From the IMG/VR virus record IMGVR_UViG_3300042542_000467, positions 1 through 40,723 of that record: 40,723 nucleotides of DNA; one strand, given 5' to 3'. Position numbers and translations under genes: made by a program. The DNA comes from a virus. This document shows positions 1-40,723 of this stretch, piece by piece; the stretch's first letter is position 1; every line of letters starts with the position of its first letter. Below the pieces are notes generated by a model. It was not told where the DNA came from, searched no databases, and was given only the letters and a program-made list of their open reading frames with translations.

Positions 1-330
1 TTGTACCTTCAATGGTGCATCTAATCCCAGTAACTTTGCGCGCTTATCAATTACGCGTAAAACAAAATCTGCCGCTCTTAGATTGCCAGCCACCGCAGGT
101 TGCCAGTAGGTACGCTGAAGATTGTCCAGGCGATCTAATTCCAATTCACGGTGTTCTTCTATTGATGGAGCGATCACCCGTGTCATAGCCCTGTTGTAAG
201 CCTTGTACACGCCAGCCGTACTCATGCCTACTTGGTCAGCAATTTCACGCCACACATAACCCTCTGTACGCAACTCAACTATCTCGCGTTCTTTATCTAT
301 GCGCTCAGGCGTAGGTGCTTTTTCTACCAT
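1..330 (-). CDS. Terminase small subunit-like HTH protein, left copy (3' end cut by window edge)
   Basis: 110 codons are visible from an ATG at 330; the reading frame runs off the window at base 1. The N-terminal half has a helix-turn-helix pattern (EGYVWREIADQVGMSTAGVY, residues 24-43), expected for the DNA-recognition domain of a small terminase that binds the packaging site. The C-terminal half (from about residue 57) is almost identical to the gene at the right end of the window, which lies directly upstream of terL; that neighbour is the main reason for the terminase call. Start choice: no clear Shine-Dalgarno sequence precedes the ATG, but a perfect TATAAT lies 15-20 bases upstream, so translation may be nearly leaderless. 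If the genome is circular, this ORF continues at 40430 and ends at 40257. It could alternatively be a generic HTH regulator. Confidence 0.65.
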   Translation of the reverse strand, partial: MVEKAPTPERIDKEREIVELRTEGYVWREIADQVGMSTAGVYKAYNRAMTRVIAPSIEEHRELELDRLDNLQRTYWQPAVAGNLRAADFVLRVIDKRAKLLGLDAPLKVQ

Positions 331-344
331 AATGTGTTTACTTT

Positions 345-350
345 ATTATA
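345..350 (-). promoter_or_regulatory. Candidate late promoter (-10 hexamer) upstream of terS
   Basis: On the minus strand the hexamer is exactly TATAAT and overlaps the methyltransferase stop codon. The predicted transcription start near 338 would leave only about 8 bases before the terS ATG at 330. The -35 region is poor: the best candidate is CTGAAT, 18 bases upstream. It is placed correctly to start the late packaging and head operon, but this is a motif match only. Confidence 0.35.
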
Positions 351-1611
351 GTAAAAATTGTTCCGCAAATTCAGGTTGATTGTTTTGGGTATGTTCAATA
401 CGCGCTTTGGCTATCTCGCAATACTCCGCAGACTGCTCAATGCCAATAAACTCAAAACCTTCTAATACAGCACCCTTGCCAGTTGAGCCACTACCCATAA
501 ACAAATCTAAAACTATTCCTTTTGGCGGTGTAACTAATTTACATAGATAACGCATGAGGTCTGTTGGTTTTACTGTTGGGTGATGGTTTTTGTCAGGGTA
601 CTTGCTGTTACTTAAACCTTGATAAGTTCCACCTTTATCGCCAAAAACCTGTTGTTCCTCAAACCCATTGAGCCCCTCGTTCCTGTCACGCTTGCTTGCC
701 TTTGCGCAGTAAAAGAATCGGGCGGCGCTACCACTGTCACCGTAGCCACCAAAAACTTCACCCTTGCCAAAAGTTCCTTTTTCAGTGTCGTGAATACCCA
801 TGCCTGAAGCATTTTTGTACAAATGAGGCTTGCTACCGCTTGCATCAGGAAACAACGCCAGTACCTCATCACTGCCATCATGAATAAAGTTGGCGGGGAA
901 GCGGCCTTGAACTTCTCCATCAGGTATGCGGCCATAATTAGGCCCTGACATTTCGCGGTTTTCGCTAACAACTTCACCCGTTGATGCGGTTTTTTGCATC
1001 ATTTCACTACCAACCCGCGACCCGTCAATGTTCAACCCGCCTACGCCCCAAGTCAGCACATTATTAGCAACGGTGCCTTCCAACGGCTTGCGAGCAAGAA
1101 CCATTGGTTCATGAGCAGGTTTTAGGGCAGTTCCCCAACCTTCCCATTGCTTTGCTTCGTTTGATAATTCTAAAACTTCGCGTTCAACGACATTAGTTTC
1201 TCTGCCAGCATGCATTGAACCGCCTTGCATACCAATGTCAATTTTTTCAGTTCCAATTACTTCGCCTTGAAATCCTGTTGTCTTATCAATTGCTTTTGCA
1301 ATGTTAAGCGATTTTGGAAACCCTGAACCATACACCCACATAATCTGATCGCGGATTTCAAACCCTGCATCTTCAATAGCAACAGCCATGCGGTGATAAG
1401 TGCGAGAACCTGAGAAAGCAATAAGGTGTCCGCCTGGTTTAAGAACGCGTAATGCTTGTTGCCACACTTCAACATTAAAAGCAATACCAGTGCTATCCCA
1501 TGATTTACCCATAAAACCTAATTCATAAGGAGGATCTGTAACTATTGCATCAATACTATTTTCTGCCATTTCTTTCATGGCTTCTATGCAATCTGCGTTA
1601 ATGATCTTCAT
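346..1611 (-). CDS. Beta-class site-specific DNA methyltransferase (probably N6-adenine)
   Basis: This 421-residue protein should transfer a methyl group from S-adenosylmethionine to DNA. Motif IV is DPPY (residues 26-29), near the N-terminus. Near the C-terminus come HHPTVKP and then motif I in the form DLFMGSGSTGKGA. The order IV ... I is that of beta-class enzymes. DPPY favours N6-adenine, although N4-cytosine is possible. A long variable middle is the probable target-recognition region. The ATG at 1611 has a strong SD (AAGGAGG) a few bases upstream. No restriction endonuclease is adjacent, so it is an orphan methyltransferase, likely protecting phage DNA from host restriction or marking it for packaging or regulation. 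A rho-independent terminator lies directly upstream, so it may need read-through or its own promoter. Confidence 0.92.
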   Translation of the reverse strand: MKIINADCIEAMKEMAENSIDAIVTDPPYELGFMGKSWDSTGIAFNVEVWQQALRVLKPGGHLIAFSGSRTYHRMAVAIEDAGFEIRDQIMWVYGSGFPKSLNIAKAIDKTTGFQGEVIGTEKIDIGMQGGSMHAGRETNVVEREVLELSNEAKQWEGWGTALKPAHEPMVLARKPLEGTVANNVLTWGVGGLNIDGSRVGSEMMQKTASTGEVVSENREMSGPNYGRIPDGEVQGRFPANFIHDGSDEVLALFPDASGSKPHLYKNASGMGIHDTEKGTFGKGEVFGGYGDSGSAARFFYCAKASKRDRNEGLNGFEEQQVFGDKGGTYQGLSNSKYPDKNHHPTVKPTDLMRYLCKLVTPPKGIVLDLFMGSGSTGKGAVLEGFEFIGIEQSAEYCEIAKARIEHTQNNQPEFAEQFLL

Positions 1612-1626
1612 TTTGCCTCCTTATTG

Positions 1627-1655
1627 AACAAAACCCACACTCATAAGAATGTGGG
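1627..1655 (-). terminator. Rho-independent terminator of the mini-gene operon
   Basis: On the minus strand a CCCACA...TGTGGG stem (1634-1655, extendable past one mismatch) is followed by TTTTGTT. It lies after the last mini-gene (stop at 1702) and just before the methyltransferase SD, so it separates these two transcription units, probably incompletely. Confidence 0.6.
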
Positions 1656-1671
1656 CTGTGTCCAGCACTCA

Positions 1672-1688
1672 ATCCCCACGGTGGGGAT
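1672..1688. other. 17-bp palindrome upstream of the terminator
   Basis: ATCCCCACGGTGGGGAT is a perfect inverted repeat around a single central base. The loop would be tight for RNA, so it may be a protein-binding site or an additional hairpin that reinforces the neighbouring terminator. It lies between the 29-residue membrane gene and the terminator. Confidence 0.45.
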
Positions 1689-1701
1689 CAGTACGCGTAA
1701 C

Positions 1702-1791
1702 TTATCTAATTCCTAGTGACATTGCAACTACTGCTATAAACAAACTTAGGACAATAAAAAGCATTACTCCATCAAACGGTGTGTTGTTCAT
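1702..1791 (-). CDS. 29-residue single-span membrane protein
   Basis: The product is MNNTPFDGVMLFIVLSLF followed by IAVVAMSLGIR. A hydrophobic stretch from about residue 9 to 26 makes one membrane span. Its ATG overlaps the stop codon of the gene at 1788-1973 as ATGA, which is the translational-coupling signature seen throughout this operon and the main argument that it is real. It is the last gene before the terminator. Function is unknown; small phage membrane proteins of this kind can be lysis regulators, superinfection-exclusion factors or inhibitors of host membrane proteins, but nothing here decides between them. Confidence 0.55.
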   Translation of the reverse strand: MNNTPFDGVMLFIVLSLFIAVVAMSLGIR

Positions 1792-1973
1792 GGCTTACCT
1801 GTTCTTACAAGATTGATACGAGCATCAAGCAATTCATCTAACTGCTCTGTCAGCATCTCTTTTTTGCGCCAATCCATGCGGTTGCCGTTGTCATCAGTTT
1901 TGAGCATGTTGTAAACATGACTCAGACATTCATCTATCTGAGCCACGGTTACTTCTTCTTCAATAACGATCAC
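1788..1973 (-). CDS. Small acidic helical protein, unknown function
   Basis: The product has 61 residues, is predicted to be mostly helical and has an acidic N-terminus (VIEEEV). There are no cysteines and no membrane segment. I recognise no family. It starts with GTG at 1973, 9 bases after the stop of the upstream HTH gene, and its stop overlaps the ATG of the small membrane gene (ATGA), so it sits firmly within the operon. Spacing and length suggest a small host-takeover or regulatory protein, but this is inference only. Confidence 0.6.
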   Translation of the reverse strand: MIVIEEEVTVAQIDECLSHVYNMLKTDDNGNRMDWRKKEMLTEQLDELLDARINLVRTGKP

Positions 1974-1982
1974 ATGAAGATG

Positions 1983-2168
1983 TTAGCCTTGATTACGCTC
2001 CGTGCGCTTTGAAAAATAGTTTTCAACATCTGCTCTTGTGTAGTACACATTACGGCCTGACTTCTGCACCCATGTAAGTGTCTTACGGTGTTGGATCTGT
2101 CGTAAGTTATTTAATGTAATGTTCAAGCGCTCGCATACTTCTGCCGCGCTCATTAGATCATCTACCAC
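1983..2168 (-). CDS. MerR/excisionase-type helix-turn-helix protein
   Basis: This 61-residue protein matches the HTH_17 (excisionase-like) pattern: SAAEVCERLNITLNNLRQI for the recognition helices, followed by a wing (SGRNVYYTRADVENYF). It should bind DNA as a small regulator or architectural factor. The start is GTG at 2168, supported by AAGGAGG a few bases upstream; it overlaps the end of the ssb gene. An ATG five codons in is an alternative. No integrase is present, so a role as a recombination directionality factor is unlikely. Early transcription control is more plausible. Confidence 0.75.
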   Translation of the reverse strand: MVDDLMSAAEVCERLNITLNNLRQIQHRKTLTWVQKSGRNVYYTRADVENYFSKRTERNQG

Positions 2169-2530
2169 GGTGTTGCCTCCTTAGTTGTAAATTGACCTGA
2201 CTTTGGCTTTCCCAATTTAGGAACTAAACCTACTTCTTTGGCTGTAATCTCCATAGAAGTTTTTTCATTTCCTTCTTTGTCGGTGTATGTGCTTTGTGCC
2301 AATTCACCAGTTACTAGAACTGTGTCACCTTTTCTAAAAGTGTCTGCGATTGCTTCAGCCTTTGTATTAAATGCAACAACCTTGAACCACATTGTTTCGC
2401 CATCTTGCCACTCACCATTAACTTGCTTGCGCGGTGTGTAAGCCAATGAAAAATTACAGTATGCGGTGTTGTTCTTAGAAAACTTTAGGTCAGGGTCACT
2501 GCCTAAATTACCTTTAACACTTATGTTCAT
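2162..2530 (-). CDS. ssb: Single-stranded DNA-binding protein
   Basis: A 122-residue OB-fold SSB. Family signatures are the opening NISVKGNLGSDPDLKF, the ACNFSLAYTPR-like strand (here AYCNFSLAYTPRK), MWFKVVAFNTKAEAIA, and KGDTVLVTGELAQSTYTDKEG. It coats single-stranded DNA during replication and recombination. The usual acidic C-terminal tip that recruits partner proteins (DDDIPF type) is absent: the protein ends KEATPW, so its interactions probably differ from those of the host SSB. It is translationally coupled to the HNH gene upstream (start at 2530 shares a base with that stop) and to the HTH gene downstream. Confidence 0.93.
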   Translation of the reverse strand: MNISVKGNLGSDPDLKFSKNNTAYCNFSLAYTPRKQVNGEWQDGETMWFKVVAFNTKAEAIADTFRKGDTVLVTGELAQSTYTDKEGNEKTSMEITAKEVGLVPKLGKPKSGQFTTKEATPW

Positions 2531-2883
2531 TAGTCACCTTCCATCATCACGGCTTCAGTGCCGTCATCTTGTAGTAATACAATTGAACCATCAGGCTTCA
2601 CAAAAGGAAATTCATGTGGCTCTTTGTAAGAAGGCACAATCCAACCCTTTTGTTCTGCGCTTGCAGGCTTGAGGTGAATACTATCGGTTTTTAGATTATG
2701 GCAACCGTGATGGATCAAGATGAGATTGGAAACGGTGTCTTTGCCGCCCCTGGATTTTAGTTTGCGGTGATGCAGGGCCATGTTCTCAACTAAGCCAGGG
2801 CCACCGCAGACTTCGCAATAGCCATTAGCCCTGTTAATTACGGTAGCAACAACCTTCTTATCAATCGCCATCTTCTTCTTCAT
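2530..2883 (-). CDS. HNH endonuclease
   Basis: A 117-residue HNH-fold nuclease. A zinc-binding CEVC (residues 23-26) is followed by the catalytic LHHRKLKSRGGKD (histidines 38-39), then N53 and the HHGCHN segment (58-63), completing the HNH motif and zinc site. It probably nicks or cuts double-stranded DNA. It lies in the early operon directly before ssb, not beside terL, so a packaging role is less likely than host-DNA degradation, replication or homing. The C-terminal third is a short beta-rich tail. Two candidate starts (2883 and 2871) differ by four lysine-rich codons; I kept the longer one. Confidence 0.87.
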   Translation of the reverse strand: MKKKMAIDKKVVATVINRANGYCEVCGGPGLVENMALHHRKLKSRGGKDTVSNLILIHHGCHNLKTDSIHLKPASAEQKGWIVPSYKEPHEFPFVKPDGSIVLLQDDGTEAVMMEGD

Positions 2884-2953
2884 CTTCCCAATCAGTAGGA
2901 TCTACCGTAGGAAGATCAACGCGTAAAGGTAGGCCAAAAGGTGATGTGGTCAT
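2861..2953 (-). CDS. 30-residue acidic mini-protein
   Basis: The product starts MTTSPFGLPLRVDLP and ends in a strongly acidic tail (DWEDEEEDGD). Its ATG overlaps the stop of the transglycosylase gene by one base (TAATG), and its 3' end overlaps the start of the HNH gene by 23 bases. Both contacts fit the coupled-gene pattern of this operon. An acidic tail suggests a DNA-mimic or protein-inhibitor type function, but nothing is demonstrable. It might be a chance ORF bridging two real genes. Confidence 0.45.
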   Translation of the reverse strand: MTTSPFGLPLRVDLPTVDPTDWEDEEEDGD

Positions 2954-3378
2954 TAGTACCAACCTCCATGCATGTCGGGGCCTGCTTGTAATTTCCAAAA
3001 CTCCCAGGCTTTGCAGGGTGTTTGGTAACGCTTGTACACATAGCGCAAACCTGCCTTGATTTGTGTGTAAGCATCTTTGGGCATGTAAGGATACTTGTAA
3101 TTTTTCCATGTGGACGGCAAAAATTGAAACAGCCCAAACGCCCCTGATGAGCGGTTCAGCGCATTTACGCGCCAGCCGCTTTCCTTGTAAAGCAATTGTT
3201 CCAGGCAGGCAAATTGCTTTTTGTGATCAGGATAATTTTTCTTCACCATTTCAAGCGCAATAACTTTTGGCGGCATTTGATGCAACTGTAATTTTGGTGC
3301 TTGAGCCGCCGCAGGTGAAGCAAACACAATTCCTACCGCTAATGCGGCGCTTAAAAGGATTTGTGTTAGACGCTTCAG
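2953..3378 (-). CDS. Secreted lytic transglycosylase (SLT/lysozyme-like), probable CTG start
   Basis: The catalytic domain shows LLYKESGWRVNALNRSSGAF followed by GLFQFLPSTW, the transglycosylase SLT signature with the catalytic Glu in KESGW. It cleaves the glycan backbone of peptidoglycan. A GTG at 3327 gives only MFASPAAAQA at the N-terminus, cutting a signal peptide in half. Extending to CTG at 3378 gives MKRLTQILLSAALAVGIVF followed by ASPAAAQA, a textbook Sec signal (basic n-region, hydrophobic core, AxA site). An AAAGG sits 7 bases before that CTG. The mature enzyme is about 115 residues. Its place in the early operon, far from the lysis cassette, is unusual and suggests wall remodelling or sporadic acquisition rather than terminal lysis. 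Confidence 0.8.
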   Translation of the reverse strand: MKRLTQILLSAALAVGIVFASPAAAQAPKLQLHQMPPKVIALEMVKKNYPDHKKQFACLEQLLYKESGWRVNALNRSSGAFGLFQFLPSTWKNYKYPYMPKDAYTQIKAGLRYVYKRYQTPCKAWEFWKLQAGPDMHGGWY

Positions 3379-3381
3379 GCT

Positions 3382-3471
3382 TTAGCCTTTCGCCAACTTT
3401 CTACACACTTCGCAAGCGGCGTTACCATAAATCCAACTACCGCAAATACAACGATTAACTAAACTGTCCAT
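3382..3471 (-). CDS. 29-residue zinc-knuckle mini-protein
   Basis: The product is MDSLVNRCICGSWIYGNA followed by ACEVCRKLAKG, with paired cysteines C8/C10 and C20/C23 that can hold one zinc ion. The ATG at 3471 has an AAAGGGG SD about 9 bases upstream, and the stop lies 3 bases from the proposed CTG start of the transglycosylase. It is one of several tiny cysteine-pair proteins in this operon. Function is unknown; binding to a host protein or nucleic acid is plausible for a zinc knuckle. Confidence 0.55.
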   Translation of the reverse strand: MDSLVNRCICGSWIYGNAACEVCRKLAKG

Positions 3472-3495
3472 TGCTTTACCCCTTTCAGGTTATTT

Positions 3496-3579
3496 TTAGG
3501 ACTGCTCTATTTTATAGCAAATCTCACTGATTACAACGCCTAAAAGCGTCACAATAATTACGCTTGCAATAAAGATCAT
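3496..3579 (-). CDS. 27-residue membrane mini-protein
   Basis: The sequence opens MIFIASVIIVTLLGVVISEI, almost entirely one membrane span, and closes CYKIEQS. The ATG overlaps the stop of the preceding gene (3576-3782) as ATGA, matching the coupling used by its neighbours. Its small size leaves some risk of a chance ORF, but the start context, hydrophobicity and spacing all agree. Function is unknown. Confidence 0.5.
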   Translation of the reverse strand: MIFIASVIIVTLLGVVISEICYKIEQS

Positions 3580-3782
3580 TCTTCTTCCTCCTGTGGCGTT
3601 AAGTTAATAATTGCTTGAATTACATTAGCCCTGCTTAATCTGATGCCTTCCACAAAACCCATGTAGCGCTCACGCGTTTCAGGTTCGCTTAACATCTTTG
3701 CTACATACGGGCCTTCAATCCAGGTTGTTAGCGCATCTTGTATTGGCTCTAAATGGTTTTTAATTATTTCTTCAGGTGTCAT
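3576..3782 (-). CDS. Small helical acidic-tailed protein, unknown function
   Basis: From the ATG at 3782 the product has 68 residues. It begins MTPEEIIKNHLEPI and ends in TPQEEEE. It looks helical throughout, with no cysteines and no membrane segment. An upstream ATG at 3806 would add eight residues, but the 3782 start overlaps the stop of the preceding gene as ATGA, the pattern used repeatedly here. No family was recognised. Confidence 0.6.
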   Translation of the reverse strand: MTPEEIIKNHLEPIQDALTTWIEGPYVAKMLSEPETRERYMGFVEGIRLSRANVIQAIINLTPQEEEE

Positions 3783-3934
3783 GGGTATCTCAAATCTTTG
3801 CACCACTCTGACATGTTCTCAATTGCTACCTTGCATTGATCAGGGGTAGTTATGTCGTAAAGCCAGTAAACAATTACGGCTACAACAATTCCCAAAACAA
3901 TCTTGCCTCTGCGTGTCAATCTAGCGTTTTCCAT
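3779..3934 (-). CDS. 51-residue membrane-anchored protein
   Basis: The ATG at 3934 is preceded by AGGAGG. The product has a basic N-terminus (MENARLTRRGK), a single membrane span (about residues 12-27, IVLGIVVAVIVYWLYD), then an outer segment with two cysteines (DQCKVAIENMSEWCKDLRYP) that could form a disulphide or bind a metal. The positive-inside rule predicts the C-terminus is outside. Extending to an ATG at 4000 would make it read over the neighbouring gene without an SD. Function is unknown; an envelope-directed role such as exclusion is possible. Confidence 0.6.
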   Translation of the reverse strand: MENARLTRRGKIVLGIVVAVIVYWLYDITTPDQCKVAIENMSEWCKDLRYP

Positions 3935-4085
3935 TGCTTGCCTTCCTCCTAAAGTATTCGTGACCTGCACACCATTCGCACTCACACAACATGCTTCCAT
4001 CTTCTTGATAATGAACTAATACAAAATTAGCGGGTGATCCAAAAGTTCCGCACCATACGCAACTAGGATCTTTGCTTATAGACAT
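3921..4085 (-). CDS. 54-residue zinc-finger-like protein
   Basis: It begins MSISKDPSCVWCGTFGSP and later contains MLCECEWCAGHEYF. The pairs CVWC and CECEWC give four or five cysteines arranged for one zinc site, with a nearby histidine. It ends in a basic tail (FRRKASNGKR). It overlaps the next gene start by 14 bases and its ATG lies inside the end of the preceding gene. The SD is weak, so expression may rely on coupling. Probably a nucleic-acid or protein-binding zinc finger; function unknown. Confidence 0.55.
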   Translation of the reverse strand: MSISKDPSCVWCGTFGSPANFVLVHYQEDGSMLCECEWCAGHEYFRRKASNGKR

Positions 4086-4239
4086 TGTGGATCTGTGGGT
4101 TCATGTCAGCCAACTTATCTTGAATTGCAAACCAAACTTGTTCGCGTTGCATTGCATTATTCATTGACTGACTTTTGTTAGGTGGAATTACAAAATCATT
4201 GTAATCAACCGTTATTTCTATTTTGAACTTCACACACAT
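4063..4239 (-). CDS. 58-residue protein, unknown function
   Basis: The product reads MCVKFKIEITVDYNDF, then a helical part with AMQREQVWFAIQDKLADM. The ATG at 4239 is only 2 bases from a GAAAGGAC SD; a GTG two codons later would have ideal spacing and may be the true start. The gene overlaps the stop of the preceding gene (4230) and runs 23 bases into the following zinc-finger gene. No family recognised. Confidence 0.5.
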   Translation of the reverse strand: MCVKFKIEITVDYNDFVIPPNKSQSMNNAMQREQVWFAIQDKLADMNPQIHNVYKQRS

Positions 4240-4424
4240 GTCCTTTCGCGCTTGTTAATTTCATTCCACACGCGTATGCGTGTTGCCTCAATAGTTTTTT
4301 CAGGATTGCCATACAACTTTTTATGATAATCGTAAGCAGGATTACCTGGGCCATCTTCTAGCGTTGCTTCATACTGCGCAAGCGCTTGATTGATAATTTG
4401 TAAATCTTTACTTGTTAGTGCCAT
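4230..4424 (-). CDS. Small helical protein, unknown function
   Basis: The product has 64 residues, starting MALTSKDLQIINQALAQYEA and ending EINKRERTCV. It is mostly helical, with a Pro-Gly-Asn loop (DGPGNPAYDY). The ATG at 4424 overlaps the preceding stop as TAATG, which selects this start over an upstream one at 4490. No domain was recognised. It is part of the coupled mini-gene chain. Confidence 0.6.
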   Translation of the reverse strand: MALTSKDLQIINQALAQYEATLEDGPGNPAYDYHKKLYGNPEKTIEATRIRVWNEINKRERTCV

Positions 4425-4612
4425 TACTTTGCCTCTCCTAATCTTGGTAGTGTCAAATAACCATCTGTTTTTGGGTGACAGCGCGCGCAAAGAATTCCTT
4501 GCTCACCTTGTTTGGCCCATGAGCGCAACGCATGCCCCTTGCAAGCGTTACAAACAATTAACAACTTTGCCCACTCAGCGGGCATTGGCTTCCAACCAAC
4601 AGGTGCAGTCAT
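4424..4612 (-). CDS. 62-residue zinc-ribbon protein
   Basis: Two CxxC pairs are present: CNAC (residues 21-24) and CARC (42-45), 17 residues apart, as in a small zinc ribbon. Between them lies a basic helix-like stretch (KGHALRSWAKQGEQG). Both ends are coupled: the ATG at 4612 overlaps the stop of the upstream gene, and the stop overlaps the next ATG. Small zinc ribbons in phage early regions often bind host RNA polymerase or nucleic acid; that is only a family-level suggestion. Confidence 0.65.
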   Translation of the reverse strand: MTAPVGWKPMPAEWAKLLIVCNACKGHALRSWAKQGEQGILCARCHPKTDGYLTLPRLGEAK

Positions 4613-4806
4613 TACATTGCCCCCTTCATAAGTGCTACAACTTCATCAACCGTAATTTGTCCGCTCTTAATTTGTGTGTACAAAGTGCGGCCAAAATAAC
4701 GGTCATTTACATAACGGAACATTGTGTGAAAAGTGTTAAATGTAAAACCTGTGCCGTTGTGAACATCTGTCATAAACTGATCAAGATTAACTTTTGTTGT
4801 AGTCAT
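4612..4806 (-). CDS. 64-residue protein, unknown function
   Basis: From the ATG at 4806 the product begins MTTTKVNLDQFMTDVHNGTG and ends DEVVALMKGAM. The start lies 2 bases after the preceding stop, with GGAGG about 10 bases upstream inside the end of that gene; a start at 4830 lacks support. The content is mixed helix and strand with many aromatic residues (FTFNTFHTMFRYVNDRYF). No family recognised. Confidence 0.6.
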   Translation of the reverse strand: MTTTKVNLDQFMTDVHNGTGFTFNTFHTMFRYVNDRYFGRTLYTQIKSGQITVDEVVALMKGAM

Positions 4807-4808
4807 AA

Positions 4809-5039
4809 TTAATTGCCTCCAAGAGTCCATGTGTAATTGTGTGCAATTACTTTGTGTGCTTCAACTTCACTAATTACATAAGACTTAATTGCGCCACCAG
4901 TTCTTGACTCCCAACCGCATGAACAAGTTGCGTCCCAACCGCCGCTAATAAAACCTCTAGTGTTGCGAAACTTATTTCCGTTTGTATCAACGGCGAACCA
5001 CTTAATTGTTACTTTTGCTTCTGTTGCTACTAACTTCAT
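4809..5039 (-). CDS. 76-residue protein with a CxC pair, first gene of the mini-gene operon
   Basis: The product starts MKLVATEAKVTIKWFAVDTN and contains a central CSCGWESRTGG, resembling a dsRNA-binding-like or zinc-associated beta fold, though no family can be named. The ATG at 5039 has a strong AAGGAGG SD. It is the first gene downstream of the predicted promoter at 5079-5107 and heads the chain of about 13 small genes that ends at 1702. Homologous short proteins with central SCGW segments occur in other actinophages as far as I recall; no function is known to me. Confidence 0.65.
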   Translation of the reverse strand: MKLVATEAKVTIKWFAVDTNGNKFRNTRGFISGGWDATCSCGWESRTGGAIKSYVISEVEAHKVIAHNYTWTLGGN

Positions 5040-5052
5040 TTTTGCCTCCTTT

Positions 5053-5067
5053 GGGAGCGGATCTCCC
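5053..5067 (-). other. Small hairpin in the operon leader
   Basis: GGGAGATCCGCTCCC forms a 5-bp stem (GGGAG/CTCCC) in the untranslated leader, immediately upstream of the AAGGAGG SD of the first mini-gene. It could influence translation or mRNA stability. It is short, so chance is possible. Confidence 0.3.
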
Positions 5068-5078
5068 TTACAAGGAAT

Positions 5079-5107
5079 AAATTACGGCAGATTTAGGCTT
5101 GTGTCAA
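5079..5107 (-). promoter_or_regulatory. Sigma70-type promoter for the mini-gene operon
   Basis: On the minus strand the -35 is a perfect TTGACA (5102-5107), followed by 17 bases and TAATTT (5079-5084, three of six consensus bases). The predicted transcription start is near 5072, about 33 bases before the first ATG. It occupies the only sizeable gap between the RusA gene and the mini-gene chain. Confidence 0.6.
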
Positions 5108-5136
5108 AAACATTTGCATTATTTGTGCTATTTATT

Positions 5137-5154
5137 GTGTGATGTGGCTCACAC
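5137..5154. promoter_or_regulatory. CRP/GlxR-type operator
   Basis: The sequence GTGTGA-TGTGGC-TCACAC contains a perfect TGTGA-N6-TCACA dyad, the consensus for cAMP-receptor-type regulators, including actinobacterial CRP and GlxR. Its centre (5145.5) lies about 73 bases upstream of the predicted start at 5072, in the range used by class I CRP activation sites. It is intergenic, directly after the RusA stop codon. Confidence 0.6.
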
Positions 5155-5157
5155 ACC

Positions 5158-5538
5158 CTAAACGGGCATTTTGGCCCACATTTGAACCCAAAGGCCAGGC
5201 GTGATCCCGTACTGCTTAGCCGCGGTCAGGCGTACAACCTGCCCATCATCACGGTAGGCAATGGCTGTGAGGCCGTCTAGGACTGCTCTGACCAGTTTAT
5301 CCAGGTCAGGGGCTACTGACGGCTCAGGGCGGTTTACGGTCTTTGGGCGGGCCATTGTAAAAATCATGTCTATTTCCACTGGCTCAATGTGGGGCTTTGC
5401 CCCTGCCTCCCTAGCCCGCAAAGCAATGGCAGAACGCCATGCGGCCAGTTCTGAACCTTTGGCATGAATGACATGCCCGTTGATGACTTTCATAGATCCT
5501 TGCGGAACTGGTTGGCCATCTACCTGAAAAGTAATCAC
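5158..5538 (-). CDS. rusA: RusA-family Holliday junction resolvase
   Basis: A 126-residue RusA-like endonuclease that resolves four-way DNA junctions during recombination-dependent replication and before packaging. The family signature PDLDKLVRAVLDGLT (residues 77-91) and AYRDDGQVV (94-102) supplies the acidic metal-binding residues D78, D80, D88 and D97/D98. The N-terminal GQPVPQGSMKV is also typical. Length matches the family. It is the last gene of the block upstream of the CRP-type site and promoter. It overlaps the preceding small gene (stop 5535) by four bases. Confidence 0.88.
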   Translation of the reverse strand: MITFQVDGQPVPQGSMKVINGHVIHAKGSELAAWRSAIALRAREAGAKPHIEPVEIDMIFTMARPKTVNRPEPSVAPDLDKLVRAVLDGLTAIAYRDDGQVVRLTAAKQYGITPGLWVQMWAKMPV

Positions 5539-5723
5539 CTAATCAGTGTAATGAGATCCTGCGCTGTTGCAATTTGATCTGCACCAGTTTCATTAACGCC
5601 ATGAAAATCATAAACGCCAAAATGATCAGGGCCTTGAATGTATTTCACCATCAAATCATGATTATTAACTAATACATGATCTCCTGGTTGCACAACTGCG
5701 GGATTAACTAATTGCTTAGTCAT
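5535..5723 (-). CDS. 62-residue protein, unknown function
   Basis: The ATG at 5723 has a strong GGAGG. The product starts MTKQLVNPAVVQPGDHVLVN and appears beta-rich (HVLVNNHDLMVKYIQ, GVYDFHG), perhaps a small SH3-like barrel, then a helix. An in-frame extension to 5867 would overlap the replication gene without an SD and is unlikely. It precedes and overlaps rusA. No known family. Confidence 0.6.
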   Translation of the reverse strand: MTKQLVNPAVVQPGDHVLVNNHDLMVKYIQGPDHFGVYDFHGVNETGADQIATAQDLITLIR

Positions 5724-5776
5724 AGTTCCTCCTGTAATGGTTACATCAAGTGTAACAGTTACAGATAATGTTTGAG

Positions 5777-6559
5777 TTAAATTGTAAAACTCTTTTTCAG
5801 AAACTCCCGTAATTCTGCGGGTGGTGGAACTGCGCGTAATTTTTGTTCTTCTTGTTCCTTGAACCATTGTGCGGCTTCTTCCTTATCTCGTTCTGATTTG
5901 ATGCGCGCTTCCTGTAATTCTTTTTCTTTTTTCTCATCAGTAGAAAATGCTTTAGGCGGTAAAGGCTCATCAAGCCACCTATGGGCGTTTAACCAGGTAG
6001 TAGGGTGGGCTGTATAGGTTTTAGTTCTATTAGGGTCTGATTTGTACCTCTGAGCGCCTTTAATGATTATGTCTGCATCAGTTGTACGGATCGCTTTCAT
6101 AAATGCGGTTTGGGCTTTACCCTTGCCAATCTTCAAAGGATAGGTTTTCCAAAACTCATCAAACAATAATCTTTTATCTGTTTCTGTTTCTGTTTCTGTT
6201 TCTGTTTCTGTTTCTGTTTCTGAGGGCGTTACAAGGGTGTTACTTTTTTCTCTGTAACGCGTTACACGATTGCGCACCGCCTCACGCTTTTCCTCAACTA
6301 CCTTGCGGCTTGTTTGATGCTCGCAATAGTCGTGGATCTGCGCTCCTGCTTCTACTTCCAGCCATAGCCCTGCATCAAGTAATTCCTGGTATGCGTTGCC
6401 ATTATCCAGGCGATTGATTACGGCTTGCGCTAAAAATCCATCAGTCAGGTATTGGTTGGCATAACAAAGCCCTTCAATGTAAAGCCTAAAAGCCTTATCA
6501 CTGAGCGGCAAAATTTTAGGATTGTTTGGCAAGGTGTCATCTAATTTGATCCATGTCAT
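5777..6559 (-). CDS. Replication initiation / helicase-loader-like protein (DnaD-type organisation)
   Basis: The N-terminal ~90 residues (MTWIKLDDTLPNNPKILPLS ... CYANQYLTDGFL) look like the winged-helix domain of phage replisome organisers. A flexible linker contains seven Glu-Thr pairs encoded by a hexanucleotide repeat. The C-terminal part (FDEFWKTYPLKIGKGKAQTA ... HPTTWLNAHRW) is the segment common to phage replication proteins that follow such winged helices. It probably binds the phage origin and loads host DnaB. The phage has no polymerase or helicase, which fits. A charged tail (KEEAAQWFKEQEEQ) completes the 260 residues. It overlaps whiB by four bases. Confidence 0.72.
   Translation of the reverse strand: MTWIKLDDTLPNNPKILPLSDKAFRLYIEGLCYANQYLTDGFLAQAVINRLDNGNAYQELLDAGLWLEVEAGAQIHDYCEHQTSRKVVEEKREAVRNRVTRYREKSNTLVTPSETETETETETETETDKRLLFDEFWKTYPLKIGKGKAQTAFMKAIRTTDADIIIKGAQRYKSDPNRTKTYTAHPTTWLNAHRWLDEPLPPKAFSTDEKKEKELQEARIKSERDKEEAAQWFKEQEEQKLRAVPPPAELREFLKKSFTI
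6181..6222 (-). repeat. Seven perfect tandem copies of a hexanucleotide (TTTCTG)
   Basis: Seven consecutive TTTCTG units (CAGAAA on the coding strand) lie inside the replication gene and encode an (Glu-Thr)7 linker, preceded by one imperfect copy on the low-coordinate side. Six-base units keep the frame when they expand or contract, so only linker length would vary. Confidence 0.95.
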
Positions 6560-6900
6560 TTTGCGCCTCCTTTACATTCTTTAATCATGTCTAATGAAAT
6601 TCCCATTTCTTGTAATGCTTTTAATCCTCTTATGCGTTGATTTGGATACTTCAACGGTTCATCAATGCTTGCCCTTTCCTGGCTAGTCATTGCGCCCCAC
6701 ATTCCGTAATTTTCATTTTGAAACGCGTAGGCTAAACAATCTTTCCAAATAGGGCAAGAGACGCAAATAGATCGCACTGAATTGATGTGATCGTAAGCAT
6801 CAACAGATCTTTGTTCTTCTATGTCGTAAAAAAGATCTGTGTGGATTTCTAGCCGCCTACATTCTGCATCTTCCCAATTTACTTCTGTGTACTTGGGCAA
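6556..6900 (-). CDS. whiB: WhiB-family iron-sulphur transcription factor
   Basis: A 114-residue Wbl protein. The four cluster ligands are C14, C46, C49 and C55 (SICVSCPIWKDC), followed by the G-[IVM]-W-G-[AG] turn as GMWGA (66-70) and a basic C-terminal region (PNQRIRGLKALQ). Wbl proteins are confined to Actinobacteria and their phages; they bind a [4Fe-4S] cluster and region 4 of the host principal sigma factor. Here it probably redirects host transcription or blocks a host WhiB. The start is a TTG at 6900 with GGAG and AAGG upstream; no other start preserves C14. It overlaps the nuclease gene before it by 22 bases. Confidence 0.93.
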   Translation of the reverse strand: MPKYTEVNWEDAECRRLEIHTDLFYDIEEQRSVDAYDHINSVRSICVSCPIWKDCLAYAFQNENYGMWGAMTSQERASIDEPLKYPNQRIRGLKALQEMGISLDMIKECKGGAK

Positions 6901-7550
6901 CCTTCTTCTCCTGTCGGATCATAGTAGGGGCAGAAGTCTGCGCAAAATGCTAAAGGTTTTTCAGGCCGTGGTTTGAGTTGTTGCGCAACCATTTCACGCG
7001 TTGTTTCCAAATGCTCTAATGCTTGTAATGCAATTTGCTCATCATAAGGTTGTATGTACACCAAAATGTCAGACATTTTTCCATCACGCGGAATACCAAC
7101 CAGGGCAACATCTTTTACTGTGTACCCGTTTTGTGTAAGCAAATAACCGTACAAATGGATTTGCCATACTTGCTGACGATTGTTTGCGCCAAAATAACGG
7201 CCACTGCCCTTTTTTATAGTTTTCCAGTCAATAACGGTGTGGTTAATTTTGTCGTACGCGTCCACATGGCCAGGCACACCATTGGCTTCAACAGCAATTT
7301 CTAACTCATACTGAACGCCAAACGGATCTTCGCGCCTAATGGCTTCTTCAATGCCTGTGTGAATGTAAGTTCCCAGGATTGCGCCTAACTTGTCACCAAC
7401 ATTTGTTGGCTCAGTTTGTGCAATGTCATGCCAAAGTCTGCGCTGACACCCACCAATTGCAGATGGCCCAATGGCTGTTTGTTGTGATCTAGCCCTAGCA
7501 TTGTCATTAGCAACCAGTGTCTTTACAACCATGTTTTGTAAATCAATCAC
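6879..7550 (-). CDS. Cas4/RecB-like PD-(D/E)XK nuclease with four-cysteine cluster
   Basis: The catalytic core has H64, D97 (GHVDAYD), D108-W-K110 (VIDWKT) and a downstream QIHLYGYLL (Q130 region), the RecB-type nuclease pattern. One cysteine near the N-terminus (C35, GGCQRRLW) and three at the C-terminus (C203, C207, C218) frame the domain as in Cas4, AddB and AdnB, where they hold a [4Fe-4S] cluster. The 223-residue enzyme is probably a DNA exonuclease making single-stranded ends for annealing. No CRISPR array or other cas gene is present. The start is GTG at 7550, coupled to the preceding stop as GTGA. Confidence 0.85.
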   Translation of the reverse strand: MIDLQNMVVKTLVANDNARARSQQTAIGPSAIGGCQRRLWHDIAQTEPTNVGDKLGAILGTYIHTGIEEAIRREDPFGVQYELEIAVEANGVPGHVDAYDKINHTVIDWKTIKKGSGRYFGANNRQQVWQIHLYGYLLTQNGYTVKDVALVGIPRDGKMSDILVYIQPYDEQIALQALEHLETTREMVAQQLKPRPEKPLAFCADFCPYYDPTGEEGCPSTQK

Positions 7551-7723
7551 AAATTATCCTCATTCCATTGCTTGCCGCGTAAATCTTCCATCATTGCCAT
7601 GTGATCAATTTCCAACTGCTTGATTTTTTTACTAATTTTGTACAACCTAAACGCCATGCGCAACGGATACAACCAGTAGCCCATAATCAAACCAATAAAA
7701 AATGCAATCCAAAAAGTCATCAT
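7547..7723 (-). CDS. 58-residue membrane protein with basic tail
   Basis: The product begins MMTFWIAFFIGLIMGYWLYP (one membrane span), followed by a basic amphipathic stretch (RMAFRLYKISKKIKQLEIDH) that may form a short coiled coil. The ATG at 7723 overlaps the stop of the upstream gene (ATGA) and its stop overlaps the GTG of the nuclease gene, so it lies cleanly within the operon. Function is unknown; it may tether replication or recombination proteins to the membrane, but this is speculation. Confidence 0.6.
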   Translation of the reverse strand: MMTFWIAFFIGLIMGYWLYPLRMAFRLYKISKKIKQLEIDHMAMMEDLRGKQWNEDNL

Positions 7724-8088
7724 GTGAGATCCATGCTTGTGCGTACTGATGTGCCTACTGAGCGGGCAATGTCCACCTGCATCTTGAGTCTGTTGGTGTT
7801 AGCGCGTGTGGCTAAAACTTTGGCTTGAACAATTGACAAGTCTTTGTGCAATTCCTCATTTTGAATAAGCGCCATGTCCTCACGCTCACCCACTGTGTAA
7901 TTTTTGCCAGTCGGTGATGACTGTGTTGCAAAAGTCATACGAGATTTAGCCATAGCGATTTCATACTCTGCCTTGATGCTGTGGTAAATCGTCTCCACTT
8001 CTACAAGATTTTTATGCGCTTCATCAACTTCTTTAGATAACCCGCGTAATTTTTGTTCCACCATTGCGGGCGTAATAATTTCACTCAT
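7720..8088 (-). CDS. Coiled-coil protein, unknown function
   Basis: 122 residues from the ATG at 8088, dominated by heptad-like helices (EQKLRGLSKEVDEAHKNLVE and later IVQAKVLATRANTNRLKMQV). No cysteines. A TTG one codon earlier is less likely. It is located between the 86-residue gene and the membrane gene in the recombination block, with overlaps at both ends. It may be a scaffold or accessory factor for the nuclease or annealing protein. I do not recognise a named family. Confidence 0.65.
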   Translation of the reverse strand: MSEIITPAMVEQKLRGLSKEVDEAHKNLVEVETIYHSIKAEYEIAMAKSRMTFATQSSPTGKNYTVGEREDMALIQNEELHKDLSIVQAKVLATRANTNRLKMQVDIARSVGTSVRTSMDLT

Positions 8089-8341
8089 CAACTGTTTCCT
8101 CTTTTACCAGGCTGATGTTTGAATTTTCGCGCTTGTTCTGCAATGCAATTACTTTGCCTGCATCTGATGACATGTTGAATGGGTCAGGTACAAGCATAAA
8201 TCCTGCGCTATCTAACTTTTCAGCAAGCGCTTCAGGAAACATGTCCAACTCTTGAGCCACGGCGCGTATTGCAATGATGTTGTAATGAACTGCAACCTTT
8301 AATCCGTTTGATGGTTCAAATTTATTTTCTTTCTTGCTCAT
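8081..8341 (-). CDS. 86-residue protein, unknown function
   Basis: It starts MSKKENKFEPSNGLKVAVHY at an ATG overlapping the previous stop as ATGA. The middle (IIAIRAVAQELDMFPEALAE) is helical and may form a small DNA-binding or dimerisation module. The tail is charged (LQNKRENSNISLVKEETVDE). No family recognised. It lies directly after the winged-helix gene and may act with it. Confidence 0.6.
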   Translation of the reverse strand: MSKKENKFEPSNGLKVAVHYNIIAIRAVAQELDMFPEALAEKLDSAGFMLVPDPFNMSSDAGKVIALQNKRENSNISLVKEETVDE

Positions 8342-8643
8342 AGCATCATTCCTTCCTCTACTGCGCGCCAAACTATGCAGTCATTGTTGTGGTGGTTTTT
8401 TCTTACTGTACCTGTGTCAATAATGTAACCCTTTTTCACAAGGCTTATGCGTGTAGGGCGCACTGTGTTGCCCTCTATCTGTAATGTTTTCTCAATCTCA
8501 TAATCCGTAGCACCGCGCAATCCCTGCTTCAAGATGTACTCATACACCTTGCGCTTGAGCGATCCAGTTCTAGGCAAAACTTTCTCAGCCGCGGCTATTG
8601 ATGTGCGCTGAGCATTGTTTGCAATGATTACACTGTTATCCAT
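8338..8643 (-). CDS. Winged-helix DNA-binding protein
   Basis: A 101-residue protein with a winged-helix pattern: a first helix LKRKVYEYILKQGLRGATDY, then EIEKTLQIEGNTVRPTRISL for the recognition helices, and a wing (KGYIIDTGTVRKN) ending in IVWRAVEEG. This resembles the small MarR/Rep-like regulators common in actinophages. It is probably a transcription or replication regulator. Its start overlaps the end of the gene before it (8636-9226). Confidence 0.75.
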   Translation of the reverse strand: MDNSVIIANNAQRTSIAAAEKVLPRTGSLKRKVYEYILKQGLRGATDYEIEKTLQIEGNTVRPTRISLVKKGYIIDTGTVRKNHHNNDCIVWRAVEEGMML

Positions 8644-9226
8644 TAAGAGCCGCCCTGCGTGTCAAAAGGTGATCACGCAAAGTTGCGCCTTCAATTACAA
8701 CATCAAGCAAATCAAGATTTAATTGCCATGCGCTTCTAAGTTCTTCCTCTGTTGTTTTAGTTTCAATCAAACTAAAAACTGCAAATGCGCTTGCTTTTTC
8801 TTCTTCTGTGTATTCACGCTTTGCCGTAGGTGCTTTTGCCTGTGGTGCTTCAGTTGTTTTTGTTTGGCGGTTGCGTACTTCTTCAGATGATGCAATGCCC
8901 TTCTTTGTGTCCACTGCAAGAGCGGCAACCATTGCGCGGCCCCATGCGGCTGTTTCAGCGTTTTGCAGTTCAGAGTCACGGGTAAAGTTAGTTGGCCCTG
9001 GAATTGGCTCGTATGCCCAACCCACGCCAGGTAATTGATCATCAGGTGTGCGGTATGCCGCGGCGCTGTAAACCATGTAACTTTTAATACTACCGTCAGG
9101 CATTTTTACTTCAATTACATACGGGTCTTTCCATGACTGTAATGAACCATGCGGGAACTTTTCTCTGAACTCAATAATTCTTGTTGCCACATCAATGTAA
9201 TCTAATGGGCCTTTGTAACTTGCCAT
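8636..9226 (-). CDS. Conserved actinophage protein, possible ssDNA-annealing or recombination protein
   Basis: A 196-residue protein. A conserved core includes DVATRIIEFREKFPHGSLQ, the segment SYMVYSAAAYRTPDD, and FTRDSELQNAETAAWGRAMV followed by DTKKGIASSEEVRNRQ. I recall this core from uncharacterised actinobacterial phage proteins. The NAETxAWGRA helix is reminiscent of ERF/Sak-type annealing proteins, and its neighbours (Cas4-like nuclease, SSB, RusA) fit such a role, but the match is weak. A Pro/Ala/Lys-rich linker (about 123-140) leads to a small C-terminal helical domain. The SD AGGAAGG precedes the ATG. It is the first gene of the minus-strand operon after the divergent region. Confidence 0.5.
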   Translation of the reverse strand: MASYKGPLDYIDVATRIIEFREKFPHGSLQSWKDPYVIEVKMPDGSIKSYMVYSAAAYRTPDDQLPGVGWAYEPIPGPTNFTRDSELQNAETAAWGRAMVAALAVDTKKGIASSEEVRNRQTKTTEAPQAKAPTAKREYTEEEKASAFAVFSLIETKTTEEELRSAWQLNLDLLDVVIEGATLRDHLLTRRAALNG

Positions 9227-9244
9227 TTGTGACCTTCCTGTTAG

Positions 9245-9258
9245 GGGCTAACTAGCCC
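9245..9258. promoter_or_regulatory. 14-bp palindrome, candidate operator
   Basis: GGGCTA-AC-TAGCCC is a perfect inverted repeat lying between the minus-strand start at 9226 and the opposing promoters. It could be a repressor site or a hairpin in the 5' leader of the minus-strand mRNA (no T-run follows, so not a terminator). Confidence 0.45.
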
Positions 9259-9270
9259 GTGTAAGGAGGA

Positions 9271-9299
9271 TTGAACACCATGCCACTGACAAATACAAA
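9271..9299 (+). promoter_or_regulatory. Candidate plus-strand promoter for the 68-residue gene
   Basis: TTGAAC (9271-9276) and TACAAA (9294-9299) are separated by 17 bases, each matching four of six consensus bases. The predicted start is near 9306, 55 bases before the ATG at 9361. A nine-codon ORF with an AAGGAGG upstream (9280-9309, MPLTNTNTP) overlaps it and could be a leader peptide if transcription starts further left. Confidence 0.35.
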
Positions 9300-9309
9300 C
9301 ACCCCGTAA

Positions 9310-9339
9310 TTTATCGGCGTGGCGTGGCAAAAATGTCAT
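9310..9339 (-). promoter_or_regulatory. Candidate minus-strand promoter for the recombination operon
   Basis: On the minus strand ATGACA (9334-9339) and GATAAA (9310-9315) are 18 bases apart, matching five and four of six consensus bases. The predicted start near 9303 would give an ~75-base leader containing the 14-bp palindrome before the ATG at 9226. It interlocks with the plus-strand promoter. Confidence 0.4.
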
Positions 9340-9360
9340 ACTTTAGGCCAGGGGGAAATC

Positions 9361-9567
9361 ATGGCTTATACACAAATCTCAATCCGTTTAGGTGGCCTTG
9401 TCGTGGAATTAGGAAGTGAAGCAACTTACCCTGACATGGTTAGCGATCTGACCAACCGTTGTTTAACAACATTCAAAGATGCAATGGATAAGGCAGAAGA
9501 ACACGGCGTAGATGTTTCTAACATGCGCTTGATCACAACTGAGTATTCAGATGATGATGAGGATTAG
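9361..9567 (+). CDS. Lone plus-strand 68-residue protein, unknown function
   Basis: The ATG at 9361 has a GGGGG SD; an in-frame ATG at 9319 has none. The product (MAYTQISIRLGGLVVELGSE ...) has an N-terminal beta hairpin, a helical middle (TTFKDAMDKAEEHG) and a very acidic tail (EYSDDDED). It is the only rightward gene in the early region, and its stop shares TTAG with the stop of the phosphoesterase gene. Its isolated orientation beside a two-way control region suggests a regulator or an early-expressed factor. No family recognised. Confidence 0.65.
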   Translation: MAYTQISIRLGGLVVELGSEATYPDMVSDLTNRCLTTFKDAMDKAEEHGVDVSNMRLITTEYSDDDED

Positions 9568-10595
9568 TCCAACCACACTTGATACTGGGCTGTTGTTCTG
9601 CCCTTAATTGGATCTACAAAATGCAAACGCTGTGACGGTCTGCCACTAGCGGCCATTGAGTCACGCGCATAACGGTTATCTGACTCCGTTGATCCTGTCC
9701 AATAAATGTTGTAGTGCTTTTGAATTGGCTCTTGTGCATGTCGGTGGTAGTGACCTAAGAAAATGTCATGGAAATCGTAATCATGTGCGCCCGCTTTCCA
9801 ACGGTTAGCACCTGCGATCCATGCCGCAGGGCTTGCAAATCCTGAACGGCCTAACTCATCACCGTGCATTAACAGGGCGCGATAGTTACCAATCTCAACT
9901 TCTTGAATGTCCTCAGGGCAATCTTCCCAGGTTAAACGCTTTTCTCCTGCAAGAATTTGGCGGCTCATCTCGTACACCATGCGATCCACATTGTCAGACT
10001 TAGGCACTTCTGCGCGCTTGCCACCAATGCGCCCATGATTTCCCCACTCTGCAATCACTGTGACCTTTTCAAAATTGGCTAACATCTCGCGCACAAAGTC
10101 CACACATAGCCGTGAAACAGTAGTGAACTGGCCAAACAATGAAGCGTCTATTTGCCATAACTGCGCAGGATAATTAAACAAACCTTCAACCATGTCACCG
10201 CCAAACATCACTACACATTCTTTTACAGGGTGGTGATGGCGTTGCAAATCGGTTAGGTGTACTACTTTTTCAGAAAACTGCATGACGCGTTCACGCATAA
10301 TTTCACTGTTGTAACTGGTTGTAACTTTTGCGCCTTGCCAGTCTGTTGTGTGGATCAAAGCAACTTCAGGATTTATTTTGCGCGTATCTTTGTGTGGCGC
10401 AGAAACAGGTGGCACTGCACCCAATGAAATCATTGCATCATAAGCACCGCGGTGTGTTGCTTCTACTAAATCCTCACTGCGCTCTTTGCTTTGCTTGAGT
10501 TGTTTTTGCAATCGCAAAATTACCTGGCGTAGTTCTTTTACATCTTGCGACTCAATGCCTTCAGGCATGTCTTGTAATCTTTTTTCAAGGCTCAT
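9564..10595 (-). CDS. Calcineurin-like metallophosphoesterase (SbcD/Mre11-type nuclease candidate)
   Basis: The 343-residue protein shows the phosphoesterase motifs in order: TDWQGAK (motif I, with Gln where DxH usually has His), FGGDMVEG (motif II), EWGNHGR (motif III, GNH), LMHGDE (motif IV) and LGHYHRH (motif V, GHxH). It coordinates two metal ions and hydrolyses phosphodiesters, probably DNA ends. The N-terminal ~60 residues form a coiled coil (VKELRQVILRLQKQLKQSKE). It may act with the Cas4-like nuclease. The Asp-x-Gln change may alter metal binding. It overlaps the gene before it by 11 bases. Confidence 0.85.
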   Translation of the reverse strand: MSLEKRLQDMPEGIESQDVKELRQVILRLQKQLKQSKERSEDLVEATHRGAYDAMISLGAVPPVSAPHKDTRKINPEVALIHTTDWQGAKVTTSYNSEIMRERVMQFSEKVVHLTDLQRHHHPVKECVVMFGGDMVEGLFNYPAQLWQIDASLFGQFTTVSRLCVDFVREMLANFEKVTVIAEWGNHGRIGGKRAEVPKSDNVDRMVYEMSRQILAGEKRLTWEDCPEDIQEVEIGNYRALLMHGDELGRSGFASPAAWIAGANRWKAGAHDYDFHDIFLGHYHRHAQEPIQKHYNIYWTGSTESDNRYARDSMAASGRPSQRLHFVDPIKGRTTAQYQVWLD

Positions 10596-10848
10596 TTGTA
10601 AACACGATCTCCTTGCCGTGGTGTATGTAGCCTTCTTTGTCTATCCAACTATCTTCATGCTCTAAATTTGCAGTAATCCGTACTGATTTTGCCGCATCAA
10701 ACATCAAGGCAACAATTGCAGGATCAATGTCCTCAATGTCTAAAAGCGCACCCCACATGCGGCCTATGGCTGTGAAGTTTTTGCGAGCGCTTCCGTATTC
10801 ACTTTGGCGATCATCAAGAACTTCCTCTACTCTTTTGGACACCTGCAT
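10585..10848 (-). CDS. DUF6378-like phage protein
   Basis: 87 residues. The pattern RQSEYGSARKNFTAIGRMWG, then ALMFDAAKSVRITA, and HEDSWIDKEGYIHHG matches a widespread phage family of unknown function (DUF6378-like, recognised from memory). The conserved HEDSW could bind a metal. It often lies among nucleotide or DNA metabolism genes. It overlaps the phosphoesterase start and is overlapped by the preceding gene. Confidence 0.7.
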   Translation of the reverse strand: MQVSKRVEEVLDDRQSEYGSARKNFTAIGRMWGALLDIEDIDPAIVALMFDAAKSVRITANLEHEDSWIDKEGYIHHGKEIVFTNEP

Positions 10849-11075
10849 GTTCCACTTCTATGCAATCTAATAGTGTCTGCACTGCACTTGTGACCATCAG
10901 CGCGCAAAGCCTGAACAATTAAACTGACGGGATAACCTTGTTCCCAGGCTTTATCTAATGTTTTTCTGTCGTTGTCTGTCATGTTGTCGTACATCTCTTG
11001 GTAAGTACAAACGCCACCTACCCGCCTAATTGTTCGCTTGCTTAAAATTTCATCAAACGCGTTTTCTAATGCCAT
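10827..11075 (-). CDS. 82-residue protein with helix-turn-helix-like C-terminal half
   Basis: The ATG at 11075 has an AAGGAGG SD. The sequence has DEILSKRTIRRVGGVCTYQE and then SLIVQALRADGHKCSADTIR followed by LHRSGTCRCP. The second half resembles a helix-turn-helix with several cysteines (four in total). It is the first gene downstream of the late terminator and may be an early regulator. No family is certain. Confidence 0.6.
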   Translation of the reverse strand: MALENAFDEILSKRTIRRVGGVCTYQEMYDNMTDNDRKTLDKAWEQGYPVSLIVQALRADGHKCSADTIRLHRSGTCRCPKE

Positions 11076-11108
11076 GTTTGCCTCCTTGAGTAAAGCGTAC
11101 CGCAAAGT

Positions 11109-11131
11109 AAAAAGCCCCGCGTTAGCGGGGC
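11109..11131 (-). terminator. Strong rho-independent terminator ending the late operon
   Basis: On the minus strand GCCCCGC-TAAC-GCGGGGC is followed by TTTTT: a 7-bp all-GC stem, tetraloop and U-run. It lies directly after the last late gene (stop at 11139) and before the early block. Confidence 0.93.
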
Positions 11132-11138
11132 CGTTTAC

Positions 11139-11396
11139 TTACTTCGTTTTCTTCTTCGTTGCAGGCTTCTTGCTTGCCTTTGCCAACTTGTCAATCTCTG
11201 CGGTTACTACATCTGCAACTAATCCAAATGCAGGGTCTTTCTTGTCAATGCCACGGATTGCAGGGCCAACAACTGCCGCCGCTGTTGCAAATGCAAGCGC
11301 CTTGATGTCAGTTACTCCTGCGGCATAAAGCGCAACAGCGGTAACTGCAAAGTGGCGGATTGCTGATTTCAACATGTCTAGGTGCTTCTGTTCCAT
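11139..11396 (-). CDS. Small membrane protein, holin candidate
   Basis: 85 residues, with hydrophobic segments IRHFAVTAVALYAAGV and ALAFATAAAVVGPAIRG and a lysine-rich C-terminus (KASKKPATKKKTK). The arrangement fits a small holin with two membrane passes and a cytoplasmic basic tail, and it lies 2 bases after the endolysin gene. A second holin candidate lies on the other side of the endolysin, so which one forms the lethal pore is unclear. It is the last gene before the late terminator. Confidence 0.6.
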   Translation of the reverse strand: MEQKHLDMLKSAIRHFAVTAVALYAAGVTDIKALAFATAAAVVGPAIRGIDKKDPAFGLVADVVTAEIDKLAKASKKPATKKKTK

Positions 11397-11398
11397 TG

Positions 11399-11866
11399 TT
11401 ACTCCTTTGGGCGGGCTACCGCCATGATTGTTTTATAGTCACGCCTCTTGAGGTAAAACCCATCACCATTTGATTGGCTTCCTGATTTACCGCTTGAGGT
11501 ATTGCCCTCAAATACTTGTAGGTACTTGAGTGTTGTATGGTGAAACTTAACAATGCCCACATGATCAGGTTGAGCATCTTCATCAAATTGGAAGAACACA
11601 AGATCCCCGCGCTTAGCCTGACCAATCGGCACAAGTTGATTGTTCTTTGTTAGATACTTTAGCCAGGCATCACATGAGGCAAAACCTTTTTTGGTGTTGG
11701 CTACTGACGCAATAATTCCAGCATCAAAGTACATCTTTGATGCAGACATTGCGCACCAGGGTTGATTGTTCAGGCCAAACCATTTACCAAATGTGGTGTC
11801 ATTGTTTGGGCCTTCTGTGTAATTTACTGACGCTTCACAAAGTTCTATAACTTTATTTAGGCTCAT
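11399..11866 (-). CDS. CHAP-domain endolysin
   Basis: A 155-residue CHAP amidase/endopeptidase. The catalytic cysteine is C38 in QPWCAMSASKMYFDAG, the histidine H102 in QPDHVGIV, and the third residue is probably E120 or N122 in QVFEGNTSSG. KRGDLVFFQF is the usual CHAP strand. There is no separate wall-binding domain, so it is a minimal lysin that cuts peptidoglycan cross-links once holins release it. No signal peptide is present. It overlaps the upstream membrane gene by 14 bases and sits between two holin candidates. Confidence 0.9.
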   Translation of the reverse strand: MSLNKVIELCEASVNYTEGPNNDTTFGKWFGLNNQPWCAMSASKMYFDAGIIASVANTKKGFASCDAWLKYLTKNNQLVPIGQAKRGDLVFFQFDEDAQPDHVGIVKFHHTTLKYLQVFEGNTSSGKSGSQSNGDGFYLKRRDYKTIMAVARPKE

Positions 11867-12134
11867 CTTCTTTTCCTTCCTGTGGCTTTGGTTTGGATTT
11901 TAGTCCATTAGCCGACAAAATGCCTGAGAGCGTACCTGTGAGAAATACGGTTAAGGTTGAAATAAGATCAATAAATGCCGCATCATTAGGGGCTTGTGCC
12001 ATAGGTTGAGTTACAAATACCAATGCGTACAACATGGCAAAGACTGAACCAGCAAACACCAACGCAAGCAAAATTCCTATGGTGACAATTAAACGGGCAT
12101 GTAATTCTTCAGGTGTGTATTTGCGTCTAGCCAT
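11853..12134 (-). CDS. Two-span membrane protein, holin candidate
   Basis: From the ATG at 12134 the product has 93 residues: a basic start (MARRKYTPEELHAR), a long hydrophobic segment (LIVTIGILLALVFAGSVFAM and on), a second hydrophobic region (FIDLISTLTVFLTGTLSGIL), and a charged tail (KPKPQEGKEDEPK). This is typical of class II phage holins. It overlaps the lipoprotein gene by 8 bases and the endolysin by 14. An extension to 12188 has no support. Confidence 0.65.
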   Translation of the reverse strand: MARRKYTPEELHARLIVTIGILLALVFAGSVFAMLYALVFVTQPMAQAPNDAAFIDLISTLTVFLTGTLSGILSANGLKSKPKPQEGKEDEPK

Positions 12135-12312
12135 TTTTGAATTCCACATTAGGTAATAGATCCTTTGTACATTGCCCAATGCCTTCACATTGCGGCGGGT
12201 TACACTCTGCCTTTTCCCAGTTTACAAATTCCTGACATGGGTAGCGTGTATAACCTTGATACCCGCACCCTGTAAGACTAACGGCGATTAAGAAGGAGGC
12301 TATAAATTTCAT
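12127..12312 (-). CDS. Cysteine-rich lipoprotein (Rz1-like candidate)
   Basis: The 61-residue product begins MKFIASFLIAVSLTGC, a signal peptide with an LTGC lipobox (C16 lipidated). The mature part has five further cysteines in the pattern YPCQEFVNWEKAECNPPQCE followed by GIGQCTKDLLP, a motif I recall from various tailed phages. Its start overlaps the membrane/coiled-coil gene before it by 35 bases, an arrangement like Rz/Rz1 spanin pairs. In a host without an outer membrane it would anchor to the outer face of the cytoplasmic membrane. Function remains unknown. Confidence 0.7.
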   Translation of the reverse strand: MKFIASFLIAVSLTGCGYQGYTRYPCQEFVNWEKAECNPPQCEGIGQCTKDLLPNVEFKNG

Positions 12313-12496
12313 CAACGCGGCTTTCCAAACGCTTGATTGTTTCACCCTGTCGGTTTTGTTCATCTCGCAATGATGTGCCGCCATTGGGCTTTAACTCAGC
12401 CAGGTAATGCTTAACCAACCACCGTACTGCGGCTACAAAGCCGCCTAAAATGGTAATGATACTGACGGCCAAAGCCGCCCAATCTAATGCGTTCAT
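12278..12496 (-). CDS. Membrane-anchored coiled-coil protein (lysis-associated)
   Basis: 72 residues from the ATG at 12496 (a TTG two codons earlier is possible). One N-terminal membrane span (WAALAVSIITILGGFVAAVRW) is followed by a charged helical region (RDEQNRQGETIKRLESRVDE) likely to form a coiled coil. The topology is that of an i-spanin or a single-span holin-like protein. It overlaps the lipoprotein gene in a different frame. Similar single-span genes follow the tail genes in many phages. Confidence 0.65.
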   Translation of the reverse strand: MNALDWAALAVSIITILGGFVAAVRWLVKHYLAELKPNGGTSLRDEQNRQGETIKRLESRVDEIYSLLLNRR

Positions 12497-12514
12497 GAGC
12501 AAAAAGTATAACTG

Positions 12515-12730
12515 TTATGTCCAGGTAATGACGCGAACAGTGCCAGCGCTATCTACTATCTTTGCCTGGTTAGTTGTAATGTTTAGCCAGGCATCACCAA
12601 TGCGCGGGTAAGTTGGATCAACAGTTACATTAGGAAATGTAAAACGCACCGCAGTTTCTAGTTTGTTTAGGCGGTTATTTAGATCGGCAAACATTCTTTG
12701 CAAATCAATTGGCTGATTGATGTATGGCAT
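12515..12730 (-). CDS. Small tail-associated structural protein
   Basis: 71 residues: an N-terminal helix (DLQRMFADLNNRLNKLETAV), then a beta-rich part (RIGDAWLNITTNQAKIVDSA). The GDAWLN... pattern occurs in small proteins next to phage tail-tip genes. Its start shares one base with the stop of the tail hub gene, so the two are probably co-translated. Probably a minor tail component; not identified at family level. Confidence 0.6.
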   Translation of the reverse strand: MPYINQPIDLQRMFADLNNRLNKLETAVRFTFPNVTVDPTYPRIGDAWLNITTNQAKIVDSAGTVRVITWT

Positions 12731-13842
12731 TACGCTTCTCCCGCTCCTTGTGCAAGAGTCAATGTTACGCGCTCAGGGCCATCTTCACCTGGCTGAACCG
12801 TAAGGCCAACAATGCGGTAAATTTCATCAAGCGTATTAGGAAAACGGCTATCTGTGATGATGATACGGGCATCATCTCCTATTTGATAAGTGCCAAAGAC
12901 AGGATCAACATAGGCGGGCACAACAACTTTTAAGACTGTTGGCGGATAAGAAGTTGCAAGTGCTTGAGCGTTTGCTAATTCCTGCAAAACTGTTTGATCT
13001 GTAATGTCTGAATAATTAGCGGTTGTTTCTAGCAATGCCCAACCTGCAAGAAGTTTTGTAGTGTCTTGCCCTACCGCAATTTGTTTACCTTCATTAGATC
13101 CTGCGCCTAATGAATACACGGTGTTGGCTACAACTGATCCATCTTCAGGGTATTCATACTCCACCATGTTGCCTGCGGGAAAAGTAAATACAGGTACATT
13201 TGGATCACCAAAAGTATAAGCAGTGCCACTACGCGGAAAGTAAGTATTAAAGTTTTTAACAGGCAAATCTGTAATTGCGTCATACTCAACATCAATTGAA
13301 AAATCAAACCCATCACCCTGACGGCTAAGGTCTTGCACCGCTTGAAACACATTTTTTAATTCGTAATTGTAATAAACACGGTCAATTAACACGCCTGATG
13401 ATGTTTGCCCTGCGCTGTTATAGCCAACGCCAATGTCACCATAGGTTGCATTTTGTGCATTTTCAATGAGTGTTTTGGCTACAAGTAATTGATCTGTGTT
13501 TGTAAATTGAATGTCTTGCGTAATGCGCCTGTGATCAAAGTATGAAATCCATTCTTGCGCGTTAAAAGAAAGGGTCTGTGAGGTGCTGTTGTATGAGCGC
13601 CCCCAAATAACTCCACCCCAAACCAAAATGCCATTACGATCTACATACAACCCGCAGTGAGCAGGAATAGTTGAAAGTTCAACATTGTATTTATCAGCGT
13701 TCACACCTGATAAAAGCAAGTGTCCTTGAAAAGATCCAGGTTGATTAAGTTGTTGAGTAAAACCAACACCAGTTAAAGGCAGTTCTCCAATAATAGTGTT
13801 GCTTAAAAGATCAACAAACAGGTAACGGTAGGTAGTTGTCAT
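12730..13842 (-). CDS. Minor tail protein, tail-hub (Gp37-like) family
   Basis: The 370-residue product begins MTTTYRYLFVDLLSNTIIGE, with GVGFTQQLNQPGSFQGHLLL and GILVWGGVIWGR in the first 85 residues. These signatures match siphovirus ReqiPepy6 Gp37-like/Tal proteins that form the hub below Dit and may guide DNA exit. The remainder is beta-rich with no enzymatic motif. It follows fibre genes and precedes the lysis cassette. Its start overlaps the stop of the AT-rich inserted gene. Confidence 0.75.
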   Translation of the reverse strand: MTTTYRYLFVDLLSNTIIGELPLTGVGFTQQLNQPGSFQGHLLLSGVNADKYNVELSTIPAHCGLYVDRNGILVWGGVIWGRSYNSTSQTLSFNAQEWISYFDHRRITQDIQFTNTDQLLVAKTLIENAQNATYGDIGVGYNSAGQTSSGVLIDRVYYNYELKNVFQAVQDLSRQGDGFDFSIDVEYDAITDLPVKNFNTYFPRSGTAYTFGDPNVPVFTFPAGNMVEYEYPEDGSVVANTVYSLGAGSNEGKQIAVGQDTTKLLAGWALLETTANYSDITDQTVLQELANAQALATSYPPTVLKVVVPAYVDPVFGTYQIGDDARIIITDSRFPNTLDEIYRIVGLTVQPGEDGPERVTLTLAQGAGEA

Positions 13843-14549
13843 TATTTATACACTTTTGATTTTCTAAATTGATTTTTGTATGAGTCAAAAAATCTTGATT
13901 TAAGTTTTTTTGCCATCTTAGTTTGTTCTAATATATTTTTTTCTTTTCCAAGTTCCATCTTCCAATTATCTCTTTTGAAAGGTATAACTTGCACCATTGG
14001 AGTTCCAGCAGGAATAAGTCCTTCAAATGAAATGTCATTCAAAACAAATGGAAAGTTTACTGGCGGTGTATATTCATCTGTATCTACTATTCCTTCTAAA
14101 ATAGTGAATGGACTTTTTCTGTGCATTGGCTGTGTAAACAATGTTGAATAACCTTTAGGTGTTTTTATTGACCAGTTATTTGTCCATTTAGGGTACGAAC
14201 TTATGTGTCCATTTCTTTTTGGATATGTAGGTGCTTGTTCAATAGGGTGAAATTGAACTGCATTTGAGTCTGACCATTGATAATAAAATTCAATTTCTCC
14301 ATTATCTGACATTTTTTTACTTATCCAAACATCTACGGAAGTTACTAAAATATATCCAGCCGTAATAGCATCAAATACTGGCATACATTTTTTTATTGTT
14401 CCGCTTGTTGTATTACCTGGAGTTAAATCTTTTTTTTCTGTCATGTAACTAGACATTTCTTTATACCAATCAGGTATAAAGAAAGAAGATGGCTTAGGAT
14501 AGAATTCTTCAGGTATTTCTTGTGTAATGTCAGTAAATGTGATTATCAT
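13842..14549 (-). CDS. DUF6065-like protein in the tail-fibre region (probable moron)
   Basis: A 235-residue protein with FYPKPSSFFIPDWYKEMSSY, IKTPKGYSTLFTQPMHR, VLNDISFEGLIPAGTPMVQV and IPFKRDNWKM. The KTPKGYS(T)LF.QP and IPAGTP(M)VQ(V)IPF pattern matches an uncharacterised family seen in cyanophages and other aquatic phages (DUF6065-like, by memory). The gene is visibly richer in A and T than its neighbours and uses mostly AAA/ATA/TTT-type codons, which suggests recent transfer. No signal or membrane segment. It interrupts the fibre-to-hub gene order; function is unknown. Confidence 0.6.
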   Translation of the reverse strand: MIITFTDITQEIPEEFYPKPSSFFIPDWYKEMSSYMTEKKDLTPGNTTSGTIKKCMPVFDAITAGYILVTSVDVWISKKMSDNGEIEFYYQWSDSNAVQFHPIEQAPTYPKRNGHISSYPKWTNNWSIKTPKGYSTLFTQPMHRKSPFTILEGIVDTDEYTPPVNFPFVLNDISFEGLIPAGTPMVQVIPFKRDNWKMELGKEKNILEQTKMAKKLKSRFFDSYKNQFRKSKVYK

Positions 14550-14566
14550 TATATGATAGTAATGAC

Positions 14567-14857
14567 TTATTCATTTTCAAGCAAGTATATTTGCATCATT
14601 TCATCAGTTAGCCAAGCATTTATTTCCTCAACCCAAGTAACTTGGGGTTGAGGATCATCTTCAGTATGCGGTTTTGGCGGATACCATTTATTGTTTTCTC
14701 TAAAAAAGTGCATACCAATTTTATTGGTATCTACCTGTATAATTTCTTTGTCGGGATAGATAAGTTTTACTGTATCTAAATCTGTTGCAAGAATAACATT
14801 TATCACAATGTCATTCTCAATTATGGCAAAAGTTAATTCAACATTACTTGAATTCAT
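14567..14857 (-). CDS. Small tail-fibre-associated protein (AT-rich)
   Basis: 96 residues: a beta-rich N-terminal half (AIIENDIVINVILATDLDTV) and a WYPPKPHTEDDPQPQVTWVE segment. The W-x-P-P-x-P arrangement resembles small proteins of aquatic phages encoded beside tail fibres, some of which act as assembly chaperones. It overlaps the glycine-rich fibre gene by 14 bases and shares the low-GC character of the next gene, so the two may have been acquired together. Confidence 0.5.
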   Translation of the reverse strand: MNSSNVELTFAIIENDIVINVILATDLDTVKLIYPDKEIIQVDTNKIGMHFFRENNKWYPPKPHTEDDPQPQVTWVEEINAWLTDEMMQIYLLENE

Positions 14858-16283
14858 AGATAATTACCTGTCCTCCCACGGCTGATCCACCGCTTCCACC
14901 AATGTCTGAAGAATTGTCTTTTACAGTAGCGGCACCGCCACCACCTGCGCCACCACTACCTCTTTGGTTTGTTGCGTTAGCAGAAGCGCCAGCAGTAGGG
15001 GCGTTTGTGTTATTACCAGTTACATTACCACCTGTTCCTCCAACTATACCGCCGCCTCCAGCACCACCATTGTAAGTTGTAGCATTACCAAAAGGAGCGA
15101 AAGAACCACCTCCGCCTCCACCTCCTCCAACTACTGCGGGGCCAGTTACTACTCCTAAACCAGTAAGATTAAGTGATATGCCTGCTTGGTTTCCTCCAGG
15201 GGTTCCAGCCGACCCTGAACCTGCGGGGGTTGATTTTCCTGCTCCGCCAAAGCCACCGCCAGCATTTGATGTAGCACCATTATTTGTTACATTGAAAGTG
15301 ATGTTTGGAAAGTTGCCAGCATTTCCACCTTGAGCATCAGTTGCTCCTTGAGCGCCACCACCGCCACCGTTAATAGTGACTAAATTACCAAAAGTTGTAA
15401 CACCACCTGTATTTCCAGCACTAAACTCATCACCACCAGTACCACCAGCACCAATACCAATAACAAATGAATTTGCTGAAGTTGCTGCGTAGTCAGAAAA
15501 TGCAAATTGATAACCGCCATGACCGCCGCCGCCTCCACCGCGACCAAAGTTCATATTATTAGCATTTGTTCTACGCCCTCCAGCGCCTCCGCCACCTGCT
15601 CCAGTCATAATGACTGTAATTTTAGAAGTTCCAACACTAGGAACATAAGTTGTTGAAGTGTTGTATGTTTGCGCTAATACATAAACAGGAGCAGACGGTG
15701 TGACGCTGTTAGAAGCCGCAGATGCCGCAGATGTTCCATTGGCGTTTGTTGCCGTAACGGTAAATGTATAAGCAGTTCCATTAGTAAGTCCTGAAACAGT
15801 AATTGGACTTGAGCCTGTTCCTGTTAATGAACCAGGAGAAGATGTTGCTGTAAAGGTAGTTATTGCAGATCCACCAGTTGCGTTTGCTGTATAGGCAACA
15901 GTTGCAGAAGCATTACCCTTTGTAGCCGTTCCAATGGTAGGCGCTTGAGGAACTGTTGTTGCGGTTATGCTATTTGATGCCGCAGATGCCGCAGATGTTC
16001 CAATTGCATTAGTAGCGGTTACAGTAAATGTGTATGCAGTTGCAGAAGCCAAACCTGTTACAGTGATTGGAGATGATGCACCTGTTCCTGTAAATCCACC
16101 AGGAGATGATGTAACTGTATAATTTGTAATAGCAGTACGCCCATTGTAAGTAGGTGCAGTAAAAGTAACTGTTGCCGCTCCGTTATTGTAGGCGCGACCA
16201 GTACCAACATTTGTTGCTGTACCGATTGTTGGCGCGTTAGGAACAGATTTATCTGATCCTGAAATAACAGAAATAAGTGACAT
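14844..16283 (-). CDS. Tail fibre/adhesin with two fibronectin III domains and a glycine-rich region
   Basis: Starting at the ATG at 16283 (coupled to the preceding stop as TAATG) the product has 479 residues. Two tandem FnIII-type domains (about 14-110 and 112-205) share the repeat ATAYTFTVTATNAIGTSAAS / GTAYTFTVTATNANGTSAAS. From about 205 the sequence is glycine-rich with runs such as GAGGGGAGG and GGGGGGGG, resembling phage glycine-rich domains and polyglycine tip adhesins of the T-even gp38 type. It ends VGGQVIIYEFK. Probably a virion surface protein that contacts the host envelope. Confidence 0.75.
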   Translation of the reverse strand: MSLISVISGSDKSVPNAPTIGTATNVGTGRAYNNGAATVTFTAPTYNGRTAITNYTVTSSPGGFTGTGASSPITVTGLASATAYTFTVTATNAIGTSAASAASNSITATTVPQAPTIGTATKGNASATVAYTANATGGSAITTFTATSSPGSLTGTGSSPITVSGLTNGTAYTFTVTATNANGTSAASAASNSVTPSAPVYVLAQTYNTSTTYVPSVGTSKITVIMTGAGGGGAGGRRTNANNMNFGRGGGGGGHGGYQFAFSDYAATSANSFVIGIGAGGTGGDEFSAGNTGGVTTFGNLVTINGGGGGAQGATDAQGGNAGNFPNITFNVTNNGATSNAGGGFGGAGKSTPAGSGSAGTPGGNQAGISLNLTGLGVVTGPAVVGGGGGGGGSFAPFGNATTYNGGAGGGGIVGGTGGNVTGNNTNAPTAGASANATNQRGSGGAGGGGAATVKDNSSDIGGSGGSAVGGQVIIYEFK

Positions 16284-17179
16284 TAGATTAAATCTCCTAC
16301 TACTAACCAATTATTTGCAGAAGTTTGAATACAACCAACAGAAGAATACTGAGTGCGGATTACAGGGCTTGCCGCTGTTGCTCCATTTGAAACCACGGTT
16401 ACACCTCCTGCTCCTGAAATTGTTACTGCGCCTGCATCATACGCCGCCATCATAATAACAGCGCCTACTGGTAAAGCAATTGAACTGTTAAGAGGAATAG
16501 TAACTGCAACAGGTGAAGCATTAGCAAGTGTTACAAGTTTTCCATTGTCGGCTAAAGCCAAAGTGTAAGTTGTTCCTGTTTGGGGATTTGTAGCCACGCT
16601 TGCCGCCAAAGTGACCGCGCCACTTGATCCACCACCTGTTAAACCTGCGCCCGCTGTAACGCTAGAAATGTCACCAGTTTCAGGAATGTTTGTTGTTACT
16701 AATGTGCGTGTATCTGTAATGTTTCCAGTGTTAATTTGAGTAACTGCCGCGCCCACGGCAACGGTTGCAAGTGAAATTGAATTGGCAGGCAATGCAGGTG
16801 CAACAGGAGAACCCGCAGGAGTTCCAGCAATTACCTGGAAAATTACATCATTGTTTGCGCCTGAATAAAAAGCATCACGCACTGTTGCACATACAAGGTC
16901 AATGCGTGGGTTTGTTGGATCGGCTGTTGTAATTGTTAGCGTGTCTTGAGCGTCATTAAAAATTGTGTACACGCCCATGTTTGTTGTAGTTGTACCAACA
17001 ATTGCCGCCCACCCTGAAGCAACGCGTACCGACATACCCGCAGGAGAATTAGCGGTAACGGATAATGAAGAACTACCAATGATGCCAGTAGTAGCCCACA
17101 ATGCTTGCGCTGTTAGGCGGTCATACTGAGCAGGGTATGAACCTGCTTGTAGCCATGATGGAGGTGTTTGTAGTGTCAT
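16283..17179 (-). CDS. Tail fibre protein
   Basis: 298 residues, beginning with the short conserved start MTLQTPPSWLQAGSYPAQYD common in actinophage fibres that attach to the tail tip. The middle is Ala/Thr/Gly-rich and beta-structured. The C-terminal ~100 residues (from about TYTLALADNG to the end NNWLVVGDLI) are clearly related to the C-terminus of the collagen-like protein at 35743-38451. This is probably a trimerisation or receptor-binding tip. The gene lies between Dit and the FnIII adhesin. Confidence 0.75.
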   Translation of the reverse strand: MTLQTPPSWLQAGSYPAQYDRLTAQALWATTGIIGSSSLSVTANSPAGMSVRVASGWAAIVGTTTTNMGVYTIFNDAQDTLTITTADPTNPRIDLVCATVRDAFYSGANNDVIFQVIAGTPAGSPVAPALPANSISLATVAVGAAVTQINTGNITDTRTLVTTNIPETGDISSVTAGAGLTGGGSSGAVTLAASVATNPQTGTTYTLALADNGKLVTLANASPVAVTIPLNSSIALPVGAVIMMAAYDAGAVTISGAGGVTVVSNGATAASPVIRTQYSSVGCIQTSANNWLVVGDLI

Positions 17180-17189
17180 TTATTCTCCC

Positions 17190-18050
17190 TTAGATGTACG
17201 CAGAATACCAAGAAACGGTAGCCTGAGTAGTTCCTGCCAAAGTGCTTGAGCCAGTAAAAAAGAAATTAGAATTGCCTGGTGGCGCATCAAACCATGTTCC
17301 TGAAATTAAAAGATTACGCGCAGGGTTGCCATTGAGTGTAATCAATTGGTTGTACAAATCAATTTCTAAAGTATCTAATGCGCTGTATGTGCCTGTAAAA
17401 TTAAGTGTGTTGCCAGTAGTTGTATTACCAATAATAGGGTTTGTGATAGGCCCTTGAATAGTAATTGTTGGATAGGTAGTAGCCCAACCAATGTTTTGAA
17501 TAGTTGTTGTAACCGTGGAAGAACCGCCGCCGTAGGTGTAATTAAATGTTCTGTTGTATGTGCGCCCTAAAGCCGCGCTAATAAGCATGTTAGCGGTTTG
17601 CAAGTTGCTGTTGTAATAATTTGGATCAGGACAAAAGAATTCAACCTGAGATGTAATGTATCCGTATGTGTAATTAGGATCTACGGTTGTACGCAAAGAG
17701 CGTACGCGAGCATCAACAAATTGTTCAGATGTAGGAATGTTAGGAAACTTAAAAAACAAAGGTGTTGTGCCTGATGTTTGTGGCAAAAGTATGCTCTGAA
17801 TAGTGTTGTAATTTGTTTGAGCAGATCCGTTGCTATCGCCAAAAGTGTTAAAAATAATTGAGATTGTTCTGCCGCTTAAAAAGTCACGGCCCGTAAACAT
17901 TCCATCATGGTATCCGCGGTTATCATCTTGATTGCGGATACCAGGTAAAGACTCTAAGCCATCAACGCTAAGAATTTGATAAGGAGAACCAGCGCCACCA
18001 AACACTTGATTTTTGAAAGCAAAAGAATAAACCTGACTTAGCGTTGTCAT
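17190..18050 (-). CDS. Distal tail protein (Dit-like)
   Basis: 286 residues, directly downstream of the tape measure with a four-base overlap, the standard Dit position. The N-terminal half has RNQDDNRGYHDGMFTGRDFL and ISIIFNTFGDSNGSAQTNYN, then TPLFFKFPNIPTSEQFVDAR, VRSLRTTVDPNYTYGYITSQ and VEFFCPDPNYY, the sequence type of the siphovirus tail-component family. It forms the hexameric ring at the tail tip to which the hub and fibres attach. The C-terminal ~120 residues are an additional beta domain. Confidence 0.8.
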   Translation of the reverse strand: MTTLSQVYSFAFKNQVFGGAGSPYQILSVDGLESLPGIRNQDDNRGYHDGMFTGRDFLSGRTISIIFNTFGDSNGSAQTNYNTIQSILLPQTSGTTPLFFKFPNIPTSEQFVDARVRSLRTTVDPNYTYGYITSQVEFFCPDPNYYNSNLQTANMLISAALGRTYNRTFNYTYGGGSSTVTTTIQNIGWATTYPTITIQGPITNPIIGNTTTGNTLNFTGTYSALDTLEIDLYNQLITLNGNPARNLLISGTWFDAPPGNSNFFFTGSSTLAGTTQATVSWYSAYI

Positions 18051-21043
18051 AGTGCAACCTTCCCCTTACCGCCGCCGCCTCCACTAGATAGAGTGTAAGT
18101 TCTAGCCTTAATAGAGGCCGCACCAATTGCACCACTTTCGCCTGCGGCTAATGCGCTAGGAGCAGTAGGAACAATTACATTGCCAAATTTAATAGCATTA
18201 ACAACTTGATTTGTTGTGTTGTAAGGGTCAGTCAAATTAACGCCAGTAATAGTTGTGTTGATGTTAGTTGTTGTTGTAGTTCCTGTTGTGCTTGTTCCGC
18301 CAGGAACAGTTGTAGGAATAATTGGCGTAAATTTAGGAGCATTAGCAATAGCCGCCGCCGCAGAAGCCGCGCTTAACGCTTTCATAAGAGCGGCTACTTC
18401 AGCCAACTTATCTTTCAAATCTTGAAGTTTCTTCATAGTGGACTTGTTGATTTCATCAATAGCCTTTTCATAGTCCTTCTGAGCCTCTAGGAGCGCTTCT
18501 TGCAGGGTTTTAGCGGCCTCTGCTAGTCCTTCATCTAAATCCTTTTGCGCTCGCGCTCTAGCCTCTGTGAGCGCCTTTGAAGCGTCTGCGATAGCCTCAT
18601 CATAGGCAGTCTTAGCGCTAGCCAAAGCCTCTGTAAGATCCTTGTTAGCCTCAGCCAACTTGTCTTTGCGCACTGTCTCAGCCTCAGTAACGGCCTCACT
18701 GTATGCCGCATTAGCCTCTGCCAATGCTTCATTCATTTCAGTATTAACAACGGCTAATGACTCTTTAAGATCCTTAGAAACTTGATTAAATGAGTCCATC
18801 AATTCAGCCGTTGCAAGTTTTCCGCCTGCGTTCATTGTCTGAGCAAGAACATCTACACCGCTAGTAGCAGTTTTTTCTGCTTCAACAAAAGTGTTTTGTA
18901 ATTCTTTAATTGTTTCAGGAGTAGAACTTAAAATTGATCCCGCAAGAGCATTGCCCGTTTCAGGGCCAGCCGCTACAACTTGTTCAATAAATGTTTGAGA
19001 GAAACCTTTAGCCTGCAAGAGAGCGGCATTTTTTGCAAGTTCTTTTGCCGCTTCTAAATTCTTTTTTAGTGTAGCCAACAAGGTATTGGCAGACATGTCT
19101 TTACCAAAAAGTTTGGCAACATTGAAACTTTCGCGTAAATCTTTAGAAGCAAACGCGTCTCGTAATCTATCAATAGACTGTTGGACAATTGATAATTCTT
19201 TTTCTGCGGCGGCTTTTCTTAAATTAGAAGTTTTATCCGCGGCTTTTTCGCGTATGTCATCAAGTTTGGCATTGTTAGCCTTGAGAAGATCTGCCTTTTT
19301 ATCAGCAAGTTCCTTGTCAATGCTTAACTCAAGTTCTGCAAAACGCTTTTTGGCTTGTTCTTCAGCCTTGCCTTTACGGTCTAACGCTTCTTTTTCTGCA
19401 TCATCAAAACGCTTTTGGGCTTCAGCAAGAACTTCTTTATTGCGCTTGTTTAAGTCAGCAACTTTTTCATCATAATTTTTATGAGCCTTCAGCATGACTT
19501 CATTGCGTCTGTCTAATACTTCTTGCGCTTTTTCTTGCGCGTCAGCAATAGCCTCATTCATGTCCTTGTAAATTTTGGTTACATCTTTTTTGTAACCTTC
19601 AAGTTTCTTTTTCTCTTTGCTATCAAGGCCACCACCGCCGCCACCGCCGCCACCGCCGCCGCCTGTTGTACCGCCCCCAATGCCTCCTGGGGTCATAGTG
19701 ACATTACCCATGCCCTTAAAATTACTTTTTAGATCAGATAAATTTTTGCTTGTATTTTTTATTTTGAAAGCAATGCTATCAAGCCCTGTGCCGACTGATT
19801 TAGCCCAACCCATACCAGGAACTTTGCTTAATGCACCAAAAAATTTACCTGCAATTTCAACTAATTTAGAAAACGCGTTCATTACTGCTTGAACAACTGC
19901 AATAACTACGCCTCTAAATGTTTCGCTCTTTTTCCATGCCGCAACAAACCCCGCGCCTAATACAGTTAGTGCGGTAATAAGAACACCAATAGGGTTTGCC
20001 CGCATAGCCATGTTGAGCATCATTATTGCCCCACGCAAATTCAATGTTGCAATTGCCGCTAATGTATTACCTGCGGCCATAGATTTAGTTACGGCTGTAT
20101 AAACTGCCGTTACTGTGGTTGTAACAACTATTGCGGCTTTGTAAGCATAAAACACACCAGTTGCAAATACAATAATGCCTGCGTAAATTTTTATTGCATC
20201 ACCATTGTCTTTAATAAATTTACCCAAAGTACGCAAAGCAGGAATAAAAGTGTTAGTAAGAAATCCTGTAACGCCTAATAATGCAGGCAGTAACTTTTTA
20301 CCTAATTCTTCTTTTAGTTTGTCAAAATCATTTCTCAAGGCTTGCATTTGGCCTTGCGGGGTATTTCTTAATTCTTTGTTAAAGTCTTTGTATGTGGAAT
20401 TAAGAACATCAACAATAGCCGCAGATCTTTCTGCTTCTGTACCTGATGAAATAAGTTTCTTAGTGTGATCATCAAGCACAAAACCAACTCTTGTGAGAGA
20501 TCCAAAGTTACCGTTAAGCGCTTGCGCCAATCCATTTGTCATCTGCTTGAATTCATCTGCGCTTGCGTTAGCGCCCTTTTCCGCGGTGACATAATCAAGA
20601 ATGGCAGGTGTCAATCTTTGGATTGTGTCGTACTGCAAATTAAATGTTGCCAACTGTGATTGCGTTTGCGTAATGTTTCCGCCTGTTACAACGCCTACTT
20701 TTTCTAACGCATCAGCCTGCGCATTAAGTGCGGCTACTTGTTCATCAGTTGCGCCAGTGCCAACCTTCATCAATTGGTACAAACGCTGTTGTTGTGCTTC
20801 TGCTTCCATAGCCTGCGCAATAACATCTCTACCAAATTGCAAAACTTGAGTACCCGCAAAAGCAACACCAAGAGATGCGCCAATTTGTTTTACCTTAGTT
20901 GCAAAATTACTCATGCCAGTTGAAGCAGTTTGAACAGATTTATCTACGCCTTTAATAGCGCTTTCTGCTTGAGCCAAACCTACTTTAAGTTGGCTTACAT
21001 CTGCTTGTAATTTAATCAGCATTGGGGGGATTAAATCGGCCAT
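18047..21043 (-). CDS. Tape measure protein
   Basis: 998 residues and the longest gene here. It sets tail length and is ejected with the DNA. The N-terminus is helical with VKQIGASLGVAFAGTQVLQF, followed by the TMP-like LATFNLQYDTIQRLTPAILD and NGLAQALNGNFGSLTRVGF segments. Hydrophobic spans lie around residues 275-310 and 350-395. A run of twelve glycines splits this part from a very long charged coiled coil rich in Ala, Glu and Lys, with repeated LAEAN/ALAEA-type units. The C-terminus is Thr- and Gly-rich. No lytic domain is visible. It follows the frameshifted chaperones as expected. Confidence 0.92.
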   Translation of the reverse strand: MADLIPPMLIKLQADVSQLKVGLAQAESAIKGVDKSVQTASTGMSNFATKVKQIGASLGVAFAGTQVLQFGRDVIAQAMEAEAQQQRLYQLMKVGTGATDEQVAALNAQADALEKVGVVTGGNITQTQSQLATFNLQYDTIQRLTPAILDYVTAEKGANASADEFKQMTNGLAQALNGNFGSLTRVGFVLDDHTKKLISSGTEAERSAAIVDVLNSTYKDFNKELRNTPQGQMQALRNDFDKLKEELGKKLLPALLGVTGFLTNTFIPALRTLGKFIKDNGDAIKIYAGIIVFATGVFYAYKAAIVVTTTVTAVYTAVTKSMAAGNTLAAIATLNLRGAIMMLNMAMRANPIGVLITALTVLGAGFVAAWKKSETFRGVVIAVVQAVMNAFSKLVEIAGKFFGALSKVPGMGWAKSVGTGLDSIAFKIKNTSKNLSDLKSNFKGMGNVTMTPGGIGGGTTGGGGGGGGGGGGLDSKEKKKLEGYKKDVTKIYKDMNEAIADAQEKAQEVLDRRNEVMLKAHKNYDEKVADLNKRNKEVLAEAQKRFDDAEKEALDRKGKAEEQAKKRFAELELSIDKELADKKADLLKANNAKLDDIREKAADKTSNLRKAAAEKELSIVQQSIDRLRDAFASKDLRESFNVAKLFGKDMSANTLLATLKKNLEAAKELAKNAALLQAKGFSQTFIEQVVAAGPETGNALAGSILSSTPETIKELQNTFVEAEKTATSGVDVLAQTMNAGGKLATAELMDSFNQVSKDLKESLAVVNTEMNEALAEANAAYSEAVTEAETVRKDKLAEANKDLTEALASAKTAYDEAIADASKALTEARARAQKDLDEGLAEAAKTLQEALLEAQKDYEKAIDEINKSTMKKLQDLKDKLAEVAALMKALSAASAAAAIANAPKFTPIIPTTVPGGTSTTGTTTTTNINTTITGVNLTDPYNTTNQVVNAIKFGNVIVPTAPSALAAGESGAIGAASIKARTYTLSSGGGGGKGKVAL

Positions 21044-21045
21044 GA

Positions 21046-21516
21046 TTAACTCCCCAATTTCTCTCTAACAGCGGTTGTAAAGATCCTGTTAATTTTGCCG
21101 CTACGCAATAGCGATAAAGCCGCAGGTTCTAAGTAAGGGTATTTTACCCCTGGTGGCCATTTTCCACCGCCCTTTTCTACCTGGCGGGCATAAATCATTG
21201 TTGGCCCAACTTCAGCGGTGTACACACCAAAGCCAGCGCGGTAAGTAGTTTTAATAGATCTTTTTAGATTACCTGTAACCGTGTTAGGCCCTGATCCACC
21301 AACATGTTTTGGTGGAGTAATAACTAAATAGGGTCTGCCGTTTTTGCTTGTACGCTTTTCATAACTGCGTGTGCCTTGAAAGTTTAATTTTGCCTGGCGT
21401 TCAACAGCCAAACCAACACGCATAATTCCTAATTGCGCACCTTGTTCAATCTTTTCCGCAGATCCATCAATTGCGGCAAGAACTTCTTTAAGGTTTTTGA
21501 TAACAATTTCAGCCAT
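21046..21516 (-). CDS. HK97 gp10-like tail component
   Basis: 156 residues: a helical N-terminus (AIDGSAEKIEQGAQLGIMRV), then a basic region (GTRSYEKRTSKNGRPYLVIT), NTVTGNLKRSIKTTYR, and VGPTMIYARQVEKGGGKWPP. The LxxSI ... YAxxxExG pattern is that of the HK97 gp10 family (head-tail joining/tail completion). It is usually upstream of the tail tube; here it lies between the chaperones and tape measure. It overlaps the end of the frameshifted chaperone product by 8 bases. Confidence 0.8.
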   Translation of the reverse strand: MAEIVIKNLKEVLAAIDGSAEKIEQGAQLGIMRVGLAVERQAKLNFQGTRSYEKRTSKNGRPYLVITPPKHVGGSGPNTVTGNLKRSIKTTYRAGFGVYTAEVGPTMIYARQVEKGGGKWPPGVKYPYLEPAALSLLRSGKINRIFTTAVREKLGS

Positions 21517-22062
21517 CTCTTAACCCTTCTGTTTTCACCTCATCAACGGTTCTAGCAATTGCTATCAACCAATCTGCCGTACTAGCGGGCAAGTTATCTA
21601 CCTGTTCAGGTGTCCAACCAAACCGCTCTGCCATTTGGTAGTAATACCATTGCTCATCAGGATAGGAAAAGGCTTCATGCCTTTCCCCACCCTTGAGTAA
21701 CCATTTTAGGCGTTGGAGTTCTCGCCAATTGCTTTTGGGTCTGCCTCTGTCTGTGGCGTTTCAGCCAGGTTAGGGAACAGATACTTTTGCGCGTCTTTTG
21801 TGTGATCTACCAAAGCATCATAATCAACCATTGTTAGTTCATCTAATGACTCAAGTTTGACTGATGGTGGAAGTAAATCAAATGACCATGACTCAACAAG
21901 CATTGCAATAAGTGCATCACCTAATGCAAGTGCTTTTGTTAAATCCCCGCCAACAGCGTTATCCGCTGTACGCATTACATTTTTGCGGTCTTTTACACGC
22001 AAAGTTGTTGGATCTTTAAGAACTACTTTTGCCCCTGACGGTAGCGTTACTTCTTTAGACAT
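21509..22062 (-). CDS. Tail assembly chaperone, long frameshifted product (GT-type)
   Basis: The short form (zero frame, 21706-22062, 118 residues) starts MSKEVTLPSGAKVVLKDPTT. At the C-CCA-AAA heptamer a -1 slip after codon 110 continues for 74 codons through GERHEAFSYPDEQWYYYQMA and STADWLIAIARTVDEV to a TGA at 21509, giving about 184 residues. This downstream frame has no good independent start, yet its residues are typical of gpT-like tail chaperone extensions. The two forms normally bind the tape measure and tail-tube subunits in a fixed ratio. The gene occupies the usual place between major tail protein and tape measure. Confidence 0.88.
21706..22062 (-). CDS. Tail assembly chaperone, short product (G-type)
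   Basis: 118 residues read without frameshifting, ending GENSNA at 21706. The beta-rich N-terminus (SGAKVVLKDPTTLRVKDRK) and helical rest (LTKALALGDALIAMLVESWS) fit actinophage G-type chaperones. It is the major product of the pair; the long form shares its first 110 residues. Confidence 0.85.
   Translation of the reverse strand: MSKEVTLPSGAKVVLKDPTTLRVKDRKNVMRTADNAVGGDLTKALALGDALIAMLVESWSFDLLPPSVKLESLDELTMVDYDALVDHTKDAQKYLFPNLAETPQTEADPKAIGENSNA
21733..21739 (-). other. -1 ribosomal frameshift heptamer
   Basis: C CCA AAA in the zero frame fits the X-XXY-YYZ rule exactly: both tRNAs can re-pair as CCC AAA after slipping back one base. It lies eight codons before the zero-frame stop, and the -1 frame is open from before the site to 21509. 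Confidence 0.9.
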
Positions 22063-22112
22063 GTTGCCTCCTGTTGGTTTGCCTTCCTAAATCATACTAA
22101 AAAGGAGAGCAA

Positions 22113-22156
22113 GCGGTGTGGGAGAGCGGGAAGGCAATCGCCCTCAACCACACCGC
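22113..22156 (-). terminator. Long hairpin between major tail protein and chaperone genes
   Basis: GCGGTGTGG and CCACACCGC form a perfect 9-bp stem around a 26-base loop, which itself can pair partly. On the minus strand it is followed by TTGCTCTCCTTTTT. It probably acts as a partial terminator or processing site that lets the major tail protein be made in excess over the chaperones and tape measure. Confidence 0.65.
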
Positions 22157-22169
22157 CGCCCTGATCTAG

Positions 22170-23156
22170 TTATGCGTATGTACCTGAAGCCTTAGCGTTC
22201 TGCAACACCCATTTAATAGGTGAGAAGCCGCCTGAAGAACCAGCATCAGTTGTATTTGATTGCGCGTTAATGTCCACTGTTACCTGTACAAAATCTTCAC
22301 CGCGTTCAATCACACCAGTGGTGTAAGCGCCCTTAGTAAGAGTTGCCTGGATTTGAACCGCAGAAGCACCAGCACCATAAGCCCAGTTAAATACAAGAGC
22401 AGGTTGTGAGTTGTTAAGGAAGTTAAGCAATTGTGAGTCATTGTCCATCACAAATGTAATCTTGCCTGTTACTTCCAAAGGCCCTAGAAATACCTGGTAT
22501 GGATCTTGTGTATTTGAGATGCCATAGATAGGTGTTGCAGGGCGTGTCATGTCAATGTTGCCAGTCATGGCAGTTGATACCGCAGATCCACCGATTGAAA
22601 CAGTACCGCGCCACACTGGTGTAGGTAGAACTGTTGAGAATGTAGGTGTTGGATCTGCAACAAGTTCAGACTGGAAACCAGTGCTTTTTGCATCATACTC
22701 AAGCATGCCGTCTGCGTTGAACTTCAATGAGAAGTCAGAGAACTGGCAACCAGGGTATGAGCGGACATCTACGGCATAGAAGTCAGTCAATGTGTATGAG
22801 ATTGGCTGTACATCTACATTTGAAGTAAGGCTGTTAAATAGTGAGATTGTGTGAGTAAATGGTGCAGATGCGCCAGTAGTTGCTACTGATCCTAAAACAC
22901 CTGCAATTGCATAGCCCACGGTGTCTGCAAATACTGCTCCACCAAAATCTACTGTTGAGCGTGTGCGGCCTGGAATGTAGTTGTAATTTAATACATTTGA
23001 GCCACGCAAGCCTGTGTCATAAAGTGGATCAACAATGTCCACTGGCTTTAATGAGTCCTTCATTACTGGAATGAAGTCGGTTGGTGCTACTGCCGTACCG
23101 CGGGTTGCTTCTTTAGCAATACCTAAGTACGAGCGTACGGACTGTTGAACAGACAT
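22170..23156 (-). CDS. Major tail (tube) protein
   Basis: 328 residues. The opening (SVRSYLGIAKEATRGTAVAP followed by TDFIPVMKDS) and DTGLRGSNVLNYNYIPGRT, plus KFNADGMLEYDAKSTGFQSE, match phage tail-tube proteins that stack as hexamers to make the tail shaft. The C-terminal ~60 residues (ERGEDFVQVTVDINAQSNTT) end the tube fold. It is followed by a strong hairpin, in line with high expression, and lies between the tail terminator region and the chaperones. Confidence 0.85.
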   Translation of the reverse strand: MSVQQSVRSYLGIAKEATRGTAVAPTDFIPVMKDSLKPVDIVDPLYDTGLRGSNVLNYNYIPGRTRSTVDFGGAVFADTVGYAIAGVLGSVATTGASAPFTHTISLFNSLTSNVDVQPISYTLTDFYAVDVRSYPGCQFSDFSLKFNADGMLEYDAKSTGFQSELVADPTPTFSTVLPTPVWRGTVSIGGSAVSTAMTGNIDMTRPATPIYGISNTQDPYQVFLGPLEVTGKITFVMDNDSQLLNFLNNSQPALVFNWAYGAGASAVQIQATLTKGAYTTGVIERGEDFVQVTVDINAQSNTTDAGSSGGFSPIKWVLQNAKASGTYA

Positions 23157-23160
23157 TATT

Positions 23161-23370
23161 TCACGCTCCTAGTTTCTTGTCTGACGCGGCAGACATAGTT
23201 GTTGTTGTTTCTGTTGGTTTTGTTGGTTCTGTAACTGATGGCTTTGCGCTTGCAGAAATTACATCTACTGCAACAAATCCTTCAGGTGCGTCAAACTCAT
23301 CACCAGGTTTTACAGTTTTCCCAATGCTAGGGAACACGCGTTCATCAGTTCCGTTGTATTTGTACTTCAT
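23161..23370 (-). CDS. Small head-tail region protein
   Basis: 69 residues from the ATG at 23370. A second ATG just upstream (23373) is too close to the AAGGAG SD. The first half is a small beta domain (KYNGTDERVFPSIGKTVKPG) and the second half is a low-complexity Ser/Thr/Pro tail (SVTEPTKPTETTTTMSAAS). Similar short proteins lie before the major tail protein in several actinophages. Function is unknown; it could be a capsid or tail accessory. Confidence 0.6.
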   Translation of the reverse strand: MKYKYNGTDERVFPSIGKTVKPGDEFDAPEGFVAVDVISASAKPSVTEPTKPTETTTTMSAASDKKLGA

Positions 23371-23378
23371 CATGCTCC

Positions 23379-23885
23379 TTATGCCTGGATCATCTGTGTT
23401 ACGGGAAATTGTATCTCAGCAAAGATTTCTGTAACGCCTTCTTTTTCAGTAGAAGGTTCTCCATAGCGGGCCTGAATAACTGGCTCTGCACCTTGCCAAA
23501 CTAAATTACCTGTTGGATCGCCAAAGTTATGATCTGACCTTAAGCGCTCTTTGATGTTATCAACGATTGTGTCAAAGTCAGTCATAACATCTTCTGCCTC
23601 TCTATGAAAAGAAATGCAGAAAATCTGAACAATTACGGTGTAATCAACACGCTTCCAACCATTAGTTGCCCCGCCAATTGCTAAGCGTGTCTCGTACTCA
23701 TCAGCAATGTAAACAACAATTGCCGCTCTTGTGGCCTGTCCTGGCTCAGCGTTTACCTGGTAATTGATGATCTTTGGGAAAGATGTAAAAACCTGATTAA
23801 CATTGAGAATACGCGGGTTGGCTAAGAATAAAGAAAGTGTTTGGCGTACCGCGTTGCGGCCTGTAAGGGTAGGTACGGCGGTCAT
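23379..23885 (-). CDS. Tail terminator-like protein
   Basis: 168 residues in the classic tail-terminator location. An alpha/beta fold is suggested by RQTLSLFLANPRILN, AAIVVYIADEYETRLAIGGA, RVDYTVIVQIFCISF, and a final VTEIFAEIQFPVTQ. The role would be to cap the tail tube and join it to the connector. It shares a base with the stop of the preceding adaptor gene. The family call rests on position and fold pattern, not a strict motif. Confidence 0.65.
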   Translation of the reverse strand: MTAVPTLTGRNAVRQTLSLFLANPRILNVNQVFTSFPKIINYQVNAEPGQATRAAIVVYIADEYETRLAIGGATNGWKRVDYTVIVQIFCISFHREAEDVMTDFDTIVDNIKERLRSDHNFGDPTGNLVWQGAEPVIQARYGEPSTEKEGVTEIFAEIQFPVTQMIQA

Positions 23886-24778
23886 TATCTAATCCTGCGG
23901 TACTTGTTTACCATGTCTAAAGCAATTGCAATGTCACTGCCATAACGCACTGAGCCAGGAATGTTGCCCGCAGGTGATGTTGTGTAAGCCATAGTAGTTG
24001 AAGCATCACCACGCATTTTAATAAATGCCGTTGTAATTAAAATACAGGCTTGCTTGAGAACGGTTGGCAGGTTGCTAAATGTTGCTCCAACGCCATGAGC
24101 AAAAAGCATAGGCGCAACTAAAGGAACTGTTGTTGATCCGTAAACATAGTTGCTTGCAACTGTTACGCGCTCAGTTCTCTGACCATCAAAAATGCGGTAT
24201 TGCTCGCCTGCCAAAATGCCTACTCCACTGGCCACGGTTAAAGTGCTATCTCCTGCAAGAGTAGCCACCGCAATTTCTGTATTGGTAAACCCTGCAATGT
24301 ATGTGTACTTAGTAAATGTCCAATTGCTTTGCCCAATAGAACCGCCAAATTGAAGCGGGCCTTGAGAAGTGTAGTTCCAACCAATTTGATTGCCAGGGAT
24401 AATGATTTGTTGCCCTTCAAACCATGCTATTGAGCAGTCCTGTAATTCATTTAATTGGTTTGGGTTTGCCCCGTAATAAAATGCTGAAAGAGAAACAATA
24501 GGCGCGTTGTATGGGTGCAGTGCGTAGTACCCGCCTGATGCTGAATAGCGTATGCGCTGTGTTTCTGTGTACTGAGTTGCCACAAGATTTTGATTAAGGT
24601 ACTCATTCATGTATGAAGAAGCGCGCAAAATAACTTCTGCAAGTTCTGCGTCTTGTGCCGCGGCGTTACCACCCACAACCAACATGTCATAGTTAATTGC
24701 CGTTGGCGCGTTCTTGTATTCCGCCACACTAATGTATGGGTTCTCATTGCTAATGTCGGGCGTGATACCTACGGCCAT
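23885..24778 (-). CDS. Head-tail adaptor/connector protein
   Basis: 297 residues. The start ENPYISVAEYKNAPTAINYD, followed by ELAEVILRASSYMNEYLNQN, is typical of the helical head-completion proteins that sit below the portal. The protein carries a central beta insertion with AGDSTLTVASGVGILAGEQY and ends with helices (KQACILITTAFIKMRGDAST) and ALDMVNKYRRIR. It is longer than classic gp6-like adaptors because of that insertion. It lies 3 bases after the zinc-ribbon gene. Confidence 0.7.
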   Translation of the reverse strand: MAVGITPDISNENPYISVAEYKNAPTAINYDMLVVGGNAAAQDAELAEVILRASSYMNEYLNQNLVATQYTETQRIRYSASGGYYALHPYNAPIVSLSAFYYGANPNQLNELQDCSIAWFEGQQIIIPGNQIGWNYTSQGPLQFGGSIGQSNWTFTKYTYIAGFTNTEIAVATLAGDSTLTVASGVGILAGEQYRIFDGQRTERVTVASNYVYGSTTVPLVAPMLFAHGVGATFSNLPTVLKQACILITTAFIKMRGDASTTMAYTTSPAGNIPGSVRYGSDIAIALDMVNKYRRIR

Positions 24779-24781
24779 GAT

Positions 24782-25057
24782 CTAGTCTCCATCTTTCTGA
24801 GTTTCTTGTGACTGGTATCCGCAACGCCCACACTTGCGAAACCAGCCCTCAAAGCCACATTCTACGCAACTAAATCCGCGCTTGCGGTCATCACTAGAAA
24901 TTGGATTAAGTGATGCTTCAAAAAATCCTTCAGCCTTCATTGCCTTCTGATGTGCCTTGTTTTCTACATTGTAAATACCCTGGCGATCAGTGAAATAACT
25001 TTGTCCGCCAATAACAGTTTCTTTTACACCCCTGTCAGGTGCTACCCATCTTGCCAT
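24782..25057 (-). CDS. Zinc-ribbon structural-region protein
   Basis: 91 residues. The C-terminal part has CVECGFEGWFRKCGRCGYQS: two CxxC pairs binding one zinc. The N-terminal half starts MARWVAPDRGVKETVIGGQS. The gene lies between major capsid protein and the adaptor, where phages often encode head accessory proteins. It is preceded by the capsid-gene terminator, so it would be expressed by read-through. Function is unknown. Confidence 0.65.
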   Translation of the reverse strand: MARWVAPDRGVKETVIGGQSYFTDRQGIYNVENKAHQKAMKAEGFFEASLNPISSDDRKRGFSCVECGFEGWFRKCGRCGYQSQETQKDGD

Positions 25058-25082
25058 TTTTGCCTCCTAGTTAATTGGGAAA

Positions 25083-25106
25083 GGGTGCGGCTTTTACACC
25101 GCACCC
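25083..25106 (-). terminator. Hairpin after the major capsid gene
   Basis: GGGTGCGG-TGTAAAAG-CCGCACCC makes a perfect 8-bp stem on the minus strand, followed by TTTCCC. The T-run is short, so it is probably an incomplete terminator or mRNA stabiliser that boosts capsid protein over downstream genes. Confidence 0.75.
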
Positions 25107-25129
25107 CTCCCTTCTTATTAAGTTGTAAC

Positions 25130-26815
25130 TTACGCTTGCTGAATTCCTGAAACTGCGCCATTCCATGCAGGAGCGGTGCAGAAGAAAGTTCCGCGGAAGT
25201 ATGTTGAGAAGTCATAAGTGAACTGAGTTACTGGCCACTGGATACCCATGTAGTCCTGTACCAAGAAGTTCGCCCATACATCAGATACCTGTGTGTCAGG
25301 AATTGGCAATGTGAATGAAAGAACAGGTGCAACACCTGAGTTCAGCCACGGGTGAACCATAAGATCCACGGCCTTGCCTGTAACTTCGTTCTGAAGTCCA
25401 GTCACGATTGAACCGTATGTTGTGCCATTCTCGCCTGGATTGTTAATTACCAAACGGTAGTTAGCGGTTGAGCCATTCTTGATTGCATCAGATAGTTGCT
25501 TACGATCATTACCGTTCAATAGAACCATGTCAGGATCGGCCTTTACATTTTGGTAAAGGTTAGCAAAAACAGTTTGGAATTCTACACCTGGGTTAGCAGT
25601 TGAGAACGCCGCGTTGATTGCGTTGTTGAAACCAGTGTTAGGGCCTAGAACTGTTGGAAGAATTCCGTCATAACCAGTTGCGTAAGCAGATGTATCTGCG
25701 TTAGCGCGTGAGGCCGCAGGGCCGCTTGTGCTAAATGCAAAGTTATTTGCAGGTAGGTTAGTTGCAGATGCACCCTGAATAATTACAGTTGATCCGCCCT
25801 TTACTGTTCCCTGGTACTTAGCGTTTGCTGTTCCTGTTGCAGTTCCAACATACACATTGTAACCAAGTGCGCCAACTGAACCTGTGAAGGAAACAGAAAG
25901 AACATCACCTGATGCAACTGTTTCTGATGCAACGGCTGAAACAATTGACTCACCAAAACCATTAGCAGAAATACCTGCGTCTGCGGTGATGTAGATGTAG
26001 TAAAGGCCTGCCGCTAGAGCAGTCTGTGAACCTGTTGCCGCAGGAGATGATGCAACAAGTGCTGTTGGAGCGGCAATCGCTCCTGAGTAACCTGATGCAG
26101 TTCCGCGAGCCATTAGCATCATGCGTTCTTCCATAAGCATTGTTGCGTATAGAGTAGAAGTTGATGACAATTGGCGTAAATCCTCATAACCCATACCTGA
26201 GAAGTTTGCATCAAATGAAACCTGATCAGATAGTGAGTATGAGTTGTAAGGCAAGATCAGATCATCAGCGGTGTATGAGATCTGTGGGCCACGGATTAAC
26301 TCAAGTGGAGTAGAACCGCCACCAGCAAAGTTATTCTGTGTGCTTTCTGTAATACCAGGCCAAATCTGTCCTTGTCCGCCTGTACCTGTACCTGTGTAAC
26401 CAAGAATTCTCTTTACACGGTGAGATGTACCAATTCCCTTTTTGCGTGGAATACGGTTGCGGAGTGGAGTAGGGCGTGGTGTAAGCAACTTCGCAGGTGC
26501 TTCAAGGTCAAACGCCGCAAATGAAGATGACAAAGGAGAAGTAAGTGTGATTTCCTTCTGAATGTCCTGCATTGCCATGCGCTGAGCCGCTAGAGCAGTA
26601 TTCAAACCGTTCATAGCGTCACCTGTAAGTGACTTGTTAGCCGCTAGTGCTTCAAGTGTTGAGATTGGATCTGCCTGTGGTGCTTGTCCTGGTACATGTG
26701 AAGCGCGTGAAAGACTCTTTGAGAGTTCGCCTGAGTATTCCTCAAAGCGTTCTGCGGCTTCTTTAGGAGTTGCATCACTGAATAGATCGGCCACCTTTGG
26801 AGGTGTAAGTGCCAT
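25130..26815 (-). CDS. Major capsid protein (HK97 fold) with inserted domain
   Basis: 561 residues. The helical N-terminus (residues 1-100, EEYSGELSKSLSRASHVPGQ) resembles a scaffolding delta domain. The HK97-type core includes IPRKKGIGTSHRVKRIL and RGPQISYTADDLILPYNSYS, with LMEERMMLMARGTASG as the spine helix. The core resumes with AYATGYDGILPTVLG and DPDMVLLNGNDRKQLSDAIK. A ~115-residue beta-rich insertion (about 247-365, AAGLYYIYITADAGISANGF ... GALGYNVYVGTATG) looks like an Ig/FnIII-type decoration domain. It has an AAAGGA SD, and it follows the protease/scaffold gene as expected. Confidence 0.92.
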   Translation of the reverse strand: MALTPPKVADLFSDATPKEAAERFEEYSGELSKSLSRASHVPGQAPQADPISTLEALAANKSLTGDAMNGLNTALAAQRMAMQDIQKEITLTSPLSSSFAAFDLEAPAKLLTPRPTPLRNRIPRKKGIGTSHRVKRILGYTGTGTGGQGQIWPGITESTQNNFAGGGSTPLELIRGPQISYTADDLILPYNSYSLSDQVSFDANFSGMGYEDLRQLSSTSTLYATMLMEERMMLMARGTASGYSGAIAAPTALVASSPAATGSQTALAAGLYYIYITADAGISANGFGESIVSAVASETVASGDVLSVSFTGSVGALGYNVYVGTATGTANAKYQGTVKGGSTVIIQGASATNLPANNFAFSTSGPAASRANADTSAYATGYDGILPTVLGPNTGFNNAINAAFSTANPGVEFQTVFANLYQNVKADPDMVLLNGNDRKQLSDAIKNGSTANYRLVINNPGENGTTYGSIVTGLQNEVTGKAVDLMVHPWLNSGVAPVLSFTLPIPDTQVSDVWANFLVQDYMGIQWPVTQFTYDFSTYFRGTFFCTAPAWNGAVSGIQQA

Positions 26816-26844
26816 TTGTGTTTCCTTTCAGAGATTGGGTTGAG

Positions 26845-28821
26845 TTACTTGTTTAGGGTTTCGTCATACTTTGCAAGAAATTCATCTGCAAGTTGCTTGT
26901 AACCCTTAGCAAGAACTGGGTCTGTTGTTGCTTTTGCTTTTTCTTTGTAAACAGCGGCCTTAGTTAGTAAATCAGAAGTTGCTTTCACATCTACTGGGCT
27001 TACTGTTCGCTTTGGGCCACCACCTAGAGCCAAAGATTTAGCGGTTGCTAACTCAGTTTCCAAACTTATTGCGCGCACCTCAGCCGCCTCTTTTGCAGAC
27101 ACAAGGTTGGCAATCTCTGATTTGAGAGCCTTTGTTGCTTTTTCCACCACTTCTTCTACTATGGCTTCTAACTTATCTGTTGAGTTTTCATCAACAGAAA
27201 CTTCTTCTGTAACTTCTTCAGCCGCAGGTGCTTCTTCAACAACTTCTTCTGCAACTGGTGCTTCTTCTGCTTCCGCAGACTTTGGTGTATCCGCAGGAGG
27301 AATGATTGTTGCGGTGTCTAGGTTTGCACCTGTTTCCGCTGTTGGTGTCATGTCAGTAGCCGCGGCTGATGCTTCTATTTCTTTTTCAGCGGCCATGTAT
27401 TTGTTGTAGCACTTTTCAGCATAACCTTCAGCCATGCCTGCTTCTTTACAACGCGCCTTAAATTCTTTTAATGTCTCGCCCTTTTTAGGCATGATTTCTT
27501 TTTCTTCAGGCTTAACTGCCATTTCAATTTCCGTTTCTTCCATGACTTCTCCCTCTGCTTCTTCGCCCTCATACCAAGCATGGAGATGAGAAACGGCTTC
27601 TAGTAAATGTGAGATAGAAGAAAGTTCATTGTGACCTTCCTTCATTTCTTGCGCTTCAATAGAAATGAGATTTGCTAACGCTTCGCGGGCGCGCTCGTAC
27701 TCATTTTTATCAAACTTGAAAAGATCACCCAAAATAGACTCAGGTACGGCAATTGTTTCTGTTTCCATTGGGTTCTCCTTAATTAAATTACCGTCAGATT
27801 GTAAACCTTTTTCCTTACTCTCTGCCTTGTATTTGCCACCGCGCTTTTTGTATTCGCGCACTACCCAGGCATTTGCATAGGCAGATGGGTACACATCAAA
27901 CTTCGCTTTAGCCGCTCTAATGACCTCTGCGTATAATTCTTTATCCGCAGGCTCGCCCTTACGCGGTTTAATTACTTGAGATGGATCTTCTTCACCCTCT
28001 TTTTTCTCAATCCATTCTTCAACCTGTACCAAGTCCTTTTCACCATCAACAGACTTAGCCAAAACCAATTGGCAGTTAGGGTTGGCAGGGCGATCTACTA
28101 AACTGATTTCTACAATCTGCCCATCAATGATGCGGCCATTTGCCGCTTTGCTATCGCGTACAACGCGTGGGTTTTTAATGCCTACTGAAAAGCCTTTGAG
28201 TACGCCTGCATCAACCTTCTTGACTGAAACAGGATCTACAACCAATACGCCAATGTAATGTCCATCAGCCTTTGCCTCATACTCCTTAGCAACGCCTGCG
28301 GCAATTTGGCTGTGTTGCTCTCTGATGTTTCCACCTGACTTAAACCAGGCGGGCATTGCGCGCTTTAACCAATCGCCATCACAAATCTGTTGATCAATGT
28401 CTAATGAGTCATCTGTTGCCTTTCCGTAAACGGTCATTGTGCCGTCTGCGTTACGGTCAGCCTTCTCAATACTAAAGTATGAGGTGGTTGTTAGATTACT
28501 AGCCATTGATTTCTCCTTGTTTTCCTGTTCACTGGTAATTCTTTTAGCCCATGCTCTACCAGCGTCTCCGCCCCAAAGCAACCAAGCAATGTAACCTGCA
28601 CTGTCTTTGCCCCAACCTTCGCCTTTTTTATCAACTTCATGGCGAGCAAAGTAAGAGTTCATTCTCTTTAATGTGTCTAATGATAATGCTTTTCCATTTG
28701 ATAAGTCGCGGGCGCGGGCAACGCCCACTTCTGTTCCGCCACGGCCATGCTTTTCTCTAAGTTCTAATCCGCGTTTGGCGTTATTGCGCACCTCTTGAGG
28801 TGGTACAAAGCCATCACTCAT
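26845..28821 (-). CDS. Capsid maturation protease fused to N-terminal domain and scaffold
   Basis: 658 residues in three parts. Residues 1-105 carry VPPQEVRNNAKRGLELREKH and LKRMNSYFARHEVDKKGEG followed by YIAWLLWGGDAGRAWAKR, a domain common before phage proteases. Residues 106-350 resemble prohead serine proteases (DSLDIDQQICDGDWLKRAMP, IREQHSQIAAGVAKEYEA, GVLKGFSVGI, IVEISLVDRPANPNCQLVL), with the likely catalytic His in EQHSQ and Ser in GFSVG. A YPSAYANAW module follows. Residues 352-658 are acidic and helical, as scaffolds are. Two in-frame internal ATGs (28506, 27768) each have AAGGAG six bases upstream, so shorter products are likely. Confidence 0.87.
   Translation of the reverse strand: MSDGFVPPQEVRNNAKRGLELREKHGRGGTEVGVARARDLSNGKALSLDTLKRMNSYFARHEVDKKGEGWGKDSAGYIAWLLWGGDAGRAWAKRITSEQENKEKSMASNLTTTSYFSIEKADRNADGTMTVYGKATDDSLDIDQQICDGDWLKRAMPAWFKSGGNIREQHSQIAAGVAKEYEAKADGHYIGVLVVDPVSVKKVDAGVLKGFSVGIKNPRVVRDSKAANGRIIDGQIVEISLVDRPANPNCQLVLAKSVDGEKDLVQVEEWIEKKEGEEDPSQVIKPRKGEPADKELYAEVIRAAKAKFDVYPSAYANAWVVREYKKRGGKYKAESKEKGLQSDGNLIKENPMETETIAVPESILGDLFKFDKNEYERAREALANLISIEAQEMKEGHNELSSISHLLEAVSHLHAWYEGEEAEGEVMEETEIEMAVKPEEKEIMPKKGETLKEFKARCKEAGMAEGYAEKCYNKYMAAEKEIEASAAATDMTPTAETGANLDTATIIPPADTPKSAEAEEAPVAEEVVEEAPAAEEVTEEVSVDENSTDKLEAIVEEVVEKATKALKSEIANLVSAKEAAEVRAISLETELATAKSLALGGGPKRTVSPVDVKATSDLLTKAAVYKEKAKATTDPVLAKGYKQLADEFLAKYDETLNK
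27766..27780 (-). promoter_or_regulatory. Internal ribosome binding site and start for a nested scaffold
   Basis: AAGGAG (27775-27780), six bases, then ATG (27766-27768) in the frame of the protease gene at codon 352. Translation from here gives a 307-residue scaffold-only protein starting METETIAVPESILGDLFKF. Confidence 0.7.
28504..28518 (-). promoter_or_regulatory. Internal ribosome binding site and start for the protease
   Basis: AAGGAG (28513-28518), six bases, then ATG (28504-28506) at codon 106, in frame. The product begins MASNLTTTSYFSIEKADRN and lacks the N-terminal 105-residue domain. Confidence 0.65.
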
Positions 28822-28823
28822 GA

Positions 28824-28991
28824 TTACTCCTTAGCGCCGTTTGCCATAAGAGTATCGGTTTCAAATAATTTTTGCCGTTTTTCTAATTCTTTTTGAGCGT
28901 CTTTAATGCCGACTTCTGCTCCTGCCAAAACAGCATCAAAAGTAACATCAGCCCAATCCATGTTCTCTACGCCACAATTTTCAGTTGTCAT
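28824..28991 (-). CDS. 55-residue protein before the protease gene
   Basis: The product starts MTTENCGVENMDWADVTFDA and ends LFETDTLMANGAKE; it is acidic and mainly helical (VGIKDAQKELEKRQKLF). Its stop is 2 bases before the protease ATG, and the protease SD (AAGGAG) is embedded in its last codons, so the two are probably coupled. The start lies 3 bases after the previous stop. Function is unknown; it may be a small head-assembly factor. Confidence 0.6.
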   Translation of the reverse strand: MTTENCGVENMDWADVTFDAVLAGAEVGIKDAQKELEKRQKLFETDTLMANGAKE

Positions 28992-28994
28992 AAA

Positions 28995-29210
28995 TTACAC
29001 CTTTGCCTTTCTCTCTTGTTTTGCGCCATAAGACAATTTGCTTGTTGGAATTGCATCTAAATCATTGATCCATTTGCGGTAAGGCATAGGCAATTCCTCT
29101 ATGGACTCAACTCCATTAACGGCCTCAAAGAGCAATTGTTTGTTTTCGTAATTTAATGCTCCTTGCAAGTAAGCCAATTTACGATCTAACACGGCTGTTT
29201 CTTTTTTCAT
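28995..29210 (-). CDS. 71-residue protein, unknown function
   Basis: The product starts MKKETAVLDRKLAYLQGALN and includes a helical ENKQLLFEAVNGVESIEELP followed by MPYRKWINDLD, with a basic C-terminus (KLSYGAKQERKAKV). The ATG overlaps the stop of the MuF fusion gene by four bases. Its position directly after an effector gene leaves open that it is an antidote or a chaperone of that protein, but it may equally be a head-assembly factor. No family recognised. Confidence 0.6.
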   Translation of the reverse strand: MKKETAVLDRKLAYLQGALNYENKQLLFEAVNGVESIEELPMPYRKWINDLDAIPTSKLSYGAKQERKAKV

Positions 29211-31603
29211 GGTTTGCCTTTCAGGATTAGAGCGGTGCGGTTTAAGATTGTGTAGTAAGAACCAGGCGCATACTTTCTTTGCCCGTCAGCGGTGTAACCA
29301 ATCATGGGGTTTCTATTCACAATTGCGTCATAGCCCTGAGTGGTAGCAAATAAGCCAATGTCATCTTCATAGGCTTGAGCCAATTCACCGTGATAAGGCA
29401 TACGCTCAACATACTCATTGCGTAATTTCCATAAATCTTCAACATCTATAACCTTTGCTTGAGGATCTAAAACACCTTCAACAACCTCACCAAACTTAAA
29501 TTCAATGTCTCCGCTTGCGTTTGATTTAGCAAAATTATCTGCAATGCCGCGATCCGTTGCAAAATAAGTACCATCACCAAAGAAACCGCGCCCAATAAAA
29601 GGAGTTTCGCCAGTTAGTAATGTTTGAGTGTACCCATTAACAATTTCCTGCGTCTCGCCGCCCATACCTCTATAAATTGGAACTGAACCCTGATCAACTA
29701 ATTTTTGGAATTCACCAGCATCAACAACGCGTGGCTTGCCTAAGAAACCTTGTTCTTTCATCAGGTTTCTAAGTTGAATGTTCTCAGGTGCGCTTCCTCC
29801 GCTTGCGTACTTCCAATCAGGAACAACTGTTCCATCAGCCCTTGTAACGGTTGGAATAAAGCCTTTTAATTTTGCCTCTGCCGTTTCAATGTCCGCCAAA
29901 TAAAAATCAGGGCCGTGTTTAGCCTTAACATAACCAATTTTAGGCTTAGGAACATCAAGCGCTTTCCACTTAAATTCTCTAGCCATAGCCTGAACAAGCG
30001 GATTGTCTGTTAATCCGCCGCTGTTCCAATACTCTGTAAACATTTCTGCGTAAAACTCTTTGGTGTTTTCCGCTGAGTAGGTTGATTTGAACGCATCAGG
30101 GTATTCATCTTTCAATCTTTTGATAGTGGCCAGCGTTTGAGGTGATTGGAAACTTACGCCATTGTCTAAGAACCCACCGCCTTCATCAATAAGGTGGCCC
30201 CATTCATGAGCAAGCGTGTATTGTCTTTGAGATACGGTACTCAATACAGGCATCTTAAACCCAACTTCAGACGGGTTTGGTGTGTCAAAACGGGCTGTTT
30301 TGGGAGTAATCCATAGTTTTTCTTTACCTAATAAAGCCCAACCGCGTTTGCTTGATGACTCTGATCCGATAGAAATAACCGCTTTAGTTTTAGGGTTTGT
30401 AATTTGTAGGTTATCTACAATTTGCATAATTTCTTGTCTTACCTTTTCAGACAAATTTGCGCCTGTACTATAAAACTGAATTTGAATAGGGCCATTCTGA
30501 TAAATAGCCCCCTTATCAATCAATGACAAATCTGCTTTGTTAATTCTTCTAGCATCTACATAACTTGCAATTTCATCACGGGTTTTACTTTCACGCCCAA
30601 ATAAATAGCGATCAATAACAATCTCTCTAATTTCTTTTCTATCTAATGCCACCCATGCGCCAGGCACAAATTCAGTTTTTGGTTTACGGATAGCCTCAAG
30701 AGCATCATCAATCAATTGCCGTTCCCGTGTTTTAACAGGAGCAGTTGCCGCATCAGGGCCAAAATCAACAGGCGAAGGAGGAACAACCATTGTTGTGCCT
30801 GGGATCTCAGGTTCATCTTCCATGCCAGGAATTACAGGTAGCAGTACGCAACGGCAGTGTGGGTGTGCAGGAGGTTGAGCGTCACCTGATGCAAATGTTT
30901 GCCCAATAACAATTACTTGCCCATCATTCTTTGCGCACACATCACACGGATCAGATACGGCCCATTCCATCTTTTGTAGGCCAGCATCTTTGTAACGCTC
31001 AATAGTTGAGAATGACATAGCGCGGTTCTGCTCAGTAATGGCGATAGTTAGGGCGCGGCTAGGGCTTGCAACATGTTGCCCAATCATTACCGCGGCGCTC
31101 TCAGCATCTAAACCAAGTGCGATTGAGTCAGAAAGAGCAGTGCCTAAATTTACAATCGTTTCTTTGTTGAACTTCTTGAAATAACTAGCCCCGCCTGTTG
31201 ATTGTAAGTAAGCCTCAAATCCTTTAGTTGGGTTAAGCAATAAAGCAGTCGCTTTATCTCCTGGCTTCCAGTTATCCCAATTAACTTCAATGTCATCAGC
31301 CTTGTTTGCGCGTTCAGTTTTTTTAATCCATTCATCAGCGGCAACCTGCCCCAAAACATAAGCCTCTGCCCATGCGCGCATGACTGTTTGGCGTAGGGGT
31401 TCATCATTAAGATAAATGTTAAGTATCAGCCATGAGCGGGCGCGTGTGCGATCCTGCGCAGTGTTATCCGTAGGTTGCGGTTGAGTCTCCTGGTATTTGT
31501 CAAAGACTCTTTTAAAGTCTGTTACCTGGTGCAGTGCCGCTCTAATCTTCACCGCGTTCTTTGCCGCTATGCGCCCATCTGCCTTGAGAGCGCCCTCAAT
31601 CAT
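29207..31603 (-). CDS. MuF head-morphogenesis protein fused to zinc metallopeptidase-like and ADP-ribosyltransferase-like domains
   Basis: 798 residues. Residues ~60-260 form the SPP1 gp7/MuF head domain (SRALTIAITEQNRAMSFSTI; zinc-type DPCDVC 218-223 and HPHCRC 247-252). A middle domain carries HEWGH (466-470) in TLAHEWGHLIDEGGG and, about 50 residues later, EFYAEMFTEYW with E520 as possible third zinc ligand. The C-terminal domain (~640-798) has VPIYRGMGGE (R645), then GRGFFGDGTYFATDRGIADN, the R-x-G ... S/G-TYFA pattern of ADP-ribosyltransferases. MuF proteins are packaged with DNA, so the added domains could be injected enzymes that modify host proteins. Overlaps portal and the next gene by four bases. 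Confidence 0.85.
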   Translation of the reverse strand: MIEGALKADGRIAAKNAVKIRAALHQVTDFKRVFDKYQETQPQPTDNTAQDRTRARSWLILNIYLNDEPLRQTVMRAWAEAYVLGQVAADEWIKKTERANKADDIEVNWDNWKPGDKATALLLNPTKGFEAYLQSTGGASYFKKFNKETIVNLGTALSDSIALGLDAESAAVMIGQHVASPSRALTIAITEQNRAMSFSTIERYKDAGLQKMEWAVSDPCDVCAKNDGQVIVIGQTFASGDAQPPAHPHCRCVLLPVIPGMEDEPEIPGTTMVVPPSPVDFGPDAATAPVKTRERQLIDDALEAIRKPKTEFVPGAWVALDRKEIREIVIDRYLFGRESKTRDEIASYVDARRINKADLSLIDKGAIYQNGPIQIQFYSTGANLSEKVRQEIMQIVDNLQITNPKTKAVISIGSESSSKRGWALLGKEKLWITPKTARFDTPNPSEVGFKMPVLSTVSQRQYTLAHEWGHLIDEGGGFLDNGVSFQSPQTLATIKRLKDEYPDAFKSTYSAENTKEFYAEMFTEYWNSGGLTDNPLVQAMAREFKWKALDVPKPKIGYVKAKHGPDFYLADIETAEAKLKGFIPTVTRADGTVVPDWKYASGGSAPENIQLRNLMKEQGFLGKPRVVDAGEFQKLVDQGSVPIYRGMGGETQEIVNGYTQTLLTGETPFIGRGFFGDGTYFATDRGIADNFAKSNASGDIEFKFGEVVEGVLDPQAKVIDVEDLWKLRNEYVERMPYHGELAQAYEDDIGLFATTQGYDAIVNRNPMIGYTADGQRKYAPGSYYTILNRTALILKGKP

Positions 31604-33447
31604 GTTAGATAAGCCTTAGCCAGCGCTCGCGCAGTATCTAAATCACCATCAAAAGCACAACGGTTGAGCGCATCTCCCACAATTGGATCAAGTGATTTGA
31701 ATTCAAATAATCTTGCGCGCTTACCCTTAGCCGCCCATTTCATAAATGCTTTTACTTCAGTCACTTCATCTTCTTCAGGCTTTACCTCTGTTGCAGGCTT
31801 TTGCTCAAGAGTGTCAGGAGTTGTTGGCGCATCAGGTGTTGCATCAGGGCCGCTTAATGTTGGCGCTGTTGCCGCCGCCGCCGCATCAATCAATCCATCA
31901 GGTGAGAACAAAAGAACGCTTGAGCCTGCAACCATAATTGGCATGTCTGCTTGAGGTGTATCAAGCAACGGCAAACCAAGTTCTGATCTGCGCTCATTGA
32001 TTGACTTACCACCTGAACGCACTTCAATCTCATTCTTACGCGCATTTTCTTCTGTATCTTTGCGCTCTGATGTAAGCAATTTGAATTCAAGTTCACGCGG
32101 CATACCTAAGTATGTGTAAGAAAGATTTGTTAGTTGCTTAGAGATCCAGTTAGCAAGAGGCCCAATACCTAGCGCTTCACCATTTTCTGCTTGTCCTTCT
32201 GCAAAACCAGCGCCACCCAATCCGCTCTTTGGTGAGAAACCAATTTCCGCAGGCTGTACGCCAAAGTGTCCGCAAATAGAAGTAACTAAATAATCATCAA
32301 GTGTGTCCTTGAACTTCTCGCCATAACCTTCATTAACGATAGGTGTAAGACCCTTTGGCAGTAGGCGAGCGCGCTTGCGTTGCTCTGTCTGTCCTGCAAG
32401 GTCATCATTAAGAATACGCTCGTAAGCAAGCAAGAGGTCAGGGTTAGTTCCCCAATCCTCATCAGTTGTAAACATGAGTTCAGGCATTACACCGTCTGTG
32501 TACTCTGCTCTGATCCATTGTTGGCGGCGCAAATAAATGTCAGCAAGTGGTAGCGCTCGCTCTACTGGGCTAAATCCGTAAACAGTTGTTGAACGGCGAT
32601 TGCGCACCATGTAAGCCAATTGATCAGATGTGAATTCACCATCTGCTTTTGGATCTTCTTCTGTTGCGGCAAACTCTGAGCGTGGGAAACCATAAAGGAT
32701 CTGTTGGAACGCGGCATTAGGTGGCAGTGGGCGCATACCGCGGTCATCAATAAGTGGCTTGATTGTTGAACCATCAAGAATTTGGAAACCGTAAAGATCT
32801 CCACCTACTGTTGGTTGTGGGTAAACAGCAAGCGCATCAATTACAAGAATGTCCTCAACAGCAATGTTGATCCAGTCCTGCCATGTGTAACCATTTGCCT
32901 TGTCAGGGTTTTCCCAAAATGTACGCATGCGGTTAATTTCATCTGTGTACTTTTCGCGGGCCTTAGCCATAGCGCGCACATGATCGCCACCTGACTCTGC
33001 CGCAATCTTTTCTGATGCGTCTGCACCAAGCACAATGTCAAACTGTAAGCCGTTCATTTTTGCTTTAGTTACTTCAATGCAACGGCGCAAAATGTCAATG
33101 CTATCGCCAGCGTCTCTTAATGTTGAGAATGGAACTAAGCGCGTTGGAACAATGTTGATGTTCTGAGCAACCTGGTACTCATAACGGCGCGGTTCAGGGC
33201 GGCCTGTTGCGGGATTGATTGGGTTGATCGCACCAGGGATAATTGGATTGCCTGGGCCAAATGGAACTGTTGCGCTAAATGGTGCGCGTGGGAGTGCGAC
33301 ATTGTTGCCGTATGTCTGTTGCATTGCTAAACCGCTTTGGGCCATAAGTTGATCAGTGCCAACTGTTGTAGCACCCGCAGGCAGGTTAGGGCCTTTTTCA
33401 ATGTCTTGAGTTGCTAATGCTCTTGCGATACGGTCACGCAGACCCAT
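31600..33447 (-). CDS. Portal protein
   Basis: 615 residues. The SPP1/HK97-type portal pattern is clear: LRRCIEVTKAKMNGLQFDIV near the N-terminus, GYTWQDWINIAVEDILVIDA, RSTTVYGFSPVERALPLADI, RQQWIRAEYTDGVMPELMF, and SKQLTNLSYTYLGMPRELEF late. It forms the dodecameric ring through which DNA is packaged. The C-terminal ~110 residues are Ala/Thr/Pro/Asp-rich (TLSGPDATPDAPTTPDTL), followed by a basic helical tail (KAFMKWAAKGKRARLFEFKS) that may contact the capsid interior. SD GGGAGA. It overlaps the MuF gene by four bases, and its start faces the divergent cassette. Confidence 0.9.
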   Translation of the reverse strand: MGLRDRIARALATQDIEKGPNLPAGATTVGTDQLMAQSGLAMQQTYGNNVALPRAPFSATVPFGPGNPIIPGAINPINPATGRPEPRRYEYQVAQNINIVPTRLVPFSTLRDAGDSIDILRRCIEVTKAKMNGLQFDIVLGADASEKIAAESGGDHVRAMAKAREKYTDEINRMRTFWENPDKANGYTWQDWINIAVEDILVIDALAVYPQPTVGGDLYGFQILDGSTIKPLIDDRGMRPLPPNAAFQQILYGFPRSEFAATEEDPKADGEFTSDQLAYMVRNRRSTTVYGFSPVERALPLADIYLRRQQWIRAEYTDGVMPELMFTTDEDWGTNPDLLLAYERILNDDLAGQTEQRKRARLLPKGLTPIVNEGYGEKFKDTLDDYLVTSICGHFGVQPAEIGFSPKSGLGGAGFAEGQAENGEALGIGPLANWISKQLTNLSYTYLGMPRELEFKLLTSERKDTEENARKNEIEVRSGGKSINERRSELGLPLLDTPQADMPIMVAGSSVLLFSPDGLIDAAAAATAPTLSGPDATPDAPTTPDTLEQKPATEVKPEEDEVTEVKAFMKWAAKGKRARLFEFKSLDPIVGDALNRCAFDGDLDTARALAKAYLT

Positions 33448-33530
33448 GCGTATCTCCCTTGTTATGCCTCTTGTAAATCAGGCGTGTTGTAATGATAGCG
33501 ATTTTTGCAACTTCATGTATTGTAAGGTTT

Positions 33531-34532
33531 ATGAACTTAGTAGAGAAGGCAGTTCAACACGGTGGCAAACTTGCGCCCCTGGTAATTCCTCACGGATTAA
33601 CTAGCGGCACTGGGCTAATGAACCCATCAATCTTTATTGATGACAAGGGCAACATTCTTGTGAACTTACGCCATGTTAATTACACGCTGTACCACGCAGA
33701 AAATGAGCAGAAGTTTCCTAGCCGATTTGGGCCACTGTCATACCTGCACCCTGAGAAGGATCGCCGCTTAGTTACGGTCAATTACTTGTGCCGCCTCAAT
33801 GATGATCTTGAGATGACTCACCACGCCAAAGTGGATACATCTGAATTAGATGTTGAACCTATTTGGGAGTTTGTGGGTGAAGAAGATTGCCGCGTAGTGC
33901 AGTGGTTAGATGATTATTACCTGGTGGGCGTTCGCCGTGACACCACAACCAACGGCGTAGGCCGCATGGAGTACAGCCGTATTGAGATTGACTGGGATAA
34001 CTGGGCAGTCAAAGAGGTTAGGCGTGTGCGTATCAAAGCCCCTGCTCCAAACACTTCTTACTGTGAGAAGAATTGGATACCTGTCCTTGATAAGCCTTAC
34101 CACTTCATCAAATGGACAATGCCAACAGAATTAGTTTATGCCAACCCCATCAGTGGAGAGTGTGAGCAGGTATTTCATAAGCCAACAGCGCCAGCGCCTA
34201 AAGATCAGCGCGGATCTAGCCAGGTCATACGGTGGGGCAACATGTACATCTCCATTACCCATGAGGTAGATCTGTTTAAGAATTACCTCAAGCAAAAAGA
34301 TGCCATTTACCGTCACCGTTTGGTGTTATGGGATCAAGAACTAAATGTTGTGGGGCTAAGTAAGGAATTCTCATTCTTAGATGCTCGCGTTGAGTTCTGT
34401 GTAGGTGCGGCGGTTCACAAAGGTAACCTTTTGGTGTCTTTTGGTTTCCAGGATAACGCCGCTTTTGTTTTGCAAGTACCTGGTGTTGTTGTAGAAGATT
34501 TAATTATGGAGGCATTAGCGTATGAGAATTGA
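33531..34532 (+). CDS. Beta-propeller protein, GH130/GH43-like, in a glycan-type cassette
   Basis: 333 residues from the ATG at 33531 (AAGG upstream; a start at 33492 is possible). Motifs include GTGLMNPSIFIDDKGNILV, LRHVNYTLYHAENEQKFPSR, EFVGEEDCRVVQWLDDYYLV, and the late RVEFCVGAAVHKGNLLVSFG. Repeated short strand blades and the NPSI and VEFCVGAA segments resemble five-bladed propeller glycosidase/phosphorylase folds found beside glycosyltransferases in aquatic viruses. It probably binds or modifies a glycan; the exact reaction is not visible. It is the first gene of a plus-strand trio, whose next member starts 11 bases before this stop. Confidence 0.6.
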   Translation: MNLVEKAVQHGGKLAPLVIPHGLTSGTGLMNPSIFIDDKGNILVNLRHVNYTLYHAENEQKFPSRFGPLSYLHPEKDRRLVTVNYLCRLNDDLEMTHHAKVDTSELDVEPIWEFVGEEDCRVVQWLDDYYLVGVRRDTTTNGVGRMEYSRIEIDWDNWAVKEVRRVRIKAPAPNTSYCEKNWIPVLDKPYHFIKWTMPTELVYANPISGECEQVFHKPTAPAPKDQRGSSQVIRWGNMYISITHEVDLFKNYLKQKDAIYRHRLVLWDQELNVVGLSKEFSFLDARVEFCVGAAVHKGNLLVSFGFQDNAAFVLQVPGVVVEDLIMEALAYEN

Positions 34533-35085
34533 GCAGTTAGTTGTAGAACTATCTAAAGATCCATTCAATCCAGCGCTTAATTTTGAAGTAGCCGTTGAGT
34601 ACGAGAGACAAAACCAAACAGCATCAGCCGTTTCTTTCTATTTGCGCACCGCTGAATACGGCCATGAAACACACCCCACCCTGGTTTATGCTTCACTTCT
34701 TAAAGCGGCCCATTGTTTTGATGATCAAAATGACCGCCAGGCCACTGTGAGTAACTGTTTATTGCAGGCTGTTGCTTATTTACCATACCGCCCTGAAGGT
34801 TATTTCCTCCTGGCGCAGTTCCATGAGCGTTTAGGGCAATGGCAAGAGTGTTACACCTGGGCAAACATTGGATTGCACAACCATCTCCATTCACCGCTTC
34901 CTGTCCATGTTGGTTATGAAGGCCGTTATGTATTGTTATTTGAAAAGGCTGTGAGTGCTTGGTGGATAGGGCGCAAAGATGAAAGTATTGAATTGCTCAA
35001 GCGTTTAGAACAGATGGAAATAGATCCAGGGTATTTGTCAGCGGTAAAACACAATCTTGAAAGGATAGGCAATGCTTCTGTTTGA
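34522..35085 (+). CDS. TPR-like helical repeat protein of the glycan cassette
   Basis: 187 residues with helical hairpins of TPR type: NPALNFEVAVEYERQNQTAS / AVSFYLRTAEYG, AVAYLPYRPEGYFLLAQFHE / RLGQWQECYTWANIGL, and ISAWWIGRKDESIELLKRLE-like (AVSAWWIGRKDESIELLKRL). Such repeats bind protein partners; in viral glycan loci they often accompany glycosyltransferases and methyltransferases. SD GGAGG precedes the ATG. It overlaps both neighbours (11 and 14 bases), so the three genes probably form one operon. Confidence 0.75.
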   Translation: MRIEQLVVELSKDPFNPALNFEVAVEYERQNQTASAVSFYLRTAEYGHETHPTLVYASLLKAAHCFDDQNDRQATVSNCLLQAVAYLPYRPEGYFLLAQFHERLGQWQECYTWANIGLHNHLHSPLPVHVGYEGRYVLLFEKAVSAWWIGRKDESIELLKRLEQMEIDPGYLSAVKHNLERIGNASV

Positions 35086-35746
35086 TGTTGGGGCTAATCG
35101 TGGTGATGCAACACTTGCAGGGTTAGAACAGGGATACCGCGTAATAGCCTTAGAAGCCGCCCCACGCGTGTTTTCAGAGTTGGTTGGTAACTTCATCTAC
35201 AACCCTGATGTTGTACCTCTTAGAATGGCAGTTAGTGACAAAGATGGCGAGCGCTTAAAGTTTTATGAGGCAGATGAAGATGGCCTTAGTTCGCTTAACC
35301 AAGAGTGGCTAACCAAAGACGGCATGCCATACAAAGGCAAGCCTCACCGTGAGGTAGAAGTAAACACAATCACCATTGACACTCTTGCAGATACATACGG
35401 CAACCCTGACTTAATCAAGATTGATGTTGAAGGTGCAGAGTGGCAAGTAATGAAAGGCATGACACGGCACTACGGTGGATTGCTTTGCTTTGAGTGGACA
35501 TTTGAAACCATGCACCAACATGAGGATCAGTTAGATTATTTATTCACCCTGGGTTACAGAGAGATGGCCGCGCAATACATTGTGAACCATCTGCAAGAGC
35601 CTGAAGTTTGGGGCAACATGCAATCTAATAACACCAATCAACTAAACGCCTGGCATCAACTGACATCTGATGAGTGGATAGACGGCGGTTGGAAACTAGC
35701 CAACCTACGCCCTACCGCAGATGTAGGTATGTTGTGGGTTCGTTAG
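35072..35746 (+). CDS. FkbM-family methyltransferase
   Basis: 224 residues. The SAM-binding motif is FDVGANRGDATLAG (residues 4-17), then VIALEAAPRVFSELVGNF and VPLRMAVSDKDGERLKFY. The FkbM hallmark IKIDVEGAEWQVMKGM follows. These enzymes O-methylate sugars or small molecules. In this cassette it probably caps a glycan on the virion or host surface. SD AAAGGA precedes the ATG. Its stop shares TTAG with the stop of the collagen-like gene on the other strand. Confidence 0.85.
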   Translation: MLLFDVGANRGDATLAGLEQGYRVIALEAAPRVFSELVGNFIYNPDVVPLRMAVSDKDGERLKFYEADEDGLSSLNQEWLTKDGMPYKGKPHREVEVNTITIDTLADTYGNPDLIKIDVEGAEWQVMKGMTRHYGGLLCFEWTFETMHQHEDQLDYLFTLGYREMAAQYIVNHLQEPEVWGNMQSNNTNQLNAWHQLTSDEWIDGGWKLANLRPTADVGMLWVR

Positions 35747-38451
35747 GAAATGTCTCCAACAATTGTAAAGTTGTTAGAACTTGTACAAAGGATTGATGCG
35801 GAACTGTACTGAGCGCGTAACACTGGGCTTGCAGATCCATTTGATGTAAATGTAACGCCGCTTGCCACGATAGAAACCGCACCTGCACCAATACGCTGTA
35901 CATAAATAACCTGTCCAGTGCTAAATACTCCTGCGGGAACAGTGATGTTTGCAGTACCGCTCTGTGTAACCCATTTGTTTACATCTCCTGCAACCAATGT
36001 ATAAGCAATTGATTGCGCGTTAAATGTAACGGTTGGAAGCGTTCCAGTTGTTCCTTGTGTACCCAAAGTTCCTTGTAAACCTTGAGTTCCAGTTAATCCC
36101 TGAAGTCCAGTTGTGCCTTGAACTCCCTGAGTACCCTGAGTTCCCTGGCTACCCGTAGTTCCTTGAGTTCCCGTAGCACCCTGAATACCATTTGTACCTT
36201 GAGTTCCTTGAATACCCTCTGCACCCGTAGTTCCCTGTGATCCAGTTAAACCTTGAGTACCAGTGATGCCTTGAATTCCCTCAGTACCTTGTGATCCAGT
36301 TGTTCCTTGAATTCCCTCAAGCCCCTGCGTACCTTGAGTTCCAGTTGTTCCCTGGCTACCAGTTAAACCTTGTGTTCCAGTGAAACCTTGTGTTCCTTCT
36401 AGTCCTTGAATTCCGTCAGTACCCTGGCTACCTGTTGTTCCTTGAACACCATTAACTCCATCAGTACCTTGCGCACCAGTCGTTCCTTGCGCGCCATTTA
36501 ATCCATCAGTTCCCTGACTTCCTACAAGTCCTTGCACACCCTGAGTTCCTTGAACTCCCTGTGTTCCTTGAGTTCCTTGAATACCATCAAGTCCTTGTGT
36601 GCCAGTTTCTCCTTGAATACCAATAAGGCCCTGAATTCCAGTAGTTCCTTGCGCACCTTCTAAGCCTTGAGTTCCTTCATGGCCTTGTACGCCTTGAACA
36701 CCTTGTAAACCAACAGCGCCTTGAGTGCCAGTTAAACCTTGTGATCCTATTTGGCCTTGAATACCCTCAATGCCTTGAGTTCCTTCAACGCCTTGCAAAC
36801 CTTCAACGCCTTGTGCGCCAGTTGTACCCTGCGCGCCAACAAGTCCTTGAGTTCCAGTCGTACCCTGTAAGCCTTCAGTTCCCTGAACACCTTGCAAGCC
36901 CTGAGTTCCCTGCGCTCCTGTTGTACCTTGCGCACCCGTAACTCCTTGAATACCAACGCTCTGCGTAATAAGAGAAAGGTTGTGATTATTAGCAAAGTTT
37001 GTTGTGCCTGTTCCGCCTGATGCAAGAAGTGTTACAGGAAAAGTGAAATAACTGTTAGTAACAGATGTAGGTGTGCCGTTTACTTCCCACTCTTGATAAT
37101 TGTTAGAGTTAGTTCTATCTTGAATAAAGAAAATGTCATTATCTTTAATGTTTGCTAATAGAAAATCAATGTCCACATTGAAATCTGTTAAATGAGAAAT
37201 GTAAATGTTCGTTGCAGAAATTTGTGTAGCGTTATTCCAAATAATTCTGCCAGCGGCAGGTACAGGTGTTTGAGTTGTAGTGTCTGCTTGATACTCAAAA
37301 ATAGATGATGATGTACCACTTGCACCAGTATTACCCTGAACACCCTGAATACCATTTAAGCCCTGAACACCCTGGCTACCAGTAGTTCCTTGTACGCCTT
37401 GAGTTCCCTGCGCTCCAACAGTTCCCTGAATTCCATCAAGTCCTTGAGAACCTGTTGTGCCTTGTAATCCAGTAATACCTTGAGCGCCTGTATGTCCTTG
37501 AATTCCCTCAAGTCCTTGAGCGCCAGTAACTCCTTGAATACCTTGTGTACCTTGAGATCCAGTTAATCCCTGAGTACCAGTTGCCCCCTGTGTACCGTCA
37601 TGCCCTTGAACGCCCTGTGTACCTTGTGCGCCTATTGTTCCTTGCGCTCCAATAGTTCCTTGAGAGCCAGTAATACCTTGAACGCCTTGTGTACCTTGCG
37701 CACCTGTGTTGCCTTGAATTCCAGTAAGGCCCTGAGAACCTGTATCACCAGTTGTTCCTTGAGAACCTGTGTTGCCAGTAGTTCCCTGAACGCCAGTTAA
37801 ACCTTGAGATCCTGTTGTTCCTTGTGTTCCAGGTGTTCCAACATTTCCTAATAAACCTTGCGTTCCTTGAGTTCCAGTAGTGCCTTGAATTCCTGTTGCG
37901 CCCTGTGTACCTGTTGCGCCCTGTGTTCCATTTGTTCCAGTTATACCTTGTGCGCCAATAGAACCTTGAATACCAAGCAAACCTTGTGTACCAGTTGCTC
38001 CTTGTGTGCCTGTAATACCTTGCGCACCGTTAGTTCCTTGTACGCCAACTAAACCCTGTGTACCTGTTGCACCCTGTACACCTTCAGTTCCCTGCGCTCC
38101 TGATGTGCCTTGTGTTCCGTTAATTCCTTGAACACCAAATGATCCTTGAATACCAGTTTGGCCTTGAATACCTGTTGTGCCTTGTGCGCCCTGTACACCT
38201 TGCAAACCATCTGCACCCTGAATACCAGTTAAACCTTGTGTACCTGTTATGCCTTGTGTTCCTTGTGCCTGGTTAAATCCGCCACCTTGTAAACCTTGTG
38301 TGCCTTGAATACCTTGTGCTGATGCCGCACCACTCATGCCTTGAATACCTTGAGCGCCTTGTTGCCCCATAGGGCCAGGTGTTACAACAATGACATTGGG
38401 AGTTCCAACAGGGTTTGGATTGTTCAAAAAGTTATTTGGGTTGTATGTCAT
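35743..38451 (-). CDS. Collagen-like fibre protein
   Basis: 902 residues: a short N-terminal anchor (MTYNPNNFLNNPNPVGTPNV), a collagen-like segment of about 320 residues (roughly 30-375), a globular insert of about 115 residues (SSIFEYQADTTTQTPVPAAG ...), a second collagen-like segment (about 495-805), and a C-terminal beta domain (VTFNAQSIAYTLVAGDVNKW) related to that of the 298-residue fibre. Triplets are mostly T/I/V/L-Q-G and x-T-G; proline is almost absent, and Thr and Gln take the usual positions. It should form a long trimeric stalk. Encoded near terL, so it is probably a capsid or whisker-type fibre rather than a tail-tip fibre. Overlaps the preceding gene by four bases. Confidence 0.87.
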   Translation of the reverse strand: MTYNPNNFLNNPNPVGTPNVIVVTPGPMGQQGAQGIQGMSGAASAQGIQGTQGLQGGGFNQAQGTQGITGTQGLTGIQGADGLQGVQGAQGTTGIQGQTGIQGSFGVQGINGTQGTSGAQGTEGVQGATGTQGLVGVQGTNGAQGITGTQGATGTQGLLGIQGSIGAQGITGTNGTQGATGTQGATGIQGTTGTQGTQGLLGNVGTPGTQGTTGSQGLTGVQGTTGNTGSQGTTGDTGSQGLTGIQGNTGAQGTQGVQGITGSQGTIGAQGTIGAQGTQGVQGHDGTQGATGTQGLTGSQGTQGIQGVTGAQGLEGIQGHTGAQGITGLQGTTGSQGLDGIQGTVGAQGTQGVQGTTGSQGVQGLNGIQGVQGNTGASGTSSSIFEYQADTTTQTPVPAAGRIIWNNATQISATNIYISHLTDFNVDIDFLLANIKDNDIFFIQDRTNSNNYQEWEVNGTPTSVTNSYFTFPVTLLASGGTGTTNFANNHNLSLITQSVGIQGVTGAQGTTGAQGTQGLQGVQGTEGLQGTTGTQGLVGAQGTTGAQGVEGLQGVEGTQGIEGIQGQIGSQGLTGTQGAVGLQGVQGVQGHEGTQGLEGAQGTTGIQGLIGIQGETGTQGLDGIQGTQGTQGVQGTQGVQGLVGSQGTDGLNGAQGTTGAQGTDGVNGVQGTTGSQGTDGIQGLEGTQGFTGTQGLTGSQGTTGTQGTQGLEGIQGTTGSQGTEGIQGITGTQGLTGSQGTTGAEGIQGTQGTNGIQGATGTQGTTGSQGTQGTQGVQGTTGLQGLTGTQGLQGTLGTQGTTGTLPTVTFNAQSIAYTLVAGDVNKWVTQSGTANITVPAGVFSTGQVIYVQRIGAGAVSIVASGVTFTSNGSASPVLRAQYSSASILCTSSNNFTIVGDIS

Positions 38452-38993
38452 CTTGTCACCTCTGCGTTTACATTTAATTCACCCTGTACAAGCCGTGTTC
38501 TCACACCAGTAGGTGATGTTATCTCTAAATCATAATAATAAGGGCCTGCAATTATTGCCGCTGTTTGTGCCGCTGTTGCGCGAACTGCAAGAGTTCCGCT
38601 AGGCCCATCAATTGTAATGCCACTTGTCTCTGTAAGCGTTAAAACTGCAATGGTGTCATTAGGTAGCGAGCGCAACTGCATACGGGCTGTGTAGCCAGTA
38701 ATGTCCACTGCGCTTAATGCGTCTCCGCCTTGAATGTACAAACCAGTAGCCGCATTTGTAACTGTGAACTGCGTTGATGTGCGTGAAGCAATTGTTACAT
38801 TACCTAAGTTGTATTGGCTAGGCATGATGCCTTCAATGTAAACAGTTTGCCCTGCGCTAAATCCATTTTCTGCGGTGTATGTGATAGTTGTGCCGTTGCC
38901 TACTACATTTGTAATCGTTGCAGGCTGTGTGTACAAGAAATTGCGAAACCAATCAGAGCCTTGATCAATGATTGAGTTGTAATTGTCAGCCAT
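38448..38993 (-). CDS. BppU-like baseplate or fibre-anchor protein
   Basis: 181 residues. The start ADNYNSIIDQGSDWFRNFLY is followed by a small beta domain (GNGTTITYTAENGFSAGQTV) and a BppU N-terminal pattern (DITGYTARMQLRSLPNDTIA, then TAAIIAGPYYYDLEITSPTG and RLVQGELNVNAEVTR). Such proteins link a receptor-binding fibre to the virion. Its coupling to the collagen-like gene (four-base overlap) suggests it anchors that fibre. It follows terL with a one-base overlap. Confidence 0.7.
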   Translation of the reverse strand: MADNYNSIIDQGSDWFRNFLYTQPATITNVVGNGTTITYTAENGFSAGQTVYIEGIMPSQYNLGNVTIASRTSTQFTVTNAATGLYIQGGDALSAVDITGYTARMQLRSLPNDTIAVLTLTETSGITIDGPSGTLAVRATAAQTAAIIAGPYYYDLEITSPTGVRTRLVQGELNVNAEVTR

Positions 38994-40414
38994 TACGCTC
39001 CTTGTGCCACCTCAGAATTTGTCACAATCATAGCGGTTCTACACGCAGAACAATGTGTAAATGATTTAGGCATTGGCAAGCCACACTTAGGGCAATGATT
39101 AGCGATAGCGTTAAAGTAATTACTAACCGTAACCTTTCCTAACAAATCGCTAAAACCTTGAACCATTGCATCAATGCGGTCAGGTGAGTTTGGTTCATCT
39201 ACTGTCCAGGTACACATCTGATCTTCTAACTCTGCAAACTCGCCAATGTGGTGAATACGGCCCTGCTCATACATAGCCGCTACTGGCTCTGCTCTGAGTT
39301 TCTTACCCACATGCGCTCGCACTTCTCTGATTGGCAAGGTAGGCCGTACTTGCTTCAACACTGCGCCCACCATGTCACCGCCCTGGTTTACTTCCACCAA
39401 AACTGCATCTGCTTTGTATTGATCAAAGAGTTCTACCGCCTTTGTAGCCCACTGCAACGGTGAACCTCTAAATGAGTAATCACCAAGCACATAACCCTGG
39501 CCATCTGAGGTAGATCCAACAACAACAATTCCTGTTTCATCTGACTTTTCTGAGTTAGTTACGGCAGGATCAACGCTTACAACAATGCGGGCCATAGTTG
39601 GGGCTGTTGTAATGCGTGTGCGATCAATTAAGCCTCTAGTCCACAATGCGCCTTCAACATCATCAAGGATTTCTCCATAAAGTTCCTGGCGGCCTAATCG
39701 TGTGCCGTTGTAACGCGCTTGTAACTCCATCAATGCGCTAGGGGCTAGATTTGCCGCGTTATCAAATGTAGATCCCCTGGTAATAACTACTGACCCATCT
39801 GTACGCCCTGCAAGCATGCGTATAAGAGCCGTAGAACGCGGTGTGGTGGTAACAATAACCCGCGGCTTTTTACCCAAGCGTAGGCCGAACTGCAACTGAT
39901 CCCAGGCATCTTGATAGCGCCATGCACCTAACTCATCACACCACGCGCCATGATGTTGTGGGCCTCTAAAGCGTTCAGGATTATCTGCGCTAAATAACTT
40001 TATGCGGCTACCGTTCTTGAGCAAGATCTCACCAATAGAACGGTTGTAATTCTGAAGCATTTGATAACGCTGTAAAATGGCAACAATGCCTGACTCACCC
40101 TCTGCACATGTATCTCTTGCATCTGAGAATGTAGGAGCAACAACAGCCCACCTTGTAGCGGGTTGAACGATTGCTTGCCAGGCTATTTCTTCAGCGCCTA
40201 ATCTTGTTTTGCCAAATCCACGGCCTGCCATTGCAAGCCAAATGTTCCAATCACCTTCAGGCGGTAGTTGTTCCTTCCGCGCCAGTTTGTTCTTCCATAC
40301 CCAACGGCTCGCTTTGATCCGTGAGTTCTGTGATGGTTGCAATGTTTCCAATTGTTGAGGCTTCAATAATTCTTGCGACTCGCTCAACTTCTCTGTCCAG
40401 GTCTGATCCGTCAT
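38993..40414 (-). CDS. terL: Terminase large subunit with C-terminal zinc ribbon
   Basis: 473 residues. It is the motor that packages DNA into proheads and cuts concatemers. Walker A is AGRGFGKTR (64-71), preceded by the QLPPEGDWNIWLAM block. Walker B is GAWCDELGAW (D160-E161). VIVTTTPRSTALIRML is the coupling motif, and VSVDPAV begins the nuclease domain. Unusually, C441, C444, C455 and C458 (CPKCGLPMPKSFTHCSAC) make a zinc ribbon at the C-terminus. The ATG at 40414 has GAGGTGG upstream. The first 53 codons overlap the end of terS in another frame, and the conserved QLPP block in that overlap shows the overlap is real. Confidence 0.95.
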   Translation of the reverse strand: MTDQTWTEKLSESQELLKPQQLETLQPSQNSRIKASRWVWKNKLARKEQLPPEGDWNIWLAMAGRGFGKTRLGAEEIAWQAIVQPATRWAVVAPTFSDARDTCAEGESGIVAILQRYQMLQNYNRSIGEILLKNGSRIKLFSADNPERFRGPQHHGAWCDELGAWRYQDAWDQLQFGLRLGKKPRVIVTTTPRSTALIRMLAGRTDGSVVITRGSTFDNAANLAPSALMELQARYNGTRLGRQELYGEILDDVEGALWTRGLIDRTRITTAPTMARIVVSVDPAVTNSEKSDETGIVVVGSTSDGQGYVLGDYSFRGSPLQWATKAVELFDQYKADAVLVEVNQGGDMVGAVLKQVRPTLPIREVRAHVGKKLRAEPVAAMYEQGRIHHIGEFAELEDQMCTWTVDEPNSPDRIDAMVQGFSDLLGKVTVSNYFNAIANHCPKCGLPMPKSFTHCSACRTAMIVTNSEVAQGA

Positions 40415-40723
40415 AAGTAACCACCTCTGCTTGTACCTTCAATGGTGCATCTAATCCCAGTAACTTTGCGCGCTTATCAATTACGCGTAAAACAAAATCT
40501 GCCGCTCTTAGATTGCCAGCCACCGCAGGTTGCCAGTAGGTACGCTGAAGATTATCCAGGCGATCTAATTCCAGTTCACGGTGTTCTTCTATTGCCGCAA
40601 CAGGGTGACGCGTAAGAGCGCGTTTGTAAGCCTTTACAACGCCTGCAATGCTCATGTCCACCATAACTGCGATCTCACGCCACACATAACCTTCATGGCG
40701 CAACTCAATTATGGTTGTTTCTT
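40257..40723 (-). CDS. terS: Terminase small subunit-like HTH protein, right copy (5' end cut by window edge)
   Basis: The frame is open to the window edge, so the gene starts beyond 40723; the visible TTG at 40703 is internal. Visible are ELRHEGYVWREIAVMVDMSI (recognition region), a shared middle (IEEHRELELDRLDNLQRTYW), DKRAKLLGLDAP, and a C-terminal acidic helical segment, ending QSEPLGMEEQTGAEGTTTA. It recognises packaging sites and works with terL, whose start it overlaps by 158 bases. The N-terminal part differs from the left copy while the shared C-terminal part is nearly identical. Confidence 0.78.
   Translation of the reverse strand, partial: ETTIIELRHEGYVWREIAVMVDMSIAGVVKAYKRALTRHPVAAIEEHRELELDRLDNLQRTYWQPAVAGNLRAADFVLRVIDKRAKLLGLDAPLKVQAEVVTYDGSDLDREVERVARIIEASTIGNIATITELTDQSEPLGMEEQTGAEGTTTA
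40431..40723. repeat. Near-repeat of window bases 1-293 at the right end
   Basis: Bases 40431-40723 align without gaps to 1-293. The first 164 positions differ at only two sites (124 and 144 in the left copy), both synonymous. The remaining 129 positions match at about 64%. This is either the overlap of a circular genome with two allelic terS versions, or two terS paralogues at the ends of the window. Confidence 0.9.

Follow-up and report, generated by a model that had tools for sequence, protein, structure and literature searches.

The question raised by this locus is whether a perfect CRP/GlxR-type palindrome, found between a RusA-like resolvase gene and a putative operon of small phage genes, serves as an operator through which a virus engages the global regulator of its host. 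The window, by which we mean the whole stretch of DNA analysed, is the viral record IMGVR_UViG_3300042542_000467 with its 40,723 bases; its GC content is 41-47% and, according to the list of open reading frames, the minus strand holds nearly all genes.

An exact dyad upstream of a conserved predicted promoter

The locus comprises the following features, the gap classes named here being listed further below:

5158..5538, minus strand: RusA-like resolvase gene (PF05866, E 1.6e-13), with its stop codon 2 bases from the dyad
5136..5155, no strand assigned: CRP/GlxR-type dyad TGTGTGA-N6-TCACACA, exact, the sole copy in the window, kept in the related loci L018, L020 and L034
5102..5107, minus strand: -35 element TTGACA, read from the sequence and invariant in class A and class C relatives
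5079..5084, minus strand: -10 element TAATTT, 17 bp from the -35 element, with a predicted start near 5072
5053..5067, minus strand: 5'-leader hairpin GGGAG-ATCCG-CTCCC, with compensatory changes in relatives
4809..5039, minus strand: first gene of the small operon (open reading frame, 76 aa), with relatives in L002-L010

The letters and coordinates of the original prediction proved right: the core TGTGA-N6-TCACA (TGTGATGTGGCTCACA) lies at 5138-5153 with both half-sites exact and 6 bp apart, inside the intergenic gap 5040-5157, and the symmetry extends to perfect 7-bp arms (TGTGTGA/TCACACA) over 5136-5155. By a first-order Markov estimate, the exact motif TGTGAN6TCACA, present once in the 40.7-kb window, is expected 0.06 times, and the dyad with 7-bp arms 0.0003 times per window. 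When two mismatches are tolerated, the 17 sites found in the window against 23.5 expected are not above chance, and hence only the perfect site is informative.

The -10 element TAATTT is weak in comparison with TATAAT, and a generic consensus promoter scan did not list TTGACA-N17-TAATTT; support for the promoter is therefore drawn from its conservation in relatives, most of which carry TAATTT, TAATGT or TAATCT at the same position. With the start taken as 6 nt after the -10 element, the centre of the dyad falls at -73.5. Class I CRP sites in E. coli are centred near -61.5, -72, -82 or -92. Thus, the dyad stands, as had been proposed, about 73 bases upstream of a start with a perfect TTGACA and at a class I distance, the start being a predicted one and the yardstick coming from E. 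coli.

The downstream operon and its leader

The putative operon continues beyond its first gene as follows:

346..4830, minus strand: remainder of the putative operon, small unassigned genes and identified ones (open reading frames and Pfam)
2953-3327, minus strand: transglycosylase-like protein (Pfam)
2530-2883, minus strand: HNH protein (Pfam)
2162-2530, minus strand: SSB (Pfam)
1983-2168, minus strand: HTH protein (Pfam)
346-1611, minus strand: DNA methylase (Pfam)

The genes between 346 and 5039 are presumed to form one transcript. The 76-aa first gene had no match in Pfam or PHROGs. The original prediction spoke of takeover genes, a designation that goes further than these products, which are mostly unassigned small proteins together with the transglycosylase-like, HNH, SSB, HTH and DNA methylase proteins.

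The leader hairpin follows the predicted start and immediately precedes the ribosome-binding site; its 5 pairs are 100% paired over 14 distinct sequences, with 12 cells changed on both sides. Its covariation score of 0.519 exceeds that of shuffles (0.135), and slid partners scored lower. This hairpin is perhaps an mRNA-stabilising element; no Rfam family was found in the window.

Gaps behind RusA in related phages

Related loci were collected from viral contigs through the RusA protein (53 loci) and through the first downstream gene (9 loci, L002-L010 among them). Comparison of 49 gaps behind RusA, the window included, yielded 40 distinct versions and revealed a mosaic, in which the perfect TGTGA-N6-TCACA is present in 4 of the 40 versions and the others carry different dyads or none:

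Class A gap (window, L018, L020, L034): perfect TGTGA-N6-TCACA
Class B gap: TGTGACCAGTCACA
Class C gap: TGTGACAGACACCACA and variants
Class D gap: GGCG..CGCC
Class E gap: TGACCAGTCA
Remaining gaps: include the LexA-box-like GAACAAATGTTC in L056 and L057

In L022, L023, L025, L029, L035-L038 and others, the slot holds TGTGACCAGTCACA, TGACCAGTCA or GGCG..CGCC; in L056 and L057, the LexA-like palindrome GAACAAATGTTC takes the place of the CRP-type dyad of the window.

Within class A, all 10 half-site bases are invariant and 4 of the 6 central bases vary, while the next pair outward changes symmetrically, being G-C in the window and A-T in the other members. The distance from the dyad centre to the -10 element is 61.5 bp in all four promoters. 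An independent scan used ATGCAAATGTTTTTGACA, which does not overlap the dyad, and recovered the class A promoters along with matches that have no promoter; the dyad thus occurs in 4 of 4 promoters of the class A type. The first downstream gene varies within class A, from which it follows that dyad and operon content recombine. The expectation that the dyad would be conserved in relatives held in one part and failed in another: spacing and half-sites are exact in three phages with the same promoter type (L018, L020, L034), whereas the dyad and the first gene downstream occur in independent combinations, and in most relatives a different dyad fills the slot.

Where distances were measured in classes B and C, a TGTGA-N6-NCACA reading mostly sits 62.5 bp from the -10 element; L041 gives 56.5 bp if its first candidate -10 element is taken, and the next candidate would bring it to 62.5 bp. 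Since an N4 palindrome describes class B better, the reading of these dyads as degenerate CRP sites, made from their letters, is suggestive only.

The probable host and its regulator

Among the products of the window is a WhiB-like protein (PF02467), and the relatives of its RusA among isolated phages belong mostly to phages of Mycobacterium, Arthrobacter and Gordonia; on these grounds an actinobacterial host is likely. Isolated phages of 'Ca. Planktophila' have genomes of 39 kb with about 44.8% GC and carry whiB (PMC10202952), and the window resembles them in size, GC content and whiB. The host is thus probably a streamlined freshwater actinobacterium. A search of known phages at the DNA level with positions 1-25000 of the window gave no match, and no relative of the RusA protein turned up in the reference genomes, so that no named host can be tied to the phage through a prophage.

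CRP/GlxR was detected in 284 of 297 Actinomycetes genomes, with 13 lacking a match, and in all 33 small genomes followed (1.0-1.8 Mb). Those assembled as single contigs measure 1.16-1.46 Mb, and the regions read have 39-48% GC. Sizes of 1.16-1.48 Mb have been reported for streamlined freshwater groups (Nanopelagicales) (PMC7527133), and the small low-GC Actinomycetes genomes, which fit them in size and GC content, are probably Nanopelagicales. In nine CRPs read and aligned from the small genomes, the recognition helix QLVGASRETVNKAL is identical to that of GlxR and the GELSLFDPGPRT pocket is kept; the two CRPs from the genomes of lowest GC have RAN in the C-helix instead of the RTN of GlxR. 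The best PDB match of one small-genome CRP was 3h3u, a solved CRP of mycobacterial type. In the group to which the host presumably belongs, then, a CRP/GlxR homologue of the kind the original prediction called for is present, with an identical recognition helix in the nine proteins aligned. A CRP encoded by the phage itself was not found among the approximately 30 window proteins scanned (Pfam, PHROGs).

Avoidance of the motif in probable host genomes

Motif counts were made in 20 small Actinomycetes genomes (the G027 to G273 set). GTGA-N6-TCAC occurs 113 times there, against 495 times for the N4, 597 for the N7 and 493 for the N9 form, and the reversed controls for N6, N7 and N9 range from 450 to 498. 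The motif is thus avoided 4-5-fold in a spacer-specific manner, N6 being the only one affected among the spacers compared; coding constraint does not explain this avoidance, because N9 shares the codon phase of N6. Three large Actinomycetes show an approximately 2.5-fold enrichment of the N6 form over the reversed control. The simplest reading is that streamlined genomes avoid stray CRP sites; a cause other than CRP, for example a restriction-like one, could also produce the avoidance. The small genomes show no enrichment of the perfect TGTGA-N6-TCACA (6 versus 9 in the control), a result that by itself speaks against CRP; the spacer controls revealed avoidance specific to N6. The class B/E core TGACCAGTCA, counted as a host motif, was not enriched in the probable hosts.

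Most of the surviving GTGA-N6-TCAC sites inspected in host genomes lie within coding sequence. An intergenic survivor upstream of ctaE/COX3 is found in genomes G230, G079 and G046, with conserved half-sites around a variable centre; identical 14-mers are also present in G127 and G177, and a perfect TGTGA-N6-TCACA stands beside ctaG in G177 and G195. Cytochrome-oxidase genes are activated by GlxR in C. glutamicum (PMC7026483). The ctaE sites are 63.5, 72.5 and 73.5 bp from putative -10 elements, spacings that are close to the 61.5 bp of the phage or approximately one helical turn further.

Proposed borrowing of a host activator and competing explanations

Taken at the level of sequence comparison, these observations make it reasonably probable that the CRP/GlxR of the inferred host would bind the dyad and activate the promoter of the small operon from a class I position. 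In the proposed mechanism, a host CRP dimer would occupy the dyad at about -73.5, the class I position, and would aid RNA polymerase to start at TTGACA-N17-TAATTT; transcription would then cover the small-gene operon, the mRNA of which would open with the conserved hairpin. The data suggest that the phage borrows a host activator, and the dyad is probably an operator for host CRP that functions at a phage promoter.

The same protein might instead repress the promoter, or the site might titrate CRP. CRP repression of phage T1 promoters provides a precedent (PMC6737242) and GlxR acts as both activator and repressor (PMC7026483); however, at -73.5 the site does not overlap the core promoter, a position that favours activation, its spacing is near that of the host ctaE sites, which belong to a gene class activated by GlxR, and a single copy makes a poor titrator, so that repression or titration appears unlikely. 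We regard it as fairly unlikely that another regulator, of host or phage origin, uses the dyad as its operator and that the likeness to a CRP site arose by convergence. On this view the slot would hold operators of various factors; TGTGACCAGTCACA, TGACCAGTCA and the LexA-like GAACAAATGTTC occupy it in relatives, and WhiB-like and HTH proteins are among the products of the phage; nevertheless, the class A dyad matches the CRP consensus at every half-site base, the N6 spacing alone is avoided in the probable hosts, and none of the phage proteins scanned is CRP-like.

The start of the dyad 2 bases past the RusA stop codon led us to consider a role in RNA, in which a hairpin would close the RusA message at its 3' end as terminator or stability element. 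The RNA stem of the window has an energy of -9.2 kcal/mol, and classes B, C and D are foldable there too, whereas class E hardly folds and the minimum-energy fold of L034 bypasses its intact half-sites. Such a role is very unlikely; an intrinsic terminator or RNA hairpin was rejected on the grounds that a T-run is absent, that the terminator scan did not contain this hairpin and that the members of class A do not all share the fold. As to a chance dyad without function, the motif is short, present in one copy and missing from most relatives, but 0.06 copies are expected anywhere in the window and far fewer in the gap itself, and the half-sites are kept in four distinct phages despite a changing centre; we consider this explanation extremely improbable.

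A broader proposal, which we hold to be tentative and rather doubtful, is that the RusA gap functions as an operator slot that swaps sites for host regulators before one promoter-plus-hairpin cassette (a CRP site in class A, possibly degenerate ones in classes B and C, and a LexA-like box in L056 and L057), with CRP acting as a cAMP-free activator in hosts devoid of the cyclase. Class III adenylate cyclase (PF00211) was detected in 0 of the 20 small genomes, the same search being positive in C. glutamicum, and for this reason CRP in the probable hosts may act without cAMP. An actinobacterial CRP, that of M. tuberculosis, has been reported to work without cAMP (PMC9645806). The suggested coupling of phage genes to the cAMP or energy state of the host thus found no support in the 20 probable-host genomes as far as class III cyclases are concerned.

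Relation to known systems

A close parallel to the proposed host-CRP activation of the phage promoter is provided by the GlxR promoters ctaD, ctaCF and ctaE-qcrCAB of C. glutamicum (PMC7026483), where the same TGTGA-N6-TCACA stands upstream of a sigma-70-type promoter; the regulator of the probable hosts is orthologous to GlxR, with an identical recognition helix, whereas here the site is carried by a phage and the probable hosts lack class III adenylate cyclase. In phage T1, host CRP likewise acts directly on phage promoters, those of pir, dam and recE (PMC6737242), an action that we infer for the present phage; there CRP represses, in an E. coli host and together with cAMP, whereas activation in an actinobacterial phage is proposed here. 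In phage GIL01 (PMC4551915), a host regulator, LexA, is borrowed via a phage operator, as proposed here for CRP; GIL01 is temperate and repressed by LexA through SOS boxes. Among the window proteins scanned, a lysogeny module was absent except for an excisionase-like HTH protein.

If the proposed activation is true, the phage ties the expression of its genes to the global regulator of its hosts, which are probably streamlined freshwater actinobacteria. The host genomes would then also give a first picture of the CRP motif in this group: sparse sites, avoidance that depends on the spacer, targets among cytochrome-oxidase genes and the absence of class III cyclase.

Elsewhere in the window, a 902-aa protein (35743-38451, minus strand) contains nine collagen triple-helix stretches (PF01391, E 2e-100) and is perhaps a fibre.
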